A DNA stretch of 64,000 nt, taken from assembly GCF_000620865.1 (NCBI RefSeq), contig NZ_KK211190.1, positions 509,971 to 573,970 on the forward strand. The letters run 5' to 3'. Below the pieces are notes generated by a model that was not told where the DNA came from, did no database searches, and saw only the letters and a list, made by a program, of their open reading frames with translations. Positions 1 to 64,000 of this stretch are shown one piece after another. The first letter of the stretch is position 1. Every line of letters starts with the position of its first letter. Origin of the DNA: Exiguobacterium sibiricum 7-3 (GTDB lineage: Bacteria > Bacillota > Bacilli > Exiguobacteriales > Exiguobacteriaceae). Made by a program: the position numbers and the translations under genes.

Positions 1-1799
1 TCGCGAATTTCGCTGAATCGATTGCGGAAGGACGCGGGAAAGCGCAGGCAGATTCATTGAAAGCCTCGAAAGCTGATGTCATGGCACGCAAACGAGTCGG
101 TCAAATGATCGAGAACGTGTCCTCGGCAACACTGCGTAAAGGCGACATCGTTTTCGTCCGGACCGGTGAATATGTACCGGGGGACGGGGAAATCATCAAA
201 GGTCTGGCATCGATTGATGAATCCGCGATTACCGGAGAATCGGCACCGGTCATCAAAGAAGCAGGGGGCGACTTTTCGTCTGTCATCGGCGGCACGTTAG
301 TCGTCAGTGATGAAATCGAAGTCCGGATCACAAGCAATCCCGGCGAGTCGTTCCTCGATCAGATGATTGCGCTCGTCGAAGGGGCAAGCCGGCAAAAAAC
401 ACCAAACGAGTTGGCGCTGTCGACCTTGCTGACGAGCTTGACACTAATCTTTTTACTCGTTGTCATGACACTGCCTGTCTTTACGAATTATTTAGGATTC
501 AGCTTGTCGGGTCCGATCTTGATTGCACTGCTCGTCTGTTTGATTCCGACGACAATCGGCGGATTGTTATCGGCAATCGGAATTGCCGGGATGGACCGAG
601 TGACCCGTTTTAACGTCATTGCGATGAGTGGAAAGGCGGTCGAAGCGGCAGGAGACATCCAAACGATCATTCTCGATAAGACCGGTACGATTACGTTCGG
701 GAACCGGATGGCGTCCGATATTCTACCGGTCGGTGACGCGACGACGGAAGCCGTCTTTGCCGGCGCAACGCTTTCGTCACTTGCCGATGAGACACCGGAA
801 GGACGTTCGGTCCTAGAACTTGCTGAACTACGAAACATGCCGATTGAACAAAAACAGTTGGACGGGGCGGAAATCATTCCGTTTCGGGCGGAAACGCGGA
901 TGTCGGGACTTGATTTAGCAGACGGTCGCCGCGTTCGGAAAGGGGCCGGTCAAGCGATTCAACAGTGGGTTGCAGATCAAGGAGGAGACATTCCTAGCAA
1001 TCTGCAGGAAACGGTCGAGCAGATTTCCCGTCTCGGCGGCACTCCGCTCGTCGTTGCCATCGATTCGACGATCTTAGGTGTCATTTACTTGAAAGATACG
1101 GTCAAACCAGGCATGCGGGAACGTTTTGACCGCCTGCGGGAGATGGGTATTAAAACCGTCATGTGTACCGGTGACAATCCATTGACGGCAGCGACGATCG
1201 CCCGGGAAGCCGGAGTCGATGACTTCGTCGCCGAATGTACACCGGAAGATAAAATCCGGGTCATCAAACGCGAGCAGGACGCCGGACACTTGGTCGCGAT
1301 GACGGGGGACGGAACGAACGATGCGCCGGCGCTCGCCCAAGCCGACGTCGGTCTTGCGATGAACAGCGGGACACAGGCAGCAAAAGAAGCAGCCAACATG
1401 ATTGATCTCGATTCCAATCCGACGAAGATCATCGAAGTCGTCGAAATCGGGAAACAGTTGCTGATGACACGCGGCGCGTTGACGACGTTCTCGATTGCCA
1501 ATGATGTCGCGAAATACTTTGCGATCATTCCGGCAATCTTCATGGTGGCGATTCCTCAGATGGAACTGCTGAACATCATGCGACTCGATTCCCCGACGAC
1601 GGCCATCCTGTCGGCACTGATCTTTAACGCGATCATCATCCCGATGCTAATTCCGCTGGCGATGAAAGGTGTCTCGTATAAACCGATGACGGCAGATCAA
1701 CTGCTCGGCCGGAATTTACTCATCTATGGTCTTGGCGGCGTCATCGTCCCGTTCATCGGCATTAAAATCATTGATGTCTTGCTTGCAAGCATCCTATAA
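1..1799 (+). CDS. kdpB: Potassium-transporting P-type ATPase subunit B (5' partial)
   Basis: Catalytic subunit of the high-affinity KdpFABC potassium pump in the cytoplasmic membrane. The reading frame is open from the left edge (first full codon at 3), so about 598 C-terminal residues are present and roughly the first 80-90 are missing. Visible P-type ATPase signatures are TGES (actuator domain), DKTGT with the phosphorylated Asp near nt 675, and GDGTNDAP (hinge). Hydrophobic segments follow the actuator domain and fill the C-terminus. The stop is followed at once by the AAGGAG ribosome site of kdpC, so the genes are co-transcribed. Upstream kdpF/kdpA and any promoter or c-di-AMP riboswitch lie outside the window. 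Confidence 0.96.
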
Positions 1800-1812
1800 G
1801 GAGAACAGAATC

Positions 1813-2334
1813 ATGAAACAGGCCATTCGTGTGACGGTTTTCGTCACAGCGTTGTGCGGGATTGTTTTTCCCGCTTTGCTGACCTTATTCGGTCAGTTAC
1901 TTGTCCCGGACAAAGCAGCCGGTTCACTGGTGCAGGAAAACGGAAAATTCATCGGATCGGAATTGATCGCACAACCCTTTACGTCCAAACAGTACTTCCA
2001 TGGACGTCCGTCAGCAGTCGATCAATTAGCGGGATCATCTGCTGGGGATAACCTGGCAGCATCGAACCCGGAGCTTGGCAAGAAGATGGCGGAATTCGAG
2101 AAACAGAACCAAGTGGACGGCGCTTCGCTTCCGGACGATGCCCGCGTGACATCCGGTTCTGGCTTCGATCCGCACATCTCGCTCGACTATGCACGGGCAC
2201 AGGTGAAACGTATTGCAACCGAACGAAATCTGTCGCCTGATACGGTTCGACGATTGATTGACAAGGAAGCAGGGAATAATCAATACGTGAACGTTCTGAT
2301 GTTGAATCTGAAGCTTGATCGGAGTCAATCATGA
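1813..2334 (+). CDS. kdpC: Potassium-transporting ATPase subunit C
   Basis: Small single-span subunit that stabilises the KdpFABC complex. The ATG at 1813 is chosen because AAGGAG at 1798-1803 sits at normal spacing; the frame is open further upstream but would overlap kdpB without a ribosome site. The 173-residue protein is near the usual family length of about 190. It has one N-terminal membrane span, then typical KdpC text such as FHGRPSA, a GSGFDPHIS motif and a C-terminal region ending in NVLMLNLKL. The last codons overlap the kdpD start in an ATGA junction, suggesting translational coupling. Confidence 0.95.
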   Translation: MKQAIRVTVFVTALCGIVFPALLTLFGQLLVPDKAAGSLVQENGKFIGSELIAQPFTSKQYFHGRPSAVDQLAGSSAGDNLAASNPELGKKMAEFEKQNQVDGASLPDDARVTSGSGFDPHISLDYARAQVKRIATERNLSPDTVRRLIDKEAGNNQYVNVLMLNLKLDRSQS

Positions 2335-3416
2335 CACGCGGGAAGCTGAAGCTGTACATCGGCTCGGCTCCCGGTGTCGGAAAGACGTATAAGATGCTCG
2401 CGGATGCACATGCGTTAGTCGGGGAAGGAAAGGACGTCGTCATCGGTTTGATTGAGACACACGGCCGACGCGATACGGCAGAGATGATTGGACGGCTCGA
2501 GCAGGTTCCGTTACTCGAAGTGCACTATAAAGAGAAGGTTTTTCTTGAGGTGAACGTCGAAGCGATCGTTGCCCGGAAGCCGGATATCGTTTTGATTGAT
2601 GAACTGGCGCACACGAATGCTCCCGGATCAGTTCGAAAAAAACGGTATCAGGATGTCTCCGTCCTGCTTGAAGCGGGAATCAATGTCTATTCGGCCGTCA
2701 ACATCCAACATTTCGAAAGCTTATTGTTTAAGGTGAAAGAAATGACGGGGGTAGAAGTACGTGAACGGATTCCGGATCCCTTCCTCGGTGAGGCGGACGA
2801 GATTTTACTGGTCGACGTGACACCGCAAACCTTGCGCGAGCGATTGGAACATGGAAAAATCTATAAAAAAGAGAAAATCGAACAGAGCTTGAATTCTTTT
2901 TTCTCCTTACAAAATTTAGCGAGCTTACGGGAGTTATCGCTCCGGCAAGTCGCAGATGAAGTCGACGATCAAGTGTATCAAGCCCGTCTGCTGATTGAAA
3001 AAGATCCGACATTACTACAGGAACGAATTTTGGTTTGCGTCCAGTTGAATGAAAATGCGCGAAAGTTGATTTATCGTGGATTTCGGATGGCGAGCCGGAT
3101 GAAAGCGGATCTCTATATCTTGACGATTCTACCCAAACCGGAAAATCAGCTAGCGGCATCTCAAAAAGAAATACTGGCGATGTTACGCGAAAGTGGTGCC
3201 TTGTTTGACGCAGAAGTCTTAATTCGGATTCAAGGGGAACGTTCGATTGCGGAAACCATCACGGCGGCCGCAAAACATCACCGCATCACACAAATCGTGC
3301 TCGGTCAATCCGCACGGACCCGTTGGCAGGAGATCCGGCGCGGCTCGATCGTTACTCAAATCATGCGTCAAAACCGGGGCATTGATTTGCAAATCGTCTC
3401 GGATGACCAAGTCTGA
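2331..3416 (+). CDS. kdpD: Short KdpD: sensor domain plus USP domain, no histidine kinase
   Basis: The 361-residue protein matches only the cytoplasmic N-terminal half of KdpD. A KdpD-family ATP-binding domain has Walker A GSAPGVGKT near residue 13 and a Walker-B-like IVLIDELAHTNAPG near residue 85. It is followed by a universal-stress-protein (USP) domain from about residue 230. The four transmembrane segments and the HisKA/HATPase domains of full KdpD (about 900 residues) are absent, and no kdpE follows; the unit ends at a terminator. Short KdpD proteins are known in some Bacillus and cyanobacteria. In Staphylococcus aureus the USP domain of full-length KdpD binds c-di-AMP; whether this one does is not visible. 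A role regulating Kdp activity or expression is inferred. Confidence 0.9.
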   Translation: MTRGKLKLYIGSAPGVGKTYKMLADAHALVGEGKDVVIGLIETHGRRDTAEMIGRLEQVPLLEVHYKEKVFLEVNVEAIVARKPDIVLIDELAHTNAPGSVRKKRYQDVSVLLEAGINVYSAVNIQHFESLLFKVKEMTGVEVRERIPDPFLGEADEILLVDVTPQTLRERLEHGKIYKKEKIEQSLNSFFSLQNLASLRELSLRQVADEVDDQVYQARLLIEKDPTLLQERILVCVQLNENARKLIYRGFRMASRMKADLYILTILPKPENQLAASQKEILAMLRESGALFDAEVLIRIQGERSIAETITAAAKHHRITQIVLGQSARTRWQEIRRGSIVTQIMRQNRGIDLQIVSDDQV

Positions 3417-3481
3417 CAGGGTGTCTCTTCCGCGTAAATGCAGGAGACGTCTTCCGTCAGATGGCGACGATTAAAGCACAC

Positions 3482-3528
3482 AAAAAATCCAGACAACGAA
3501 TCATTTGATTCAATGTCTGGATTTTTTT
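3482..3528. terminator. Bidirectional terminator between kdpD and the SH3-repeat glucosaminidase
   Basis: Arms 3482-3495 and 3514-3527 are perfectly complementary over 14 bp (AAAAAATCCAGACA), with A and T runs at the ends. The loop carries its own 6-bp hairpin (GAATCA/TGATTC). It serves both converging genes. Confidence 0.9.
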
Positions 3529-3535
3529 GTATTCC

Positions 3536-6500
3536 TTAACGTGCGAAGACTGGAATATCAAAGACAGCCGTATAGCTATCCATTTGTTCATAGAGCTTAT
3601 AGATCTGGGTTGTTTGTTTGACCGCCCAGCCCATATCCGTCGCATACTGGTGAACACCAGGACGCATCGGGCTCCAACGCATTTTGTAGAGTGTGTTTTG
3701 ATCGTACGCATTATGGATGTATGTCGTACTGATGAATTCAGCACCACCGACGATGGCGGCTTCCGGTGTGAACCACCCTTTGCTGTACGCATACGCAGCA
3801 CCTGTATTGATGGCATCGTAGTCATACGCGCCGATTCCGTACATGTTGTAGACAGTCCGTCCGTTCCAGATGACACCCGTCGCAAGTTTCGACGTCCCGT
3901 TACCGGTCTCAAGTAAAGCATGTGAGATCAGGTAGGCTTCGTTGACCGAATATTTTGCGCCTGCATCGATGAAGGCTTGTCCGCAACTGCCTGTCGTACA
4001 TTTACCGAAGATTCCTTTAGTCGCGAGGATGTTATTCAACGTCGCTGCTGAAGCACCTGTTGATTTGGATAAGTCAAGGAACTGATAATAGGCAGATGAT
4101 TGACGGTCGACTTTTAACGGATCAGCCGCATCACGGACATCGGATTCAAGGGCATTCAACCAATAGATTGTTGAATATCTTGTCGTCGATGTATAGACAC
4201 GCGGATACGTCGTGTAGAATCCGCTGACGTTTTGATAGACCTTAATCATCGCATTTGGTTTGAACTGACCGTAAACGTGACTGGCAGTCGTCGCACCAGA
4301 GCGGATGTTAAGCGGTGTCGTTGCCGTGACAGTGGCAATCGTTCCATTGACAGGATCAAGTGCACCGCCGAGGCGAACGTAATCTGCACTGATGTACATC
4401 AGCTTGGAAGCATATAAATCAGTTTGTGGTGCCGGATTCAGTTTCATTTGGGCACTGATGAAGCTGTCAAACGTATACGGAGTCGCAACCGAATTATAGA
4501 CGTTCAGTTTGGCAGATGTCATGACCATTGTTCCGTTGTACGCATAAAGCGTCTTCCCTTCATAAGAAACTTCATACCAGCTGCCGATTTTTCCAGTGAC
4601 CGGTAAAACCGTGTTCGCGGGAATGGAAGCGACGAGTTGATAGGCATCCCCGACGTAAGACCGGAGTGAAGTCGTCCCGGTTGCCAGAACAAACGATTTT
4701 TCAATCGGCTCATAAGCGATTGGTGAAGTCGATTGACCGAGTTTGATGTAACCTGTTTTTCCGTTGATGATGACTTGATGCCACTGTCCGTTGGCAGATG
4801 TCGTAACAAGTGTTTTCGTCGTATAGACATTGCCTTTGTTTAAGTTGGCGATTGTCGTCGCTGAATCTTTTGCGTCACTTTTGACAGCGATCGGAGCATC
4901 GAGTAAGAAGCGGGCTTCTGCAATCGTCTTTGTTTCCGAAAACTCCGTCAAAGCGGAAGCAGCCGCATAACCGCTTTTACCAGCATAAGTGATTTTCATC
5001 CAATTACCGATTTGACCTGTCACCGTAATGACTGTTCCGTTTGGAATCGTCGTGACCGGAGCGTAAGATGGTCCGGCATATGACCGGAGCGGCGTTGCAG
5101 CTGACGTTTTATACTTTGTTGCCGGTAATGCTTTGTAGTCAATCGATGTTCCTTGGTTGACACGAACATAACCGGTTTTCCCGTTAATCGTCATGCGGTG
5201 CCATTGTTCCGACCGGCCGTTCGTGACGAGTTGTGTCGTGTAGTAGACATCATTTGCTTCTAGTTTCGTCCATGTATCTGCCGTCGACTGATGGGATTTC
5301 TTCACATCGACCGACTTCGATAAAACGAACCGTGAAGCAGGCAGTGTCTTTTTCGTAATCAATTCAGTCATCGTACCCGCAGCGACATAACCGGTTTTCC
5401 CGTTAGCCGACACTTTGTACCAATCTTGGATTTTTCCGATGACCTGGACGTTCGTACCTGTTGTGATCGTGGCGACAGTCGCATATGAATTTCCTGCATA
5501 TGTACGCAGTACAGTCGTTTCCGTTGCTTTCATCGCCAGGTTCTCTGAGCTGTAGGCGACAGGTTTTCCCTGGTCGACAGGGACGTATCCGGTCTGGCCA
5601 TCTTTTGTCACACGGTGCCATTTGGAAGAACCGTTCGTGACGAGTTGATTCGTTTGATAGATATCATTTGTCTTAAACGTCGTGACTGTTGCAGCTGTTA
5701 CTTTTGGTGCTGCTTTCATCGCGACATCCGCTTGAAGTTTGATATCTGTTGCTGGAATCGGTTGTGTCGTCACGTAATCCGTAAACGTCGTACCTGAGGC
5801 GTAACCTGATTTTCCGTCATACGAGACTTTATACCAGTTTCCGATTTGACCCTGGATCTTGATGACGGTCCCGTTTGGAATCGTTTTGATGATTCCGTAA
5901 GAAGGTCCGGCATACGAATGGATCGCCGTCGCTGTCGTCGTCTTTAAAGAAAGATCGTGGACGGTATAGTACTTGATCGTGTTTCCTTGATTGATTTTAA
6001 CGTAACCTGTTTTGCCGTCTTTTGAGACCTTATGCCACTGCTCACCGATCGGATTCGTCACGAGTTGTGTCGTATAGTAGACGTTACCTGTTTGTAAGCC
6101 GGCCAGTGTCGCACCGGATGAGAACGGAGTGGCTTTGATTTCAACCGAGTTCGTCAACAGGAACCGTGATGATGCTAACTTGATCTTTGCCGTATATTCG
6201 CTCAAAGCAGCAGTCAAGGCATATCCTGTTTTTCCGTCGTACGTGACACGGTGATAGAGACCGGAACGAGCCGTCGATTTGACGATCGTACCTTTTGGAA
6301 TCGTGACGAGCGGATGTTTTGTTCCGTCCGTCGTGTCATACAGGACAAGAGCAGATTTCGTCTTGAACGCTGTTTCCGGAATCGTCGTCACTTCTTGTTT
6401 CGAAGAGCCGGCGAATGCCCCTTTATGCATATACCCTGACTTGCCTGCATACGTGACATTGTACCAGTCACCGATTCGACCGGTCGTTTGCAGGGAAGTA

Positions 6501-7120
6501 CCTGTTGGAACGACAATCTGCCGCGGATAGGCTGTACCGGCATATTGACGGAGAATGTAACCGTCTGTCGTCTTTAAAGCGGTTTTCGACATTTTCGTAT
6601 AGGCGATGGGTGTCGTGTTCAAGGCACGCGCATAAACGGTCTTACCGTCATAGTTAACGCGGTACCAGACTTCGCCAAACGAATTCGTGATTTTTTGTGA
6701 ACTGTAGTACGCATCCTGTTCATTTAATGTAGCGATGACAGGCGCTGTAGCCGACGCCGACGTATGAAGGGTCGTCTTTTTCGAAACGAGGAACCGTTGT
6801 CCCTTGATCGTTTCTTTGTTATCAGATGCTGCTAGATATTTTGACGCGACATATCCCGTTTTTCCACCGTATGAAACTCTTCTGAAAAATCCAGAAGCCG
6901 ACGCATACGTGGATGAAACGATAGTTCCGGTCTTGATCGTCAACAAGCGTTTCCGTGAAGATGTCGTCTTGTCATACAGATAAGTATCAGCAGACAGACG
7001 GTAGGTCGTTGCGTTGGTCGTTGCGGCCTCGAGCGATGGACTGTAAGAAACAAATATGCCGAGGACCAGGATGAAGCTGACCAGCATCTTCAAGGTTTTC
7101 GTGAATAGTGTCGTGTTCAA
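3536..7120 (-). CDS. Secreted SH3-repeat N-acetylglucosaminidase (LytD-like autolysin)
   Basis: A 1194-residue exported cell-wall hydrolase. The TTG start at 7118-7120 has AGGAGG nine bases upstream and opens a signal peptide ending near SPSLEAA. About thirteen bacterial-SH3-like repeats follow, recognisable by recurring GKTGY or GKSGY. From about residue 1040 there is a glucosaminidase (GH73-type) domain with a SHALLETGNG motif containing the likely catalytic Glu, then NMYGIGAYD. The SH3 repeats probably bind peptidoglycan while the C-terminal domain cleaves glycan strands in wall turnover or cell separation. Most repeats alternate between two types, as if a two-repeat unit had been duplicated. 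Exact substrate is not determinable here. Confidence 0.88.
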   Translation of the reverse strand: MNTTLFTKTLKMLVSFILVLGIFVSYSPSLEAATTNATTYRLSADTYLYDKTTSSRKRLLTIKTGTIVSSTYASASGFFRRVSYGGKTGYVASKYLAASDNKETIKGQRFLVSKKTTLHTSASATAPVIATLNEQDAYYSSQKITNSFGEVWYRVNYDGKTVYARALNTTPIAYTKMSKTALKTTDGYILRQYAGTAYPRQIVVPTGTSLQTTGRIGDWYNVTYAGKSGYMHKGAFAGSSKQEVTTIPETAFKTKSALVLYDTTDGTKHPLVTIPKGTIVKSTARSGLYHRVTYDGKTGYALTAALSEYTAKIKLASSRFLLTNSVEIKATPFSSGATLAGLQTGNVYYTTQLVTNPIGEQWHKVSKDGKTGYVKINQGNTIKYYTVHDLSLKTTTATAIHSYAGPSYGIIKTIPNGTVIKIQGQIGNWYKVSYDGKSGYASGTTFTDYVTTQPIPATDIKLQADVAMKAAPKVTAATVTTFKTNDIYQTNQLVTNGSSKWHRVTKDGQTGYVPVDQGKPVAYSSENLAMKATETTVLRTYAGNSYATVATITTGTNVQVIGKIQDWYKVSANGKTGYVAAGTMTELITKKTLPASRFVLSKSVDVKKSHQSTADTWTKLEANDVYYTTQLVTNGRSEQWHRMTINGKTGYVRVNQGTSIDYKALPATKYKTSAATPLRSYAGPSYAPVTTIPNGTVITVTGQIGNWMKITYAGKSGYAAASALTEFSETKTIAEARFLLDAPIAVKSDAKDSATTIANLNKGNVYTTKTLVTTSANGQWHQVIINGKTGYIKLGQSTSPIAYEPIEKSFVLATGTTSLRSYVGDAYQLVASIPANTVLPVTGKIGSWYEVSYEGKTLYAYNGTMVMTSAKLNVYNSVATPYTFDSFISAQMKLNPAPQTDLYASKLMYISADYVRLGGALDPVNGTIATVTATTPLNIRSGATTASHVYGQFKPNAMIKVYQNVSGFYTTYPRVYTSTTRYSTIYWLNALESDVRDAADPLKVDRQSSAYYQFLDLSKSTGASAATLNNILATKGIFGKCTTGSCGQAFIDAGAKYSVNEAYLISHALLETGNGTSKLATGVIWNGRTVYNMYGIGAYDYDAINTGAAYAYSKGWFTPEAAIVGGAEFISTTYIHNAYDQNTLYKMRWSPMRPGVHQYATDMGWAVKQTTQIYKLYEQMDSYTAVFDIPVFAR

Positions 7121-7280
7121 AGATCGTATCCTCCTAGTTAGAATTCGTCCGAAGACGTATCGGGCTCTAGGATGTCAATTCTAAGTTGTGAAATTAATTT
7201 GCCTATACTTACTATCGACAATAAAACATTTATCTACAGTATATTTAGATTTTTTTTGAAAAAAGGGGTTTAGTTTTTTG

Positions 7281-7311
7281 AAAAACCCTTCTGTTTTGGG
7301 AAACAGAAGGG
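7281..7311 (-). terminator. Terminator of the YyaL-type gene
   Basis: An 11-bp perfect stem (7286-7296 with 7301-7311, CCCTTCTGTTT) with a four-base loop is followed on the minus strand by a T run, eight bases past the stop codon. Confidence 0.88.
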
Positions 7312-7318
7312 AATTAAG

Positions 7319-9352
7319 TCATATGATGATTTTTTGGAGAAGTTCGGAGAGATCTGTTGTCGGTCGATCACACTGGAAATCACGACAAAGATAGGCTGTT
7401 GCCTGTTGGGTCGGAGGATCATACTCAGCAATGAACGGAGCAATTTCAAGAAGTACCGTTTTTTCACCGACGAGAAGTGACAGTTCAGGCAACCGTCGCT
7501 GGTGGAGTTGCGTCAGGAAGGACTCGACCTCCCCATAGTTTTCTGTCAGTACAATCAATTCTTTTGGCTCCATCAACGTCCGGGTATAGACGCTTATAAG
7601 ACTGGCAAAGCCCGTTGGTTGTGATTTGACTTCTGAAGCGAGCGTCGTGAAATTCCGCTGTGCCTGGTCACGGTAATCTGTCCGGCCTGTCAGCTGCGAT
7701 AAGCGGAGGAGATTCGAGACAGCCGTACTGTTTCCGGCGGGTTTGACACCGTCATATACATCTTTTGGACGAACAAGCAACGTTTCGTCATCGATTGAAG
7801 TGAAGAAAAAGCTACCATCCTCGTCAGAAAAGTCTTTCATCATCCGCTCCGTCAGCGTGATGGCTTGTTTCAGGTAGATGATCTGCTGTGTCGTTTGATG
7901 CAATTCCAGATACGCTTCCGTCAAAAAGCTGTAATCATCGAGATAACCATTTCCCTGCACATGACCTTGACGGTAACGGACATGCAAACGGTCGCCCTCC
8001 ATCAAATGTGTTTCGAGGAACGTCAATGCCTGTGTTGCGCGTTGCGTATAGCGGGCATCATCAAAAACACGTCCGGCTTTCGCATAGGCAGAAATCATTA
8101 AAGCGTTCCAGGAGGTCAATACTTTATCATCACGGAACGGGCGCGTCCGTTGATTGCGGAACTGCAGCAAGGTTTGTCTTTCCTGCTCGAGTTGGATCAA
8201 AATGTCTTGAAGGGAAGAACCGCGATCAGCCACCAGTTGTTGGATCGATTGACCGGTCCGCCGAAAAACAATCCGTCCTTCAAAGTTGCCTTGAGGTGTC
8301 GCTTGATAGAGCAATGGGAACACGGCCTCTTTCCCGAGTAAATCCGTGAGTTCATCGAAAGTGAACGTATAGAAAAGTCCTTCACGACCTTCACTGTCCG
8401 CATCTTCTGCCGAATAAAAAGCGCCATCCGGAGAGGATAAATCGCGTTCGATATAGGCAAAAACTTCTTCTGCGTATTGTTTGAACCGTTCTCTGCCGGA
8501 CACTTGGTACGTCTCGATGCATAACGTTGCAAATAACGCGTTGTCATACAACATTTTTTCGAAATGCGGGATTTCCCAGCGTTCGTCGACGGTATACCGG
8601 TAAAGACCGAAACCGACGTGATCCGTAATTCCCCCGTCACGCATCGCGGTTAATGTCCGCATGACCATCTGCAAAGCCGTCTCATCTTCTGCAAACCGGT
8701 AATAATCGAGCAGAAAAGTCAGTAAGGAAGGTGAGGGGAACTTCGGTGCTGTACCAAACCCGCCGTGCTCGACATCAAACTGACGCATTGCCTGATCAAA
8801 CGTCTCATGGACCACTGCTTCGTCCAATTGATCTGATGAGTTGAAGTCTGTGATTGTCGTTAATGCTTGGATGATTTCCTGACCGACCCGTTGGATTTTG
8901 TCCGGATCCGTCCGGTAATGTTCACTGAGTTGCAGAATGACTTGCCGAAAGCTCGGCCGATTGAACTGCGGGGTCTTCGGAAAATAGGTCCCGATATAAA
9001 ACGGTGTCTGATCGGGGGAGAGGAAGACACTGAGCGGCCAACCGCCTTGTCCGTTCATCAGTTGTGCCGCCGTCATGTAAATCTGATCGATATCCGGCCG
9101 TTCTTCCCGGTCGACTTTAATTGAGATGAAACGATCATTGAGCAGACGAGCCGTCTCTTCGTCTTCGAAGCTTTCGTGAGCCAGGACATGACACCAATGA
9201 CAAGTCGAATAACCAATCGATAGAAAAATTGGTTTATTCGCCGCACGGGCAGCGGAAAAGGCTTCTTCCCCCCATGGATACCAGTCGACAGGGTTGGTTG
9301 CGTGTTGGAGCAAGTAAGGACTTTTTTCATTGATCAGTCGGTTCATCGCCAT
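7319..9352 (-). CDS. yyaL: YyaL/SSP411-family thioredoxin-fold protein (DUF255)
   Basis: The 677-residue protein belongs to the conserved YyaL (spermatogenesis-associated protein 20-like) family. The N-terminus opens with the family signature [17 protein letters not shown], then a thioredoxin-like domain with a CHWC active-site-like motif near residue 49 (STCHWCHV). The rest is an alpha/alpha-barrel region resembling N-acylglucosamine epimerase/glycosidase folds, with EDADSEG and KPAGNS motifs. Length is normal. The first of two close ATGs (9350-9352) has GAGGT upstream. No signal peptide is seen, so it is probably cytoplasmic. The biochemical function of the family is not established. It is monocistronic, with its own terminator. 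Confidence 0.88.
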
Positions 9353-9476
9353 CTTTAAAACCTCGTTTCTTCTATAGTAATGTCAATCATCTTCTAATAG
9401 CCTTAACGATAGCGGTGTTTGAAGTGGGAATCAACAGAAGGACTCGGATTAAAAAATAGAAGCTGTAAAAAAAAGA

Positions 9477-9506
9477 TTGACTTTATAAAATAAAACATGA
9501 TATATT
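9477..9506 (+). promoter_or_regulatory. Strong sigma-A-type promoter of the gene-free region
   Basis: TTGACT (9477-9482), an 18-base spacer, then TATATT (9501-9506). No ORF with a ribosome site follows for 600 bp, so it appears to drive a non-coding transcript starting near 9513. Confidence 0.6.
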
Positions 9507-9512
9507 AGATTT

Positions 9513-9918
9513 TGTCATGAATCGGGGATGATCACTCATGTGAGAATCCATCACTAAAATACACAATTTAATAATCAGGTCAGGATTTTTAGACCTTACT
9601 GACAAATGAGTCAGACATAAGTCATCGCTTTTATTTTGTCCTTCTTCTGTTTAGCTAGAAGAAGTTGACCCAGCAAGATAAACCTTCCATTCGATACTTT
9701 TCAGCTCATTCCGAGCGAAATTCTAAAAATCCCAGTAAATACGCAACCCAACGCGTAACTTGATTCTCGCTAAAACGCTTGATTCAGCTGGCGCGGCCAA
9801 GGAGCCGTAACAACGAAAGAGAGGTAGGGCTTTCGTCGTTTCAGGTGTTTTGATCACCTGTATCCTCGATTCTCATGACACCTAAAAACAGACACGCTGA
9901 TAAGGCGTTTTTTTTATG
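9513..9918 (+). ncRNA. Candidate ~400-nt structured RNA of unknown class
   Basis: This stretch lacks a credible ORF but is rich in complementary segments. There is an 8-bp hairpin 9641-9648/9657-9664. A 7-bp hairpin 9813-9819/9830-9836 encloses GAGAGGTAGGG and is extended by CGTT/AACG-type flanks. A 6-bp hairpin lies at 9842-9847/9855-9860. TGAGAATC near 9542 can pair with GATTCTCA near 9869 to close the whole domain. A short hairpin with an eight-T run (about 9893-9914) could end it. Together with the promoter at 9477 this suggests a stand-alone RNA or long leader. It does not match the conserved cores of RNase P RNA, tmRNA, SRP RNA, T-boxes or the common riboswitches as remembered. The structure is a reading by eye. 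Confidence 0.45.
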
Positions 9919-9983
9919 CTCTTTTTTAAGCGATTGTATGTCTTTCATGTTTCTTTGTAACGCAAAGACGAATGATTAATTTT

Positions 9984-9997
9984 TGTAAGCGTTAACA
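9984..9997 (+). promoter_or_regulatory. CcpA catabolite-responsive element (cre) upstream of the secreted nuclease
   Basis: TGTAAGCGTTAACA matches the cre consensus TGWAANCGNTNWCA at every specified position. It lies 110 bp before the nuclease start codon and upstream of an A/T-rich region with a GATAAT -10-like box near 10064. This suggests carbon-catabolite control of the nuclease; the sign of the effect depends on the unmapped start site. Confidence 0.65.
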
Positions 9998-10107
9998 ATT
10001 AATTCTTTTACGAATATTAAGGTCTTTTTTTACATAAAATATACACTATTCGTAAATATATCTGATAATATGAAGAAGTGTCAGAAAATTCATAGGGGGT
10101 TAACATC

Positions 10108-12855
10108 ATGAAGAACGTCAGTACGTTTGGGAAGTGGGCATTGGTCGGAGCATTAACAGCAGGAATTCTTCCACAAGCAGGTATTACGGTAGGGGCAGAA
10201 GGCGAAGGCGTCATCTTGTCCGAGTACATAGAGGGTTCAAGTAACAACAAGGCAATCGAAATTTATAATGGTTCGGGTCAAATCATCAATCTTTCAGATT
10301 ACACACTTGTTCAATACACGAATGGTGGGCCGACGGAGTCGAAAATCACATTGTCGGGAACGATTGAACCGGGGAAAACGTTTGTCATTGCCAATTCAAG
10401 TGCAAATGCAGATATTAAAGGAAAAGCACAACAAACAACGGGATCACTCAACTTCAACGGAAATGATCCGGTGGCTTTGAAAAAAGGTGATGTCGTTCTC
10501 GACATCATCGGACCGGTCGGCTCAAGCACTGATTTTGCGAAAGATACGACACTTGTCCGGAAATCAAACGTGACAGCCGGCTCGAAAACATACGAACCGT
10601 CACAATGGACGAGCTTCCCGGTCGATACGTTGACGGATCTCGGTACACACGCTGCTGAAGCAGGAGACGTTTTAGTCGCACCGACGGCGTCACCGGTCGG
10701 CGAAGTCGAACGTGGGGATCAAGTGACATTGACAGCAGAAGGGACGATTCACTATACAGTCGACGGATCAACTCCGACTGCCGAAAGTCCGGTCTACTCT
10801 GGTCCGATTACAATCAATGATGCAGTAACGATTCAAGCGGTTGCCGTCAAAGATGGAAAAACGTCGGCTGTTTCGACATTCAAATATTACATCGCACCTC
10901 CAATCACGAAAATCAGCAGCATTCAAGGGGTAGCGCATACATCACCATACGCGGATCAACTCGTCCGGACGACGGGTGTCGTCACATATGTCGTCGATGC
11001 GAACAACTTCTACATGCAGGATCCAAATCCGGATAATAACAGCAAGACCTCTGAAGGGGTGTTGGTCTACGCGAAAAATCACGGCGCAGCAGTCGGCCAG
11101 ACCGTCGCAACGACAGGGTATGTCAAGGAATGGTTGCTTGGCGGATACAGTGACAAGTTTGATACGGATCTCGCCGTCACAGAAATCAGTACAGTCAATC
11201 TCGTTAAAGGGGCATTGAACACAGGATTGCCGGCGAGTATCGTTCTCGGGGAAAACGGTGTTTTGATTCCAACGCAAGTCATCGATAACGATTCATTTGC
11301 TGAATTTGATCCGGCTGAAGATGCGATTGATTTATACGAGAGTGTCGAAGGAATGCGTGTCGCGCTTCCGAATGCCATCGTCACGGGACCGCAAGCCAAC
11401 CGGACGATTCCAGTCCGGACACAAACAGCGGATAAAGTCTACACGAAACGTGGCACACCAATTCTGACAGCGGATAATGCCAATCCTGAGCGTCTGTTCG
11501 TCGAGATGGGCAGCAGCTCGTACCGTGCGAAATCAGGGGACCGTTTCGAAGGTACAATTGAAGGTGTCATGAGCTATAACTATTCGGCGTATAAAGTGCT
11601 CGCGAAAGCAGCTGATTTGCCGAAGTTGATTACAAGTGAAGTCGATCGTCAACCGACGAACATTGAAACAGGCGATTCGCGTCTGACCGTTGCTTCGTAC
11701 AACGTGGAAAACTTTGCTTCGACGGCAGATGCCGGAAAAGTCGACCGTGTCTCGGAAGGCATCGCGACATTCTTGAAAACACCGGATATCGTCGGTTTGA
11801 CAGAAATGCAGGATAACGATGGGGCGACAGACAGCGGGACAGTCGATGCATCGAAATCATTTGAAACATTGATTACAGCAATCGAAGCGAAAACAGGTGT
11901 CCGTTATGCCTATACGGATATCGCACCGGAAGATAAAAAAGACGGCGGACAGCCCGGCGGGAATATCCGTGTCGGTTTCTTATATAACCCAGCGCGTGTT
12001 TCGCTTGCACCAGGTGAAAAAGGAACAGCGACAGAAGCTGTTGCCGTTGAAAACGGTAAGCTGACGAACAACCCGGGTCGTATTCAACCGAACGATCCAA
12101 ACTTCGCCAGCTCACGGAAACCACTCGTCGGCGAATTCATCTTTAAAGGTGAATCGTATCACGTCATCGTTAACCACTTTAATTCAAAAGGCGGCGATGG
12201 AGCGGACTTCGGTAAAAATCAACCGGTCGTTCGTAAGAGTGAGGTTCAGCGTCACGCAATCGCTGGCATCGTCCAAAACTTCGTCAACGAACTGGAAACA
12301 GAAGTGAAAGATTCAAACGTCGTCGTACTGGGTGACTTGAATGACTTCCAGTTCTCGAAAACACTTGATATCTTAAAAGGGGACAACCTTTGGAACACGG
12401 TCGATGACCTTCCGAAATCGGAACGTTATTCTTATGTGTATAACGGAAACGCACAGGTGCTCGACCATGTCTTGATTTCGAAAAACCTGAAGCCGTATAC
12501 ATCGTCTGATATCGTCAATATCAACTCGGATTATATGGAAGCAGACGGCAGCGCAAGTGACCACGATCCAGCCATCATCTCGATTCAAGGAATGGAAAGC
12601 GCCGTTGCAGTCAACGGTAAAGCAGAAATCGGAAAATGGCGTGCCGTTCAAAAAGGAAAGCATATCTTCATCGAGCGTCAACTCGCCGGCAAATGGGACA
12701 AGGCAAGCGAAACACATGCCGATCAGCAAGGAGATTTACTTGAACTGCGTGTTTCTCAAGGTCGTCCGTACATCCAGGTAAAAACGAAAAAAGGTAAAAC
12801 GATTTGGCTTGAACTGTCGAATGGGTACAAATTAAAAGAAACAACGAAATACTAA
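10108..12855 (+). CDS. Multidomain secreted endonuclease/exonuclease (ExeM/NucH-like)
   Basis: A 915-residue exported nuclease. In order: signal peptide (1-30); lamin-tail-like domain beginning VILSEYIEGSSNNKAIEIYN; chitobiase/hexosaminidase C-terminal-like module with IHYTVDGSTPT (about 190-262); OB-fold nucleic-acid-binding region with NNFYMQDP; then an endonuclease/exonuclease/phosphatase domain (about 525-830). Catalytic-type motifs there are SYNVENF, LTEMQD, VNHFNSKGGD, LGDLND and SDHDP. A short basic C-terminal tail follows, with no LPxTG anchor seen. The likely role is degradation of extracellular DNA for phosphate, carbon or nucleobases. The start has a good AGGGGG site. It is monogenic, with a perfect cre site upstream. 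Confidence 0.9.
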   Translation: MKNVSTFGKWALVGALTAGILPQAGITVGAEGEGVILSEYIEGSSNNKAIEIYNGSGQIINLSDYTLVQYTNGGPTESKITLSGTIEPGKTFVIANSSANADIKGKAQQTTGSLNFNGNDPVALKKGDVVLDIIGPVGSSTDFAKDTTLVRKSNVTAGSKTYEPSQWTSFPVDTLTDLGTHAAEAGDVLVAPTASPVGEVERGDQVTLTAEGTIHYTVDGSTPTAESPVYSGPITINDAVTIQAVAVKDGKTSAVSTFKYYIAPPITKISSIQGVAHTSPYADQLVRTTGVVTYVVDANNFYMQDPNPDNNSKTSEGVLVYAKNHGAAVGQTVATTGYVKEWLLGGYSDKFDTDLAVTEISTVNLVKGALNTGLPASIVLGENGVLIPTQVIDNDSFAEFDPAEDAIDLYESVEGMRVALPNAIVTGPQANRTIPVRTQTADKVYTKRGTPILTADNANPERLFVEMGSSSYRAKSGDRFEGTIEGVMSYNYSAYKVLAKAADLPKLITSEVDRQPTNIETGDSRLTVASYNVENFASTADAGKVDRVSEGIATFLKTPDIVGLTEMQDNDGATDSGTVDASKSFETLITAIEAKTGVRYAYTDIAPEDKKDGGQPGGNIRVGFLYNPARVSLAPGEKGTATEAVAVENGKLTNNPGRIQPNDPNFASSRKPLVGEFIFKGESYHVIVNHFNSKGGDGADFGKNQPVVRKSEVQRHAIAGIVQNFVNELETEVKDSNVVVLGDLNDFQFSKTLDILKGDNLWNTVDDLPKSERYSYVYNGNAQVLDHVLISKNLKPYTSSDIVNINSDYMEADGSASDHDPAIISIQGMESAVAVNGKAEIGKWRAVQKGKHIFIERQLAGKWDKASETHADQQGDLLELRVSQGRPYIQVKTKKGKTIWLELSNGYKLKETTKY

Positions 12856-12866
12856 GCGATTGTATT

Positions 12867-12896
12867 AAAAAAGCGGACTTAATGGTCCGCTTTTTT
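12867..12896. terminator. Bidirectional terminator after the nuclease gene
   Basis: Arms AAAAAAGCGGAC and GTCCGCTTTTTT (12867-12878 / 12885-12896) with a six-base loop. The loop and right arm contain the last codons and stop of the converging minus-strand gene. Confidence 0.92.
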
Positions 12897-13235
12897 GTGT
12901 ATTCGGATAAAGAGCGAGAAAAAGGACAGCAGACTGATCAAAAGGGTAAGCAATAGTGCGAGGTTTAATGGGATGGCACGGAACATATACGTAAAATGAA
13001 TGATGATCAATAACAGGATAATGGCAAGGCCGGGAATAAATTGTTTACGTAACAGATGACCGACACCCGGGACGAGAAGTTCGAAACCGAACCGTTGACT
13101 GATATGGACTTCCTCATGCGCATTGGCGAGACTAAACGAGACGGTCAGCAAAACTAAAATGAGCCATCCGGAAAACAGATACTGTTGAATCGGTAAAAAC
13201 GTGATCGATTCATAGATAAAATAAAGTAGAATCAT
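12879..13235 (-). CDS. Small membrane protein, unknown function
   Basis: The 118-residue protein is almost entirely hydrophobic, with about four predicted spans separated by a short polar stretch (ANAHEEVHISQRFG) and a basic C-terminal tail (RIHKKADH). The ATG has AAAGGAGT upstream at normal spacing, supporting a real gene. I do not recognise the family. It overlaps the shared terminator: the stop codon falls in the hairpin loop, so translation to the end would unfold it. Its upstream neighbour is divergent, so it is a single-gene unit. Confidence 0.7.
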   Translation of the reverse strand: MILLYFIYESITFLPIQQYLFSGWLILVLLTVSFSLANAHEEVHISQRFGFELLVPGVGHLLRKQFIPGLAIILLLIIIHFTYMFRAIPLNLALLLTLLISLLSFFSLFIRIHKKADH

Positions 13236-13590
13236 GGCATACTCCTTTGGAAGTAGATATTATATAGAATTTCCTTATTTTTTCCTTACGAGTTCTAATG
13301 ATAGCGAGGGTTTTCAGGAACGGCAACAACATTTAAAGGGAATAAAAATAAAAGAATGTTCACACATTTTAACAACAGGGAAAGAATAGTTTATTTTATG
13401 TATGATAATGGTGTGAGAATGCGATGAATAAAGACGTCAGACCTCCTTTACACGCAAAATCTGAGATGTGTCAAAAGTGTGAAGCGGGTTGCTGAATCAT
13501 GTGATTTCACTTGAAACGATAGCTTAGGCTGTTCGAACGGACGGGTTTCTTTTAAAATGAAGTCAATGGAAGAAGCGAGGAGGCAAACGG
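13236..13590. other. 355-bp divergent intergenic region, no gene seen
   Basis: The region separates the small membrane gene (minus) from the CAP-domain gene (plus). It is A/T-rich, with a GATAAT box near 13402 preceded by TTTATTTTATGTAT, the only promoter-like element noted, and no clear -35. No ORF with a ribosome site, repeat or hairpin of note was found. Confidence 0.5.
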
Positions 13591-14475
13591 ATGAAAAAGT
13601 GGTTAGTACTTGGAATAGCAGCTGTTGCTTTCTTTAGTTATGAGAACATCCCGATGGAACAAGCAGAAGCGGATTATCCGAAAAGTGGAGGAACGCTGAT
13701 TGATCGATATACAAGTGAATACCCGGGTTATGACTGGGAAGTCAGGCGGACGGCAACGGAAGAGTTCGTGGCATTGACGAAAGACGGCAAGGATTATGGG
13801 AAGTACCGTTCGAAAAACGGCGTAACGACGCAAGGGGCCGTTTTAAACAAAGACACGGAAACGACCCTTGCGAAAAAAGGCTGGAAAGCCGTCAAATCGT
13901 ACCGGAAAGGCAATACGAACTATTTGTTGAACCTTGATCATGCCGCTGTCTATGAAAAAAAGGACCGGTATGTGACATATTTCTTTGACCAGCACGACGG
14001 TAACAAAGTCAAAGCGACACTTGCGATACCGAAAGAAATCGAAGCGAAAAAAAGTGGATTTTATGGTAAGGCTTCAAGTGCGTTACGGACAACGGATGAG
14101 AAGTTGATGTTGCGTCTGATGAACTGGGACCGGGCCGATTATAAGCTCGGAGCACTCACTCCGTACAATGCGCTGAAACCTGTCACACGGGCACACAGTG
14201 AGAACATGGCGAAGAATAATTTCTTCTCTCATACCGATCCAGAAGGACGTGATCCGTTTGATCGGATGAAGAAAAAAGGAATTCGCTTTTCGGCAGCCGG
14301 AGAAAATCTGTCGATGGGCTATCCGAATGTCTTTGCAGCACATTGGGGATTGATGAACTCAAAAGGACACCGTGATAACATCATGAACAAGGACTTCAAA
14401 CAGGCAGATACCGGTGTGGCGTTCCGGGACAATTCACCGTACTTTACAATTAATTTCCGGACACCGTTGAAGTGA
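13591..14475 (+). CDS. Secreted CAP-domain (SCP/PR-1-like) protein
   Basis: The 294-residue exported protein has a short N-terminal signal segment (cleavage plausible after EQAEA). An N-terminal CAP-associated region of about 130 residues follows, with a YPGYDWEVRR motif. The CAP domain starts near residue 170 and shows FFSHTDPEG, GENLS and NSKGHRDNIMN, the conserved CAP signatures. Bacillus homologues include YlbC-type spore or vegetative secreted proteins; the molecular function of bacterial CAP proteins is mostly unknown. The start has GAGGAGG upstream. It is flanked by its own terminator, so it is monocistronic. Confidence 0.85.
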   Translation: MKKWLVLGIAAVAFFSYENIPMEQAEADYPKSGGTLIDRYTSEYPGYDWEVRRTATEEFVALTKDGKDYGKYRSKNGVTTQGAVLNKDTETTLAKKGWKAVKSYRKGNTNYLLNLDHAAVYEKKDRYVTYFFDQHDGNKVKATLAIPKEIEAKKSGFYGKASSALRTTDEKLMLRLMNWDRADYKLGALTPYNALKPVTRAHSENMAKNNFFSHTDPEGRDPFDRMKKKGIRFSAAGENLSMGYPNVFAAHWGLMNSKGHRDNIMNKDFKQADTGVAFRDNSPYFTINFRTPLK

Positions 14476-14500
14476 AAGTTAAAACCAAACAGTGCACTTA

Positions 14501-14537
14501 GCCTCAATTTTGCGAAAGCAGGATTGAGGTTCTTTTG
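14501..14537 (+). terminator. Terminator of the CAP-domain gene
   Basis: CCTCAAT (14502-14508) pairs with ATTGAGG (14523-14529), with an inner TGC-GAAA-GCA tetraloop hairpin, then TTCTTTT. Confidence 0.75.
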
Positions 14538-14654
14538 TGTGGATCAATCTGTAGATGGATGACGCGCTATCTAAATTTGAATTCTATCTTGAAAAATGAG
14601 AGGGGAATTTTGATTGACGAAGCCCTGTCTTCTCCAGGAGTCCCTATTTAATGG

Positions 14655-14714
14655 AAAACCCCTGAAACCGTTCCACCTCCGTTTGTAAGGGGAGGCAGCT
14701 GTTTCAGGGGTTTT
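14655..14714. terminator. Terminator downstream of metQ
   Basis: A 14-bp perfect stem (14655-14668 with 14701-14714, AAAACCCCTGAAAC) encloses a smaller CCTCC/GGAGG hairpin. It lies 40 bp past the metQ stop on the minus strand and can also back up the CAP gene terminator. Confidence 0.85.
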
Positions 14715-14754
14715 ATATCATCTTTAGACGAGCTAATCGACAAAAAGAATTACA

Positions 14755-15576
14755 TCAGTTTGCCCACTCGGGCTTACTGAAGCCTTTAAAGGACTTTTCG
14801 ATGACAGCGTTAAAGTCCTCTGACTCCACGACAGCCGTCAAGTCTTTCGCGAGCTGTTTCTTTTCATCTGCTGTTTTGACAGCAACTAAGTTACGGTACT
14901 GCTCGTCCATTTTCTCGAGTGCTAATGCATCAAGTAAATCGAATTTCGCAGCAAGGGCAAAGTTTCCAGGAACAGCAGAAATATCAACACTCTCGATGGC
15001 ACGTGGCAACTGTGCTGCCTCAAGTGGTTTGATGACGAGTTTCTTCGGATTCTTGACGATGTCTTTTTCAGAAACCGTCAATGGATCAGCATCCGGCTTC
15101 AACTCAATCCAGCCTTGTTCAGCGAGTAAGTTTAACGCGCGGGCTTGGTTGGTCGGATCGTTTGGTGTTGCGACTTCCGCGCCTGTCTTGACGTCATCAA
15201 GCGACTTATAGGATTTACTGTATAAGCCCATCGGTGCCGTCGGAACAGTGATCAGCCCTTTAAGATCGAGATTCTTTTCCTTCGCGAACGTCTTCAGATA
15301 GATCGAATGTTGGAACAAGTTCGCGTCGATGTCGCCGCTGCCGAGCGCGATGTTCGGCTGGATGTAATCGCTGAATTCAACGATTTCGACTTTATAGCCT
15401 TTCTTTTCAAGACCAGGCTGAATCGCTTCTTTGACCATGTCACTGTAAGGACCGCTCGTCGCACCGATCTTAATCGACTTGGTTTCTTCTTTCGCACTGC
15501 TGTCGCCACAGCCGGCAAGAATCCCGGCTCCCAGTAATCCTGTTGCTAAAAAGGCATAACGTTTTTTCATTTTCAT
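14755..15576 (-). CDS. metQ: Methionine ABC transporter substrate-binding lipoprotein
   Basis: The 273-residue NlpA/MetQ-family lipoprotein binds methionine outside the membrane. The N-terminus is a lipoprotein signal with lipobox LAGC. Family motifs include IKIGATSGPYSDM, NLFQHSIYL and NDPTNQARALNLL. It is the last gene of the metN-metI-metQ operon, 28 bases after metI, with AAGGGAGA as ribosome site. Regulation is through the SAM-I riboswitch ahead of metN. Confidence 0.95.
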   Translation of the reverse strand: MKMKKRYAFLATGLLGAGILAGCGDSSAKEETKSIKIGATSGPYSDMVKEAIQPGLEKKGYKVEIVEFSDYIQPNIALGSGDIDANLFQHSIYLKTFAKEKNLDLKGLITVPTAPMGLYSKSYKSLDDVKTGAEVATPNDPTNQARALNLLAEQGWIELKPDADPLTVSEKDIVKNPKKLVIKPLEAAQLPRAIESVDISAVPGNFALAAKFDLLDALALEKMDEQYRNLVAVKTADEKKQLAKDLTAVVESEDFNAVIEKSFKGFSKPEWAN

Positions 15577-15604
15577 TCTCTCCCTTAAGGTTTTCTATTT
15601 GTAG

Positions 15605-16270
15605 TTAACGTTTATCAGCACGGCGGGCAAGTTGATTGCCGAGTCCTTGAATACTTTGGACGATGACGACGAGTACGATGATCGTCACGATCATGACGAC
15701 GTTATCGTACCGGTAATAACCGAAGCGGATGGCGAGGTCGCCGACACCGCCGCCGCCGACGATGCCGGCCATGGCAGAAAAGCCGATCAGGCTGATCGTC
15801 GTCAACGTCACCGCTTGGATGATTCCGGGAAGGGCTTCCGGTAACAGGGCGCTGATGATGATACGAAACGGTGTTGCGCCGCATGCCTCAGCAGCTTCGA
15901 TCAAGCCCGGTGGAATCTCACGGAGTGATGTCTCGACGAGTCGGGCGAGGAACGGAATGGCGGCAACACTTAAGCTGACAGAAGCGGCTGTCGGACCAAT
16001 CGTATTGTCGAGCAACAATTGCGTCAGTGGAATCAGCGCGACGAGCAAGATGATGAACGGTAACGAACGAACGATATTAACGAAAAAGTCCAAGATGCTG
16101 CGAACGGCGACGTTTTGGAAAAACAGTCCCCGGTCCGTGATGAAAAGTAAAATTCCGAGCGGGATGCCGATGACGAGGGCAAAGCCCAGTGAAATCCCGA
16201 CCATCAGGGCCGTCTCGGCTAAAGCTTTTGTAAGATCCGGTAACATGGTTTCGATTCGTTCAAGCCACAT
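15605..16270 (-). CDS. metI: Methionine ABC transporter permease
   Basis: The 221-residue inner-membrane permease has about five spans. An EAA-type coupling motif appears as EAACGATPFRIII, with LLPEALPGI after it. Length and sequence are typical of MetI (YusB). Its start overlaps the end of metN by 11 bases, implying translational coupling. It forms the translocation channel energised by MetN and fed by MetQ. Confidence 0.95.
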   Translation of the reverse strand: MWLERIETMLPDLTKALAETALMVGISLGFALVIGIPLGILLFITDRGLFFQNVAVRSILDFFVNIVRSLPFIILLVALIPLTQLLLDNTIGPTAASVSLSVAAIPFLARLVETSLREIPPGLIEAAEACGATPFRIIISALLPEALPGIIQAVTLTTISLIGFSAMAGIVGGGGVGDLAIRFGYYRYDNVVMIVTIIVLVVIVQSIQGLGNQLARRADKR

Positions 16271-17273
16271 CCTGGATCACCTCAAGTGTGTGGAGTTGTT
16301 CTTCAAGCCATGTCAGGGCCTTATTCACGTGAAGCGTCGGACCAGTCAAGCTGACGATCAGGACTCCGAAGGCGACGTTTTGGATATAATCGACCTTGCC
16401 GTGGAGAATACTGACGGAGATATCAAACTGTTTGATCGCTTCCGATAACGTACTTTCGCCGGTCTTCTCACCCGTGAATTGCAGGCGAATGATTTTACCG
16501 GGTGTCGTCCGTAAGATGCGTTCCGGTAATTCAATTTGAAGTGCCGTATCGACATAATGTTTTGTGACATCATGGGTCGGCTGACTGAATAAGTCGTATG
16601 TACTTGCGACTTCGACGACTTCGCCTTGCGCCATGACGGCAACGCGGTGGCAGATTTGTTTGACGACATCAATCTCGTGGGTGATGAGGATGATTGTCAG
16701 GCCGAGTCGTTCATTCAAGTCTTTCAGCAGTTCCAGGATTTGCAGTGTCGTGACCGGATCAAGAGCTGACGTTGCTTCATCACACAACAGGACACTCGGA
16801 TTATTGGCAAGGGCGCGGGCAATCCCGACCCGTTGCTTTTGACCACCGCTGAGCTGGCTCGGAAAGTTCGTCTCGAATCCTTCAAGTCCGACCAGGGCGA
16901 CGAGTTCTTTGATCCGGCTTGGGAAATCACTGCGTTTAACGCCGGCTGCTTTTAAGGCGAACGCAATGTTGTCGGAAACGTTCCGCGATTGAATCAGTTG
17001 AAAGTGTTGAAAGATCATCCCGATCTTCAGTCGTAGTTCGCGTAAGCTGCCTTTTGAGAGGTCGGACAGGTTGATGCCCGATACTTTGACCGTTCCTTGT
17101 GTCGGCGTCTCCAGTCCATTAATCAACCGGAGTAACGTACTTTTTCCGGCACCGGACTCACCGATGATGCCAAAGATTTCACCTTGCTGAATCGTTAAGT
17201 TGACATCGCGTAATGCGAAAATCGGTGTCCGGTCACGAACGAACCGTTTGGTGATGCCTTTAAATTCAATCAT
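16260..17273 (-). CDS. metN: Methionine ABC transporter ATP-binding protein
   Basis: The 337-residue ATPase drives methionine import. The ATG at 17271-17273 is chosen because AGGGAGG lies nine bases upstream; the frame is open further up but would run into the riboswitch terminator. Motifs are Walker A GESGAGKST, signature LSGGQKQR and Walker B VLLCDEATSALDP. After the nucleotide-binding domain comes a C-terminal NIL (ACT-like) domain of about 80 residues, which in MetN proteins binds methionine and trans-inhibits transport. It is the first gene of metNIQ, directly downstream of the SAM-I riboswitch. Confidence 0.95.
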   Translation of the reverse strand: MIEFKGITKRFVRDRTPIFALRDVNLTIQQGEIFGIIGESGAGKSTLLRLINGLETPTQGTVKVSGINLSDLSKGSLRELRLKIGMIFQHFQLIQSRNVSDNIAFALKAAGVKRSDFPSRIKELVALVGLEGFETNFPSQLSGGQKQRVGIARALANNPSVLLCDEATSALDPVTTLQILELLKDLNERLGLTIILITHEIDVVKQICHRVAVMAQGEVVEVASTYDLFSQPTHDVTKHYVDTALQIELPERILRTTPGKIIRLQFTGEKTGESTLSEAIKQFDISVSILHGKVDYIQNVAFGVLIVSLTGPTLHVNKALTWLEEQLHTLEVIQDVA

Positions 17274-17293
17274 CTGTCGTTTCCTCCCTATAC

Positions 17294-17340
17294 AAAAAAA
17301 TCGCTTTTTTCCAGTTAAGAGCAACCAGAAAAAAGCGACG
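17294..17340 (-). terminator. Riboswitch expression-platform terminator before metN
   Basis: On the minus strand, TCGCTTTTTT-type arms (17329-17338 with 17301-17310) form a long stem followed by seven T residues at 17300-17294. This is the intrinsic terminator of the SAM-I switch. Confidence 0.85.
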
Positions 17341-17358
17341 AAGTGTAAGATTTCGTAA

Positions 17359-17459
17359 CTTATCTCTCAGAATGAAACATTCTGTAGGATGTGGCACCGT
17401 TCCTTAAAGGTGGTTGCCGGACGTCGTTGGGCCTAATCCCTCGGTCGCTCTCGATAAGT
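17359..17459 (-). ncRNA. SAM-I (S-box) riboswitch
   Basis: The minus-strand sequence has the S-box core: CTTATCGAGAG at the 5' arm of P1, then GACCGAGGGATTAGGCCC, the GCAACC segment, an AAGGAACGGTGCCA-type region and closing GAGAGATAAG. The arms CTTATC and GATAAG form P1. A terminator follows, so binding of S-adenosylmethionine should stop transcription of metNIQ. It sits between the MtnE-like gene and metN. Confidence 0.95.
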
Positions 17460-17479
17460 AATTATGCTGTTGGGACTTA

Positions 17480-17508
17480 CTGTAACGGAAATCATTCCCA
17501 TTTGTCAA
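17480..17508 (-). promoter_or_regulatory. Promoter of the SAM-riboswitch/metNIQ transcript
   Basis: Minus-strand TTGACA (17508-17503), a 17-base spacer and TTACAG (17485-17480). The start would lie just before the riboswitch P1 helix, so metNIQ has its own promoter downstream of the aminotransferase stop. Confidence 0.75.
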
Positions 17509-17522
17509 ACGTTTTTTCAGAA

Positions 17523-18710
17523 TTATTCCGCAACGGCTTGCTGAAACAGATTGAGCTGACCAATCCGTTCGGCAGCTTCGACCAATCGATCGGCATCAGC
17601 AATCAGGCTGATCCGGACATAGCCTTCGCCGTATTCCCCGAAGAAATGTCCCGGTGTGACGGCGACATGGGCCTCGTCAAGCAAATGGTCGGTAAAGCTT
17701 TGTGAGGTAAAACCAGACGGGACGGGTAACCAGACGAAGAATGAACCACCCGGAACCGGTCCTTCCCAACCAATCTCCTGTAACTTACCGAACAAGGCAT
17801 CACGACGGGCTTCGTACAGAGCACTGAGTTCACGGACGCATGTTTGATCACTGGAGAGAGCAACGGTCGCTGCGTGCTGAATCGGTGTGAAGGCACTGAC
17901 GTATAAATGTTCCTGGTACGTCTCGATACTTGAGATGACGGACGGATTACCAATCGCAAAGGCAATCCGGAAACCGGACATGTTAAAGCGTTTCGATAAC
18001 GAAAACAGTTCAATTCCGACGTCTTTCGCCCCTTCTGTCTGGAGGAAACTTCTAGTCGGACCGTCAAAGCTGATTCCGCCGTACGCCAAATCATGGACGA
18101 CACAAATATCGTTTGCGTCAGCGAAGGCAACGGTCTGCTCAAAGGCTTCCGCCGTCGCCGTCGCACCGGTCGGGTTACTCGGATAGTTGAGGAACAGCAT
18201 CCGGGCCCGTTCGACATCCGTCGTATCGAGTAACGTGTAGTCAGGTAAAAAAGCATTTTCCGCAAGGAGCGGTAACGTGATCGGGTAAGCACCGGCAAGT
18301 GCTGCACCGGATAAGTAATCCGGATAGCCGGGATCCGGAACGATGACACCTTCGCCGGGATTGACGATGGTTTGCGGTAAAGCGACGATACCGGCTTTAC
18401 TGCCGAGCAGAATGGCGACCTCAGAAGCGGGATCAATCGTCACGCCGAACTCCGTCTGATAAAAATCGGCAACGGCCTGTTTGAGGAAATCATGGCCGCG
18501 AAACGGCGGATACTGGAGGTTTGCCGCGTCATTAATCGCCTCTTTTAAAGCATCTAGAATATGTACAGGTGTCGTCTGATCCGGTGTTCCCTGACCAAGC
18601 GTGATGACATCGTGGCCGGCGGCTTTGACGGCACCGATCCGCTGAGCAAGCTCGGCGAAGACCGGAGCAGGTAACCGATCAATCGCAATCGATGGGGCAA
18701 AATGTTTCAT
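17523..18710 (-). CDS. mtnE: Class I/II aminotransferase, MtnE-like (methionine salvage)
   Basis: The 395-residue PLP-dependent aminotransferase reads closely like Bacillus MtnE (YkrV), which converts the keto precursor to methionine in the methylthioadenosine salvage pathway. Visible features are ITLGQGTPDQTTP near the N-terminus, FLNYPSNPTGA, CVVHDLAYGGISFDG and the PLP-lysine region FSLSKRFNMSG. The ATG has AAGGAGG upstream. Its position immediately ahead of the SAM-riboswitch-controlled methionine importer supports a methionine role. No other mtn genes are nearby, so an LL-diaminopimelate or general aminotransferase role cannot be excluded. Confidence 0.8.
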   Translation of the reverse strand: MKHFAPSIAIDRLPAPVFAELAQRIGAVKAAGHDVITLGQGTPDQTTPVHILDALKEAINDAANLQYPPFRGHDFLKQAVADFYQTEFGVTIDPASEVAILLGSKAGIVALPQTIVNPGEGVIVPDPGYPDYLSGAALAGAYPITLPLLAENAFLPDYTLLDTTDVERARMLFLNYPSNPTGATATAEAFEQTVAFADANDICVVHDLAYGGISFDGPTRSFLQTEGAKDVGIELFSLSKRFNMSGFRIAFAIGNPSVISSIETYQEHLYVSAFTPIQHAATVALSSDQTCVRELSALYEARRDALFGKLQEIGWEGPVPGGSFFVWLPVPSGFTSQSFTDHLLDEAHVAVTPGHFFGEYGEGYVRISLIADADRLVEAAERIGQLNLFQQAVAE

Positions 18711-18874
18711 CTGTTTTCCTCCTTGTTGGGTATTGTCGTCAAGGATAACGAATTTTCAGAAAAAAGAAAAGGATTTTTTAATAATTGCTGATAATTGGTA
18801 AAAAGAACCGAAGTCTTTCATGTTTTTGATACACTGAATTAGAATACGATTGAATCATAAAGGAGATGATGGGG

Positions 18875-20485
18875 ATGAATCGGACCTGGTGGAAAGAAGC
18901 TGTTGTCTATCAAGTATATTGGCGCAGTTTTAAGGACTCGGACGGAGATGGGATGGGCGATTTACGCGGGGTGATTGAAAAGTTGGATTACATCGCATCT
19001 CTTGGTGTCGATGTCATCTGGTTAAATCCCTGTTATACATCACCCGATATTGATAACGGGTACGATATTTCCGATTACTATACCATCATGGAAAAAGCGG
19101 GGACGATGTCCGACTTGGAAGAGTTGATTACAGCAGCTCATGAACGGAATCTGAAATTGATTCTTGATTTAGTCGTCAATCATACAAGTGATCAACATGC
19201 GTGGTTTAAGGAATCCCGCAGCAGTCGAACGAACGAGAAAGCCGATTGGTACATTTGGCAGGACGGGGAAAAAGGAACACCTCCGAATAACTGGCGGTCG
19301 TATTTTGCACCGAGCCCGTGGACATGGGATGAGACACGCGAGCAGTATTATTTCCACTCGTTTGCATCGGAGCAACCGGACTTGAACTGGGAACATCCGG
19401 CTGTCCGGGAAGCTGTTTATTCGATGATGCGCTGGTGGGCGGATAAAGGCATCGACGGTTTCCGGATGGACGTCATCAACCTGATCAAGAAACGGGCGAC
19501 GTATGACGATGTCGCGGATCCTTTGGATTTATCGTACTTAGGGAACCAACCGGGCATTCACGAATTGTTGCAGGAGATGCACCAAGAAGTCCTGGCGGGA
19601 ACGGACCTCTTTACGGTCGGTGAAATTCCGTTCGTCGGACCGGAAGACGGATTGCTGTACGTCGGTGAAGAACGGAATGAATTGCGGACGTTGTTTCATT
19701 TTGAGGTCGCAGATGATATGGAGACGATGGATTTGCCACGTTTCAAACAAATTCAAAAACGCTGGCATGAAGCACTTTATCCAAGCGGCGTCGCGTCCCA
19801 GTTTTTGAACAACCATGACCACACGCGTCAGGTGACGCGTTTCGGAAGCGAACGGTATCGCGTCGAAAGTGCCAAGTTGCTGGGGTTGATGCTCCATACG
19901 TTACCCGGCATCCCGTACATTTATCAAGGGGAAGAAATCGGTATGACCGGCATCCGTTTTTCTGATCCGGAGTCCTATCAGGACGTTGCGTTTCGGAATC
20001 AATACGCCGAGCGGGTTGCGACCGGCGAATCACCCGGAACGGTTCTGTCATCGATGCAGTTACGGGCACGTGACAACTCCCGGACACCGATGCAATGGAA
20101 TGCGGATAAAGCAGCCGGTTTTACCGTTTCGATACCGTGGATGACGGTCAATCCGAACTACCGTGAAATCAACGTCGAAGCGGCAGAGCAGGATCCGGAT
20201 TCCGTGCTGGCCTTTTACCGGAAATTAATTGACTTACGGAAAGCACATCCTGTCATGGTTTACGGCATTTATCGTGATTTAGCGATTCAAGATCCGTACT
20301 TGTATGTCTATGAACGGGTCCTTGACGGGTTGGTTTGGCGGATCGTGTTAAATGTCCATGATGAACCGGTTACGACGACGTTCGGATTACCGGAAGAACA
20401 GCTGATTTTAACGAATTATGACACGTCTGACAGGAATCGATTAGCACCGTATGAAGCCCGTTTGTATCGATACGAGATGCCGTAA
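18875..20485 (+). CDS. malL: GH13 alpha-glucosidase / oligo-1,6-glucosidase
   Basis: The 536-residue cytoplasmic glycoside hydrolase family 13 enzyme probably splits maltose, isomaltose or other short alpha-glucosides. Conserved regions are LDLVVNHTS, GFRMDVINLIKK (nucleophile Asp), TVGEIPF (acid/base Glu) and FLNNHDHTR (third carboxylate). The N-terminus DSDGDGMGDLRGV matches the calcium-site loop of oligo-1,6-glucosidases. The ATG at 18875 gives nine bases from AAAGGAG; two ATGs at 18866 and 18869 abut the ribosome site. It is slightly shorter than typical MalL (about 560). No sugar transporter is adjacent. Exact substrate is inferred only. Confidence 0.85.
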   Translation: MNRTWWKEAVVYQVYWRSFKDSDGDGMGDLRGVIEKLDYIASLGVDVIWLNPCYTSPDIDNGYDISDYYTIMEKAGTMSDLEELITAAHERNLKLILDLVVNHTSDQHAWFKESRSSRTNEKADWYIWQDGEKGTPPNNWRSYFAPSPWTWDETREQYYFHSFASEQPDLNWEHPAVREAVYSMMRWWADKGIDGFRMDVINLIKKRATYDDVADPLDLSYLGNQPGIHELLQEMHQEVLAGTDLFTVGEIPFVGPEDGLLYVGEERNELRTLFHFEVADDMETMDLPRFKQIQKRWHEALYPSGVASQFLNNHDHTRQVTRFGSERYRVESAKLLGLMLHTLPGIPYIYQGEEIGMTGIRFSDPESYQDVAFRNQYAERVATGESPGTVLSSMQLRARDNSRTPMQWNADKAAGFTVSIPWMTVNPNYREINVEAAEQDPDSVLAFYRKLIDLRKAHPVMVYGIYRDLAIQDPYLYVYERVLDGLVWRIVLNVHDEPVTTTFGLPEEQLILTNYDTSDRNRLAPYEARLYRYEMP

Positions 20486-20505
20486 ACAGCGGGAACAGTC
20501 AACAA

Positions 20506-20570
20506 AAAAAATCCGGACAACTTCTACTCTTCATTAAGAAATGAGGAGCAGGAAGCTGTCCGGATTTTTT
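20506..20570. terminator. Bidirectional terminator after the alpha-glucosidase
   Basis: Arms AAAAAATCCGGACA (20506-20519) and TGTCCGGATTTTTT (20557-20570) are perfectly complementary. It lies between two converging genes. Confidence 0.92.
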
Positions 20571-20584
20571 GGTCGGACTGATGT

Positions 20585-21313
20585 TCAAGTATAACCATTT
20601 CGTTTTTTCGAGGACAGGACCTGTTCGAACCGATCGACGGCCTGACGCATGTCAAAGCTCGGTGCGACAACGAGCGGTCCGTGACCAACCGCCAGGACGT
20701 CCGGTGTCAATTCCGTTAACTGATGCGCCGATTGAAGCGCCACTTCCTTATCCCACGTCGCAAGGGACGGGAAGGGAAACTGCCATCTTGTATCACCCGA
20801 GACGGCTAAACCGCCTTGGGTTTGGAAGGCGTCACCGGCAATCAAGGTCCGGCTGCCTTCGTGCCAAAGGGAAATCGATCCCGGTGTATGCCCTGGAGAA
20901 GAGATGACACTTAAACTGCCGATCTGTTGACCGCTTTCGAGTAACCGATCAGGACGGGTCTTGATGTTTTTTGGAATGCCGCCTTTAAGAGGTGTCGTTT
21001 CGCCTTCGCGTAACGATTCGTCGCCACTGAGCAGGGCGGCATCCCGATAACTGATGGATACTTCAGCGAGCGGGAAGGCACTCGCTAAAAAATCAAGGGA
21101 ACCGACATGATCGGCATGCGCGTGGGTCAAGATGATGGATTGTAACGGTTTATCAAAAGACTTGATGACGGAATAGATGGCTTTGGCATTCAGTGAGATT
21201 CCTGTATCAATCAAGGTAAGGCTGTCTGCTTCTTCAAATAGGTAACAGTTGACCGGGAAAAAGGACGGGGTCGTTTGCAGTTGATGAAGCCGTTCAATCG
21301 ATGAAATACGCAT
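20585..21313 (-). CDS. Metallo-beta-lactamase-fold hydrolase
   Basis: The 242-residue protein has the HAHADH metal-binding motif (THAHADHVGS), VISSPGHTPGSIS with the third metal ligand, and IAGDAF with the bridging Asp: a complete binuclear site. It resembles YflN/glyoxalase-II-like hydrolases. The ATG at 21311-21313 is preferred because GGGAG lies upstream at normal spacing; the frame is open 23 codons further up without a ribosome site. The substrate is unknown. It follows the SMP-30 gene on the same strand, but a terminator separates them. Confidence 0.82.
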   Translation of the reverse strand: MRISSIERLHQLQTTPSFFPVNCYLFEEADSLTLIDTGISLNAKAIYSVIKSFDKPLQSIILTHAHADHVGSLDFLASAFPLAEVSISYRDAALLSGDESLREGETTPLKGGIPKNIKTRPDRLLESGQQIGSLSVISSPGHTPGSISLWHEGSRTLIAGDAFQTQGGLAVSGDTRWQFPFPSLATWDKEVALQSAHQLTELTPDVLAVGHGPLVVAPSFDMRQAVDRFEQVLSSKKRNGYT

Positions 21314-21382
21314 CCGGGTACACTCCCTCGTCAAAATATTCGCTTCTCTTTCAGTATCGCCTGTTTTAGTACAGGCGTCCAC

Positions 21383-21409
21383 AAAAAAACTCCCTCATCG
21401 AGAGGGAGT
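21383..21409 (-). terminator. Terminator of the SMP-30-family gene
   Basis: An 8-bp stem ACTCCCTC/GAGGGAGT (21389-21396 and 21402-21409) is followed on the minus strand by a run of seven T. Confidence 0.88.
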
Positions 21410-21416
21410 GAATGGA

Positions 21417-22220
21417 TCAATACGTGACTTCGAAAACGGCACCTGCATGCTCTTGATCGTCACCGTCTGCTGCTGAAGTGACCAAAAGACGATCTTCATA
21501 TAGAATCGGGCAGGTCGGGTTTGAAACCGGGAAGTCGATATGAGCAAGTTTTTCGCCTGTGTCAAGATTCCAACGCGTTAGGCATGATCCGGCGTAATGA
21601 GCGATGAAGACATGACCTTCCGTATCTTTTGTCATACCGTCCGGGAAACCGTCTTCGTTCTCTAAGTCGATCGCCACGCGACGGTTCGTCAACGGCTGAT
21701 CCGCTGCATAGTCAAAAGCATAAACTTTTTTCGTCGGCGTATCGATATGATACAGCGTCTTGCCATCCTCTGACCAGACGAGCCCGTTCGAGTTCGTCAA
21801 GTTTTCAAGGAGGACGTCGACTGAGCCGTCATGACGCAGGCGGTAGAGTGAAGCCGTCTCACCGTCTTCTTCATTGATGCTTCCGGCAACATACTGACCC
21901 GACGGATCGAGTTTCCCATCGTTCATCCGGTCCGAAGCAGGAAGCGTCAATTTGGTTTCAAGGGACAGGTGTCCTTCCTTTAAGTCGAACGTTCCGAAAC
22001 CGTGTGCCGACGTGACGCGAAGGAAATCCGGCGCATCCGTCAAAGCGATCGATGTGATGGCACTTGGTAACTGGTAAGGTTTTAAAGCCTCTGTCGTTAA
22101 GTCATATGAAAATAGAAGTTTGCCCGGAATATCGACGAAATAAAATCGTTTTGTTTTGGCGTCGTACACGGGTGATTCCCCGGTCTTACATGCAACATCG
22201 ATAAAAAGTGAAACGGTCAT
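21417..22220 (-). CDS. SMP-30/gluconolactonase/LRE-family protein
   Basis: The 267-residue six-bladed beta-propeller of the SMP-30 family hydrolyses sugar lactones in characterised members. Motifs are GESPVYDAKTKRFYFVDI (including a metal-ligand Glu), SDRMNDGKLDPSG, NGLVWSEDGKTLYHIDT and FPDGMTKDTEG. The DG(K/M) and NG segments carry the divalent-metal ligands. GGGGG precedes the ATG. Its adjacency to the metallo-beta-lactamase gene and opposite the alpha-glucosidase hints at carbohydrate metabolism; the actual lactone is unknown. Confidence 0.85.
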   Translation of the reverse strand: MTVSLFIDVACKTGESPVYDAKTKRFYFVDIPGKLLFSYDLTTEALKPYQLPSAITSIALTDAPDFLRVTSAHGFGTFDLKEGHLSLETKLTLPASDRMNDGKLDPSGQYVAGSINEEDGETASLYRLRHDGSVDVLLENLTNSNGLVWSEDGKTLYHIDTPTKKVYAFDYAADQPLTNRRVAIDLENEDGFPDGMTKDTEGHVFIAHYAGSCLTRWNLDTGEKLAHIDFPVSNPTCPILYEDRLLVTSAADGDDQEHAGAVFEVTY

Positions 22221-22260
22221 CTGATTTCCCCCTACATATACTATGATCTCTATTTGATAA

Positions 22261-22785
22261 TTATCCGTGAATGAACTCGAGGTGTAATTGGAACTTCACG
22301 TCACTGCCGACCAATACACCACCGGCTTCCAGGGCGACGTTCCAAGTGAGATTGTAGTCTTCCCGTTTGATTTTTCCATCGACTTCAAAGCCGGAACGGG
22401 TATTGCCCCAAGGATCGACACCGCTGCCTTCATACTCGACCTTAAACGTTTCTGTCCGCGTGACATCCTTAATCGTCAAGTCACCGGTCACTTCGTATTC
22501 ATCACCGGAGTGTTTTTTGAACGAAGTCACACGGTAAGTAATGTTCGGATACTGCTCGACATCAAAGAAATCAGCTGATTTCAAATGTGTATCACGATCG
22601 TTGCTGCGCGTGTCGATTGTAGCGACCGGAATCGTTACGACAGCAGAGGCGTTTTCTAAATCGTGTGCTTCCCCGCTGACCTCAAAGGTAAAGTCACGGA
22701 ATTCTCCTTTAACTTTTGAAATCATCATGTGTTTGACTGAGAATGTAATGGAGCTGTGGTCCTGATCGAGTTGATACGTAGTCAT
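22261..22785 (-). CDS. yceI: YceI-family lipocalin-like protein
   Basis: The 174-residue protein opens with the family signature YQLDQDHSSITFSVKHMMIS, followed by KGEFRDF, DTRSNDRDTHLKSADFFD and DLTIKDVTR. Characterised YceI proteins form a beta-barrel binding isoprenoids, such as the quinone-like ligand of TT1927b. No signal peptide is seen, so this one looks cytoplasmic, as in many Firmicutes. It lies downstream of cstR on the same strand, but a terminator separates them. Function is unproved. Confidence 0.88.
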   Translation of the reverse strand: MTTYQLDQDHSSITFSVKHMMISKVKGEFRDFTFEVSGEAHDLENASAVVTIPVATIDTRSNDRDTHLKSADFFDVEQYPNITYRVTSFKKHSGDEYEVTGDLTIKDVTRTETFKVEYEGSGVDPWGNTRSGFEVDGKIKREDYNLTWNVALEAGGVLVGSDVKFQLHLEFIHG

Positions 22786-22871
22786 GTTCGGTTCCTCCTC
22801 ATGTTCAAGTCACTTTTAGTCATGCCTTTTATTGTTCCTTTTTATCTCGATTCCAAAACATACGGCGGAAA

Positions 22872-22910
22872 CAAAAATAAGTCCTGCACCGCACCTAAGC
22901 AGAGCAGGAC
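22872..22910 (-). terminator. Terminator after cstR
   Basis: GTCCTGC and GCAGGAC arms (22881-22887 and 22904-22910) are followed on the minus strand by TTATTTTTG. A separate perfect hairpin CGATTCC-AA-GGAATCG (22917-22932) touches the cstR stop codon. Confidence 0.75.
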
Positions 22911-22933
22911 TATTAACGATTCCAAGGAATCGA

Positions 22934-23197
22934 TTAGCGGCTTTTTACCAGTAAATTAACGGCTTCCTTGACCAATTCCTCGGTCTGTCCTTCGCCGGAT
23001 TGTTCCGCCTCTTTGACACACTCAATCAAATTTGAGCTTACGACGACACCAATCGTCCGGTCGATGGCGGAGCGGGCAGCAGACAGTTGGGTGATGACAT
23101 CACGGCAATCCTGCCCTTCTTCCATCATCCGTAAGATACCGCGGAGTTGCCCTTCGATGCGGCTGACCCGGTTCTTCATTTTCCGATCATAATCCAT
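22934..23197 (-). CDS. cstR: CsoR-family persulfide-sensing repressor CstR
   Basis: The 87-residue DUF156 helical repressor. Two conserved cysteines are present (GQDCRDVI near residue 30 and NLIECV near residue 60), but the copper-ligand His of CsoR is replaced by Asn (SSNLIECV). This Cys-Cys, no-His pattern matches staphylococcal CstR, which forms disulfide or polysulfide bridges on exposure to sulfide-derived persulfides and then releases DNA. The sequence is strongly like it (MDYDRKMKNRVSRIEGQLRG start, EAVNLLVKS end). No sulfide-oxidation genes (cstA, cstB, sqr) are adjacent; its targets would be elsewhere or only itself. Confidence 0.85.
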   Translation of the reverse strand: MDYDRKMKNRVSRIEGQLRGILRMMEEGQDCRDVITQLSAARSAIDRTIGVVVSSNLIECVKEAEQSGEGQTEELVKEAVNLLVKSR

Positions 23198-23243
23198 GTA
23201 TTTTCCTCCATTCTGAGATGCAATCCGTCTATTCGATATCTTT

Positions 23244-23273
23244 ATGCTATGCCCATCATGGTATTGCTGTCAA
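23244..23273 (-). promoter_or_regulatory. cstR promoter with CstR-type operator in the spacer
   Basis: On the minus strand TTGACA (23273-23268), 18 bases, TAGCAT (23249-23244). The spacer holds an imperfect palindrome, ATACC-N6-GGCAT (23264-23249), close to the ATACC-N6-GGTAT form recalled for CsoR/CstR-family operators. Binding there would block RNA polymerase, giving autorepression. Confidence 0.55.
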
Positions 23274-23356
23274 TCCAACCGCTTTTTGAGCTATATTTTT
23301 TAGTAGAATAGGGAATATGGATGTGGTGGACAAAAAAATGAAAAAAGATAAAAAAC

Positions 23357-23387
23357 TAAAACGATTTCGCGTCAGCTTGCGTATACT
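23357..23387 (+). promoter_or_regulatory. Possible ECF-type autoregulatory promoter of the sigma operon
   Basis: TAAAAC (23357-23362) is followed after 17 bases by CGTATAC (23380-23386). This resembles ECF sigma promoters, which have an AAC-containing -35 and a CGT -10. A TATACT box (23382-23387) could also serve sigma A, but no good -35 is at the right distance. Confidence 0.35.
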
Positions 23388-23423
23388 ATATGATAAGGCT
23401 GACTGATCACAAGGAGGAGAAGG

Positions 23424-23969
23424 ATGCATACTCAATCCGATGAATCGCTTTATCATGAGATGCGCAGTGGAGATGAACAGGCTCTCGAAGTACTGTATGA
23501 GAAGTACGAAAGGCTATTGTTCTCATTCGCTCATCGCTTTACGAATAATGATCGTTTATCAGAGGAAGTCATTCAAGAAGTCTGGATGAAGATATGGAAC
23601 GGACGGGTCGATTTTAATACCGATAAAGGGAAGTTTTCCTCTTGGGTATTAACGATTACCCGCAATGCAGCGCTCGACTGTCTGAGACGTGAGAAACGCC
23701 AGCCGACGATTGAAGTCGAGGAGCGGGACGGCGGATATGATGAACCGGTCGAACGGACGGTCATCGAGCGTGAAACCGCATCTGAAGTCCGGGATGCCGT
23801 CAGTGAACTGAAACCAGATCAACAAGAGTTAATTGAACTCGTTTATTTTAAAGGAATGACCCAACAGCAAATCTCAGATCAGCTACATGTACCGCTCGGA
23901 ACGGTAAAAACAAGAATCAGGAGTGCCATCCAGGAACTCCGGAAAATATTAGACGGGAGGGAACGTTGA
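23424..23969 (+). CDS. ECF RNA polymerase sigma factor
   Basis: The 181-residue sigma-70-family ECF factor has region 2 (ALEVLYEKYERLLFSFAHRF, then SEEVIQEVWMKIW) and region 4 (helix-turn-helix GMTQQQISDQLHVPLGTVKTR) joined by an acidic linker. It directs RNA polymerase to stress-responsive promoters. AAGGAGG precedes the ATG. Its last codon overlaps the anti-sigma start (TGATG), the classic arrangement of an ECF factor with its cognate regulator. The RskA-like partner suggests a SigK-like group. The inducing signal and the regulon are unknown. Confidence 0.9.
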   Translation: MHTQSDESLYHEMRSGDEQALEVLYEKYERLLFSFAHRFTNNDRLSEEVIQEVWMKIWNGRVDFNTDKGKFSSWVLTITRNAALDCLRREKRQPTIEVEERDGGYDEPVERTVIERETASEVRDAVSELKPDQQELIELVYFKGMTQQQISDQLHVPLGTVKTRIRSAIQELRKILDGRER

Positions 23970-24730
23970 TGGAAGAACGTTGTCATGATTTAATCGACTA
24001 CTTCAACGGAACATTATCAGCTGCCGATCGCGACGCGTTCGAAGCACACTTGGCGACTTGTGATGACTGCAAACAGGCGCTTCAAGAGATGCAAGACTTG
24101 ATGCTACCCATCGCGGAATCACTTCCGGAACGGCCAATACCAACAGGCATGAAGTCACGGATTCTCGGTGAGGTCCTTGGATCAACGAATCAAGAAAGCG
24201 AACCGGGAACAGCACCGGCTTCGAAACCGGTTGTTCAGGAGACCGACCGCGTTTCTGAACTTGATGCAGCACGCTCGAAAAAAGATAAAAAACCTTCTGT
24301 GCCACTCGGTTGGCTCATGAGTATCGCAGCAGCCTTAATCCTGTCGCTTGGTGCCAACGCATACTTTCTTTCGCAAGACGAATCTTCTCCAGCGGAAGAG
24401 TTTGCGATGGACGAAGTCAAAGGAATGGGCAACTTTGAAAGTACGGCCTCCATCAAGGGTTCGAGTATGATTTTTACGAAAGATGATAAAGAGTTCATGC
24501 TTGTCCAACTGAAGGATTTACCGCCACTTAAAGAGGGCGAGTTGTATCAACTATGGACGATTCAAGGCGATACTCCTCGTGCAAACGGTGTAATCGAACA
24601 GGATGGAGAAGCAGCAGCCGTCTTCCCGGTAAAAGGAGATGGAACGATTGATGCGGTTGCGATCACGGTTGAACCGGAACCGGACTTAGAAAAACCGACC
24701 GGTGAAGTCGTTGCCTCCGTCACGTTATAA
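23969..24730 (+). CDS. Transmembrane zinc-type anti-sigma factor (RskA-like)
   Basis: The 253-residue membrane anti-sigma factor starts at the ATG overlapping the sigma stop. An N-terminal zinc anti-sigma fold has HLATCDDC (HxxxCxxC). After an acidic linker there is one transmembrane segment (WLMSIAAALILSLGANAYFL, about residues 113-132), then an extracytoplasmic RskA-type C-terminal domain with LPPLKEGELYQLW and AVAITVEPEPD. It should hold the ECF factor at the membrane until regulated proteolysis or zinc/redox change releases it. Confidence 0.9.
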   Translation: MEERCHDLIDYFNGTLSAADRDAFEAHLATCDDCKQALQEMQDLMLPIAESLPERPIPTGMKSRILGEVLGSTNQESEPGTAPASKPVVQETDRVSELDAARSKKDKKPSVPLGWLMSIAAALILSLGANAYFLSQDESSPAEEFAMDEVKGMGNFESTASIKGSSMIFTKDDKEFMLVQLKDLPPLKEGELYQLWTIQGDTPRANGVIEQDGEAAAVFPVKGDGTIDAVAITVEPEPDLEKPTGEVVASVTL

Positions 24731-24750
24731 AAGCCAGTCTCAATTCATAG

Positions 24751-24782
24751 AAAGGGGTGCAATTTTGATTGCATCCCTTTTT
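24751..24782 (+). terminator. Terminator of the sigma/anti-sigma operon
   Basis: AAAGGGGTGCAAT pairs with ATTGCATCCCTTT (one G-U), followed by T residues. Confidence 0.85.
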
Positions 24783-24922
24783 GCATACGTTTTTCCGAGT
24801 TTATTCGTCTATTTTAGAAAAAAGCCGATCTATTCTAACGAAAGTTTGTCAGAAGACTGAAGAAATACCGACAAGAAGACGATACTAATAGGAATGTCAG
24901 TTAAAAAAGAGAGGCACTTATC

Positions 24923-26965
24923 ATGAATGAATGGATCACCTTAACGAAACACTATGAAGAGACATTGGTCATCCTATCGGTCATCGTCGCCATCGTTGGA
25001 TCCTATGCCTCACTTGAATTAAATCGCCGTTTGGCAAAAGCCGTATCTTTGAAAAAAAGAGCACTGTTTGTGTCCTCCTTGACGATGGGATTATCCATTT
25101 GGGGCATGCATTTTGTTGGGATGGGTGCGTTTGAATTGGCAGTACCGGTCAAATACGACTGGGTGTTGATGTTCTTATCAATCATTCCAGCCGTGACGGC
25201 TGCCTGGATTGCCTTTTATCTCTTATATTATTCAGAGCTGACGAGGAAAAAAGTCATCGTTGCCGGAACGTTAATGGGAACAGGAATTGCGATGATGCAT
25301 TATCTCGGAATGATTGCGATGCAGTTTGATGGGGATATCCGCTATGATGCGGCCTTATTCACGTTATCGATTGTGATTGCCATTACGGTCGCCTATGTCG
25401 CCCTCCTGCTGCTTTATGTGACGCGGCACGTCGATAAAAAACGAATTTTGATTCCTGTTGCGATTTTAATGGGATTCGGCATTTCAACGATGCATTATGT
25501 TGGGATGCTTGGTACGGCATTCTGCATTCCAAGTTCTTCAGGGATAGACATTACAGCCCGTCCCGTCACTTCAAACATATTGAGTGATGTGGCGGTTCCG
25601 GTCTTTTTAATCATTTTGTTGATCGTCGGACTGTATATTCACCTCGAGCGGCGCGCCTTACAGATGATGGCTTACACCGATCATTTGACAGGATTGCATA
25701 ACCGGCGTTGGCTGGATTATCATATGGCGAAAGTTGATGGACAATATAGCCGAACGAAAAAGCAGATGACGATGGCCTTGCTTGATCTGGACGGCTACAA
25801 ATGGATTAACGACACATTTGGATTTGATCAGGGAGATGCTGTCATTCGGCAATTTGCGGACCGGATTAAAGCGTTACTTCGAGAAGACGAGGCTTGTATT
25901 CGTTACAACGGTACGCAGTTTTTTCTGATTCAAAACATTGATCCTGATCTGTTGGAAGAGGCTTTTACGAATGTACTGGAAGCGATTCGACAACCGATTT
26001 TCCTCGACGGACAAGAGATTCATCTGACAGCGACAGTCGGAATCATCGTTCCGAACGAAGAGGATTCGCTGGAGATACGGATTGGTCAGATGGAAAGCGC
26101 CTTACGTGCTGGAAAAAATGAAGGCCGGGACCGTTTCGTCATCTATGATGAACTGCTTCATTCGGATCGTCGGGAACAACAAATTGTCGGATCCTTACGC
26201 CGGGCGATGACGGACTTTAAAGAATTTAATCTCGTCTATCAACCGAAAATCGCGTTGGCAACAGGGAAAGTGGAGCAGGCGGAAGTCCTGATTCGATGGA
26301 ATCATCCGAAATTTGGTTTCATTTCCCCGGCCGAGTTCATTCCGCTCGCTGAAAAATATAGTTTGATTCATCGACTGACCCAGTGGGTGCTGCAAGAAAC
26401 CGTCAAGCAGATGGAAGCCTGGCGGGAAGAGGACCACTTCATCCGTCAAGTCTCCGTCAATTTGTCGGCCATGCATTTCCGGTCGGAATCACATAACCTG
26501 ATGATTAAGGAAATCGTTCATCACTCGTTGAAGAATGGTGGAGAACTGCAGCTTCAGCTGGAAATTACGGAAACGTCTGTCATGGAGAACCTTGAACGGG
26601 CCTTGTTGATGCTCGGAGAATTGAAGCAATTGAGTTTAACGATTGCACTCGATGATTTCGGGACGGGTCTGTCCTCTTTGACCCACCTAAAGCATTTACC
26701 GATTGATATCTTAAAAATTGATAAGTCATTCATTGACGAAGTACCGCATGACGAGAGGGGAACAGCGATTACAGAAATGATTATCCAGCTTGCGAAGAGT
26801 CTCGGGATTGAAGTGGTGGCGGAAGGCGTCGAAACGCTTGAACAACATGAATTCCTGAAACGGCTCGGATGCGACTATGGACAAGGCTACTACTACAGCC
26901 GTCCCGTCAAGGTCAAGGATTTGGACCAACAGACAATCGAGCGAACCGTTTTGAATGTGGTCTGA
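24923..26965 (+). CDS. MHYT-GGDEF-EAL membrane protein, probable c-di-GMP phosphodiesterase
   Basis: The 680-residue protein has seven N-terminal spans carrying three MHYT motifs (MHFVGM, MMHYLGM, MHYVGM), a proposed copper/gas-sensing module. A GGDEF domain follows, but its catalytic motif is replaced by NGTQF although the upstream DLDGYKWIND is kept, so cyclase activity is unlikely. The EAL domain (about 425-670) has EVLIRW in place of EALLRW, ITETSVMEN, DDFGTGLSSL, the catalytic Lys in LKIDKSFI and AEGVET, so it looks able to hydrolyse c-di-GMP. It is a single gene. The degenerate GGDEF may act as a GTP or c-di-GMP regulatory site, as in other hybrids; this is inference. Confidence 0.9.
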   Translation: MNEWITLTKHYEETLVILSVIVAIVGSYASLELNRRLAKAVSLKKRALFVSSLTMGLSIWGMHFVGMGAFELAVPVKYDWVLMFLSIIPAVTAAWIAFYLLYYSELTRKKVIVAGTLMGTGIAMMHYLGMIAMQFDGDIRYDAALFTLSIVIAITVAYVALLLLYVTRHVDKKRILIPVAILMGFGISTMHYVGMLGTAFCIPSSSGIDITARPVTSNILSDVAVPVFLIILLIVGLYIHLERRALQMMAYTDHLTGLHNRRWLDYHMAKVDGQYSRTKKQMTMALLDLDGYKWINDTFGFDQGDAVIRQFADRIKALLREDEACIRYNGTQFFLIQNIDPDLLEEAFTNVLEAIRQPIFLDGQEIHLTATVGIIVPNEEDSLEIRIGQMESALRAGKNEGRDRFVIYDELLHSDRREQQIVGSLRRAMTDFKEFNLVYQPKIALATGKVEQAEVLIRWNHPKFGFISPAEFIPLAEKYSLIHRLTQWVLQETVKQMEAWREEDHFIRQVSVNLSAMHFRSESHNLMIKEIVHHSLKNGGELQLQLEITETSVMENLERALLMLGELKQLSLTIALDDFGTGLSSLTHLKHLPIDILKIDKSFIDEVPHDERGTAITEMIIQLAKSLGIEVVAEGVETLEQHEFLKRLGCDYGQGYYYSRPVKVKDLDQQTIERTVLNVV

Positions 26966-27002
26966 CAGCACATCAGCTCAATCCAACGCATCTCTTTTTA
27001 CG

Positions 27003-27213
27003 TATACTAGATAAGCACACGAGGAATATGTGTGCGAACATGGGGGACGCAATGGCTTCGTGAACAGATTCCGGGCAGGAATTTGTTCGACTTGTGCAAG
27101 ATGCAGACAGAATCGCCGTACATTTCGATAGTTGCTAAGCTCTCTACTCAATCCAGTACCTGTCTGTCCATCACACTACAAAGGCAGCTTTCCACGAGGG
27201 AAGCTGCCTTTTT
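27003..27213 (+). ncRNA. Candidate ~200-nt small RNA with own -10 box and terminator
   Basis: TATACT at 27003-27008 is followed by structured sequence without a credible gene. GCACAC/GTGTGC (27015-27020 with 27030-27035) forms a hairpin. An 11-bp hairpin lies at 27062-27072/27078-27088 with a GGGCA loop and one G-U. CAGACAG (27104-27110) can pair with CTGTCTG (27160-27166). It ends in a strong terminator (27181-27213). Size and layout would fit a 6S-like or other regulatory RNA, but no conserved core is recognised. The -35 region is weak. Confidence 0.45.
27181..27213. terminator. Terminator between the candidate small RNA and the YqkB-like gene
   Basis: AAAGGCAGCTTCC-type arms (AGGCAGCTTTCC with GGGAAGCTGCCT) enclose a short loop and are followed by seven T on the plus strand. 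The A run on the other flank lets it also serve the converging gene ending at 27222. Confidence 0.88.
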
Positions 27214-27221
27214 TTATCGTC

Positions 27222-27569
27222 TTACCGGTTGGCTGTCAATTGGCAGCCGGTCTGATCGGTAACGAGGACGTTCGTATTGAAATATTGACCGTCACTTTTT
27301 AAAATCAATGATTTTTTCTCTGCATTGTAGTCAAGTGTCATCTCCTGATCGAGAAAATGACTCGACCACCGTTTGACAAGGACGGGTCCGACATTTGAAT
27401 CAATCGTCATATCTTCATCCGTTGCGGCGGAGACGAGACGAATGCTGAAAATACCTGAGTTCCCGCATCCGCATCCTTCTGTATCGTAATACAGATGCAA
27501 TTGGCCTTCCGTATCACCACGTAATTGATCGATGCGATCAAGTGCAGCTTCTGTAAATGTAATCTGCAT
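27222..27569 (-). CDS. HesB/IscA-like iron-sulfur biogenesis-family protein (YqkB type)
   Basis: The 115-residue Fe-S_biosyn-domain protein has a CGCG segment (DTEGCGCGNSG) and one Cys near the C-terminus (QTGCQL). The canonical A-type carrier motif CxC near the end is not present, so it resembles the YqkB branch of unclear role rather than an IscA/SufA scaffold. The ATG at 27567-27569 is eight bases from AAAGGAG; a GTG three codons upstream overlaps that site. Likely cytoplasmic. It is followed by a terminator and preceded by the TspO-like gene on the same strand, 51 bases away. Confidence 0.78.
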   Translation of the reverse strand: MQITFTEAALDRIDQLRGDTEGQLHLYYDTEGCGCGNSGIFSIRLVSAATDEDMTIDSNVGPVLVKRWSSHFLDQEMTLDYNAEKKSLILKSDGQYFNTNVLVTDQTGCQLTANR

Positions 27570-27620
27570 AACATTCACTCCTTTGATACCAGTATACGAC
27601 GAATCAGGTAGAAAATAACG

Positions 27621-28349
27621 TTACTTGCTCAGTTGAACCTGACGACGCATCCGGACAAGCAAGAAGACATATCCGGCGAGCAGGACGACGACGCTTCCGA
27701 GGACAACCGTATCGACAAGTCCGTTGTCCGACTGGAAATTGATGGCGATATAAGCCCAAACGAAAACGAGTGGATAAATCGGATCGCGATTAGCGAACAT
27801 GAACAACAACGCCAAAATGACACCGACACCAAGCATGATCATCGTCCAGCCGGCATCTCCGATTCCAAGCCATGAGTTGATGTTTTCCGTATCGATGGTC
27901 AAGAAGATATTCGCAATCGTCGCAACCGAGACCCAGCCGAGATAAAGCGAAAACGGTAATTTAAAACGTAAAGCTTTTGTCTCGCGGTCGATTTTGGAGT
28001 AGATGACAATCAGGGAAATCAAAAGACCGACGATGACGACAACCGACAACGGAAACAGCTTGTATGAGAACGTAACGATCCAGCCAGCATTGAACAGACA
28101 GCTGATCAAGAACCACGGTCCGATTTTTTTAGCGATATCATGTTCCTTGAACTTCGGAATCGTCTGCATGATGAGCCAAACGAGTAAAACAAGATAGATG
28201 AGTCCCCAAATCGAGAACGCATAACCTGCGGGTTTAAAATAAGTGCTGATCGTATCCGAAATCCGTCCGGTTTTTCCGCCGTCCAGTGCATTGACGGCAA
28301 TCGTAAAGACAAAGCCAAGCCAATTGAGCCAAATCCATTTGTTTTTCAA
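27621..28349 (-). CDS. TspO/MBR-like tryptophan-rich membrane protein
   Basis: The 242-residue integral membrane protein has about seven spans and begins with KNKWIWLNWLGF. Motifs YAFSIWGLIYLVL, FNAGWIVTFSYKLFPLS and LYLGWVSVATIANI are typical of the extended, TspO-related family in Bacillales. Its ligand is unknown; TspO proteins bind porphyrins and related compounds. The TTG start at 28347-28349 uses an AAAGGAGG site that is buried in a perfect 12-bp hairpin. It lies downstream of degV on the same strand. Confidence 0.75.
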   Translation of the reverse strand: MKNKWIWLNWLGFVFTIAVNALDGGKTGRISDTISTYFKPAGYAFSIWGLIYLVLLVWLIMQTIPKFKEHDIAKKIGPWFLISCLFNAGWIVTFSYKLFPLSVVVIVGLLISLIVIYSKIDRETKALRFKLPFSLYLGWVSVATIANIFLTIDTENINSWLGIGDAGWTMIMLGVGVILALLFMFANRDPIYPLVFVWAYIAINFQSDNGLVDTVVLGSVVVLLAGYVFLLVRMRRQVQLSK

Positions 28350-28350
28350 T

Positions 28351-28383
28351 ACAAAAACCTCCTTTAATCTCTAAAGGAGGTTT
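28351..28383 (-). promoter_or_regulatory. Hairpin sequestering the Shine-Dalgarno of the TspO-like gene
   Basis: On the minus strand AAACCTCCTTTA (28383-28372) and TAAAGGAGGTTT (28366-28355) form a perfect 12-bp stem with loop GAGAT, followed by TTTTTGT and the TTG start. The right arm is the only ribosome site. The element can act as degV terminator, as a translational off switch, or both. Confidence 0.8.
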
Positions 28384-28408
28384 ACCCGGATTGTCGACTC
28401 TTTAGACA

Positions 28409-29254
28409 TCAGCGTCGGCTCGTCGGGTTTAAGAAGGACATCCCGATGGCTGGATTACCTGTATGCGAGCCGAGAACAGGCGTTAAGTTATCGATGCGAA
28501 CTGTGACATCGAACCGCTTTTCGAGATTCATTTTCCATTCGAGTGCCAAATCGTAAGCAGTCGCGTGGAACAACGAGACATCGGTGACCGTTCCACTCTC
28601 AAGCATTTCAACGAGGTGGTCAAAAATCTTGGCATGGGCTTTTTTGAAGGTTCGAACCGTCTGATACGGAACGATTTTGCCATCTTCAAAATGAAACAGC
28701 GGACGCAACTGAAGTAAATTACCGACAAATGCCTTCGTCGAGGAAATCCGTCCGCCTGCCTGCAACTGATCGAGGTTCGCGACAGTGAACTCGATGTGAT
28801 GGTCGAAGCGGCGCTCTAGAATATACTGCTCGATTTCTTCGACCGGCATCCCGTCTGCTGCCAGTTGCATCGCTTCCGCAAGCAATTGGCCTGCCGGATA
28901 GATGCCGCATCGGGAATCGATCGCAATCAAACGGAAGCCGGCAATTTCAGCACCTTGAACAGAAGCGTTATACGTGCCGCTCAGCTCGCTTGAAAGATGG
29001 ATGGCAAAGCCGACATCATACTGTTCTTTTAACCGCTCATAGTGCTCAGTGAACGTACCGATGGACGGTTGACTGGTCGTGACCTTATGTTTCGCATCAA
29101 TCCATTGATAGACGGTCTCGGCCTGGACATTGACACCGTCCGTAAAACTTTCGCCATCTTTCATGACGAGAAGAGGGACGACAGTCAAGTCTTCGTGCTG
29201 AGAAATCGAATCGGGTAAAATCGTCGTGCTATCTGTAATCCATGCAATCTTCAT
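28409..29254 (-). CDS. DegV-family fatty-acid-binding protein
   Basis: The 281-residue protein starts with IAWITDSTTILP and contains TSQPSIGTF, IHLSSELSGTYNAS and AIDSRCGIYPAGQLL, the DegV-fold fatty-acid site motifs. GxGGRISSTKAFVGNLLQLRP (as QAGGRISS) and a C-terminal HTGNPAIG follow. DegV proteins bind acyl chains and in several Firmicutes act as FakB subunits for fatty-acid kinase. AAGGAGG precedes the ATG. It is possibly co-transcribed with the TspO-like gene through the hairpin described there. Confidence 0.9.
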   Translation of the reverse strand: MKIAWITDSTTILPDSISQHEDLTVVPLLVMKDGESFTDGVNVQAETVYQWIDAKHKVTTSQPSIGTFTEHYERLKEQYDVGFAIHLSSELSGTYNASVQGAEIAGFRLIAIDSRCGIYPAGQLLAEAMQLAADGMPVEEIEQYILERRFDHHIEFTVANLDQLQAGGRISSTKAFVGNLLQLRPLFHFEDGKIVPYQTVRTFKKAHAKIFDHLVEMLESGTVTDVSLFHATAYDLALEWKMNLEKRFDVTVRIDNLTPVLGSHTGNPAIGMSFLNPTSRR

Positions 29255-29295
29255 GCTGTTTCCTCCTTATTTTAGTACCTGATATTAATTGTAGG

Positions 29296-29309
29296 TGTAA
29301 GCGTTATCG
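29296..29309. promoter_or_regulatory. Near-consensus cre site between degV and the pot operon
   Basis: TGTAAGCGTTATCG differs from the CcpA-site consensus only at the last base. It lies about 42 bp upstream of the degV start and 36 bp upstream of the pot promoter -35. Confidence 0.4.
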
Positions 29310-29345
29310 CTGTCAAATGAACCTTTAAAAGTTCAAACATTTTAG

Positions 29346-29373
29346 TTGATTAACTGACCCAATACGCTATAAT
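29346..29373 (+). promoter_or_regulatory. Promoter of the XRE-cupin regulator/potABCD operon
   Basis: TTGATT (29346-29351), a 16-base spacer and a perfect TATAAT (29368-29373). A 67-base leader follows before the TTG start. Confidence 0.7.
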
Positions 29374-29439
29374 CGGTACGTGATTAGTAAACTTGAAGTC
29401 GTCTTATACTAAACTGTTATACAAAAAGGAGGGCGTGGA

Positions 29440-29985
29440 TTGCGGACGATCGGAAACAAAATTAAAAATCTGCGTCTTCAAAAAGGCTTAACGCAAGAGG
29501 AGCTTGGGGAGCGAACGGATTTAAGTAAAGGTTACATCTCGCAAATCGAACGCGAAATCAGTTCGCCGTCGATTGAGACGCTGTTCAGTCTGCTTGAAGT
29601 ACTCGGTATCTCGGCAAAAGATTTTTTTGACGAGGATACGTTGAATCAAAAGGTGGTTTATTCGCAAAAGGACGTCACGCGGTATGAGGACTTGGAACAA
29701 GGGTATCATGTGACATGGCTGATTCCGGAATCGAATGAAAAGGAAATGGAGCCCGTCTTGTTGCACTTGGCACCGGGCGGACATTTTAAAGCATACGAAC
29801 CGTCCGGGTCGGAAACGTTCGTGTATGTACTCGAAGGATCGGTCACGTTGCGGCTTGGTCGGGAATCATTCGTGGCAACGCAAGGCGAGACACTCTATTA
29901 TAAAGCTTCAGAAATTCATCAACTACGAAATGATTCAAAGGCAGAAACGAGAGTACTCGTGACAGCCACGGATTCGTATTTATAA
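29440..29985 (+). CDS. XRE-family regulator with cupin domain (PuuR-like), pot operon
   Basis: The 181-residue transcription regulator has an N-terminal XRE helix-turn-helix (LRLQKGLTQEELGERT, LSKGYISQIER) and a C-terminal cupin sensor (residues about 100-180; GGHFKAYEPSGSETFVYVLEG). The TTG start has AGGAGG at normal spacing. It is the first gene of the polyamine transporter operon, 13 bases before potA, and probably senses putrescine or spermidine and represses this promoter, as PuuR does in Escherichia coli; the ligand is inferred from context. Confidence 0.88.
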   Translation: MRTIGNKIKNLRLQKGLTQEELGERTDLSKGYISQIEREISSPSIETLFSLLEVLGISAKDFFDEDTLNQKVVYSQKDVTRYEDLEQGYHVTWLIPESNEKEMEPVLLHLAPGGHFKAYEPSGSETFVYVLEGSVTLRLGRESFVATQGETLYYKASEIHQLRNDSKAETRVLVTATDSYL

Positions 29986-29998
29986 GGAGGAATAAGAT

Positions 29999-31096
29999 TT
30001 GGCAGACAACAATACGATCATTCAATTTACAGACGTGACGAAACGTTTTGACGATCAGACGGTTCTGGAACGAGTCAGTTTTGAAATCGAACGGGGAAAA
30101 TTTTACACGTTGCTCGGACCGTCCGGTTGCGGGAAGACGACGGTCTTACGGCTGATTGCCGGATTCACTGAGGCGACAGAAGGCGATATCCTGTTTAACG
30201 GAAAACGGATCAACGATGTTCCCGCCAACAAACGGCAAGTCAACACGGTCTTTCAGGATTATGCCTTGTTCCCGCACCTCAACGTCTTTGAGAACATCGC
30301 CTTCGGGTTACGGATTAAAAAGATGAAGGAAGCGGAAATCAAGACGCGTGTGCTCGATGCGCTGAAGTTCGTCAACTTATCAGGCTACGAGAACCGTGAA
30401 ATCACGGAGATGTCAGGCGGACAACGCCAGCGTGTCGCGATTGCCCGGGCCATCGTCAACGAACCGGAAGTCATCTTACTGGATGAACCGTTATCGGCAC
30501 TCGATTTAAAACTCCGGACAGAAATGCAGTATGAGCTGCGTGATTTACAACGGCGTCTCGGCATCACATTCATCTTCGTCACTCACGATCAGGAAGAAGC
30601 ACTCGCGATGTCGGACGAAATCTTTGTCCTCAATCATGGTCTGATTCAACAATCCGGTACACCGACGGATATTTATGATGAGCCGATCAACCGCTTCGTC
30701 GCCGACTTCATCGGGGAGTCGAATATCATCCCGGGACGAATGTTGATGGATTACCGCGTCTCATTCGCTGAAAAAGAATTTGAGTGTGTCGACCGTGGTC
30801 TCGAATTAAATGAACCGGTTGAAATCGTCATCCGTCCGGAAGACTTGGAAATTACGAGTGTCGCGCAAGGCAAGCTGCGTGTGACGGTCGATTCGCAGTT
30901 GTTCCGCGGCGTACATTATGAGATTGCCTGCATGGATGAAGTCGGAAACGAATGGCTCGTCCACAGTACGAAAAAAGCGACGGTCGGTGAACAGATCGGC
31001 TTGACGTTTGATCCGGAAGCGATTCATGTCATGCGTCTGAATGAGACGGAAGAGGAATTTGATAAACGACTTGAATCATATGACGGGGTGCTGTGA
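29999..31096 (+). CDS. potA: Spermidine/putrescine ABC transporter ATP-binding protein
   Basis: The 365-residue ATPase has Walker [10 protein letters not shown], signature MSGGQRQR and Walker [13 protein letters not shown], then a C-terminal TOBE-like regulatory domain (VIRPEDLEI onward). The TTG start follows AAGGAGG at good spacing. Its stop overlaps the potB start (TGATG). It energises polyamine import with PotB, PotC and PotD. Confidence 0.95.
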
Positions 31097-31902
31097 TGCA
31101 GAAGACACGCAACTGGTACCTGATTCCGTATAGTTTTTGGATTGCGTTGTTCGTCATCGCACCAATCGTTCTGGTCGTCTATTATTCGTTCCTTGATCTC
31201 GAAGGGCACTTCTCGCTCGTTAACTATCAGAAGTTCTTTACATCGACGTATTTGACGATGACGCTCAGCTCGTTTTGGTATGCCTTTTTGATCACGTTGT
31301 TTTCACTCGCCATCGGTTATCCGACAGCTTATCTGTTAACGAAAACAAAGCACAAACAATTGTGGTTGCTACTGATCATCTTACCGACATGGATCAACTT
31401 ACTGTTGAAAGCATATGCGTTCATCGGTCTGTTCAGCACATACGGATGGGCGAACCAGACGCTTGAAGCGATCGGAATCGGCCGGAAACAGATTTTGTTC
31501 ACGGACTTCAGTTTCGTGTTCGTTTCCGTCTATATCTTTATTCCGTTCATGATCTTACCAATCTTTAATGCGATTGAAAAACTGAACCCATCGCTCGTCT
31601 TTGCAGCCCGTGATCTCGGGGCGTCGAATTTCATGACGTTCCGTCGTGTCGTCTTTCCGTTGACGCTGGACGGGGTGAAGTCGGGCTGCCAACTCGTTTT
31701 CATTCCGGCGCTGTCGTTATTCATGATTACGCGTCTGATTGCCGGGAACCGGGTCATCACACTCGGAACAGCGATTGAACAACAGTTTCTTGTCACGCAG
31801 AACTGGGGCATGGGCGCGACGATTGCCGTCTTCCTGATTATTGCGATGGCCATCATTCTGGCATTGACGAGTACGAAACGGAAGAAAGGAGCGACGACAT
31901 GA
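31096..31902 (+). CDS. potB: Spermidine/putrescine ABC transporter permease
   Basis: The 268-residue permease has six predicted spans and a coupling loop ARDLGASNFMTFRRVVFPLT. Its ATG at 31096 overlaps the potA stop; an in-frame GTG one codon earlier is less likely. The end overlaps potC by four bases. It forms the channel with PotC. Confidence 0.94.
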   Translation: MQKTRNWYLIPYSFWIALFVIAPIVLVVYYSFLDLEGHFSLVNYQKFFTSTYLTMTLSSFWYAFLITLFSLAIGYPTAYLLTKTKHKQLWLLLIILPTWINLLLKAYAFIGLFSTYGWANQTLEAIGIGRKQILFTDFSFVFVSVYIFIPFMILPIFNAIEKLNPSLVFAARDLGASNFMTFRRVVFPLTLDGVKSGCQLVFIPALSLFMITRLIAGNRVITLGTAIEQQFLVTQNWGMGATIAVFLIIAMAIILALTSTKRKKGATT

Positions 31903-32702
31903 TGAAACGATTAAAATTAGCGAATCTGTACTTGATCGGTGTCTTCATCATCTTGTACGCACCGATTCTCTATCTGGCCTTCTACTCGTTTAACAGTGCC
32001 GATAACATGACGAACTTTGATTCCTTTACGTGGGATTGGTACAAGGAAGTCTTTCAGGATTCCCGACTCTTGATTATCGTTTTAAACACGCTGGTCATCG
32101 CACTTCTGTCTGCAGCGATTTCGACGATCATCGGTGTCCTCGGGGCCATCGGGATCCAGGCGGTCCGGAAAAAGCGGATCGAGACGTCGCTGTTGACCCT
32201 CAACAGCATCCTGATCGTCAGTCCCGATGTCATCATCGGTGCATCGTTCCTGATTTTCTTTACGATGCTCGGCATTAAGCTCGGCTTTACGTCTGTCCTG
32301 TTGTCACACATCGCGTTTTCTGTCCCGATCGTCGTCATTCTAGTCCTGCCGAAACTGCAGGAGATGAGTCCGACACTCGTCGATGCGGCCCGTGACCTCG
32401 GTGCAAGCCGACTCGATGTCCTGACGAAAGTCATCTTGCCGTACATCACACCCGGTATCTTTGCCGGTTTCTTTACGGCATTGACGTATTCACTGGATGA
32501 TTTCGCCGTAACGTTTTTCGTCACGGGAAATGGATTCACGACGTTGTCCGTTGAAATCTATTCACTCGCGCGTCAAGGAATCTCGATGAAAATCAATGCC
32601 TTGTCGACCGTGATTTTCCTGTTTACGTTCTTACTCGTCATCGGCTACTACTTCCTGAACCAGCGTTCTGCGATGAAGTTGTCCCGACCGGAGGTGAAAT
32701 GA
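31899..32702 (+). CDS. potC: Spermidine/putrescine ABC transporter permease
   Basis: The 267-residue second permease has six predicted spans and the EAA-type loop ARDLGASRLDVLTKVILPYI. Family text such as NSADNMTNFDSFTWDWY near residue 40 and YSLDDFAVTFFVTG near the C-terminus is typical of PotC. AAAGGA lies eight bases before the ATG, and the gene overlaps potB by four bases. Confidence 0.94.
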   Translation: MMKRLKLANLYLIGVFIILYAPILYLAFYSFNSADNMTNFDSFTWDWYKEVFQDSRLLIIVLNTLVIALLSAAISTIIGVLGAIGIQAVRKKRIETSLLTLNSILIVSPDVIIGASFLIFFTMLGIKLGFTSVLLSHIAFSVPIVVILVLPKLQEMSPTLVDAARDLGASRLDVLTKVILPYITPGIFAGFFTALTYSLDDFAVTFFVTGNGFTTLSVEIYSLARQGISMKINALSTVIFLFTFLLVIGYYFLNQRSAMKLSRPEVK

Positions 32703-32705
32703 TCG

Positions 32706-33779
32706 ATGAAAAAGCTCATTCAATTATTTGTCGCGATTTTTTTAATATCCGGCATCATCCTGTTTGCTTTGAACCGGTTGAATGCGACACAAGGTTACTC
32801 AGGAAAAAACGTCTTGAACATCTATAACTGGGGCGATTACATCGATCCGGAACTGATTGACCAGTTCGAAAAAGAGTCCGGCATCAAAGTCGTCTATCAG
32901 ACGTTTGATTCGAACGAAGCAATGCTGACGAAAATCGAACAAGGGGGCACGACGTATGATATCGCGGTCCCGTCCGATTATGCGATTGCGAAGATGATCG
33001 AAGAAAAGTTAGTCTTACCGATTGATCAGAAAAAAGTCCCGAACTTAAAAAATATCGATCCACGGTTCCTTGATTTATCGTTTGATCCGGGCAACCGGTA
33101 CTCGATTCCTTATTTTTGGGGAACGGTCGGGATCGTCTACAATCAAAAGTTGATTGACGGGAAAGAACCGACCAGTTGGAAAGACCTGTGGGATCCGGCA
33201 CTGAAAAATCAAATCCTTCTCGCGGACGGAGCACGTGAAGTGATGGGGATGAGCCTGAACAGTCTCGGTTACTCACTCAACGAGACGGACGAAACCAAGC
33301 TGCAGGAAGCGAAAGCGAACCTGATGGAGTTGACACCAAACGTCAAGGCCATCGTCGGGGATGAAATCAAGTTGTTGCTCGCGAACGAAGAAGCAGGGAT
33401 TGGTGTCGTCTGGTCCGGTGATGCGAATGAAATCATGAGTGAAAATGAAAATTTGAACTATGTGATTCCAAAGGAAGGATCAAACGTCTGGTTCGATAAC
33501 ATCGTCATTCCGAAAACGGCTAAAAACGTAAAAGGTGCCCATGAATTCATCAACTTCATGTTGGATCCGAAAAATGCCGCCAAAAATGCGGATTATGTCG
33601 GATACTCGACGCCAAACGAAGCAGCTTTAAAATTGCTTGATCGTGACGTGCGGGAAGACAAACGCTTTTATCCGGATAAACAGGTGACAGATACACTTGA
33701 AGTATATGAAAACTTAGGTAAGGAAATGCTTGCTCATTATAACGAACTATTTTTAGAGTTCAAAATGCATAAGAAATAA
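32706..33779 (+). CDS. potD: Spermidine/putrescine-binding protein, N-terminally anchored
   Basis: The 357-residue periplasmic-type binding protein has NIYNWGDYIDPELIDQFEKE, VPSDYAIAKM, WGTVGIVYN and WSGDANEIM, the PotD ligand-site regions. The N-terminus is a hydrophobic segment (about 4-24) with no lipobox cysteine, so it probably stays anchored by an uncleaved signal segment or is released, rather than lipidated. GAGGTG precedes the ATG. It is the last gene of the operon; no strong T-run terminator was noted beyond TTGTTGTCC/GGGCAATAA with a T run (33786-33818). Confidence 0.92.
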   Translation: MKKLIQLFVAIFLISGIILFALNRLNATQGYSGKNVLNIYNWGDYIDPELIDQFEKESGIKVVYQTFDSNEAMLTKIEQGGTTYDIAVPSDYAIAKMIEEKLVLPIDQKKVPNLKNIDPRFLDLSFDPGNRYSIPYFWGTVGIVYNQKLIDGKEPTSWKDLWDPALKNQILLADGAREVMGMSLNSLGYSLNETDETKLQEAKANLMELTPNVKAIVGDEIKLLLANEEAGIGVVWSGDANEIMSENENLNYVIPKEGSNVWFDNIVIPKTAKNVKGAHEFINFMLDPKNAAKNADYVGYSTPNEAALKLLDRDVREDKRFYPDKQVTDTLEVYENLGKEMLAHYNELFLEFKMHKK

Positions 33780-33785
33780 CAAGAA

Positions 33786-33820
33786 AAGTTGTTGTCCGAA
33801 TGGGCAATAACTTTTTTTTA
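33786..33820 (+). terminator. Probable terminator of the pot operon
   Basis: GTTGTCC pairs imperfectly with GGGCAATAAC across a short loop, followed by a run of eight T. The stem is modest. Confidence 0.55.
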
Positions 33821-33913
33821 AAATATTTTTTGAAGAAATGTATCTAAAGTGAATATTATTTCGAAAATGGGGGAATGAGATAATTATCAAAGCATTTCAA
33901 GGGGGAGCACATC

Positions 33914-34423
33914 ATGAAACAAATTTTTGGACTTATCTTAACTGCTGCACTTACCATGAGCCTCGTCTCTGGTCCTTCATATAATCAATCTGTCGAGGCG
34001 GCGAAGCCGACGGATATCGATTGGCTGAAACAGGTCAAGACGACTGCGGCAACAGCTAAATCGATTGATGGAAAAGTCACATTGGAAAAAACAACATTGG
34101 CGCAAGTACATACTGTGTACAAAGGGGAAAAGAATTCAACATGGTGCCAAAGCGGTAAAGGATTGGTCACACCAAACAAAGCCGTTCATTATTGCTCAAC
34201 ATTCGGTGTGCCTGACCGCAAAGCGAAAGTTTCGGCTATCGTGTACAGCCCTAAAATGATTGACCGGACGATTACAGTCAAAGAAGTCAAAAAAGCGTAC
34301 TCGACTGCGAAGCTCGACAAAACGTTTAACTTGATGACCGTTTCGACAAAAGAGGTCAACATTTATCTAAATTTAAATTCTGACCGTACACAAGTCATGT
34401 CAATTCTAGTAAAATATAACTAA
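33914..34423 (+). CDS. Secreted protein of unknown function with two cysteines
   Basis: The 169-residue exported protein has a signal peptide (cleavage plausible after SVEAA near residue 29) and a basic mature part. Two cysteines (NSTWCQSGKG and VHYCSTFG) about 16 residues apart could form a disulfide. Beta-rich segments such as KVSAIVYSP and VNIYLNLN follow. AAGGGGG precedes the ATG. I do not recognise the family. It stands alone between the pot operon and yktB, with a terminator behind it. Confidence 0.75.
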   Translation: MKQIFGLILTAALTMSLVSGPSYNQSVEAAKPTDIDWLKQVKTTAATAKSIDGKVTLEKTTLAQVHTVYKGEKNSTWCQSGKGLVTPNKAVHYCSTFGVPDRKAKVSAIVYSPKMIDRTITVKEVKKAYSTAKLDKTFNLMTVSTKEVNIYLNLNSDRTQVMSILVKYN

Positions 34424-34428
34424 CGAAC

Positions 34429-34458
34429 AAAGGATGACCTTTTAGGCCATCCTTTTTA
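34429..34458. terminator. Bidirectional terminator between the secreted protein and yktB
   Basis: AAAGGATG and CATCCTTT arms with an inner CC/GG pair and T run on the plus strand. It reaches the yktB stop codon on the other strand. Confidence 0.82.
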
Positions 34459-35064
34459 TTTAATCTTTTTATAGATTGGGACGAGTTGTTCGTAGGTATT
34501 TCGAATCATCTGGACTAGGTCATCATGTGACATCGCACTGACTTGATCTGCCGAGATATGGCGACCCACTAAAAACTCTGCCTTTTTTACATCCCGGAAG
34601 CGGACAAGGCCTTGCTCGAGCGTCGTCTCATCAATCGGCTGTGCGTCCTTTTTCATATGATCATAGGAAATGACGAAGTCAGACGGGAGCGCATGCAGGA
34701 GTTGTTGCTGTTCCAACAACTTAGTAGCGTACTGTGATTTGTTCGGAAGCTCGTAAATGTAGGCTAACCAGATGAATAAGTGGTCATCGAACAGACCGAC
34801 TTGAAAATGAGGATGTTTTTTATACCCTCTTTTGTTAGGGGAAAAGGCCATCCACGTATCGTTGGGTGGGTTTACTTTCCGACGTGCATGTTGTGCAATA
34901 TGCACGTACATATCTTCCGCAAGATGAACGGTTAAATCAGGAGCAACGTCTTGGCCGATCTGTCTGAAGACGGGCTGTATCCGTTCCCGAATCGCCTCCA
35001 TCCGTTGTTCCAGTCCATCGATTTGAAACGCATTGAATGCTTCTTCTGTAAATTGATTAGTCAC
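34456..35064 (-). CDS. yktB: DUF1054-family protein YktB
   Basis: The 202-residue cytoplasmic protein of the Firmicute-specific DUF1054 family shows HIAQHARRKVNPPNDTWMAF, KRGYKKHPHFQVGLFDDHLF and the C-terminal RHIS segment. The GTG start at 35062-35064 has GAGGTG at eight bases. Function is not established; the fold of the Bacillus family member is known from structural genomics. It is monocistronic. Confidence 0.88.
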   Translation of the reverse strand: MTNQFTEEAFNAFQIDGLEQRMEAIRERIQPVFRQIGQDVAPDLTVHLAEDMYVHIAQHARRKVNPPNDTWMAFSPNKRGYKKHPHFQVGLFDDHLFIWLAYIYELPNKSQYATKLLEQQQLLHALPSDFVISYDHMKKDAQPIDETTLEQGLVRFRDVKKAEFLVGRHISADQVSAMSHDDLVQMIRNTYEQLVPIYKKIK

Positions 35065-35193
35065 TGAATGATCACCTCTACTGTCAGTGTATCAAATTAG
35101 CACGTTAAGAATAGACTTCCATGCTCAGGTAAGGAATAATAAAATTGTGTTTTCCATTTATATACAAAAATGTTTTGGGAAGGGGAAGTCAAC

Positions 35194-36891
35194 GTGCGTC
35201 GCTTTCAACAATATCTCCTTCGAAGCTGGATTGTCTTTTTTCTTGTGGTCATTGGGATAGACTTACTGGCGAAATCAAGAGACTACAGTCCGAGCATCGA
35301 TTTTTTTACATTCATGCTGGTTGTAGTCTTGGCTACGATTTTTGTCATTGATCCGGTTCGCAGAAGACATATGAGTTTTACCTTTCATTTTGGATTCGTT
35401 CTTTTTACTTTTTTAACATATGGCTTATTATCAGCCGTCTGTGTCGGTCAATTAACGATGTTGATTTATCAATTACGGACTGTTCACACGGCAATCGGAC
35501 GGAGACGTATGCTACATAATTATCCGTTTAACGTCACGCTCGAATTATTACTGATCTTGCCGGCTGGACTTGCCTACAATGCGTTAGGCGGAACACACGG
35601 GCAAGACTTCACCTTGATTCAGAATGTGGGACCATTGCTCGTGATGGTCGTGATTTTATGGTGCGTCTTATTGTTCCAATACAAATTATCGAATTTTTTA
35701 CTTGGTGAAAATATCCCGAGCAGTGTCATGTTACCGTTATTACGTTTTGAGGCGGTTGTCATCGCGGCAGAGTTACTATTTGGTGTTTTCAGTACATTGA
35801 TGGTGCAAAACAACGGAAACAGTGGTCTGGTCATGACAGCCTTTGCCCTCTTCATCATCAAACGTTCGCTCGGCAGTTCCGTTCATGCCAGTGACCGAAT
35901 CGAACACTGGGAACAAATTGAACGTTTAAAAGAAGCAGCCTGGAAAGACGGCGACGCCCAGTTCATCATCGAACGGTATCTCCGGCAATTAAATCATTTT
36001 GTTCGTCCTGATATTGCTTGGATCAAGTTTGACTTCAGTGATGGTCATTCCGTGTACTATTCGTTGAAGGATGGACGGAAATTAAAGGCCGATCATGTCC
36101 GGGGGATTGTCATTGAAGAAATCATTGAAGACAAAGAAGAAGTCCTGTTATATGGCATGCAACAGGAATGGGATATCCGTCTCTACGATTGTGTTCCGGA
36201 AGAAACCCAGTCCATTTTATTCATTCAGCCGGAAGCGACAGAAAAAATCAACTGTTCCTTATTCTTGGCATCCGAGGCAAGCGGTGAGTTTACAAAAGAT
36301 TTTGGCTACGAGCTGTACCGGGCTTTACGTGTGCTGTCATGGGCAGTCGAACGGGCGCAGGAACGGGAACGCCTCTTGACGGACAGCCGGACCGATGCGA
36401 TGACGAAATTGCCGAACTACCGTGCCTTACAGGAGTGGGGCGACCGCCGGATCAGACAACGGGATCTATATCCGTTCTCAGCCTTGATGATTGATTTGGA
36501 TCATTTCAAGCAGATCAATGATACGTATGGGCATGAGGTAGGGGACGTCGTATTATTCGAAGTCGCCAAACTGTTAATGCAGGCGACACGGATTACGGAT
36601 CTCGTCGCCCGGTATGGCGGCGAAGAATTTGTCGTCTTGTTACCGAATACGGATCTAGAATCGGCGCAAATCGTGGCGGAACGGATTCGCGAGACGTTAC
36701 ACGCCAATCCGATTCAGGTGGAAGAAGGTTCGTTAAGTATCACGGCGAGTATCGGTGTCGATACGTTAAACGAACTGGGGGATTTGGCGAGTCTGATCCG
36801 TAATGCCGACCGTGCGATGTATGTCGGTGCCAAGTTCCAAGGGCGCGATCGTGTCGCATCGTATCAAGAATGGAAAGAACGTGTTGTTTAA
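35194..36891 (+). CDS. Membrane-bound diguanylate cyclase (GGDEF)
   Basis: The 565-residue protein has about six to seven N-terminal spans (to about residue 225), a cytoplasmic linker resembling a GAF-type sensor, and a C-terminal GGDEF domain. The active site is intact: IDLDHFKQINDTYGH with the metal Asp, and RYGGEEF. An inhibitory I-site RITD lies five residues before GGEEF, so c-di-GMP feedback inhibition is expected. The GTG at 35194 has a GGAAGGGGAAG ribosome site; an ATG eight codons upstream lies inside it. It is the only clearly competent cyclase in the window. Confidence 0.9.
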   Translation: MRRFQQYLLRSWIVFFLVVIGIDLLAKSRDYSPSIDFFTFMLVVVLATIFVIDPVRRRHMSFTFHFGFVLFTFLTYGLLSAVCVGQLTMLIYQLRTVHTAIGRRRMLHNYPFNVTLELLLILPAGLAYNALGGTHGQDFTLIQNVGPLLVMVVILWCVLLFQYKLSNFLLGENIPSSVMLPLLRFEAVVIAAELLFGVFSTLMVQNNGNSGLVMTAFALFIIKRSLGSSVHASDRIEHWEQIERLKEAAWKDGDAQFIIERYLRQLNHFVRPDIAWIKFDFSDGHSVYYSLKDGRKLKADHVRGIVIEEIIEDKEEVLLYGMQQEWDIRLYDCVPEETQSILFIQPEATEKINCSLFLASEASGEFTKDFGYELYRALRVLSWAVERAQERERLLTDSRTDAMTKLPNYRALQEWGDRRIRQRDLYPFSALMIDLDHFKQINDTYGHEVGDVVLFEVAKLLMQATRITDLVARYGGEEFVVLLPNTDLESAQIVAERIRETLHANPIQVEEGSLSITASIGVDTLNELGDLASLIRNADRAMYVGAKFQGRDRVASYQEWKERVV

Positions 36892-36904
36892 CTTTCACTA
36901 CAGG

Positions 36905-36933
36905 AACCGTTGACGCTCTGTCAATGGTTTTTT
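36905..36933 (+). terminator. Terminator of the diguanylate cyclase gene
   Basis: A 10-bp stem AACCGTTGAC/GTCAATGGTT (36905-36914, 36920-36929) with one G-U, then a T run. Confidence 0.88.
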
Positions 36934-37025
36934 GACGTCCTTGCGTCATTGTAAAGCGCGTTCGATGGATTCAAATGCCGCGGGTAGGTAAAGCGGAGAA
37001 ACGTGTGTGAGACGTCATATCATGT

Positions 37026-37058
37026 AAAAAAACCTCATTCTACAGGAGAAAGAGGTTT
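37026..37058 (-). terminator. Terminator of the HNH-repeat protein gene
   Basis: AAACCTC and GAGGTTT arms (37052-37058 with 37030-37036) and a T run on the minus strand, 40 bases after the stop. Confidence 0.8.
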
Positions 37059-37100
37059 GGAATAAATAAATTCTGTTTAAGAAAAAAGATGAAGGCAGGA

Positions 37101-37751
37101 TTATTGAGCTTGTTGGTTACTGATACGGATTTCACTTTCAATGGCGTGAATGGCGGCGGACCAAGAACCATAACGGTGTAACAATGCTTTTGTAGATGGT
37201 TTGTTGTTTCGTTTCGCCCATTCACGGTACGCTTCAAATGAGAGCGAAAAACCGACTTCTTCGATGGCTTGGCGGAGTGAAGCGGCAAGTTCCGCTTTGG
37301 AATACGTGACGCTGGCTTCTAATCCGGCAGCGGTACACGCATCATGCCAAGATCCGAACATCTTCACGATATGATAATGACTCGGCGCATGATGAACCGA
37401 TTTTCGCCAGATTTGATATTTTTTTAAAGTAATGGTCGATCCGACATCCTGAGCATACCGGTGAAACGATTTCAGGATTTCATCTTTCGTATATTTCGGC
37501 GCACGCTCGAGTTCTTCCGGTTGTTGATCGATGTGCCATTCATAACCGGCTGCTGATAAAGCTTCCGGCCAAGATCCGAACTGACGAATGATGCTCTCCG
37601 GTTGTGGCCAACCATGTTCGATGGCATAGCGACGATAAATCGTCCGGCGGGGACGATCTTGAATGAGCTCGCCTAATGCCTGGATGGCTTGAATCATTTC
37701 CAATTGTTCTTCCGTCCATGTCTGCTGACTCGTAAGTACACGTTGTTTCAA
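37101..37751 (-). CDS. Three-repeat protein of the homing-endonuclease-associated (HNH) repeat type
   Basis: The 216-residue protein consists of three copies of a roughly 55-residue helical unit (about 14-70, 87-143 and 150-203). Each ends in (F/Y)GSW followed by an A-rich helix: FGSWPEALSAAG, FGSWHDACTAAG and YGSWSAAIHAI. This resembles the homing endonuclease-associated repeat, a small DNA-binding helical motif, but no HNH or other nuclease domain is present. The TTG at 37749-37751 is preferred because AAGGAGG precedes it; the frame is open 26 codons further upstream without a ribosome site. DNA binding is inferred. It is a single gene with its own terminator. Confidence 0.72.
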   Translation of the reverse strand: MKQRVLTSQQTWTEEQLEMIQAIQALGELIQDRPRRTIYRRYAIEHGWPQPESIIRQFGSWPEALSAAGYEWHIDQQPEELERAPKYTKDEILKSFHRYAQDVGSTITLKKYQIWRKSVHHAPSHYHIVKMFGSWHDACTAAGLEASVTYSKAELAASLRQAIEEVGFSLSFEAYREWAKRNNKPSTKALLHRYGSWSAAIHAIESEIRISNQQAQ

Positions 37752-37973
37752 GGGTGAGTCCTCCTTCCTAGTGAATCGTAATAGTTGAGGCAAAAGTCCT
37801 CTGTATAGAATATATCGGCACTTTTCCATTAATTATGAATAATTACCGTGAAATATTGTAAATAAAGTGAAAATCATTCTTCTGCTAAGTATAAATGGAA
37901 GTAAATCAAATGAAAACAGAATGTTACCAATTTTTAATGAACAGGATAAAAACAGTACATTTGTCTCATATGG

Positions 37974-38010
37974 AAAAAAAGACCAGACTCGCATGGGGCG
38001 AGGCTGGTCT
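37974..38010 (-). terminator. Terminator of oppA
   Basis: AGACCAGCCTCGC and GCGAGTCTGGTCT arms on the minus strand (one bulge), then seven T, ten bases after the stop. Confidence 0.9.
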
Positions 38011-38020
38011 TAAGTCATGC

Positions 38021-39670
38021 TTATTTTCCTTCGATGTACGTCCACTTGAACGAAGTATCCGCACCGACTTTGTGGTTGACGATTCCTTTGACGTAAGGTT
38101 TACGTAAGAGGGAAGCACCGCGTTGGTACATGACTGAGATGGCTTGGTCGTCTTCAAGTAAGACTTTCTCCGCATCTTTCAGTGACTGCCAACGTTTTGC
38201 AGCATCTGTTTCTTTCATCGCCGACTTGATGAGTGAATCGTACTTGTCGCTTGAGTACTTACCACGGTTGTACGGCCCATCAGTCATCCACATATCGAGG
38301 AATGTCATTGGATCCTGGTAGTCAGGGCCCCATCCGGCGAATGAAAGTTCGAACTGACCTTTAGACTCAAGGTCCAATTTGTTTTTGAACGGTTGCTGTT
38401 TGATTGTAACTTCAAGACCTGGAAGGTTTTTCTCCCACTCGCCTTTGAGGTACTCGGAGATTTTCTTCGAGTTGTCGTCATCGTACGAAAGAAGCTCAAG
38501 CTTGACGGATTTCTTACCGATATCCTTGAGACCTTTTTCGAACGAAGATTTAGCTGACGAAGCATCGTATGATCCGAAACCTTCGTTGCCGTCACGGAAG
38601 TCTTTTCCGTCCGGACCTTTAGCGAATTCTTTTGGTACATAGTAGTAAGCAGGGATCGATCCGTTGTTTAAGAGGACTTTCGCCATCTGTTCTTTGTCGT
38701 ACCCGGAATCGATTGCTTTACGGATGTCTTTATTTTTGAGCAGTTCGTTCTTGAAGTTCATTTGGATATAGTACATTGAAGCGTCAAGACGTGTATCGAA
38801 ATCTTCACTGTCTTTGTACTGATCAACGAATTCACTTGTCAGACCGACTGTATCGATGTCGCCTTTTTCATACAGGTTGACGGCAGTCGAGACTTCTTTA
38901 ACAACTTTGTAGTTCACTTCTTCCAGTTTGACCGTATCGGCATCCCAGTACTGATCGTTTTTCTTGTAGCTCCAGCCGACCTCTGTTTTCCAGTCCGTCA
39001 GTTGGAACGGTCCGTTGTAGAGGAAGTTCTCCGGATTCGTCGCGAAGTCTTTTCCTTTTTCTTCGACGAATTCCTGTTTCAGCGGCATGAATGAACCGAA
39101 GCCAGTCAGCGCTTTGAAGTACTCGGCAGGTTGTGTCAGTTTGACTTCGAGTGTCTTGTCGTCAACCGCTTTGACACCAACGTCAGCCGGTTTTCCTTTT
39201 CCTGTATTGTAGGCTTCAGCACCATCGATGATATACATGATGTACGCATATTGCGATCCGCTTTTCGGATCAAGGACACGTTTCCAAGCATATTCGAAGT
39301 CTTTTGCCGTGACGTCACTGCCGTCCGACCATTTCGAATCACGCAGTTTGAATGTGTATGTAAGACCATCTTCAGAGACGTCTACACTTTCCGCAACACC
39401 AGGTGTCGGCTCTTGTTTCTCATCAAGACGGAAAAGACCTTCCTGCACGTTGTTTAAGACTGTGAATGAAACCGAGTCCGTTGCGACAGTCGGGCTGAGT
39501 GCCGGGATGTCTGAACCGCTTGTCAGGTTGAGGACCTGTTTGTCCGACGCCTTTTTCGTGTCTTTCGAACCTGAAGTATCTTTTGAATCATCTGTCGATG
39601 TACAAGCAGCGAGGCTTGATCCGGCGATGGCTAGCGCACCAACGAGTGCAAGTGTTTTTTTCGTCTTCAT
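38021..39670 (-). CDS. oppA: Oligopeptide ABC transporter substrate-binding lipoprotein (OppA family)
   Basis: The 549-residue SBP family 5 lipoprotein has lipobox LAAC near residue 22, followed by a Ser/Asp/Lys-rich linker. Conserved segments are NVQEGLFRLDEKQEPTPGVA, FKLRDSKWSDGSDVTAKDFEYAW, FLYNGPF and FAGWGPDYQDPMTFLDMW. It captures peptides for import. No permease or ATPase genes lie beside it, so it must work with an Opp system encoded elsewhere. The 140-nt leader contains a long-range helix and a terminator-like hairpin. Confidence 0.93.
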   Translation of the reverse strand: MKTKKTLALVGALAIAGSSLAACTSTDDSKDTSGSKDTKKASDKQVLNLTSGSDIPALSPTVATDSVSFTVLNNVQEGLFRLDEKQEPTPGVAESVDVSEDGLTYTFKLRDSKWSDGSDVTAKDFEYAWKRVLDPKSGSQYAYIMYIIDGAEAYNTGKGKPADVGVKAVDDKTLEVKLTQPAEYFKALTGFGSFMPLKQEFVEEKGKDFATNPENFLYNGPFQLTDWKTEVGWSYKKNDQYWDADTVKLEEVNYKVVKEVSTAVNLYEKGDIDTVGLTSEFVDQYKDSEDFDTRLDASMYYIQMNFKNELLKNKDIRKAIDSGYDKEQMAKVLLNNGSIPAYYYVPKEFAKGPDGKDFRDGNEGFGSYDASSAKSSFEKGLKDIGKKSVKLELLSYDDDNSKKISEYLKGEWEKNLPGLEVTIKQQPFKNKLDLESKGQFELSFAGWGPDYQDPMTFLDMWMTDGPYNRGKYSSDKYDSLIKSAMKETDAAKRWQSLKDAEKVLLEDDQAISVMYQRGASLLRKPYVKGIVNHKVGADTSFKWTYIEGK

Positions 39671-39812
39671 AATAATAAGTTCCCTCCCAAGAATGAATAT
39701 ATATGATTGAAAAATGAGTACCGATTAAAATAGCGATCCGGTGTCCTATTAAAAAAATAAGAGGGGTCATCGCCTTTTATTTTGTTGAAGGAAAGCACCG
39801 GATCAACTTGTT
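39671..39812 (-). promoter_or_regulatory. Structured oppA leader, candidate attenuator
   Basis: From a start near 39810, the first bases GATCCGGTG (39804-39796) pair perfectly with CACCGGATC (39743-39735). Enclosed between them is a hairpin with AAAATAA/TTATTTT arms and an inner AGG/CCT, followed by a run of seven T. The terminator-like element inside a closing helix suggests transcription attenuation; the trigger is unknown. Confidence 0.45.
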
Positions 39813-39816
39813 ACCA

Positions 39817-39845
39817 ATAATAAATACAATATTCAGAAAAATCAA
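39817..39845 (-). promoter_or_regulatory. oppA promoter
   Basis: Minus-strand TTGATT (39845-39840), a 17-base spacer and TATTAT (39822-39817). Confidence 0.6.
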
Positions 39846-39959
39846 TAGCTTATTTTCAGATTATTTCAAATTGATTAAAATTTCGTGTAATATCAACGTT
39901 TTTTTTGTAAAAATAATTTTTGGAGAGGATAATATTGGGAGGTGAAAATGATTCCAAAA

Positions 39960-39992
39960 TTAAAACACGCTCATTAAAATGGCGTGTTTTAA
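39960..39992 (-). terminator. Terminator of the lipoprotein-bcp unit
   Basis: An 11-bp perfect stem TTAAAACACGC/GCGTGTTTTAA (39960-39970, 39982-39992) just past the bcp stop, ending in T-rich sequence on the minus strand. Confidence 0.8.
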
Positions 39993-39997
39993 CTCGG

Positions 39998-40447
39998 TCA
40001 ATTCGATTGTTCGAGGAAAGAAAGTGCTTCTGAGACGTGATCTTTGACCTTAACGGAGCGCCATTCCTGAATCAATTCACCGGATTCATTGATTAAAAAA
40101 GTGGAACGGACGATTCCATAATATTCCTTTCCGTAATTCTTCTTCAGTTGCCAGACACCGTATTGTTCACAGATGGCATGATCGACATCAGACAATAATT
40201 CGAACGGAAGTTCGTATTTTGATATAAAATTCTGGTGACGCTTTTGACTGTCAGCCGAAATGCCGAGAATGACCGTGTTCTTTGCAGCGAATGCTGCGGA
40301 AGCATCACGGAAATCACAGGCCTCCGTCGTACAACCGGGTGTCGAGTCTTTCGGATAAAAGTAGACAATAACTTTTTTCCCATGGAAATCACTTAATGAG
40401 ATCATGTCTCCCTGCGCATTCGGGAGTGTAAAATCGAGTGTGCTCAT
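39998..40447 (-). CDS. bcp: Thioredoxin-dependent thiol peroxidase (Bcp/PrxQ peroxiredoxin)
   Basis: The 149-residue peroxiredoxin reduces hydrogen and organic peroxides using thioredoxin. The active-site region STPGCTTEACDFRD has the peroxidatic Cys near residue 39 and the resolving Cys five residues later, the PrxQ pattern. YFYPKD precedes it and GISADS follows, also typical. GAGGAGG precedes the ATG. It lies 12 bases after the lipoprotein gene stop, so the two are probably co-transcribed. Confidence 0.93.
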   Translation of the reverse strand: MSTLDFTLPNAQGDMISLSDFHGKKVIVYFYPKDSTPGCTTEACDFRDASAAFAAKNTVILGISADSQKRHQNFISKYELPFELLSDVDHAICEQYGVWQLKKNYGKEYYGIVRSTFLINESGELIQEWRSVKVKDHVSEALSFLEQSN

Positions 40448-40459
40448 GAATAATCCTCC

Positions 40460-41326
40460 TCAACCGAGTTCCATATTTAACTGGTCGGCATATTTTTCAA
40501 GTTTCTTTTGTAAACTTTCCTTTAACGGGTCGAGAGCAATCAAATATTTTTCGAAGTCCGTCCCGGCTTTAGCCGTCTTCAGCAACAAGGCTTGTTCTTC
40601 ACGGTACCAGTCGGCATAATCTTCATAATAATGGACGAGCGTTTCTGGATTGCCTTTGTTACCAAGAGCAGGACCGTAAATCATTAAGATATTACTGTTC
40701 ATTTCGAGTGCCATGTAATCCGTCTGGGCATTGACGCGTGTAAAGACCTCATCTTGCTCGTCTTCTTTTGTATTACCGACCGCTTCCGCCGCTTTGGCGT
40801 TAACCCCATATTCATCGGCATTAAAGGACTCAAACAGGGAGGCGAGCGTCGTAAAGACTTTGGGATTGAATTTCGTCGGGACGATGACGACTTTCCATTC
40901 TCCGTCCTGTTTTAGGAACAGTTTTGAAGCGCGGTTCGGTAAAGGAGACCCGTCTTCATCGTTGAACTCGTGAATGATGTAGGCGACGTCACCTTTCTGA
41001 AAACTTTTGACGACTTTACCCGGTTTGATTTTTAAATTTTTGGCACCGAGCGTCGTGGCCCGTAATAACTTTTTATCACCTGTATATTCAATCGAGGCAA
41101 GTGCATCAGCATCAGCCGTACCTGATTGACCAATTGTCTTTTGATACGTTGCATAAACATCGAGGACATCTTGACTTGCCTGTTTTGTTTGTTTCGTTTC
41201 CGTTGACTTCGGGGATTGAGTATCAGTTGACTTCGGGGATTCAGTATCAGTAGACGGAGCAGAATCGTTTCCACATCCGACGAGGATGATACTAGTTGAC
41301 GCGAGTACCGTCAATAATCGTTTCAT
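40460..41326 (-). CDS. Lipoprotein of unknown function
   Basis: The 288-residue predicted lipoprotein has lipobox LVGC at residues 15-18, then a Ser/Thr/Lys/Pro linker containing two near-identical 8-residue repeats (TESPKSTD, TQSPKSTE) encoded by a 24-bp tandem repeat. The globular part has no motif I recognise; segments such as VAYIIHEFNDEDGSPLPNRA and LFLKQDGEWKVV look beta-rich, with a helical C-terminal third. It shares a transcript with bcp, which might suggest an envelope or oxidative-stress link, but nothing in the sequence proves it. Confidence 0.8.
   Translation of the reverse strand: MKRLLTVLASTSIILVGCGNDSAPSTDTESPKSTDTQSPKSTETKQTKQASQDVLDVYATYQKTIGQSGTADADALASIEYTGDKKLLRATTLGAKNLKIKPGKVVKSFQKGDVAYIIHEFNDEDGSPLPNRASKLFLKQDGEWKVVIVPTKFNPKVFTTLASLFESFNADEYGVNAKAAEAVGNTKEDEQDEVFTRVNAQTDYMALEMNSNILMIYGPALGNKGNPETLVHYYEDYADWYREEQALLLKTAKAGTDFEKYLIALDPLKESLQKKLEKYADQLNMELG
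41202..41249. repeat. 24-bp tandem repeat, two copies, in the lipoprotein linker
   Basis: Two adjacent 24-bp units (41202-41225 and 41226-41249) differ at one base and encode eight residues each, so copy-number change would keep the frame. Confidence 0.9.
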
Positions 41327-41439
41327 ATTCCAGTTCCTCCTATATGAACAACATCAATACTTTGTGTCTTCACCATACAGGAAATTCGCTTTTTTGAGTA
41401 GGGAATAGGTACACTATCATAAAGGAGAGTGGGTTCAAG

Positions 41440-41727
41440 ATGAAAATTCACGTAACAGACGAAGCATTACAATACTTCAAAGAAGAGATGGAAGCAAAGG
41501 AAGGCGATACCATCCGATTTTTCGCTAAATACGGCGGATCAACCGATTTAACGCAAGGTTTCTCAGTCGGAGTCCACATGGAGACCGTCGACCGGGCAGC
41601 GGTTGAAGAAACCGTCGACGGGATTCATTTCGTCGTTTCCGATCAAGATGACTGGCTGTTCCAGGGGCAGGATGTCGAAGTATCCGTCCAAAACGAAGAA
41701 ATTGTCTTTTCGCAGGCGAAGCAATAA
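41440..41727 (+). CDS. yneR: HesB-like protein YneR
   Basis: The 95-residue protein of the HesB/YneR branch of the Fe-S_biosyn superfamily. It has the family pattern [20 protein letters not shown] and VSDQDDWLF but none of the cysteines of A-type Fe-S carriers, so a direct cluster role is doubtful. AAAGGAG precedes the ATG. It lies upstream of the P5C dehydrogenase gene, which has its own promoter. Confidence 0.85.
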
Positions 41728-41780
41728 GCAGGACATGAAGGGGACCGAATCGGTCTTCTTCATTTTTTTGTCTAGAATAA

Positions 41781-41829
41781 TTGTAAGCGGCGACATGCTT
41801 CTGTACAATGGAGAATGTAAGCGATTAAA
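41781..41829 (+). promoter_or_regulatory. P5C dehydrogenase promoter with two near-cre sites
   Basis: TTGTAA (41781-41786), 17 bases, TACAAT (41804-41809). TGTAAGCGGCGACA (41782-41795) overlaps the -35 and TGTAAGCGATTAAA (41816-41829) covers the start-site region; each differs from the CcpA consensus TGWAANCGNTNWCA at one position. Placement predicts catabolite repression of proline use. Confidence 0.6.
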
Positions 41830-41854
41830 AGCAAGTATAAAAGGGGGAATAGAG

Positions 41855-43399
41855 ATGATTCCGTACAAACACGAACCATTCACGGACTTCTCACAGGAAG
41901 CAAACAAGAAAGCGTTCGAAGAGGCGCTTGACCTTGTATCGAAAGAGCTTGGGAAAGATTATCCACTCGTCATCGGGGGAGAACGTGTGACGACAGAGGA
42001 CAAAATCGTTTCTGTCAATCCGGCAAACAAAGAAGAAATCGTCGGACGCGTTTCGAAAGCGACACAAGCACACGCTGAAGATGCGATGCAAGCTGCAGTC
42101 AAAGCATTTGAGACGTGGAAATTCGTCAATCCGAGTGTTCGTGCGGACGTCTTATTCAAAGCAGCGAACATCATCCGCAAACGCAAACATGAATTCTCGG
42201 CTTATCTCGTCAAAGAAGCAGGTAAACCATGGAACGAAGCGGATGCGGATACAGCAGAAGCAATCGATTTCCTCGAATACTATGCGCGTCAGATGCTCGT
42301 CTTAAAAGAAGGTAAAAAAGTCGAGAGCCGTCCGGGTGAATACAACCGTTACGACTACATTCCACTCGGTGTCGGTGTCATCATCTCACCATGGAACTTC
42401 CCGCTTGCCATCATGGCAGGAACAGCGGTTGCTGCGATCGTGGCAGGTAACCCGATCCTCTTGAAACCAGCATCAACGACACCGGTCGTCGCTGCCAAAT
42501 TCGTGGAAGTCATGGAACAGGCAGGTCTTCCGGCCGGCGTCTTGAACTTCATTCCGGGACCAGGCGCGGAAGTCGGCGATTACCTCGTCGATCATCCGAA
42601 AACGCGTTTCATCAGCTTCACGGGTTCACGCGATGTCGGACTCCGTATCAACGAACGGGCTTCGAAATTGAACGACGGTCAAATCTGGCTCAAACGCGTC
42701 ATCGCGGAAATGGGCGGAAAAGACACGATGGTCATCGACGAGTCGGCTGATCTCGACTATGCGGCAGACATGATTACAAAAGCAGCATTTGGTTTCTCGG
42801 GACAAAAATGTTCAGCTTGTTCACGTGTCGTCGCACTTGATTCGGTTTATGACGAATTGCTCGCAAAAGTCGTCGAAAACACGAACAAACTCAGTATCGG
42901 TAACCCGGTCGACGTGACGAACAACGTTGGACCTGTCATCGATGCAGCAGCTTTCAAGAAAATCACATCGTACTTCGATGTCGCAAAACAAGAAGGCCGG
43001 ATTGCAGCGGGTGGTACAGCGGATGATTCGACAGGATACTTCGTATCGCCGACAATCGTCGCTGACGTTCAACCGACTGATCGTTTGATGCAGGAAGAAA
43101 TCTTCGGACCGGTCGTCGCTTTCACGAAAGCAAAAGACTTCAAAGAAGCGATCGATATCGCAAACAACACGGAGTACGGTTTGACGGGTGCGGTCATCAC
43201 TCAAGATCGTACGAACCAGGAATACGCACGTGCGAACTTCCATGTCGGTAACCTATACTTCAACCGTGGTTGCACAGGCGCAATCGTTGGGTACCAGCCG
43301 TTTGGCGGATTCAACATGTCAGGGACGGATTCAAAAGCAGGCGGACCGGATTACTTGACTTTACACCTTCAAGCAAAAACTACTTCTGAAATGTTCTAA
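41855..43399 (+). CDS. pruA: L-glutamate gamma-semialdehyde (1-pyrroline-5-carboxylate) dehydrogenase
   Basis: The 514-residue NAD-dependent aldehyde dehydrogenase oxidises P5C/glutamate semialdehyde to glutamate, the second step of proline and arginine breakdown (RocA/PruA family). Motifs are [35 protein letters not shown] with the general base Glu, and [12 protein letters not shown] with the catalytic Cys. The ATG at 41855 has AAGGGGG upstream; an earlier frame opening overlaps yneR and is not used. putP follows after a terminator hairpin. No proline dehydrogenase gene is in the window. Confidence 0.93.
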
Positions 43400-43417
43400 A
43401 ATGATGTTTAATAGATG

Positions 43418-43448
43418 AAACGGGTATGCGACCTGCATACCCGTTTTT
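43418..43448 (+). terminator. Terminator between the P5C dehydrogenase gene and putP
   Basis: A perfect 12-bp stem AAACGGGTATGC/GCATACCCGTTT (43418-43429, 43435-43446) with a five-base loop and trailing T. It lies in the 72-bp gap, so putP expression must come from read-through or antitermination, or from a promoter not visible here. Confidence 0.88.
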
Positions 43449-43471
43449 CTTTAGAAAAGGGGGAGCACGAG

Positions 43472-44983
43472 ATGAACGGAATGTGGTTCGCAATTTTGTT
43501 GTATCTGGGTTTGATGGTCACACTAGGCGTCGTCGCGTATTATCGGACAAAAAACATGAACGATTATATGCTGGGAGGACGAACAATCGGACCTGTCGTC
43601 ACAGCGCTCTCAGCCGGAGCGAGTGATATGAGTGGATGGTTATTGATGGGATTACCAGGCGCCATGTTTGCAACTGGTCTGTCCAGTGGATGGATTGTCA
43701 TCGGGTTACTGCTCGGTGCGTATGCCAACTGGTTGCTCGTTGCACCACGTTTACGTGCTTATACGGCACATGCCGGGGATGCGATTACGATTCCCGACTA
43801 CTTTGAAAAACGGTTCCATGATAAAAGTGGTGTTCTGCGTACAGTTTCAGCTGGAGTTATCTTAATATTCTTTATAATGTACGCTTCAAGTGGTTTTGTT
43901 GCCGGCGGTCGTTTGTTTGAATCCGTCTTCGGGCTTGAATATACAACCGGCTTATGGATTTTGGCAGGTGTCGTCATTGCCTATGTCTTCCTGGGCGGGT
44001 TCCTCGCAGTCAGTTGGACGGATGTCGTTCAAGGAATGATCATGGTCATCGCCTTGCTGATCGTTCCAGCCGTGACGCTTGCGCTCAGCGGTGGGATCAA
44101 TGAGACGCTTGAGACGATTCGTTCGACGGATGGTTCGAAACTCGAGTTGTTCAAAGGGACAACCGTGATCGGCATCGTTTCCTTGCTTGCTTGGGGTCTC
44201 GGTTACTTTGGTCAACCGCACATCATCGTCCGTTTTATGGCGATTCGAAACCTGCATGAAATGAAATCGGCTCGTCGGGTCGGAATGATCTGGATGACGT
44301 TTTCGATTGTCGGAGCCATGGTAACGGGATTATTCGGATACGCCTATTTCACACAACAAGGCGGAACACTCGATAATCCGGAGAACGTCTTCATTCAACT
44401 GTCACGTGATCTGTTCCCGGGTTTCATCACAGGATTATTACTCGCAGCATTACTCGCGGCGATCATGTCGACGATCTCGACGCAACTGCTCGTCTCGTCG
44501 AGTGCTGCAACCAATGACTTCTATCAGCGTTTCCTAAAACGGAATGCGTCAGATAAAGAGTTAATGGTCATGGGGCGGATCATGGTTCTCGTCGTCGCAC
44601 TGCTTGCGATTGCCCTGTCATTTGGTGCTCAAAAATCCATCTTGACGCTGGTCGGATATGCATGGGCGGGATTCGGTGCTGCGTTTGGACCAGTCGTCTT
44701 ATTCAGCCTGTTATGGCGCCGGATGAACAAACATGGTGCACTTGCCTCGATGATTACGGGATCGGTCGTCGTCATCGCCTGGATTTTGGTGAAGATGTAT
44801 GTCAAAGATCTTCCGTTTTACATCTCGGAGATGTATGAGATGATTCCTGCGTTCATCGCGTCTACCGTCGCACTCGTCGCCGGCAGTCTTTTGACGAAAG
44901 CACCAAGTCAAGCGATGTATGATGAATTCGATGAAGTGCAGGCTCAACTCAAAGGAGCGGAACAACAACGGAAAGTCGTTTGA
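43472..44983 (+). CDS. putP: Sodium/proline symporter
   Basis: The 503-residue SSS-family symporter has about 13 spans. Diagnostic PutP text includes YMLGGRTIGPVVTALSAGAS, DMSGWLLMGLPGA, SGFVAGGRLFE, GYFGQPHIIVRFMAI and AAIMSTISTQLLVSSSA (sodium-site helix). The ATG at 43472 has AAGGGGG upstream; the frame opens further up but would include the terminator hairpin. It imports proline for catabolism with PruA or for osmoprotection. Confidence 0.94.
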   Translation: MNGMWFAILLYLGLMVTLGVVAYYRTKNMNDYMLGGRTIGPVVTALSAGASDMSGWLLMGLPGAMFATGLSSGWIVIGLLLGAYANWLLVAPRLRAYTAHAGDAITIPDYFEKRFHDKSGVLRTVSAGVILIFFIMYASSGFVAGGRLFESVFGLEYTTGLWILAGVVIAYVFLGGFLAVSWTDVVQGMIMVIALLIVPAVTLALSGGINETLETIRSTDGSKLELFKGTTVIGIVSLLAWGLGYFGQPHIIVRFMAIRNLHEMKSARRVGMIWMTFSIVGAMVTGLFGYAYFTQQGGTLDNPENVFIQLSRDLFPGFITGLLLAALLAAIMSTISTQLLVSSSAATNDFYQRFLKRNASDKELMVMGRIMVLVVALLAIALSFGAQKSILTLVGYAWAGFGAAFGPVVLFSLLWRRMNKHGALASMITGSVVVIAWILVKMYVKDLPFYISEMYEMIPAFIASTVALVAGSLLTKAPSQAMYDEFDEVQAQLKGAEQQRKVV

Positions 44984-44998
44984 TGATCACAAAAAAGG

Positions 44999-45030
44999 AT
45001 GTCCGGTGCCTCGTGCGCCGGGCATTGTTT
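44999..45030 (+). terminator. Terminator of putP
   Basis: ATGTCCGG pairs with CCGGGCAT (44999-45006, 45018-45025; one G-U), with an inner GTGC/GCGC-like region and T-rich tail. Confidence 0.75.
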
Positions 45031-45082
45031 TTCTATAGAAGAAACTAACTAAGTGAACATATCTTTATGTAAAGCACATATG

Positions 45083-45110
45083 TTGCCTATGCGCAAAAAA
45101 AGCGTATACT
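45083..45110 (+). promoter_or_regulatory. mntH promoter with palindrome over the -35 (MntR-type operator candidate)
   Basis: TTGCCT (45083-45088), 16 bases, TATACT (45105-45110). The palindrome TTGC-N6-GCAA (45083-45096) covers the -35 and resembles the TTTGCC... half-sites of MntR boxes. Manganese-dependent repression is inferred. Confidence 0.5.
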
Positions 45111-45134
45111 AACAACTAAAGAGAGGTGAGGCAA

Positions 45135-46355
45135 ATGGCGAGTCAACCGATCGTTCCAGTGGAGCGTTTGAAAAAAAGGCACTATATCGGACCGGCATTC
45201 GTGGCTGCCGTCGCTTACCTCGACCCGGGGAATTTCGCGACGAACATGACAGCAGGAGCACAGTACGGATTTTTACTGCTATGGGTAATTGTCGCTGCCA
45301 ACCTGATGGCTGTGATGATTCAGACACTGTCGGCGAAACTGGGTTTGATCAGCAATACGAGCCTTGCGGAAGTCATCCGGGATGAACTGTCGCCGGTCAT
45401 GCGGATCATTTATTGGGCGCAGGCCGAACTCGTTGCCATGGCAACAGATTTGGCTGAATTTGTCGGAGCTGCACTCGGCTTTAATCTGTTGTTCAGCATT
45501 GATTTGAAAATCGCCGCCTTGCTGACAGCAGTTGCTTCGTTCGTCATCCTCGGATTCGAACGGAAAGGGTTACGGCATTTTGAAGCCGTCATCGGAGCAT
45601 TGGTCCTTGTCATTGCTCTGGCATTTGCGATTCAGGTCATCGAAGTCAAACCGGTCCTGCGGGACGTCGCCGGGGGATTGATTCCCGGATTTTCCGGAAC
45701 GTCGAGTATTGTCCTGGCAGCGGGGATGCTCGGGGCAACGGTCATGCCGCATGCGATTTACCTCCATTCCGATTTAACGAAACGCCGGATGGGAAACATT
45801 GCTGATAAAAAAGGTTTGTTACGGATTCAGAAAATGGACATTTGGGCGGCGATGCTGATTGCGGGAGCGGTCAATGCCGCGATGCTTGTCATTGCCGCGA
45901 CAGTTTTCTTCGGGACGAGCCAACAGGCCGAGACGCTGGAAAGTATTTTTCATGGACTCGGGACGTCTCTCGGGGGCGCAGCACCTTATCTGTTTGGCGG
46001 AGCGCTGTTGATTTCCGGACTGGCTTCATCGAGTGTCGGCACGATGTCCGGGGATGCCATCATGCGCGGTTTCCTGAAGATGGAGATTCCGATCTTCCTC
46101 AGACGCAGTATCACGATGTTACCGGCGATTATCTTGCTGTTATCCGGATTTGATCCGACACGTGCCTTAATTTGGAGCCAGGTCGCATTATCGTTCGGGA
46201 TTCCGTTTGCCTTGATCCCGTTAATTCGTGCGACATCAAGTGAACGGATCATGGGCAAATATAAAAACCGGACGCTGACGAAAGGTGTCGCTTGGACGAT
46301 CGTTAGTATCGTTATCGTCTTCAACATCTATTTGTTAGTTGATCTTTTATTTTGA
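45135..46355 (+). CDS. mntH: NRAMP-family manganese/divalent metal transporter
   Basis: The 406-residue Nramp proton-coupled Mn(II)/Fe(II) importer has about 11 spans. The first-helix metal motif DPGNFATN and the sixth-helix motif MPHAIYLHS are intact. The ATG at 45135 follows GAGGTGAG at normal spacing; a GTG three codons up overlaps that site. The upstream palindrome suggests MntR control. It is a single-gene unit with a terminator 90 bases downstream. Confidence 0.94.
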   Translation: MASQPIVPVERLKKRHYIGPAFVAAVAYLDPGNFATNMTAGAQYGFLLLWVIVAANLMAVMIQTLSAKLGLISNTSLAEVIRDELSPVMRIIYWAQAELVAMATDLAEFVGAALGFNLLFSIDLKIAALLTAVASFVILGFERKGLRHFEAVIGALVLVIALAFAIQVIEVKPVLRDVAGGLIPGFSGTSSIVLAAGMLGATVMPHAIYLHSDLTKRRMGNIADKKGLLRIQKMDIWAAMLIAGAVNAAMLVIAATVFFGTSQQAETLESIFHGLGTSLGGAAPYLFGGALLISGLASSSVGTMSGDAIMRGFLKMEIPIFLRRSITMLPAIILLLSGFDPTRALIWSQVALSFGIPFALIPLIRATSSERIMGKYKNRTLTKGVAWTIVSIVIVFNIYLLVDLLF

Positions 46356-46382
46356 ATAATCAGATTTCTTGTTTTGCTTATC

Positions 46383-46486
46383 GGTAGCCCGGGTAATTCA
46401 TTACTAGAAGCTTTCTGCCCGGAAGCTTTGCTACCCCTATAAGGACGATGGTGCGGACCTCCCCCCGATGCACCATCGTCTTTTTT
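46383..46486 (+). terminator. mntH 3' region: structured element plus terminator
   Basis: The terminator has an 11-bp perfect stem GACGATGGTGC/GCACCATCGTC (46444-46454, 46470-46480) and six T. Before it, GGTAGC-CCGGG (46383-46393) pairs with CCCGG (46418-46422) and GCTACC (46430-46435), enclosing two AAGCTT copies. Confidence 0.8.
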
Positions 46487-46556
46487 GTCTGGACAAAAAG
46501 TGCTATGATTAGAAATAGTGTAAAATATATTGAAAAAGTTCCGGAGGTGGAATCAG

Positions 46557-46847
46557 ATGGCAAAGATTAATGAAGAACAAGTCCGCCATGTGGCGCATTT
46601 AGCACGTCTCGCCGTAACAGATGAAGAAGTCCAACAATTTACCGTTCAACTTGAGAAGATTCTCGGGTTTGCTGAACAATTAAATGAGCTCGATACGACA
46701 GGCGTCGAACCGACGACACACGTCCTCGATCTCAAAAACGTCTTGCGTAAAGACGAAGTACGTCCGTCGCTTCCGCGCACGGAAGTAGAACGACTCTCAC
46801 CTGATTGGGAAGACGGACAAGTCCGTGTCCCGGCAGTATTCGAATAA
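46557..46847 (+). CDS. gatC: Asp-tRNA(Asn)/Glu-tRNA(Gln) amidotransferase subunit C
   Basis: The 96-residue belt subunit holds GatA and GatB together. Family signatures are [16 protein letters not shown] near the N-terminus, [13 protein letters not shown] in the middle and [12 protein letters not shown] near the end. The ATG at 46557 has GGAGGTGG upstream. gatA starts 16 bases after it, with AAGGAGG between. Together the three genes amidate misacylated Glu-tRNA(Gln), the usual route in bacteria without glutaminyl-tRNA synthetase. Confidence 0.95.
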
Positions 46848-46863
46848 GGAGGAGACCACCGAT

Positions 46864-48306
46864 ATGTCACTTTTTGAACATGGTGTAAAGAACTTACACA
46901 CACTCGTCAAAGACGGAGAAGTCAAAGTATCCGAGCTTGTCCAGGAATCGTTTGACCGGATTGACCGCGTTGACGGAAACATCGGCGCATTTTTATCATT
47001 AAACGAAGATGCTTTCGAACAAGCAAAACGGATGGACGAGATTGCAAAGCACGAAGCGAACCCATTATTCGGGTTACCGATTGGTGTCAAAGACAACATC
47101 GTCACGAAAGGGATGACGACGACGTGTGGTTCGAAGTTCCTCGAAAACTTCGTTCCGGCGCATGATGCGACGGTCGTCGAGCGTCTGCATGAAGCAGGAG
47201 CCATTACAATCGGGAAACTCAACATGGACGAGTTCGCGATGGGCTCATCAAACGAAAACTCGGCCTACAAGCCGGTTCGTAACCCGTGGAACACAAAACA
47301 CGTACCGGGCGGTTCGTCAGGCGGATCAGCAGCAGCTGTCGCGGCAGGCGAAGTCTTGTTCAGCCTTGGTTCTGATACGGGTGGTTCGATCCGTCAACCG
47401 GCTGCTTACTGTGGTGTCGTCGGCTTAAAACCGACATACGGTCTCGTCTCGCGTTACGGTCTCGTTGCCTTCGCCTCATCACTTGACCAAATCGGTCCAT
47501 TGACACGGACGGTCGAAGACAATGCGTACTTATTGAGTGCGATTGCCGGACATTGTGACATGGATTCGACGTCAGCGAACGTCAACCCGACGGATTACAC
47601 ACAAGCACTGACAGGGGATATCAAAGGACTGAAGATTGCCGTTCCGAAAGAGTATTTCGGCGAAGGAATCAGTGAAGGCGTTAAGGAAAATATCCGTGCC
47701 GCAATCAAGAAACTTGAATCGCTTGGTGCGACGGTCGACGAAGTCTCACTTCCGAACTCGAAATATGCGCTCGCGACGTATTATTTGCTCGCTTCTTCAG
47801 AAGCATCATCGAACTTGGCACGTTTCGACGGAATCCGTTATGGTGTCCGCGCGGAAGCTGATGCACTCGAAGATGTCTTCAAGTATTCGCGCGCTCAAGG
47901 TTTCGGTGACGAAGTCAAACGCCGGATCATGCTTGGCACGTATGCCCTCAGCTCAGGCTATTACGATGCCTACTATAAAAAAGCACAACAAGCACGGACG
48001 TTGATTAAACAAGACTTTGACCAGGTCCTTGCCAACTACGATGTCATCATCGGACCAACTGCACCGACTCCAGCCTTTGAACTCGGGGCACAGAACGATG
48101 ATCCGGTCACGATGTATGCTAACGATATCCTGACGATTCCAATCAACTTGGCAGGTGTCCCGGCGATTTCGGTTCCAGCCGGTCTCGTCGACGGATTGCC
48201 TGTCGGTCTGCAAATCATCGGAAAACACTTTGACGAGGCGACGATTTATCGTGCTGCGCATGCATTCGAGCTTGCGACCGGTGGATTCGCGCTTCCGAAG
48301 TTATAA
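46864..48306 (+). CDS. gatA: Asp/Glu-tRNA amidotransferase subunit A
   Basis: The 480-residue amidase releases ammonia from glutamine for tRNA amidation. The amidase signature is complete: [10 protein letters not shown] with the catalytic Lys, [15 protein letters not shown] with the cis-Ser and [16 protein letters not shown] with the nucleophile Ser. AAGGAGG lies before the ATG at 46864. An in-frame opening upstream overlaps gatC and is not used. gatB follows after 13 bases. Confidence 0.96.
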
Positions 48307-48319
48307 AGGAGAATGCCTT

Positions 48320-49753
48320 ATGAACTTTGAAACGGTCATCGGTATTGAGGTCCATGCCGAATTAAATACAAATACGAAGATGTTTTGCGGCTGTGCCCGG
48401 GAATACGGAGCGGAAACGAATACGAAGACGTGCCCGATCTGTCTCGGACATCCCGGTGTTCTGCCGAAAATTAATGAAAAAGCAGTCGAACTGGCCGTTC
48501 GTGCTGCCATGGCCTTGAACTGTCAGGTTGCCGATCAAACGAAATTCGACCGGAAAAACTATTTTTATCCGGATACACCAAAAGCGTATCAAATTTCGCA
48601 GTTTGATCAGCCGATCGGTTTTGATGGCTACATCGATGCGGAGGTCGACGGCGAAACAAAACGTTTCCGGATCGAACGCGTCCACCTCGAAGAAGATGCC
48701 GGGAAGATGAACCACACCGGTGCCAACCATTCGGTCGTCGACTTCAACCGGACCGGCGCACCGTTGATTGAGATCGTCAGTGAAGCCGACATGCGTTCAG
48801 CAAAAGAAGCGGTCGCGTACCTCGAACGTCTTAAAGAAGTGTTGCAGTATGCCGGCGTCTCGGACGTTAAGATGGAAGAGGGATCGTTACGGTGCGACTG
48901 TAACATCTCCGTCCGTCCCTACGGACAAGAGAAATTCGGTACAAAAACCGAGCTGAAGAACTTGAACTCGTTCGGAAACGTCTTAAAAGGTCTGGAATAC
49001 GAAGAAGACCGTCACCGTAAGTTGTTGTTATCCGGCGGTGTCATGCGTCAGGAAACACTTCGTTTTGACGAAACGAAAAAACAAACGGTCTTGATGCGGG
49101 TTAAAGAAGGAGCATCTGATTACCGCTACTTCCCGGAACCGGATCTCGTTAAGTTGGTTCTTGATCATGACTGGAAAGAAGCAATCCGTGCCGGTATCCC
49201 GGAATTACCTGATGCCCGCCGTGTCCGCTACCAGGAAGCGCTTGGTCTGTCCGCCTATGATGCAAAACAATTAACTGTCACACGTGAGATGGCCGAATAC
49301 TTCGAAGCGACGATTGCAGCCGGTGCTGAACCGAAAGCCGCTGCCAACTGGACAGTCGGGGAAGTCCAAGGTCACTTGAACAAATCGACGGAAACGTTTG
49401 ACACGATCAAGTTGACACCAGCCCGTCTCGCGGAAATGATCGAATTGATTGCCGGCGGCACGATTTCATCAAAAATCGCGAAACAAGTCTTCACGGCCGT
49501 CATCGAGCAAGGCGTCGAGCCGCGTGCTTACGTCGAAGAACAAGGACTTGCACAAATCTCGGACGAAGGACTCCTTCGCGGACTGGTTGTCGAGATGTTT
49601 GAAGCAAATCCGGCGGTTGTCGAAGAACTCGTCAACGGCCGTGACCGGAAAAAAGGTTTCGTCATCGGTCAAATCATGAAAAAGACAAAAGGAATGGCGA
49701 ATCCGGCATTGCTTGATCAACTGTTCTACGAAGAACTCGAAAAATTAAAATAA
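48320..49753 (+). CDS. gatB: Asp/Glu-tRNA amidotransferase subunit B
   Basis: The 477-residue kinase/amidotransferase subunit activates the tRNA-bound glutamate. It begins [15 protein letters not shown], has the zinc cysteines CGCAREYG and [12 protein letters not shown], and [17 protein letters not shown]; the C-terminal tRNA-binding YqeY-like domain covers about residues 330-477. AAAGGAG precedes the ATG at 48320. It is the last gene of gatCAB, followed by a terminator. Confidence 0.96.
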
Positions 49754-49761
49754 GTTCTGTT

Positions 49762-49815
49762 GAAGCACTGATTTCCTCTCTTAAATCAAGGGAAGGAAGC
49801 AGTGCTTCTTTTTTT
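49762..49815 (+). terminator. Terminator of gatCAB
   Basis: GAAGCACTG pairs with CAGTGCTTC (49762-49770, 49800-49808), enclosing a smaller TTCC/GGAA hairpin, then a T run. Confidence 0.85.
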
Positions 49816-49899
49816 GCCTTTGTAATGTGCCAGAACTTCATGTAAAATAAAACAGTTATGTATCAAATGGATCGGTTGAGTAAAAAAGGAGAAAATCTT

Positions 49900-50868
49900 A
49901 TGAGACCTAGAGCGCGAGTGATTTATAACCCGACTTCCGGGAAAGAGATGGTAAAGCGTAATCTGCCGTATATCTTGGACCGGCTGGAAGCAGCGGGTTA
50001 TGAGACTTCCGTCTATTCGACGAAAGCGGTCGGTGACGCGACATATGAAGCAGCACGGGCCTGTGAAGCCGAATTTGACCTTGTCGTTGCTGCAGGTGGA
50101 GATGGTACGTTAAACGAAGTGATCAGTGGCATGGCCTCGTATCCGGTTCGTCCGAAACTGGGTGTCTTACCGGTCGGAACGACCAATGACTTCGGTCGGG
50201 CGATGCGGATTCCTTTGACGATTGAGGGTGCGATGGATGTCATCTGTACCGGGTACACGATGCCCGTCGACATCGGGAAGATCGAAGGGACGACAGGTAC
50301 CCACTACTTCATCAACATCGCAGGTGGTGGCATCATGACGGAACTCTCGTACGAAGTTCCATCAAAACTGAAGACGGCACTCGGACAGTTGGCGTATTAC
50401 GTCAAAGGGATGGAAAAACTCCCGCAAATCCGTCCGACCTATGTCGAGCTCGAACACGAACGCGGGATTTTTAAAGGCGAAGTCATGTTATTTTTGACTT
50501 CGAACACCAATTCTGTAGGCGGTTTTGAAAAACTTTCACCGAATGCTTCCCTCAATGATGGACGCTTTGATTTATTCATTTTGAAAAAATGTAATCTCGT
50601 TGAGTTAATCCGTGTCATGCGGTTGGCGTTAAAGGGAGACCACTTCTCGGATCCATGTATTGAACATGTGACGACGTCGTTTGTCCGGATGCGAAATACA
50701 TCCGAGATGAGCTTGAACATCGATGGCGAGTTTGGCGGAATTTGTGAAGGGGAGATGACGAATCTTCAATCACATTTCGACGTCATGACGCCGAAGTTCC
50801 GGATCGACGAGATGGAAACGATCAATTTACAGCTACAGGCACAAGAACAGGAAACGAATCTCGCGTAA
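49900..50868 (+). CDS. dgkB: Diacylglycerol kinase (lipid kinase) DgkB
   Basis: The 322-residue soluble lipid kinase phosphorylates diacylglycerol released during lipoteichoic acid synthesis and returns phosphatidic acid to phospholipid synthesis. Motifs are IYNPTSGKE, the nucleotide-binding VVAAGGDGTLNEVISG, LGVLPVGTTNDFGRA and SLNIDGEFGG. The ATG at 49900 has AAAGGAG upstream; an earlier ATG at 49858 lacks one. rlmCD follows after 29 bases with AGGAGG, so the pair is co-transcribed, as often seen in Bacillales next to gatCAB. Confidence 0.93.
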   Translation: MRPRARVIYNPTSGKEMVKRNLPYILDRLEAAGYETSVYSTKAVGDATYEAARACEAEFDLVVAAGGDGTLNEVISGMASYPVRPKLGVLPVGTTNDFGRAMRIPLTIEGAMDVICTGYTMPVDIGKIEGTTGTHYFINIAGGGIMTELSYEVPSKLKTALGQLAYYVKGMEKLPQIRPTYVELEHERGIFKGEVMLFLTSNTNSVGGFEKLSPNASLNDGRFDLFILKKCNLVELIRVMRLALKGDHFSDPCIEHVTTSFVRMRNTSEMSLNIDGEFGGICEGEMTNLQSHFDVMTPKFRIDEMETINLQLQAQEQETNLA

Positions 50869-50897
50869 GACGCGGGATTTTCTAGGAGGAAAATAAT

Positions 50898-52262
50898 ATG
50901 ATTCCAGTACAAAAAAACGATGAGCACGTCGTCGATATCGTCGACTTGACGCACGACGGTTCAGGGGTTGCCCGGATTGACGGCTACACAGTCTTCATTC
51001 CCGGTGCCCTGCCGACGGAACAAGTCAAAATCAGAATTACGAAAACGACGAAATCATACGGCTTCGGACGGATTATCCGTCAAAAAACGAAGAGTGTCGA
51101 TCGTGTCGAGCCGCCTTGTCCGGTCTATAACCAGTGCGGCGGTTGCCAACTGCAGCATCTCTCATATGACGCGGAACTGAAATTCAAACACAACCGTGTC
51201 CGTGACGCTTTCGCGCGTCTTGCCGGTCTTGAGATTCCGGTCCACGAAACGATGGGTATGGAAGATCCATGGGGTTACCGCAACAAGGCACAAGTGCCGG
51301 TCGCGTTCCAATCCAACAAGTTAATGGCCGGTTTTTATCAAAAACGCAGTCACCGGATCATCGACATGGATTACTGTCTGATCCAAAATAAAGAGAATGA
51401 TGATGCAATTCAAGCCGTCCGGAAAGTACTGGCTGACCTGAAGGTTCCGGCTTACGATGAAAAGAAAAACAGCGGTGTCATCCGTCACATCATGGCACGC
51501 CACGGTTACCATACAAACGAATTGATGATCGTCCTCGTGACGAAGGTCAAACAATTGCGCGGTGCTGATAAAATCGTCGAAGGCATCTTAAAAGCTGTCC
51601 CGAACGTCACATCGATCCAGCAAAACATCAATCCGGATGAGACGAATGTCATCTTAGGAAAACGTAACATCGTCTTACATGGACCATCTGTCATCCGCGA
51701 TCAAATTGCCGGATTGACGTATGAAATTTCACCGCATTCGTTCTTCCAGGTCAATCCGTTACAAACGGAAAAACTGTACGGAAAAGCGCTGGAATACGCT
51801 CAGTTAACTGGCGATGAAATCGTCGTTGATGCATACTGCGGAATCGGTTCGATCTCATTATCGCTCGCGCAACAGGCGAAACACGTCTACGGTATCGAAA
51901 TGGTCCCACAAGCGATTGACGACGCACGCCGGAATGCAAAAGCAAACGGGATCGACAACGTATCGTTTGAGTACGGAACTGCAGAAACGGTCATGCCGGC
52001 ACTCGTTAAAGGCGGCATCAAGCCTGACGTCATCGTCGTTGACCCGCCGCGTAAAGGCTGTGACGAAGAATTCCTCCGTGCTGCTGCTGAAGTCGCACCG
52101 AAGCGGATCGTCTACGTCTCTTGTAATGCATCGACACAAGCGCGTGACGCGAAGCTTTTGGCTGAACTCGGCTACAAGCTGATGGAAGTCACACCGGTCG
52201 ATATGTTCCCACACACGACACACGTCGAGAGCGTTGCCTTGTTCGTACGTGAAGAAAACTAA
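50898..52262 (+). CDS. rlmCD: 23S rRNA (uracil-5-)-methyltransferase, RlmCD/RumA family
   Basis: The 454-residue SAM-dependent RNA methyltransferase has an N-terminal TRAM domain (IVDLTHDGSGVARIDGYTVF), an Fe-S cluster region with CPVYNQCGGCQ and a further Cys (MDYCLIQ), the SAM-binding motif DAYCGIGSISL, and the catalytic-Cys motif YVSCNAST. The Bacillus subtilis homologue YefA/RlmCD methylates U747 and U1939 of 23S rRNA; which uridines are modified here is inferred. It ends at a strong bidirectional terminator. Confidence 0.93.
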   Translation: MIPVQKNDEHVVDIVDLTHDGSGVARIDGYTVFIPGALPTEQVKIRITKTTKSYGFGRIIRQKTKSVDRVEPPCPVYNQCGGCQLQHLSYDAELKFKHNRVRDAFARLAGLEIPVHETMGMEDPWGYRNKAQVPVAFQSNKLMAGFYQKRSHRIIDMDYCLIQNKENDDAIQAVRKVLADLKVPAYDEKKNSGVIRHIMARHGYHTNELMIVLVTKVKQLRGADKIVEGILKAVPNVTSIQQNINPDETNVILGKRNIVLHGPSVIRDQIAGLTYEISPHSFFQVNPLQTEKLYGKALEYAQLTGDEIVVDAYCGIGSISLSLAQQAKHVYGIEMVPQAIDDARRNAKANGIDNVSFEYGTAETVMPALVKGGIKPDVIVVDPPRKGCDEEFLRAAAEVAPKRIVYVSCNASTQARDAKLLAELGYKLMEVTPVDMFPHTTHVESVALFVREEN

Positions 52263-52278
52263 GTGCCTCTAAACTAAC

Positions 52279-52328
52279 AAAAAACGAGAATCACTTACCG
52301 GAAGAACGGTAGTGTGATTCTCGTTTTT
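52279..52328. terminator. Bidirectional terminator between rlmCD and the TagF-like gene
   Basis: Perfect 16-bp arms AAAAAACGAGAATCAC/GTGATTCTCGTTTTTT (52279-52294, 52313-52328) with an inner TACCG/CGGTA hairpin. Confidence 0.93.
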
Positions 52329-52341
52329 TTATGTGAAATTT

Positions 52342-53535
52342 TTACTGGATCTTAGAAGCGAAAAGCGCATCAACAACCCGTTGACTGGATTTCCCGTCAT
52401 CCAGGCTGCAAAAGCGTTCCTGGAACGCTGCGTATTTATCTTCGTACTGTTTGGATTGTATTTCGATGTTTTCAATATAGTCGATGACCTGGTCACTTTC
52501 TTTTAACAGAGGACCGGGAACGACCGCTTCAAAATCAAAATAGAATCCCCGGAGGACGGAAGCATACTTCTCTAAATCATACGTAAAGAATAACATCGGA
52601 CGGTTCAAGTGAGCATAATCGAAGAAGACGGACGAGTAATCCGTAATCAACAGATCACTGATCAGATACAGCTCCGCGATATCACCGTAAGCGGACACGT
52701 CGTATGCAAAACCGTCAAACGCTGTCAAATCAAGGTATTCAGCAATCAAGTAGTGCATACGCAACAGAACGATATGGTCGTCACTCAAACGGGCTTGCAT
52801 CTGTTCCAAATCCAGCTTGAGATTAAAACGGTATTGTCCCTTCGTCACGAATTCGTCGTCACGCCAAGTCGGTGCATATAAGATGACTTTTTTGTCAGGC
52901 GGCAATTGTAACGACTGCTTGATCTGTTCGGCTTGTTGCTGGCGGTCAGGCGCATACAACAGGTCATTTCGCGGATAACCGGTTTCAAGAAGCAGTCCCC
53001 GAAAATCAAAGGCCCGTTTGAAGATGGCGCTGGAATAGAGGTTGGGTGAAAGCAGATAGGTCCATTCCCGGGCCTGGGCAGAAAAGTTCTTTTTATACTG
53101 TTCGGTATTCGTACCCGGCATATGGACCTCGTCCATGTCGAGTCCCAGCCGTTTTAAAGGAGTGCCGTGCCAGGTCTGTAAATAAATCGTTTCCCGTCGT
53201 TTTTTTAAGCTGAGCGGCTGACGCGTATTGAAAATCCAGTACTGCGCCCGGGCCATCAGGTAATAGTATTTCGGGCTATTCCGCAATACCCAGTTCGGAC
53301 AAACTGCCTTGACTGCAGCAGTCGGTTCTTTGGCAAAAATCCAGACGAGTTCAAGTTCCGGATGCTGTTTTTGGAGCGTCAGGTAAAGCGCCTTCGGATT
53401 ATCGGAATAACCGCGTCCTAAAAAACTTTCAAACAGGACAAGGTTTTTTTGAACCGGAAGCTTTTGAAACAGTCGATAGAGAAGTAATCCTTTATGGATT
53501 TTCTTGCGACGGATCTTCGTAAGTAGCTGTGTCAT
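52342..53535 (-). CDS. CDP-glycerol:polyglycerophosphate glycerophosphotransferase-like protein (TagF/TagB family)
   Basis: The 397-residue peripheral membrane enzyme of the Glyphos_transf family transfers glycerol-phosphate units from CDP-glycerol onto teichoic acid or related polymers. Key motifs are YLQTWHGTPLKRLG with the catalytic His, LETGYPRNDLL, LYAPTWRDDEF and LLITDYSSVFFDY. The N-terminus is a basic amphipathic segment suited to membrane association. It is shorter than TagF (about 740) and near TagB size (about 380). It is coupled behind an AraC-type regulator (21-base gap), with no other tag genes nearby, so its polymer is unknown. Confidence 0.85.
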   Translation of the reverse strand: MTQLLTKIRRKKIHKGLLLYRLFQKLPVQKNLVLFESFLGRGYSDNPKALYLTLQKQHPELELVWIFAKEPTAAVKAVCPNWVLRNSPKYYYLMARAQYWIFNTRQPLSLKKRRETIYLQTWHGTPLKRLGLDMDEVHMPGTNTEQYKKNFSAQAREWTYLLSPNLYSSAIFKRAFDFRGLLLETGYPRNDLLYAPDRQQQAEQIKQSLQLPPDKKVILYAPTWRDDEFVTKGQYRFNLKLDLEQMQARLSDDHIVLLRMHYLIAEYLDLTAFDGFAYDVSAYGDIAELYLISDLLITDYSSVFFDYAHLNRPMLFFTYDLEKYASVLRGFYFDFEAVVPGPLLKESDQVIDYIENIEIQSKQYEDKYAAFQERFCSLDDGKSSQRVVDALFASKIQ

Positions 53536-53556
53536 GTCATACTCCTTTAAAAAAGA

Positions 53557-54711
53557 TTAAAAATGATGTTGTCTGTAATGAGTCGGCGTCTCGCCCGTCG
53601 TCTGTTTGAACGCTTGACTGAAATGGCTTTGACTCGAGAAATGTAACTTGTTCGAGATGGTCAGCAAGGAATCATCCGTCGAACGCAACAGACGTTTCGC
53701 TTCACGGATCCGTTCACGAATGACATAGCGTGCAAGCGGAAGTCCCGTCTCTTCCTTGAACAGGACGGATAAATAATTCGACGAAACGTGAATCGCTTGG
53801 CTGATTGATGAGACCGACAACGGATCATAAAGATGTTGCTGGATGTAACGGATTGCGGCAAGTACATGCGGCGAATGGCGTAACTCCTGAATCTGTTTGA
53901 CGGCTTCGGCAAAACTGACGGTAATCCGGACGTGACGGTTTCGCAGTTCGGAAATACTGGTTGCTGCCTCGATCGATTCAATCATCCGGTCACTGAGCAT
54001 AAAGGCCTCATCCGGTTCCAGTCCGCCGTTAATGGCAGCCCGTGCGCTCAACAACACCGTGCCGAGTAGCAGATTTTTTTCAGCCCGCAATGGTTGATGA
54101 CGTGCGAGTGATCCAAATTCGCCGTAAGCGGGTAGGGAATAGGTCGTCGCCAGGCGTTCGCTTTGTCCGGAAGAAATCCATTCGATGATCTGTTGCTCCC
54201 GCTCCCAGGCCTTGATGTAGGCGGTCGTTGCCGTATGCGGGGAAACATCGGCTATCAATGGAATTTCCTGATCCCCGCTTTCCGATTCGGTCCGGATGTC
54301 CCGTTTGGCGAGTTGCTGACCGGTCAATAGACGGTGGACTAAATGAGCACAGTCAATCAATCGGTTTTCCGTCGTCCGGGTCAACGTTTTATAAAATTGA
54401 TGGAAGGTTTCATCCTGAATGTGCGCACGGAACAGGGCCGACTGGAGTAAGACCGGACCAATCCGGTACTGGCCTTGTTCCTCGACAGGAATAAACAGGT
54501 AAGCTGTGCCATCTTTTAAGGTATACAGGAGCGGTGTCTGATCCGGTTCCGGCCATTCCTGTTCAATCGATAAACGGCTCGGATGCGAAGGGGCAGCAGG
54601 ACTGATGTCCAGTTCCTCACCGGTCAGGGACTGGTACGAAACAAAAAAACCAGTTGTCCCGTAAAGACTCTCTGCGATTTGAGTCAAATCTGCTGTTGAT
54701 AAGGGCGACAC
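53557..54711 (-). CDS. AraC-family transcription regulator
   Basis: The 384-residue regulator has a C-terminal AraC/XylS DNA-binding domain of about 100 residues with two helix-turn-helices (VSSISQAIHVSSNYLSVLFKEETG and LLTISNKLHFSSQSHFSQAFKQTTGETP, read in segments). The 280-residue N-terminal part is of unrecognised sensor type, resembling the YesN-like branch without a receiver domain. The GTG start at 54709-54711 has GGAGG upstream. It precedes the TagF-like gene and probably controls it. Confidence 0.85.
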   Translation of the reverse strand: MSPLSTADLTQIAESLYGTTGFFVSYQSLTGEELDISPAAPSHPSRLSIEQEWPEPDQTPLLYTLKDGTAYLFIPVEEQGQYRIGPVLLQSALFRAHIQDETFHQFYKTLTRTTENRLIDCAHLVHRLLTGQQLAKRDIRTESESGDQEIPLIADVSPHTATTAYIKAWEREQQIIEWISSGQSERLATTYSLPAYGEFGSLARHQPLRAEKNLLLGTVLLSARAAINGGLEPDEAFMLSDRMIESIEAATSISELRNRHVRITVSFAEAVKQIQELRHSPHVLAAIRYIQQHLYDPLSVSSISQAIHVSSNYLSVLFKEETGLPLARYVIRERIREAKRLLRSTDDSLLTISNKLHFSSQSHFSQAFKQTTGETPTHYRQHHF

Positions 54712-54805
54712 TGGAATTCCTCCGTTCTTTGGAAACGTGTTGTTTTCAGTTTACGTCGTGTCTGGGTGATTGTATAGCAAGAATCAACTGGACACCGGGA
54801 CATTC

Positions 54806-54856
54806 AAAAAATCAAAAGACATCAACGGCCTAAGTGCTCAGGCGGTTGATGTCTTT
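54806..54856 (-). terminator. Terminator of the chemoreceptor gene
   Basis: AAAAGACATCAAC and GTTGATGTCTTTT arms (54814-54826, 54844-54856) with an inner CCT/AGG pair and, on the minus strand, TTTTGATTTTTTG downstream. Confidence 0.88.
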
Positions 54857-54876
54857 TCGGTCGTAAGGGAAATCGA

Positions 54877-57123
54877 TTAACGGTGAGCGTCGTCATGCGA
54901 GTCTGAGTCGACTGGATCAGCCGATTCGCTATCAGTTGACACGGGCTCATTTTCAGACAGCTCATCAAGCGAGGCTGCAGCCACTTCGTCGTAAGACCTG
55001 TCAGGAACGATGGATTCCGGTCCTTCGGCAGGCGAGAGAAGCTCGTCCTCGACGGTCGTTTCATCGACTTGGAAATCGACCGTTAAGGCATGAAGTTCCG
55101 TTGCAATTTGAGCGAGATGAGCAGCGGCCGTCGTGACCGCTTCGATTGTTGCATTGGTTTCCTGGATGCTTGCGGCACTCGTCTCGATTCCCGCAGCATT
55201 CTCTTCCGTCAGGGCAAGGATGGTTCCCATCGCATCAGAGACTTCTTCGGTGGCAGTGGTCAGCGCGCTGATGTCACCCGTCAAGGACTCTGTTCGTTTC
55301 GAAACGTGCTGGACGGAACCGGCAATCTGCTCGAAATCGACACCGGTCGTCTTGACGGATTCCAGTGATTGTTTTAAGTCATCCATGACGCCGTTCATCG
55401 CACCCATCGCCGTCTGTGTTTCATGTTGGATATTATCGAGTAACTGTTTAATTTGTTTGGCGGACTGATCACTTTCTTCAGCAAGTTTACGTACTTCGCT
55501 CGCAACGACGGCAAACCCGCGTCCTTGTTCCCCGACACGTGCCGCTTCGATGGCAGCATTTAAGGCCAACAGATTAGTTTGACTCGAAATGGCCTGTAAC
55601 GTTCCGAGTATCTTGCCGATTTCTTCAGACCGATTGCTGAGGAAATCGGACGTATTCTGGATTTCCTTCTCCAGCGAGTCGGAATGCTGTAATAAATCCG
55701 TGATGGTTTGTTTCGTTAAGCTGCTGCCGCGTGTCGCTGCTTCCGCGACAGAAGCGACCTCGGACAGCGTTTGGGCAGCGGTAGCCTGCATCGCAACAGA
55801 CCGTTCTTTAACGCCATATACCGCATGGGAGGAGCGTTCTGCTTGTTTCGTTTGTGTCTCGCCGGCGGCAGCGATTTCTTCCATCGTCTGTCCGATTTGA
55901 ACCGATGCATTTTGAACGTGGGTCGCATTTGATGACAAGTCTTGTGAAGCATCACGGACGGTTCCTGCTGACTGTGTCATCGCGGTAATCGTTTGACGAA
56001 GTTTTTGGCGCATGGCGTCAAAGTTGTCGCCGAGATCCGACAGCTCGTCGCGCATCCATCGTTTTGGACGGGTCGTTGCGCGTAAATCACCGTTTGCGAT
56101 GGCTAACGTTTCACTGCGAAGACCGGCTAACGGACGATTGATGGAACGGCCGATGAGCCAGGCGATCAAAGTCGCCAAGGCGATCGCAATGACAAAGTTG
56201 ATCAACGATTGTGTCAGCATTGCATCCTTAGGCGCATACAACGAGGCATAATCGAGAACGACAGCTAGTTTGAAGCCGGTCTTCGAGGACAGTTGCCAGA
56301 TGACGACCGATTTTTTTCCGCCGACCTCCATGATCGTCGAACCGGATTCCTGGCTGATCATTTGTTTAGGTGCTTCAAAGTACGCTTTTCCATCTTCACG
56401 TAACTGGTCGACTTTCTTAAAGAAATAATTTTTGTTCGGATGCGTGACGATCTGACCGTCTTTTGTATAGCTGAAGACGAATCCTTCCTGACCGATTTCA
56501 ATCCGTTTCATGTCTTCCGATAAACGGTCGACACTCTTGTAGACGGATAATACCCCTTTGATGTTCGCTTGCTCATCGAGCGTCGCTTTTGAAAAGCCGA
56601 TGACCGATAGTTTAGTTGCTTGATCATAGTACGGTTCGCTCATCGCGACCGTACTCGAATTTTCCAACGCCTGTTTGTACCAGACGTCCTGGCGGGGATC
56701 GTACCCCGACGCGGCTTCCTGTTTCGGCCAGTTTAAATAACCGCCCTTGATATCGGCATACTGGACAAAGGAATTTTCGATTTTGGATGAACCGTATTTT
56801 TCAAGGACGCTGTAGATATCTTTCGCTTTTTGGGAGGGCAGTTCCGTCCCCGGTTCCGGCGTGTTGCGTATGTAATTCGGTAGTTGTCCGTTTGTCCGGT
56901 TGAACGGAAGACCTGCTAACAGCGTTGTATCTTTTTTCGTGTCATCGATGATGCGGGAAAATGATTGCTCAAGTTGTTTTAAGGCAGTTTGGGAGGTCGA
57001 ATCGACCAGGCGTTCGACGGTCTGACTCGTCTGATCGTAGGAAAACCAGGTCGAGACTCCTAACGTGAGGGCCGGTAATAAAATCAACCCGACGAAAAGA
57101 CGGCGTGTTATCGGAAGGCGCAT
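54877..57123 (-). CDS. Methyl-accepting chemotaxis protein with dCache-type sensor and acidic tail
   Basis: The 748-residue membrane chemoreceptor has a span near residues 10-25, an extracellular dCache-type sensor (about 30-310; [32 protein letters not shown]), a second span near 310-330, a HAMP domain, and a long coiled-coil signalling domain with hairpin tip [20 protein letters not shown]. It signals through CheA/CheW. After the signalling helices there is an acidic, Ser/Asp/Glu-rich tail of about 60 residues ending [10 protein letters not shown], unusual for the family, with no CheR-binding pentapeptide seen. The ATG is at 57121-57123. Ligand unknown (dCache domains often bind amino acids). 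Confidence 0.92.
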
Positions 57124-57299
57124 ATGTAATTCTCCTATCTTTTGAAATAGTCTTTAAAATCTGTCTATTCTGATTATCGGAAGGGTAGTACTAAATATGA
57201 AGGAATTGTGGGGAGATTTTCATGATTTGGGAACTGAACGTAACCGGAGTTCATGATAAAATAGAAGGGGTGTCTCAGAGTGGCTAGGGAGGAACAGAA

Positions 57300-57722
57300 A
57301 TGAATATTGCTTTTTTCTTATTACCAAAAGACGAAGTTAAATACTTAGATCCGGAATCAACGGTCAGACAAGCACTTGAAAAGATGAAACATCATCGGTT
57401 CACGTCGGTCCCACTCGTTGATGACAAGGGAAAATATGCAGGAACCCTGACGGAAGGTGACGTCCTGTGGGCGCTTGAAAAAAATCTTGAACATGCGGAT
57501 TATGATCATGTGCTGCAAACCCGGTTAACGGACATCAAACAGCGTGTCCGGTACAAGCCGGTCTCGATCACGGCACAGATGGAAGAGATGATTGAAGTCA
57601 TCACCGATCAAAATTTCGTACCGGTCATCGATGATGGAAAACACTTCATCGGAATCATTCGCCGACGCGATATCATTGACTATTTTGCTAAAAAAGTGGC
57701 TCGGGAAAACGTTCAATACTGA
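57300..57722 (+). CDS. CBS-domain pair protein
   Basis: The 140-residue protein is made of two CBS motifs (about 13-65 and 80-135; HRFTSVPLVDDKGKYAGTLT and NFVPVIDDGKHFIGIIRRRD) with little else, resembling Bacillus YkuL. CBS pairs bind adenine nucleotides and act as energy-state or c-di-AMP sensors; the ligand here is unknown. AGGGAGG precedes the ATG. The GGDEF-EAL gene downstream is separated by a terminator. Confidence 0.85.
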   Translation: MNIAFFLLPKDEVKYLDPESTVRQALEKMKHHRFTSVPLVDDKGKYAGTLTEGDVLWALEKNLEHADYDHVLQTRLTDIKQRVRYKPVSITAQMEEMIEVITDQNFVPVIDDGKHFIGIIRRRDIIDYFAKKVARENVQY

Positions 57723-57732
57723 AATCTAGTAA

Positions 57733-57775
57733 AAAAAGCACTAATTTTCACGGAAAGTGAAAAGAAGTGCTTTTT
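57733..57775 (+). terminator. Terminator of the CBS-domain gene
   Basis: AAAAAGCACT/AGTGCTTTTT (57733-57742, 57766-57775) encloses TTTTCAC/GTGAAAA (57745-57751, 57757-57763). Confidence 0.85.
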
Positions 57776-57850
57776 ATTGACCCTTTTTCACTTCACGAAC
57801 CGGTTGCATTGGACGATATAGAAACATAATGACAAGTTAGGGAGGACGAT

Positions 57851-60652
57851 GTGTTGCGACGTTTATCACCAGTCTCCATCGTAGAAGCATTCCGAAAACG
57901 CTCCTACTACAAAACGTTCTCATGGATGATTTCAGTTATTGGTCTGTTAGCGTTATTAATCGCGGCGCAACAACTAGTTAAAAATCTTGAAGACGGGTAT
58001 CAGTTCAAACGATCAAGCGGTATGATGGATATTTTTGAACGACTCAATCAAGTCGAACGGGATTTGACGAGTGAGTATTACCTCACCTTAAGTGAAACGA
58101 CGGAAGATGCCGTTCCGGCACGGACCGATACGTGGCAACAAACAAAAACTGAACTGAAAGCGCTGGAACGACAGCTGAAAAAAATACAGATGGAAGGACC
58201 TGCCGAAAAAGATCTTTTATCTGAAATCAGCCGTTTGCAAGCTGGAGGATATGAGTCGGATCATCAATTTTTCCGGGCAGCGACTGCGTATAAAAGTGAA
58301 GTGTTGTTCAACCAACTGTATTTAAGTGGAGAGACGGGGACCTATTATTCCTTCTTCTCGAATCTCTTTTTAATGCAGGAAGAATTTGGACGGGCAGGGC
58401 AGTTCTTAGTGAGTGCGAATCAAGACGGGCAAGTGGATTCGATTGATTTACTGCGACTTCGTCAGGTACGTCAAGAGTTGAATTTGCGGAACAACGCGTT
58501 AATCCAGTCCCTTTATGCGACGATGCGACCGGAAGATGAAAATCGTCGCCGTGATATTTCCGTCATGAGCAACCAGATGTACGCCTACTTACGGATGATG
58601 GATGCGACAATCAATCAACCGGAACTCCGGCAATATGGAACGATAGATGAAGTGGCGGGTCGGTATCAGGCAAGTATGTATCGCTCATTTGACCAAGGGA
58701 TTACTAATGTTCAGAGCGAAATGACCGAACACGGGACAACACTCATCCGAAATGCCTGGTTGATGTTTGTTGCAACTTGTTGTGTCATCCTGTTGCTGCT
58801 TTGGTTAACGTTATCCTTATTGCGGGCATTCCAAAAGGACTTACATATTTTACAGGCAGAAGCAGACTTTTTTGCGGAAGGTCCGAAGCAGTCGCATCAT
58901 CAGGTGCCGGAATCAAATGACTTTCATCCTGTCGTCGCAGCTTTCCGGACAATGACGACGATCATTTCTGGATTGTTGGATTATAACGATAAAAAAACGA
59001 AGGAAATCAAACAAAAGAAAGCAGAAATTGAGTCCTTATTTTCTCAAAATACGAATCCAATCGTCGCGCTGTCGTCTGATTTTCAATTGCTTAGTAGTAA
59101 CGACCGTTTCAAACACCTGGCCCAATCATCTGAATTGATGACGATTGAAGAACTGATTCATCCGGCAGATTTAAATCGGTTTCGACGGGCACTCAATCGG
59201 GCGATTGAAGGATACAGTCAGACAATCCGTTGCCAAATGATTTTCAAACAAGACATCCGAAATATGTTCGTCAACATCATTCATGTCCCCTCGAAAAATG
59301 ACACCGGGACGGCACTTTATTTGACCTGTCATGACGAGACGGATCAATTCAAACGAGAAGAGCGGATTACGCAATTGGCATTGTATGATGTGCTGACATC
59401 CTTGTTGAACCGGAACGGGTTTGAACAAAAGATGGAAGAAGCAATCGCTGCGCCACAGCCGGGAGAGCTGGTCACGATCGGTGTACGCCAGTTCAGACGT
59501 ATCAATGATATCTACGGGCACAGTGCCGGAGATCAAATCTTAAAGGAACTGGCGAATCGTTTACGGCATCATTTCATCGGTACAGGTTCGGCAGCCCGGA
59601 TCGGCGGCGATGAGTTTGCCGTCTTGATCTTCCAACAGGAGATCGTTGATTACCGGGACCTTAAAACAATCTTGGAACGTCCTTATCAAATTGATGGTGA
59701 AAAAATCGATGTCAGCATCAGCATGAGTATGGTCCGTTATCCGGATGACGCGGTCGCGGTGACATCGCTGCTGTCTTCGGTCGACATCGCGATGCAACAT
59801 GCCAAACGGGAACAAACAGGTGGACCGATTTGGTTTGAATCGTGGATGAGTGAAGAATACCGGGAGTCAGTTGTCCTGGAAGCGGAGTTACGGGAAGCGA
59901 TTGCCCGAAATGAACTGCAACTGTTTTATCAGCCTCAAGTCAATCTGAAGACAAAAACGGTCGACGGATGCGAAGCCTTGCTACGCTGGTTCCATCCAGA
60001 GCGCGGCATGATTAGTCCAGCCGTTTTCATCCCGATTGCCGAACGATCGATGTTGATTGAAGAAATCGGGATGTGGGTTGTTCAGGAAACTGTCAATCAG
60101 GTCAGACGATGGGAAGGGACGCCGCTTGAGTCACTTCGTGTGTCTGCCAATCTATCCGTCAAAGAGCTGGTTTCCGGACGGATCGTCGAGCTGTTGACCG
60201 ATGTCAGGGATCGTTATCCCGGGATTGAGCAACGTATGGAGCTTGAAATTACAGAATCCTTTGGTGTCTTTTCCGATACGCGTGTATTCGATGCATTGCA
60301 GACGCTGCATCAGCTTGGCTACCGACTGGCGATTGACGACTTTGGTACCGGCTATTCCTCTTTGTCGTATTTAAGCCGTCTTCCGATTCAACGTCTGAAG
60401 ATTGACCGCTCGTTTATCAGTGGAACGGATGCCTGTTCGAACGCGCCGTTAATCGAGACAATCATCCGACTCGCCCATACGTTAAAGTATGATGTCGTGG
60501 CGGAAGGAATCGAACAAGCAGAACAGGGAGAGAACTTACGAAAACTGGACTGTGAATATGGTCAAGGTTTCTATTATTCCCGTCCGATTCCAGCCGATGA
60601 ATTTGAGACCTGGTATAACGGGTATCAAGAGGGTGTCAAACTGTCTGGATGA
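57851..60652 (+). CDS. Membrane GGDEF-EAL protein, probable c-di-GMP phosphodiesterase
   Basis: The 933-residue protein has a span near residue 25-43, an extracytoplasmic helical sensor of about 250 residues, a second span near 300-322, a PAS-like region (about 385-500), then GGDEF and EAL domains. The GGDEF motif is intact (RIGGDEF), but the metal-binding Asp of the DLDxFK segment is replaced (GVRQFRRIND), so cyclase activity is doubtful. The EAL domain looks complete: CEALLRW, EITES, IDDFGTGYSSL, LKIDRSFI, AEGIEQ. The GTG at 57851 follows AGGGAGG at short spacing; a TTG one codon on is also possible. Likely lowers c-di-GMP in response to an external signal. Confidence 0.9.
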   Translation: MLRRLSPVSIVEAFRKRSYYKTFSWMISVIGLLALLIAAQQLVKNLEDGYQFKRSSGMMDIFERLNQVERDLTSEYYLTLSETTEDAVPARTDTWQQTKTELKALERQLKKIQMEGPAEKDLLSEISRLQAGGYESDHQFFRAATAYKSEVLFNQLYLSGETGTYYSFFSNLFLMQEEFGRAGQFLVSANQDGQVDSIDLLRLRQVRQELNLRNNALIQSLYATMRPEDENRRRDISVMSNQMYAYLRMMDATINQPELRQYGTIDEVAGRYQASMYRSFDQGITNVQSEMTEHGTTLIRNAWLMFVATCCVILLLLWLTLSLLRAFQKDLHILQAEADFFAEGPKQSHHQVPESNDFHPVVAAFRTMTTIISGLLDYNDKKTKEIKQKKAEIESLFSQNTNPIVALSSDFQLLSSNDRFKHLAQSSELMTIEELIHPADLNRFRRALNRAIEGYSQTIRCQMIFKQDIRNMFVNIIHVPSKNDTGTALYLTCHDETDQFKREERITQLALYDVLTSLLNRNGFEQKMEEAIAAPQPGELVTIGVRQFRRINDIYGHSAGDQILKELANRLRHHFIGTGSAARIGGDEFAVLIFQQEIVDYRDLKTILERPYQIDGEKIDVSISMSMVRYPDDAVAVTSLLSSVDIAMQHAKREQTGGPIWFESWMSEEYRESVVLEAELREAIARNELQLFYQPQVNLKTKTVDGCEALLRWFHPERGMISPAVFIPIAERSMLIEEIGMWVVQETVNQVRRWEGTPLESLRVSANLSVKELVSGRIVELLTDVRDRYPGIEQRMELEITESFGVFSDTRVFDALQTLHQLGYRLAIDDFGTGYSSLSYLSRLPIQRLKIDRSFISGTDACSNAPLIETIIRLAHTLKYDVVAEGIEQAEQGENLRKLDCEYGQGFYYSRPIPADEFETWYNGYQEGVKLSG

Positions 60653-60675
60653 TGTCCGGCTAAATTATGCAAGGT

Positions 60676-60713
60676 GACCGTTTCTTCTTTAATTTGAGGA
60701 AGCGGTCTTTTTT
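60676..60713 (+). terminator. Terminator of the GGDEF-EAL gene
   Basis: GACCGTTTCTT pairs with AGGAAGCGGTC (60676-60686, 60697-60707; two G-U), then six T. Confidence 0.85.
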
Positions 60714-60765
60714 CGTTTGAACGTGACCGTCTTTCGGTTATTGCAGGGAAATCACAGATTGCAAC

Positions 60766-60818
60766 AAAAAACGAACCGAGGGATACCCCTAATAAGGGAT
60801 CCTTCGGTTCGTTTTTTT
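60766..60818. terminator. Terminator of pepF, readable from both strands
   Basis: ACGAACCGAGGGA and TCCTTCGGTTCGT arms (60771-60783, 60800-60812; one G-U) with A and T runs on the flanks, 23 bases after the pepF stop on the minus strand. Confidence 0.88.
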
Positions 60819-60840
60819 GATGTTCTTTCTTGCGAATCAA

Positions 60841-62547
60841 TCAAATACGGTCGAGTGCGAGATCATCCGTTTCTGATAAATAAGCTTTGATGGGCTCGAC
60901 GGCTGCACCGACCGTTCCAGGAGCGAATGGTGATTTCAGTCCGGCACGTTCGACGAGCGTCAGGAAGCTTTCCGATCCGCCGGCCTTACAGAGCTCGAGA
61001 TATGATTTCCAAGCAGCTTCCCGGTCTTGCTCCATCCATGCATAGAACTGGAAGGCACAGACTTGCGCAAGCGTGTAATCGATATAATAGAACGGGCTGC
61101 CGAAGACATGCCCTTGCTGGTGCCACCAAGCCCCTGAATCGAGATAATCATTTTCTTCATAGTTCCGGTGGGGCAGATATTTCTTCTCAATATCACGCCA
61201 TGCCGTCCGGCGTTCTGCTGGTGTCAGTTCCGGTTGATTGTAGATGACATGTTGGAACTCATCGATGGCGACTCCGTAAGGTAAGAACGTGACGCCACCG
61301 GCAAGGTGACTGAACTTATACTTAGCCGTCTGATCCCCGAAGAACTCTTCCATCCACGGATAGGCGAAGTATTCCATCGACATCGAATGGATTTCACACG
61401 CTTCGTACGTCGGGAATCCATATTCCGGGACCGTAAAGTGACGGCTTTCATAGACTTGGAACGCGTGTCCGACTTCGTGTGTCAGGACATCAATGTCACC
61501 GGCTGTTCCGTTAAAGTTCGAGAAGATGAACGGAAGTTTTTCGTCGGCAATGTACGTACAATAGCCGCCGCCGGCTTTCCCCGGCTTCGCCGTCAAGTCG
61601 AGTGCACCGCGTTCTAACATGTACTCGAAGAACTCATTTGTTTCCGGTGACATGTCGCGGTACATTTTCTTTCCGCCTTCGATGATGAACGCTTCTTCCC
61701 CTTGAGGCGTTGCATTTCCGGATTTGAAAGCAAATCCTTCATCGTAATAATAAAGGGAATCGACACCGATCCGGCGTTGCTGACGTTCTTTGAGGGATGT
61801 GGCGATTGGAACAATCGTCTCGAGAATTTGTTCCCGGTAGTTTTCGACCATCGATTGATCATAGTCGACACGAAGCATCCGGGCATAACCGAGTTCGACG
61901 AATGACGGGAAGCCGAGTGTCTTCGCGATATCAGTCCGGACATGAACCAACTTGTCGTAAATCGTATCAATCGCATCACCATGTTCTTTGAGGTAGCCGT
62001 AACGCGCTTCAGAAGCTGCTTTTCGGACAGTCCGATCGGCCGACTGTAGGTATGGGCCAAACTGGGACAAGTTCAATGTCTTGCCGTCAAATTCGATTTG
62101 CGCTGCCGACATCAACTTCGTATATTCACTTGCCAAACGATTTTCTTCCTGGAGTTTCGGAATGATGGCGTCAGAGAACGTCTTCAAACTTGCTTCCGCC
62201 AGTAAGAAAAGCTGTTTCCCCCATGTTGATTCGAGCGAAGAACGGAGGGGATGAGTCGTCAACGTTTGATAATAACTCGAGACGTATCCTTGATAAACCG
62301 GACCGGCTTCGTCAAAGAAACCTTGTTCCGTTTCGTAAAACCCATCACGTGTATCGATCGTGTGACGGATCTCCACCAATTGACTGGCTGTTTCAAATTG
62401 ATTTCTAAGGGTATTAATCTCAGAGATGGCATTGTTTGCTGTATCTACATCTGTTGCTTCACGCAAACGAGCGATTGCAGCATGCATAGAAGTTTCAAGG
62501 ACGTTCAGGTCAGGACGGACATATGTAAGTTCTGAAAATGTTAACAT
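60841..62547 (-). CDS. pepF: M3-family oligoendopeptidase (PepF-like)
   Basis: The 568-residue cytoplasmic zinc metallopeptidase cleaves short peptides, probably after Opp-type import. The zinc motif is THEVGHAFQ (HExxH), with the third ligand expected in the following YEACEIHSMSME segment. Length agrees with PepF/M3B proteins. AAGGAGG precedes the ATG. It is single, divergent from crr. Confidence 0.92.
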   Translation of the reverse strand: MLTFSELTYVRPDLNVLETSMHAAIARLREATDVDTANNAISEINTLRNQFETASQLVEIRHTIDTRDGFYETEQGFFDEAGPVYQGYVSSYYQTLTTHPLRSSLESTWGKQLFLLAEASLKTFSDAIIPKLQEENRLASEYTKLMSAAQIEFDGKTLNLSQFGPYLQSADRTVRKAASEARYGYLKEHGDAIDTIYDKLVHVRTDIAKTLGFPSFVELGYARMLRVDYDQSMVENYREQILETIVPIATSLKERQQRRIGVDSLYYYDEGFAFKSGNATPQGEEAFIIEGGKKMYRDMSPETNEFFEYMLERGALDLTAKPGKAGGGYCTYIADEKLPFIFSNFNGTAGDIDVLTHEVGHAFQVYESRHFTVPEYGFPTYEACEIHSMSMEYFAYPWMEEFFGDQTAKYKFSHLAGGVTFLPYGVAIDEFQHVIYNQPELTPAERRTAWRDIEKKYLPHRNYEENDYLDSGAWWHQQGHVFGSPFYYIDYTLAQVCAFQFYAWMEQDREAAWKSYLELCKAGGSESFLTLVERAGLKSPFAPGTVGAAVEPIKAYLSETDDLALDRI

Positions 62548-62592
62548 GTAAGCGCCTCCTTGTGATTTCTAACTATTATCACACAAAAATAC

Positions 62593-62621
62593 TTGCAAAA
62601 CCAGAGTTACAAACGTATGCT
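62593..62621 (+). promoter_or_regulatory. crr promoter
   Basis: TTGCAA (62593-62598), 17 bases, TATGCT (62616-62621), about 100 bp before the start codon. Confidence 0.6.
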
Positions 62622-62721
62622 TTTTGTGAGAACGTGAGCGAGTTCGTATTTAACTGGCTCCTATAAAAAAATCGAATCTTCTTTAAGAAGAAAACGATCG
62701 AGAAAGTAGAGGGATAGTATC

Positions 62722-63225
62722 ATGGGATTCTTTAAAAAATTGTTTGGTGGTAATGATGAAGGAAACACGAAAATTGCTTCTGCCCTTACAGGTAAAATCG
62801 TCAGCATCGAGAACGTACCCGATCAAGTCTTCTCACAAAAAATGATGGGCGACGGTATCGCGATCGAACCAACAGAAGGTAAAGTTGTTTCACCGATCAA
62901 CGCAACGGTCGAAACGATTTTCCCGACAAAACACGCAATTGGTCTTAAAGGCGAAGACGGACTTGAGTTATTGATCCACGTTGGATTAGACACAGTTAAC
63001 CTTAAAGGTGAAGGTTTCACAGCACACGTTCAGTCTGGCGATAAAGTCAAAGCCGGTGACGTTCTTGTTGAGTTCGACCTTGATTTCATCCGTGCCAATG
63101 CACCATCAACAATCACACCAATCATCGTGACAAACCACGATCAATTTACACTTTCTGCAGTACCAGCTGAAGGAACATCTGTTGTCGCAGGCGAAACAGA
63201 ACTCTTCAAAGCAACACATAAATAA
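62722..63225 (+). CDS. crr: PTS glucose-specific EIIA component (Crr)
   Basis: The 167-residue cytoplasmic phosphocarrier accepts phosphate from HPr and passes it to glucose-family EIIB domains. The phosphorylated His lies in ELLIHVGLDTVNLKG near residue 85. MMGDGIAIEP and the second active-site His region (TKHAIGLK) are present. Length matches stand-alone IIA-Glc. In Gram-positives such free IIA proteins serve several glucosyl transporters lacking IIA. It is monocistronic with a terminator. Confidence 0.94.
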   Translation: MGFFKKLFGGNDEGNTKIASALTGKIVSIENVPDQVFSQKMMGDGIAIEPTEGKVVSPINATVETIFPTKHAIGLKGEDGLELLIHVGLDTVNLKGEGFTAHVQSGDKVKAGDVLVEFDLDFIRANAPSTITPIIVTNHDQFTLSAVPAEGTSVVAGETELFKATHK

Positions 63226-63241
63226 GCTCGCAACGAATCAG

Positions 63242-63270
63242 TCCCCTTGTCCTAGACGAGGGGATTTTTT
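63242..63270 (+). terminator. Terminator of crr
   Basis: TCCCCTTGTC pairs with GACGAGGGGA (63242-63251, 63255-63264; one G-U), then six T. Confidence 0.85.
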
Positions 63271-63387
63271 GTCGTCTCATACCCGAGCTTACTGTTTTGT
63301 AAGATGAATGAAAGTCTAGCCGATTCTTTGAAAGGCATATTGCTTCGTATACTAAAAGCAACATGAAGAATACGGGAGGAATACATG

Positions 63388-64000
63388 ATGAAAGCCATCT
63401 TACACGCAGAACAGATTACGAAAGTCTATCATACGAAAAATGCCCGCCACGAGGCCCTCCGGCCAACGACACTGACGATTCACGATGCAGAATTCGTCAG
63501 CATCATGGGGCCGTCAGGAGCTGGGAAATCAACTTTGTTAAATCTGTTGTCAACGATTGATCAACCGACGGACGGTACGATTCAGATTAACGGGGAAGAG
63601 GTCACCGCAATGAAGGAAAAACAGTTGGCCCGCTTTCGGCGGGAACAGCTCGGTTTTATCTTTCAGGATTTCAACCTGCTCGATACGATGACCATCGAAG
63701 AAAATATTGCCTTGCCGCTGGCGTTACAACAGGTCCCGAAGGCCGATATCTTGGTGCGTGTCGCATCTGTCGCTCGGGAACTTGGAATCGAGGAGTTACT
63801 CGCAAAACGACCGTCTGAACTGTCGGGTGGTCAAAAACAACGGACGGCCGCCGCACGCGCCATCGTTCATCAGCCGTCACTGATTTTAGCGGATGAGCCG
63901 ACCGGAGCCCTCGATTCAAAATCAGCAACGGGTCTGCTTGAAGCGATGGCCGGTCTGAACGAACAGGGGGCGACGATCTTGATGGTGACGCATGATCCGA
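63388..64000 (+). CDS. BceA-like antimicrobial-peptide ABC transporter ATP-binding protein (3' partial)
   Basis: The first 204 residues of an ATPase are visible; the gene continues past the window. Walker A is GPSGAGKST, then QDFNLLDTMTIEENIALPLAL, signature ELSGGQKQR, Walker B LILADEPTGALD and the H-loop MVTHDP. The FNLLD...TIEENI run and ISTIDQPT-like text (LSTIDQPTDGTIQING) are characteristic of the BceA/YxdL/VraF group that pairs with a large BceB permease and often a BceRS two-component system, for peptide-antibiotic resistance. ATGs at 63385 and 63388 are both possible; GGGAGGA precedes them. Specific peptide unknown. Confidence 0.85.
   Translation, partial: MKAILHAEQITKVYHTKNARHEALRPTTLTIHDAEFVSIMGPSGAGKSTLLNLLSTIDQPTDGTIQINGEEVTAMKEKQLARFRREQLGFIFQDFNLLDTMTIEENIALPLALQQVPKADILVRVASVARELGIEELLAKRPSELSGGQKQRTAAARAIVHQPSLILADEPTGALDSKSATGLLEAMAGLNEQGATILMVTHDP

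Follow-up and report, generated by a model that had tools for sequence, protein, structure and literature searches.

A conserved small RNA of Exiguobacterium, probably controlled by a neighbouring SigK/RskA-like ECF sigma factor system

Small RNAs (sRNAs) that depend on ECF sigma factors are best known from Enterobacteria, in which the sRNAs of sigma-E provide an activator with a repressing arm. The sRNAs RybB, MicA and MicL of Escherichia coli are driven by sigma-E, which NsrR is reported to dampen in that species (both according to the available part of PMC12249550). A second described system is SigK/RskA of Mycobacterium tuberculosis, in which SigK, a member of ECF18/19, keeps two cysteines (PMC7509140, available part). 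For Exiguobacterium, predicted sRNAs have been counted, and none is named in the available part of PMC10837837. Here we examine an intergenic element at positions 27003-27213 of a 64,000-nt stretch of Exiguobacterium sibiricum 7-3 DNA (hereafter the window), for which a small RNA of ~200 nt had been proposed from the sequence of this one genome. The explanation that we prefer, with a probability of about two in three for the whole of it, is an ECF-dependent sRNA under a SigK/RskA-like system that probably acts in trans. It builds on conservation, synteny, structure, promoter syntax and co-occurrence with an ECF/RskA pair, all of which can be read directly from the genomes.

A syntenic element in 18 Exiguobacterium genomes

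The putative small RNA (27015..27213, + strand, ~199 nt from a predicted start) follows the gene of an MHYT-GGDEF-EAL protein (24923..26965, +), and the convergent gene on its other side encodes a YqkB-like Fe-S biosynthesis domain protein (27222..27578, -). The features originally described in this gap are present. They comprise a TATACT box (27003-27008), two tight hairpins, which we locate at 27015-27035 (hairpin 1 or P1, + strand, seven pairs, 27015-27021/27029-27035) and 27062-27088 (hairpin 2 or P2, +, arms 27062-27072/27078-27088), a longer-range helix, and a strong intrinsic terminator (27180..27213, +; 27180-27211 with a T run). The long-range helix, P3, spans 27103..27167 (+) and has eight pairs, 27103-27110 with 27160-27167, with the predicted 7-bp CAGACAG/CTGTCTG as its core (27104-27110/27160-27166).

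Taken singly, this sequence makes a weak case for an RNA gene, and it is the comparison with relatives that makes the case. The fold of the whole RNA has a z of -4.18 (0/200 shuffles equally stable), which is owed mostly to the terminator. The single-sequence case is weak because the fold without the terminator is unremarkable (z -1.22, 15/200 shuffles equally stable), terminator-like sites are common enough in a region of this kind (1 found vs 1.1 expected), and the TATACT box is not listed by a sigma-70 promoter scan. The mean fold z over the 18 homologues is -1.27.

Conservation in related genomes, one of the checks suggested with the original prediction, is clear. In a search of 61 genomes the element was found in 18 of 19 Exiguobacterium genomes, in each of them between the MHYT and YqkB-like genes. 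The alignment takes in 18 of the loci L001-L022; L011 and L013 were omitted as the same genomes as L021 and L022, and L019 and L020 as chance matches in other families. Invariant columns make up 89 of the 215. Over the final 459 codons of the neighbouring MHYT gene, by contrast, one of 122 fourfold-degenerate sites is invariant, and genomes that keep the invariant RNA blocks match the window at only 38-46% of the MHYT fourfold sites.

Among the 38 genomes of the family, a covariance model of the element recovers 18 with E below 1e-39, these RNA-bearing genomes scoring 147-172 bits. Among 398 genomes of the class, searched with stricter filters, it recovers 18 and one further, weak match (G298, E 0.009, 20.4 bits). 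There is no match at E 1 in the 19 sister-genus genomes, and G008, the one Exiguobacterium genome without the RNA, reaches only 15.5 bits. Weak covariance matches at E 0.03-0.6 in four Exiguobacterium genomes, G002, G008, G009 and G012, were judged to be chance, as were short blastn matches in two class genomes. The suggested Rfam check gave no credible match to any family in the release searched. By sequence comparison the element is a new RNA family, known so far only from Exiguobacterium. Elsewhere in the window, Rfam models mark a SAM riboswitch (17357-17460, - strand, 84.6 bits) and a match to the BsrC sRNA (9764-9849, - strand, 70.1 bits, above the gathering score).

The size of the element had also been noted to suit a 6S-like RNA, whose conserved features were not recognised, and this idea did not hold up. 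The window has no Rfam 6S match at the gathering score, nor is there one at E 10 in 26800-27400. With 6S RNA (RF00013, BsrA/BsrB) the element shares a length of ~200 nt and nothing else: the covariance model is unmatched by it and the fold is different, with a local 5′ hairpin where 6S RNA has an end-to-end closing stem around a central bubble, and with a consensus that does not form one long bulged hairpin. We regard a 6S-like RNA that binds RNA polymerase as extremely unlikely.

The gap had been described as lacking a gene. Mechanical ORFs of 56-76 aa overlap it, and a search of both strands for ORFs of at least 30 aa finds none whose start and end coincide throughout the 18 homologues. ORFs lying within the RNA vary from one genome to the next, four of the 18 having none of at least 12 codons on the sense strand, and a sense frame of 76-77 aa with a constant start is open in some genomes and closed in others. 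A coding gene or peptide was rejected on the ground that no ORF, whether contained in the RNA or extending past it, is common to the 18.

A promoter at a fixed place

In front of the RNA, all 18 genomes have the syntax AATCC[A/G]-N15-CGTA at a single fixed spacing, with 17 nt from the end of the AATCC[A/G] hexamer to the -10 hexamer. In the window these are a -35 element AATCCA (26980..26985, +), of which AATCC stands at constant spacing in 18/18 genomes, a -10 element CGTATACT with an ECF-like CGTA (27001..27008, +), and a conserved discriminator AGATAA (27009..27014, +) that runs to the predicted start site at ~27015. The sixth -35 base is A in 17 genomes and G in G012. The -10 hexamer is TATACT in 16 of the 18, with TAAGCT and TATGCT once each, and GATAAG at the discriminator is invariant throughout. 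A second AATCCA at window positions 27150-27155, inside the RNA, is confined to four genomes, the window's own and the three most closely related to it (G004, G010 and G017), and has no CGT at promoter spacing behind it.

A -35 other than TTGACA, a CGT in the -10 and rigid spacing are the marks of an ECF-type promoter, which the one here resembles in its CGTATACT and its spacing. The TATACT box named in the original prediction is real, as part of a promoter that looks ECF-type at its -35 and spacing and not like one of sigma A.

The original prediction had named as its refutation an element that is only the 3′ end of the MHYT mRNA. In this case it would for the most part be 3′ UTR plus terminator of MHYT, and its structure would be kept for mRNA stability; the same promoter bears on this. 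The element lies within ~50 nt of the MHYT stop, and MHYT transcripts could still read into it, since a terminator scan finds no other terminator between the two. A promoter spacing fixed in 18/18 genomes is not expected on this explanation, nor are RNA blocks that stay invariant although the MHYT fourfold sites have diverged to the extent given above. Furthermore, G008 keeps MHYT and YqkB without the element, so the element is not merely the MHYT 3′ end; in that genome MHYT is followed by terminator hairpins only (read by eye). Given the fixed promoter and G008, we consider the 3′ UTR explanation very improbable.

A promoter at a fixed place, an intrinsic terminator, the lack of a common ORF and a sequence under selection are what an sRNA gene should have, and we are highly confident that the element is a real one. 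Of the predicted ~200-nt small RNA, the RNA itself is borne out by conservation, synteny, the missing shared ORF and the fixed promoter and terminator, and the 6S identity is not. The RNA would be a free-standing gene of ~199 nt, transcribed from its own promoter.

The ECF/RskA pair, and genes behind the motif

Three genes upstream of the RNA lies the gene of an ECF sigma factor (23424..23969, +; Pfam Sigma70_r2/r4; nearest structure SigK 4nqw), the proposed activator. Directly downstream of it, and adjoining it in all 18 genomes, is the gene of an RskA-like anti-sigma factor (23966..24730, +; PF10099 RskA_C plus zf-HC2). The best NCBIfam model for the sigma factor is PRK12519.1, at 134.8 bits vs a cut-off of 222, and the second is SigK, at 124.9 bits and short of its cut-off of 226. 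The protein has one cysteine in 181 residues. In general, each genome holds several sigma factors (8-10 PF04542 matches).

An ECF/RskA pair of the window's type stands at the locus in 18/18 RNA-bearing genomes. In G008 the order YceI, MHYT, YqkB, TspO is kept and the pair is absent from the locus, a comparison that comes from one RNA-less genome of the genus and possibly reflects a single event. An ECF factor 39-45% identical to the window's is encoded elsewhere in G008 and in 18 of the 19 sister-genus genomes (not in G023), and an RskA-like gene lies beside such a factor at 12/12 loci read. Of the window-type and the related ECF factor, every family genome searched apart from G023 seems to have one and not the other.

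Upstream regions of these related genes were read in G008 (L193) and in 11 of the 19 sister-genus genomes (L194-L204), where the pairs are 41-45% identical to the window's. ATCCR-N15-CGT precedes 11 of the 12 pairs, G028 being without it, which is what autoregulation by this type of ECF factor would leave. The motif has the same spacing there as before the RNA. It therefore most likely belongs to this type of ECF factor, and the RNA would then most simply be a target of the neighbouring one. In the explanation we prefer, the SigK-like factor would transcribe the RNA, and the RskA-like protein would hold the factor inactive until a stress signal.

The main competitor is a conserved sRNA that sigma A transcribes without any part played by the neighbouring ECF factor, AATCCA and the discriminator being bound by some other activator. 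Its -10, TATACT, agrees with the sigma-A consensus at 5/6 positions, and the 15-nt block CGTATACTAGATAAG, which the RNA promoter shares with that of mecA, is longer than a usual -10. Moreover, the window-type ECF gene lacks the motif upstream of itself (0/18) and has, where read, AAACGA-N15-CGTATACT instead. On the other side, the -35 shares only 2/6 bases with the sigma-A TTGACA, the spacing is rigid, and the same syntax recurs before the related ECF/RskA operons in all but one of the 12 upstream regions read. We hold sigma A with a separate activator to be unlikely, and control of the RNA by the ECF factor to be likely.

The motif was followed through the 19 Exiguobacterium genomes. The long form, AATCCA-N15-CGTATACTAGATAAG with at most three mismatches, gives 36 matches: 18 at this RNA, 16 immediately upstream of mecA and two elsewhere. 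The reversed control gives none. The mecA genes of G007 and G009 are missed by the long pattern and have a longer discriminator. The short form ATCYR-N15-CGT precedes the RNA in 18/18 genomes, and the short motif also lies upstream of mecA in all 18 RNA-bearing genomes. Before mecA of RNA-less genomes it is found in 0 of 12 read, namely G008 and 11 of the 19 of the sister genus, so that G008 is without both the RNA and the mecA motif. The discriminator likewise precedes mecA, in most but not all genomes; at L031 1480-1540, for example, the mecA promoter is the same as that of the RNA, with the discriminator AGATAAG. In the window's genome mecA lies downstream of spx.

In a spacing control, spacing 11 peaks besides 15, before mecA (18/18) and in 7/18 RNA regions, owing to a CGT that is repeated there (CGTTCGTA). 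The remaining forward spacings give at most 4, and on the reverse strand spacing 16 gives 8/18 in the RNA set.

An exact search for ATCCA-N15-CGTATA in the 19 genomes gives 52 matches vs 9 for the reversed control, and 15 of the 52 are this RNA. At 19 of 30 such loci inspected the match overlaps an ORF of at least 70 aa, a few of these being the RNA itself with a mechanical ORF on the opposite strand. Single sites include L235 988-1013, 41 nt before an acetyltransferase-like ORF, with similar sites in G004 and G017, and a site in front of a small-protein gene. In G008, locus L066 carries a match with two mismatches.

NsrR-like genes, reached through a less strict pattern, form a further group with the RNA's -10 element. 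The motif is present at 7 of 9 Exiguobacterium loci over diverged spacers; the nine come from 16 loci in total, the window's own genome is not among them, and the gene at locus L251, with an identity of only 38%, is possibly a different one. ATCCA-N15-CGTATRCT stands ~135-165 nt before the start codon of the NsrR-like (Rrf2 family) gene at L237, L238, L239, L241 and L244. Four of the nine genes were compared with the NCBIfam models. All four score highest against NsrR, below its cut-off (124-146 vs 182 bits), and all four pass the Rrf2 superfamily cut-off. The link to NsrR here consists only of the promoter motif before an NsrR-like gene.

We tentatively suggest, at less than even odds, a SigK/RskA-type stress pathway with a very small core regulon, in which the RNA would be the most conserved product, joined by mecA and in some species an NsrR-like gene. 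MecA is presumably the ClpC adaptor. If this is true, a single signal would feed into the RNA, proteolysis and perhaps nitric-oxide sensing, and the RNA and the sigma gene would form a co-inherited module flanking MHYT.

Structure, a candidate seed and relation to known circuits

Across the 18 genomes, compensatory changes occur at two pairs of hairpin 1 and at one pair of the terminator. The cells of the alignment that should pair do so in 99.4% of cases vs 97.1% in shuffles, and 20 cells are changed on both sides vs 6.3 (0/500 shuffles as high for either), while slid registers pair only 32-52%. Three pairs show double changes, which is nothing out of the ordinary (119/500 shuffles as high), and additional pair types are rarer than in shuffles (9 vs 10.7; 500/500 as high). 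P3 is formed in 18/18 genomes with 100% of cells paired, and seven of its eight pairs never vary, hence covariation gives it no support. A hairpin occurs at the place of P2 in 17 of the 18, its sequence differing between subclades, and G011 folds otherwise. The consensus fold has three separate helices, none of which joins the ends of the RNA.

The RNA would thus combine a stable 5′ hairpin, a G-rich stretch GGGGGACGCAA and a strong terminator. GGGGGACGCAA (27042..27052, +) is invariant in 18/18 genomes and unpaired in the consensus; in single-sequence folds it is partly paired, for example in a CGUC/GACG hairpin in one subclade. It is a candidate seed that most likely would base-pair with target mRNAs, and granted the rest of the explanation we think that the RNA probably acts in trans by such pairing. 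The sigma factor would gain an arm that lowers expression, while mecA, and in some species the NsrR-like gene, is raised.

A search for target mRNAs by exact complements of GGGGACGCAA in four genomes and by duplexes with 50 window ORFs found none. The complements occur at 10 places outside the RNA vs 5 for the reversed control, and 8 of the 10 are antisense to an ORF of at least 100 aa. The single site that recurs, in G000 and G011, lies antisense to an ORF of 727 aa and not at a translation start. In G001 one site lies 43 nt before a start codon, in an apparent terminator hairpin, and none of the sites in the other three genomes corresponds to it. Against the 50 window ORFs, the best duplex energy of the seed is -21.0, which does not beat the mean best of shuffled seeds (-22.2).

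That no target mRNA was found, and that several invariant blocks are spread over the RNA, would also suit an RNA with a protein as its partner, which serves as a titrator or scaffold and does not pair with mRNA. No protein-binding motif was recognised in it. A GGA loop motif marks CsrA ligands, and the GGA loop is missing from hairpin 1 of G011, G012 and G014. A CsrA sponge was rejected for this reason, and protein binding of any kind appears improbable to us beside pairing in trans.

Among described systems, SigK/RskA of M. tuberculosis (ECF18/19) contains the nearest solved relative of the sigma factor by sequence (SigK, 4nqw), and here too the RskA_C anti-sigma partner is encoded directly downstream. 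The SigK promoter, which we take to be CCATCC-CGTA, agrees with the Exiguobacterium motif; a SigK promoter consensus was not found stated in the literature searched. The systems differ in that the regulon here would hold the RNA, mecA and an NsrR-like gene, and in that SigK keeps a cysteine pair (PMC7509140, available part) whereas the Exiguobacterium factor has only one cysteine. If our explanation is true, it would define the regulon and the signal of a SigK/RskA-like system outside Actinobacteria. A conserved ECF-dependent sRNA encoded beside its sigma and anti-sigma factors in a Firmicute would lend itself well to testing, since a promoter motif and a genome naturally lacking the RNA are available.

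The Exiguobacterium RNA is about twice as long as RybB, MicA and MicL. Unlike these sigma-E sRNAs, to which it has no sequence relation in Rfam, it lies beside its own presumed sigma gene and in a Firmicute host. The likeness is in the arrangement, an sRNA under an ECF factor that is held by an anti-sigma factor, as in the sigma-E system, on which RybB, MicA and MicL depend (PMC12249550, available part). Hence, what is new here is the RNA family, and the kind of circuit in which we place it is one already known.
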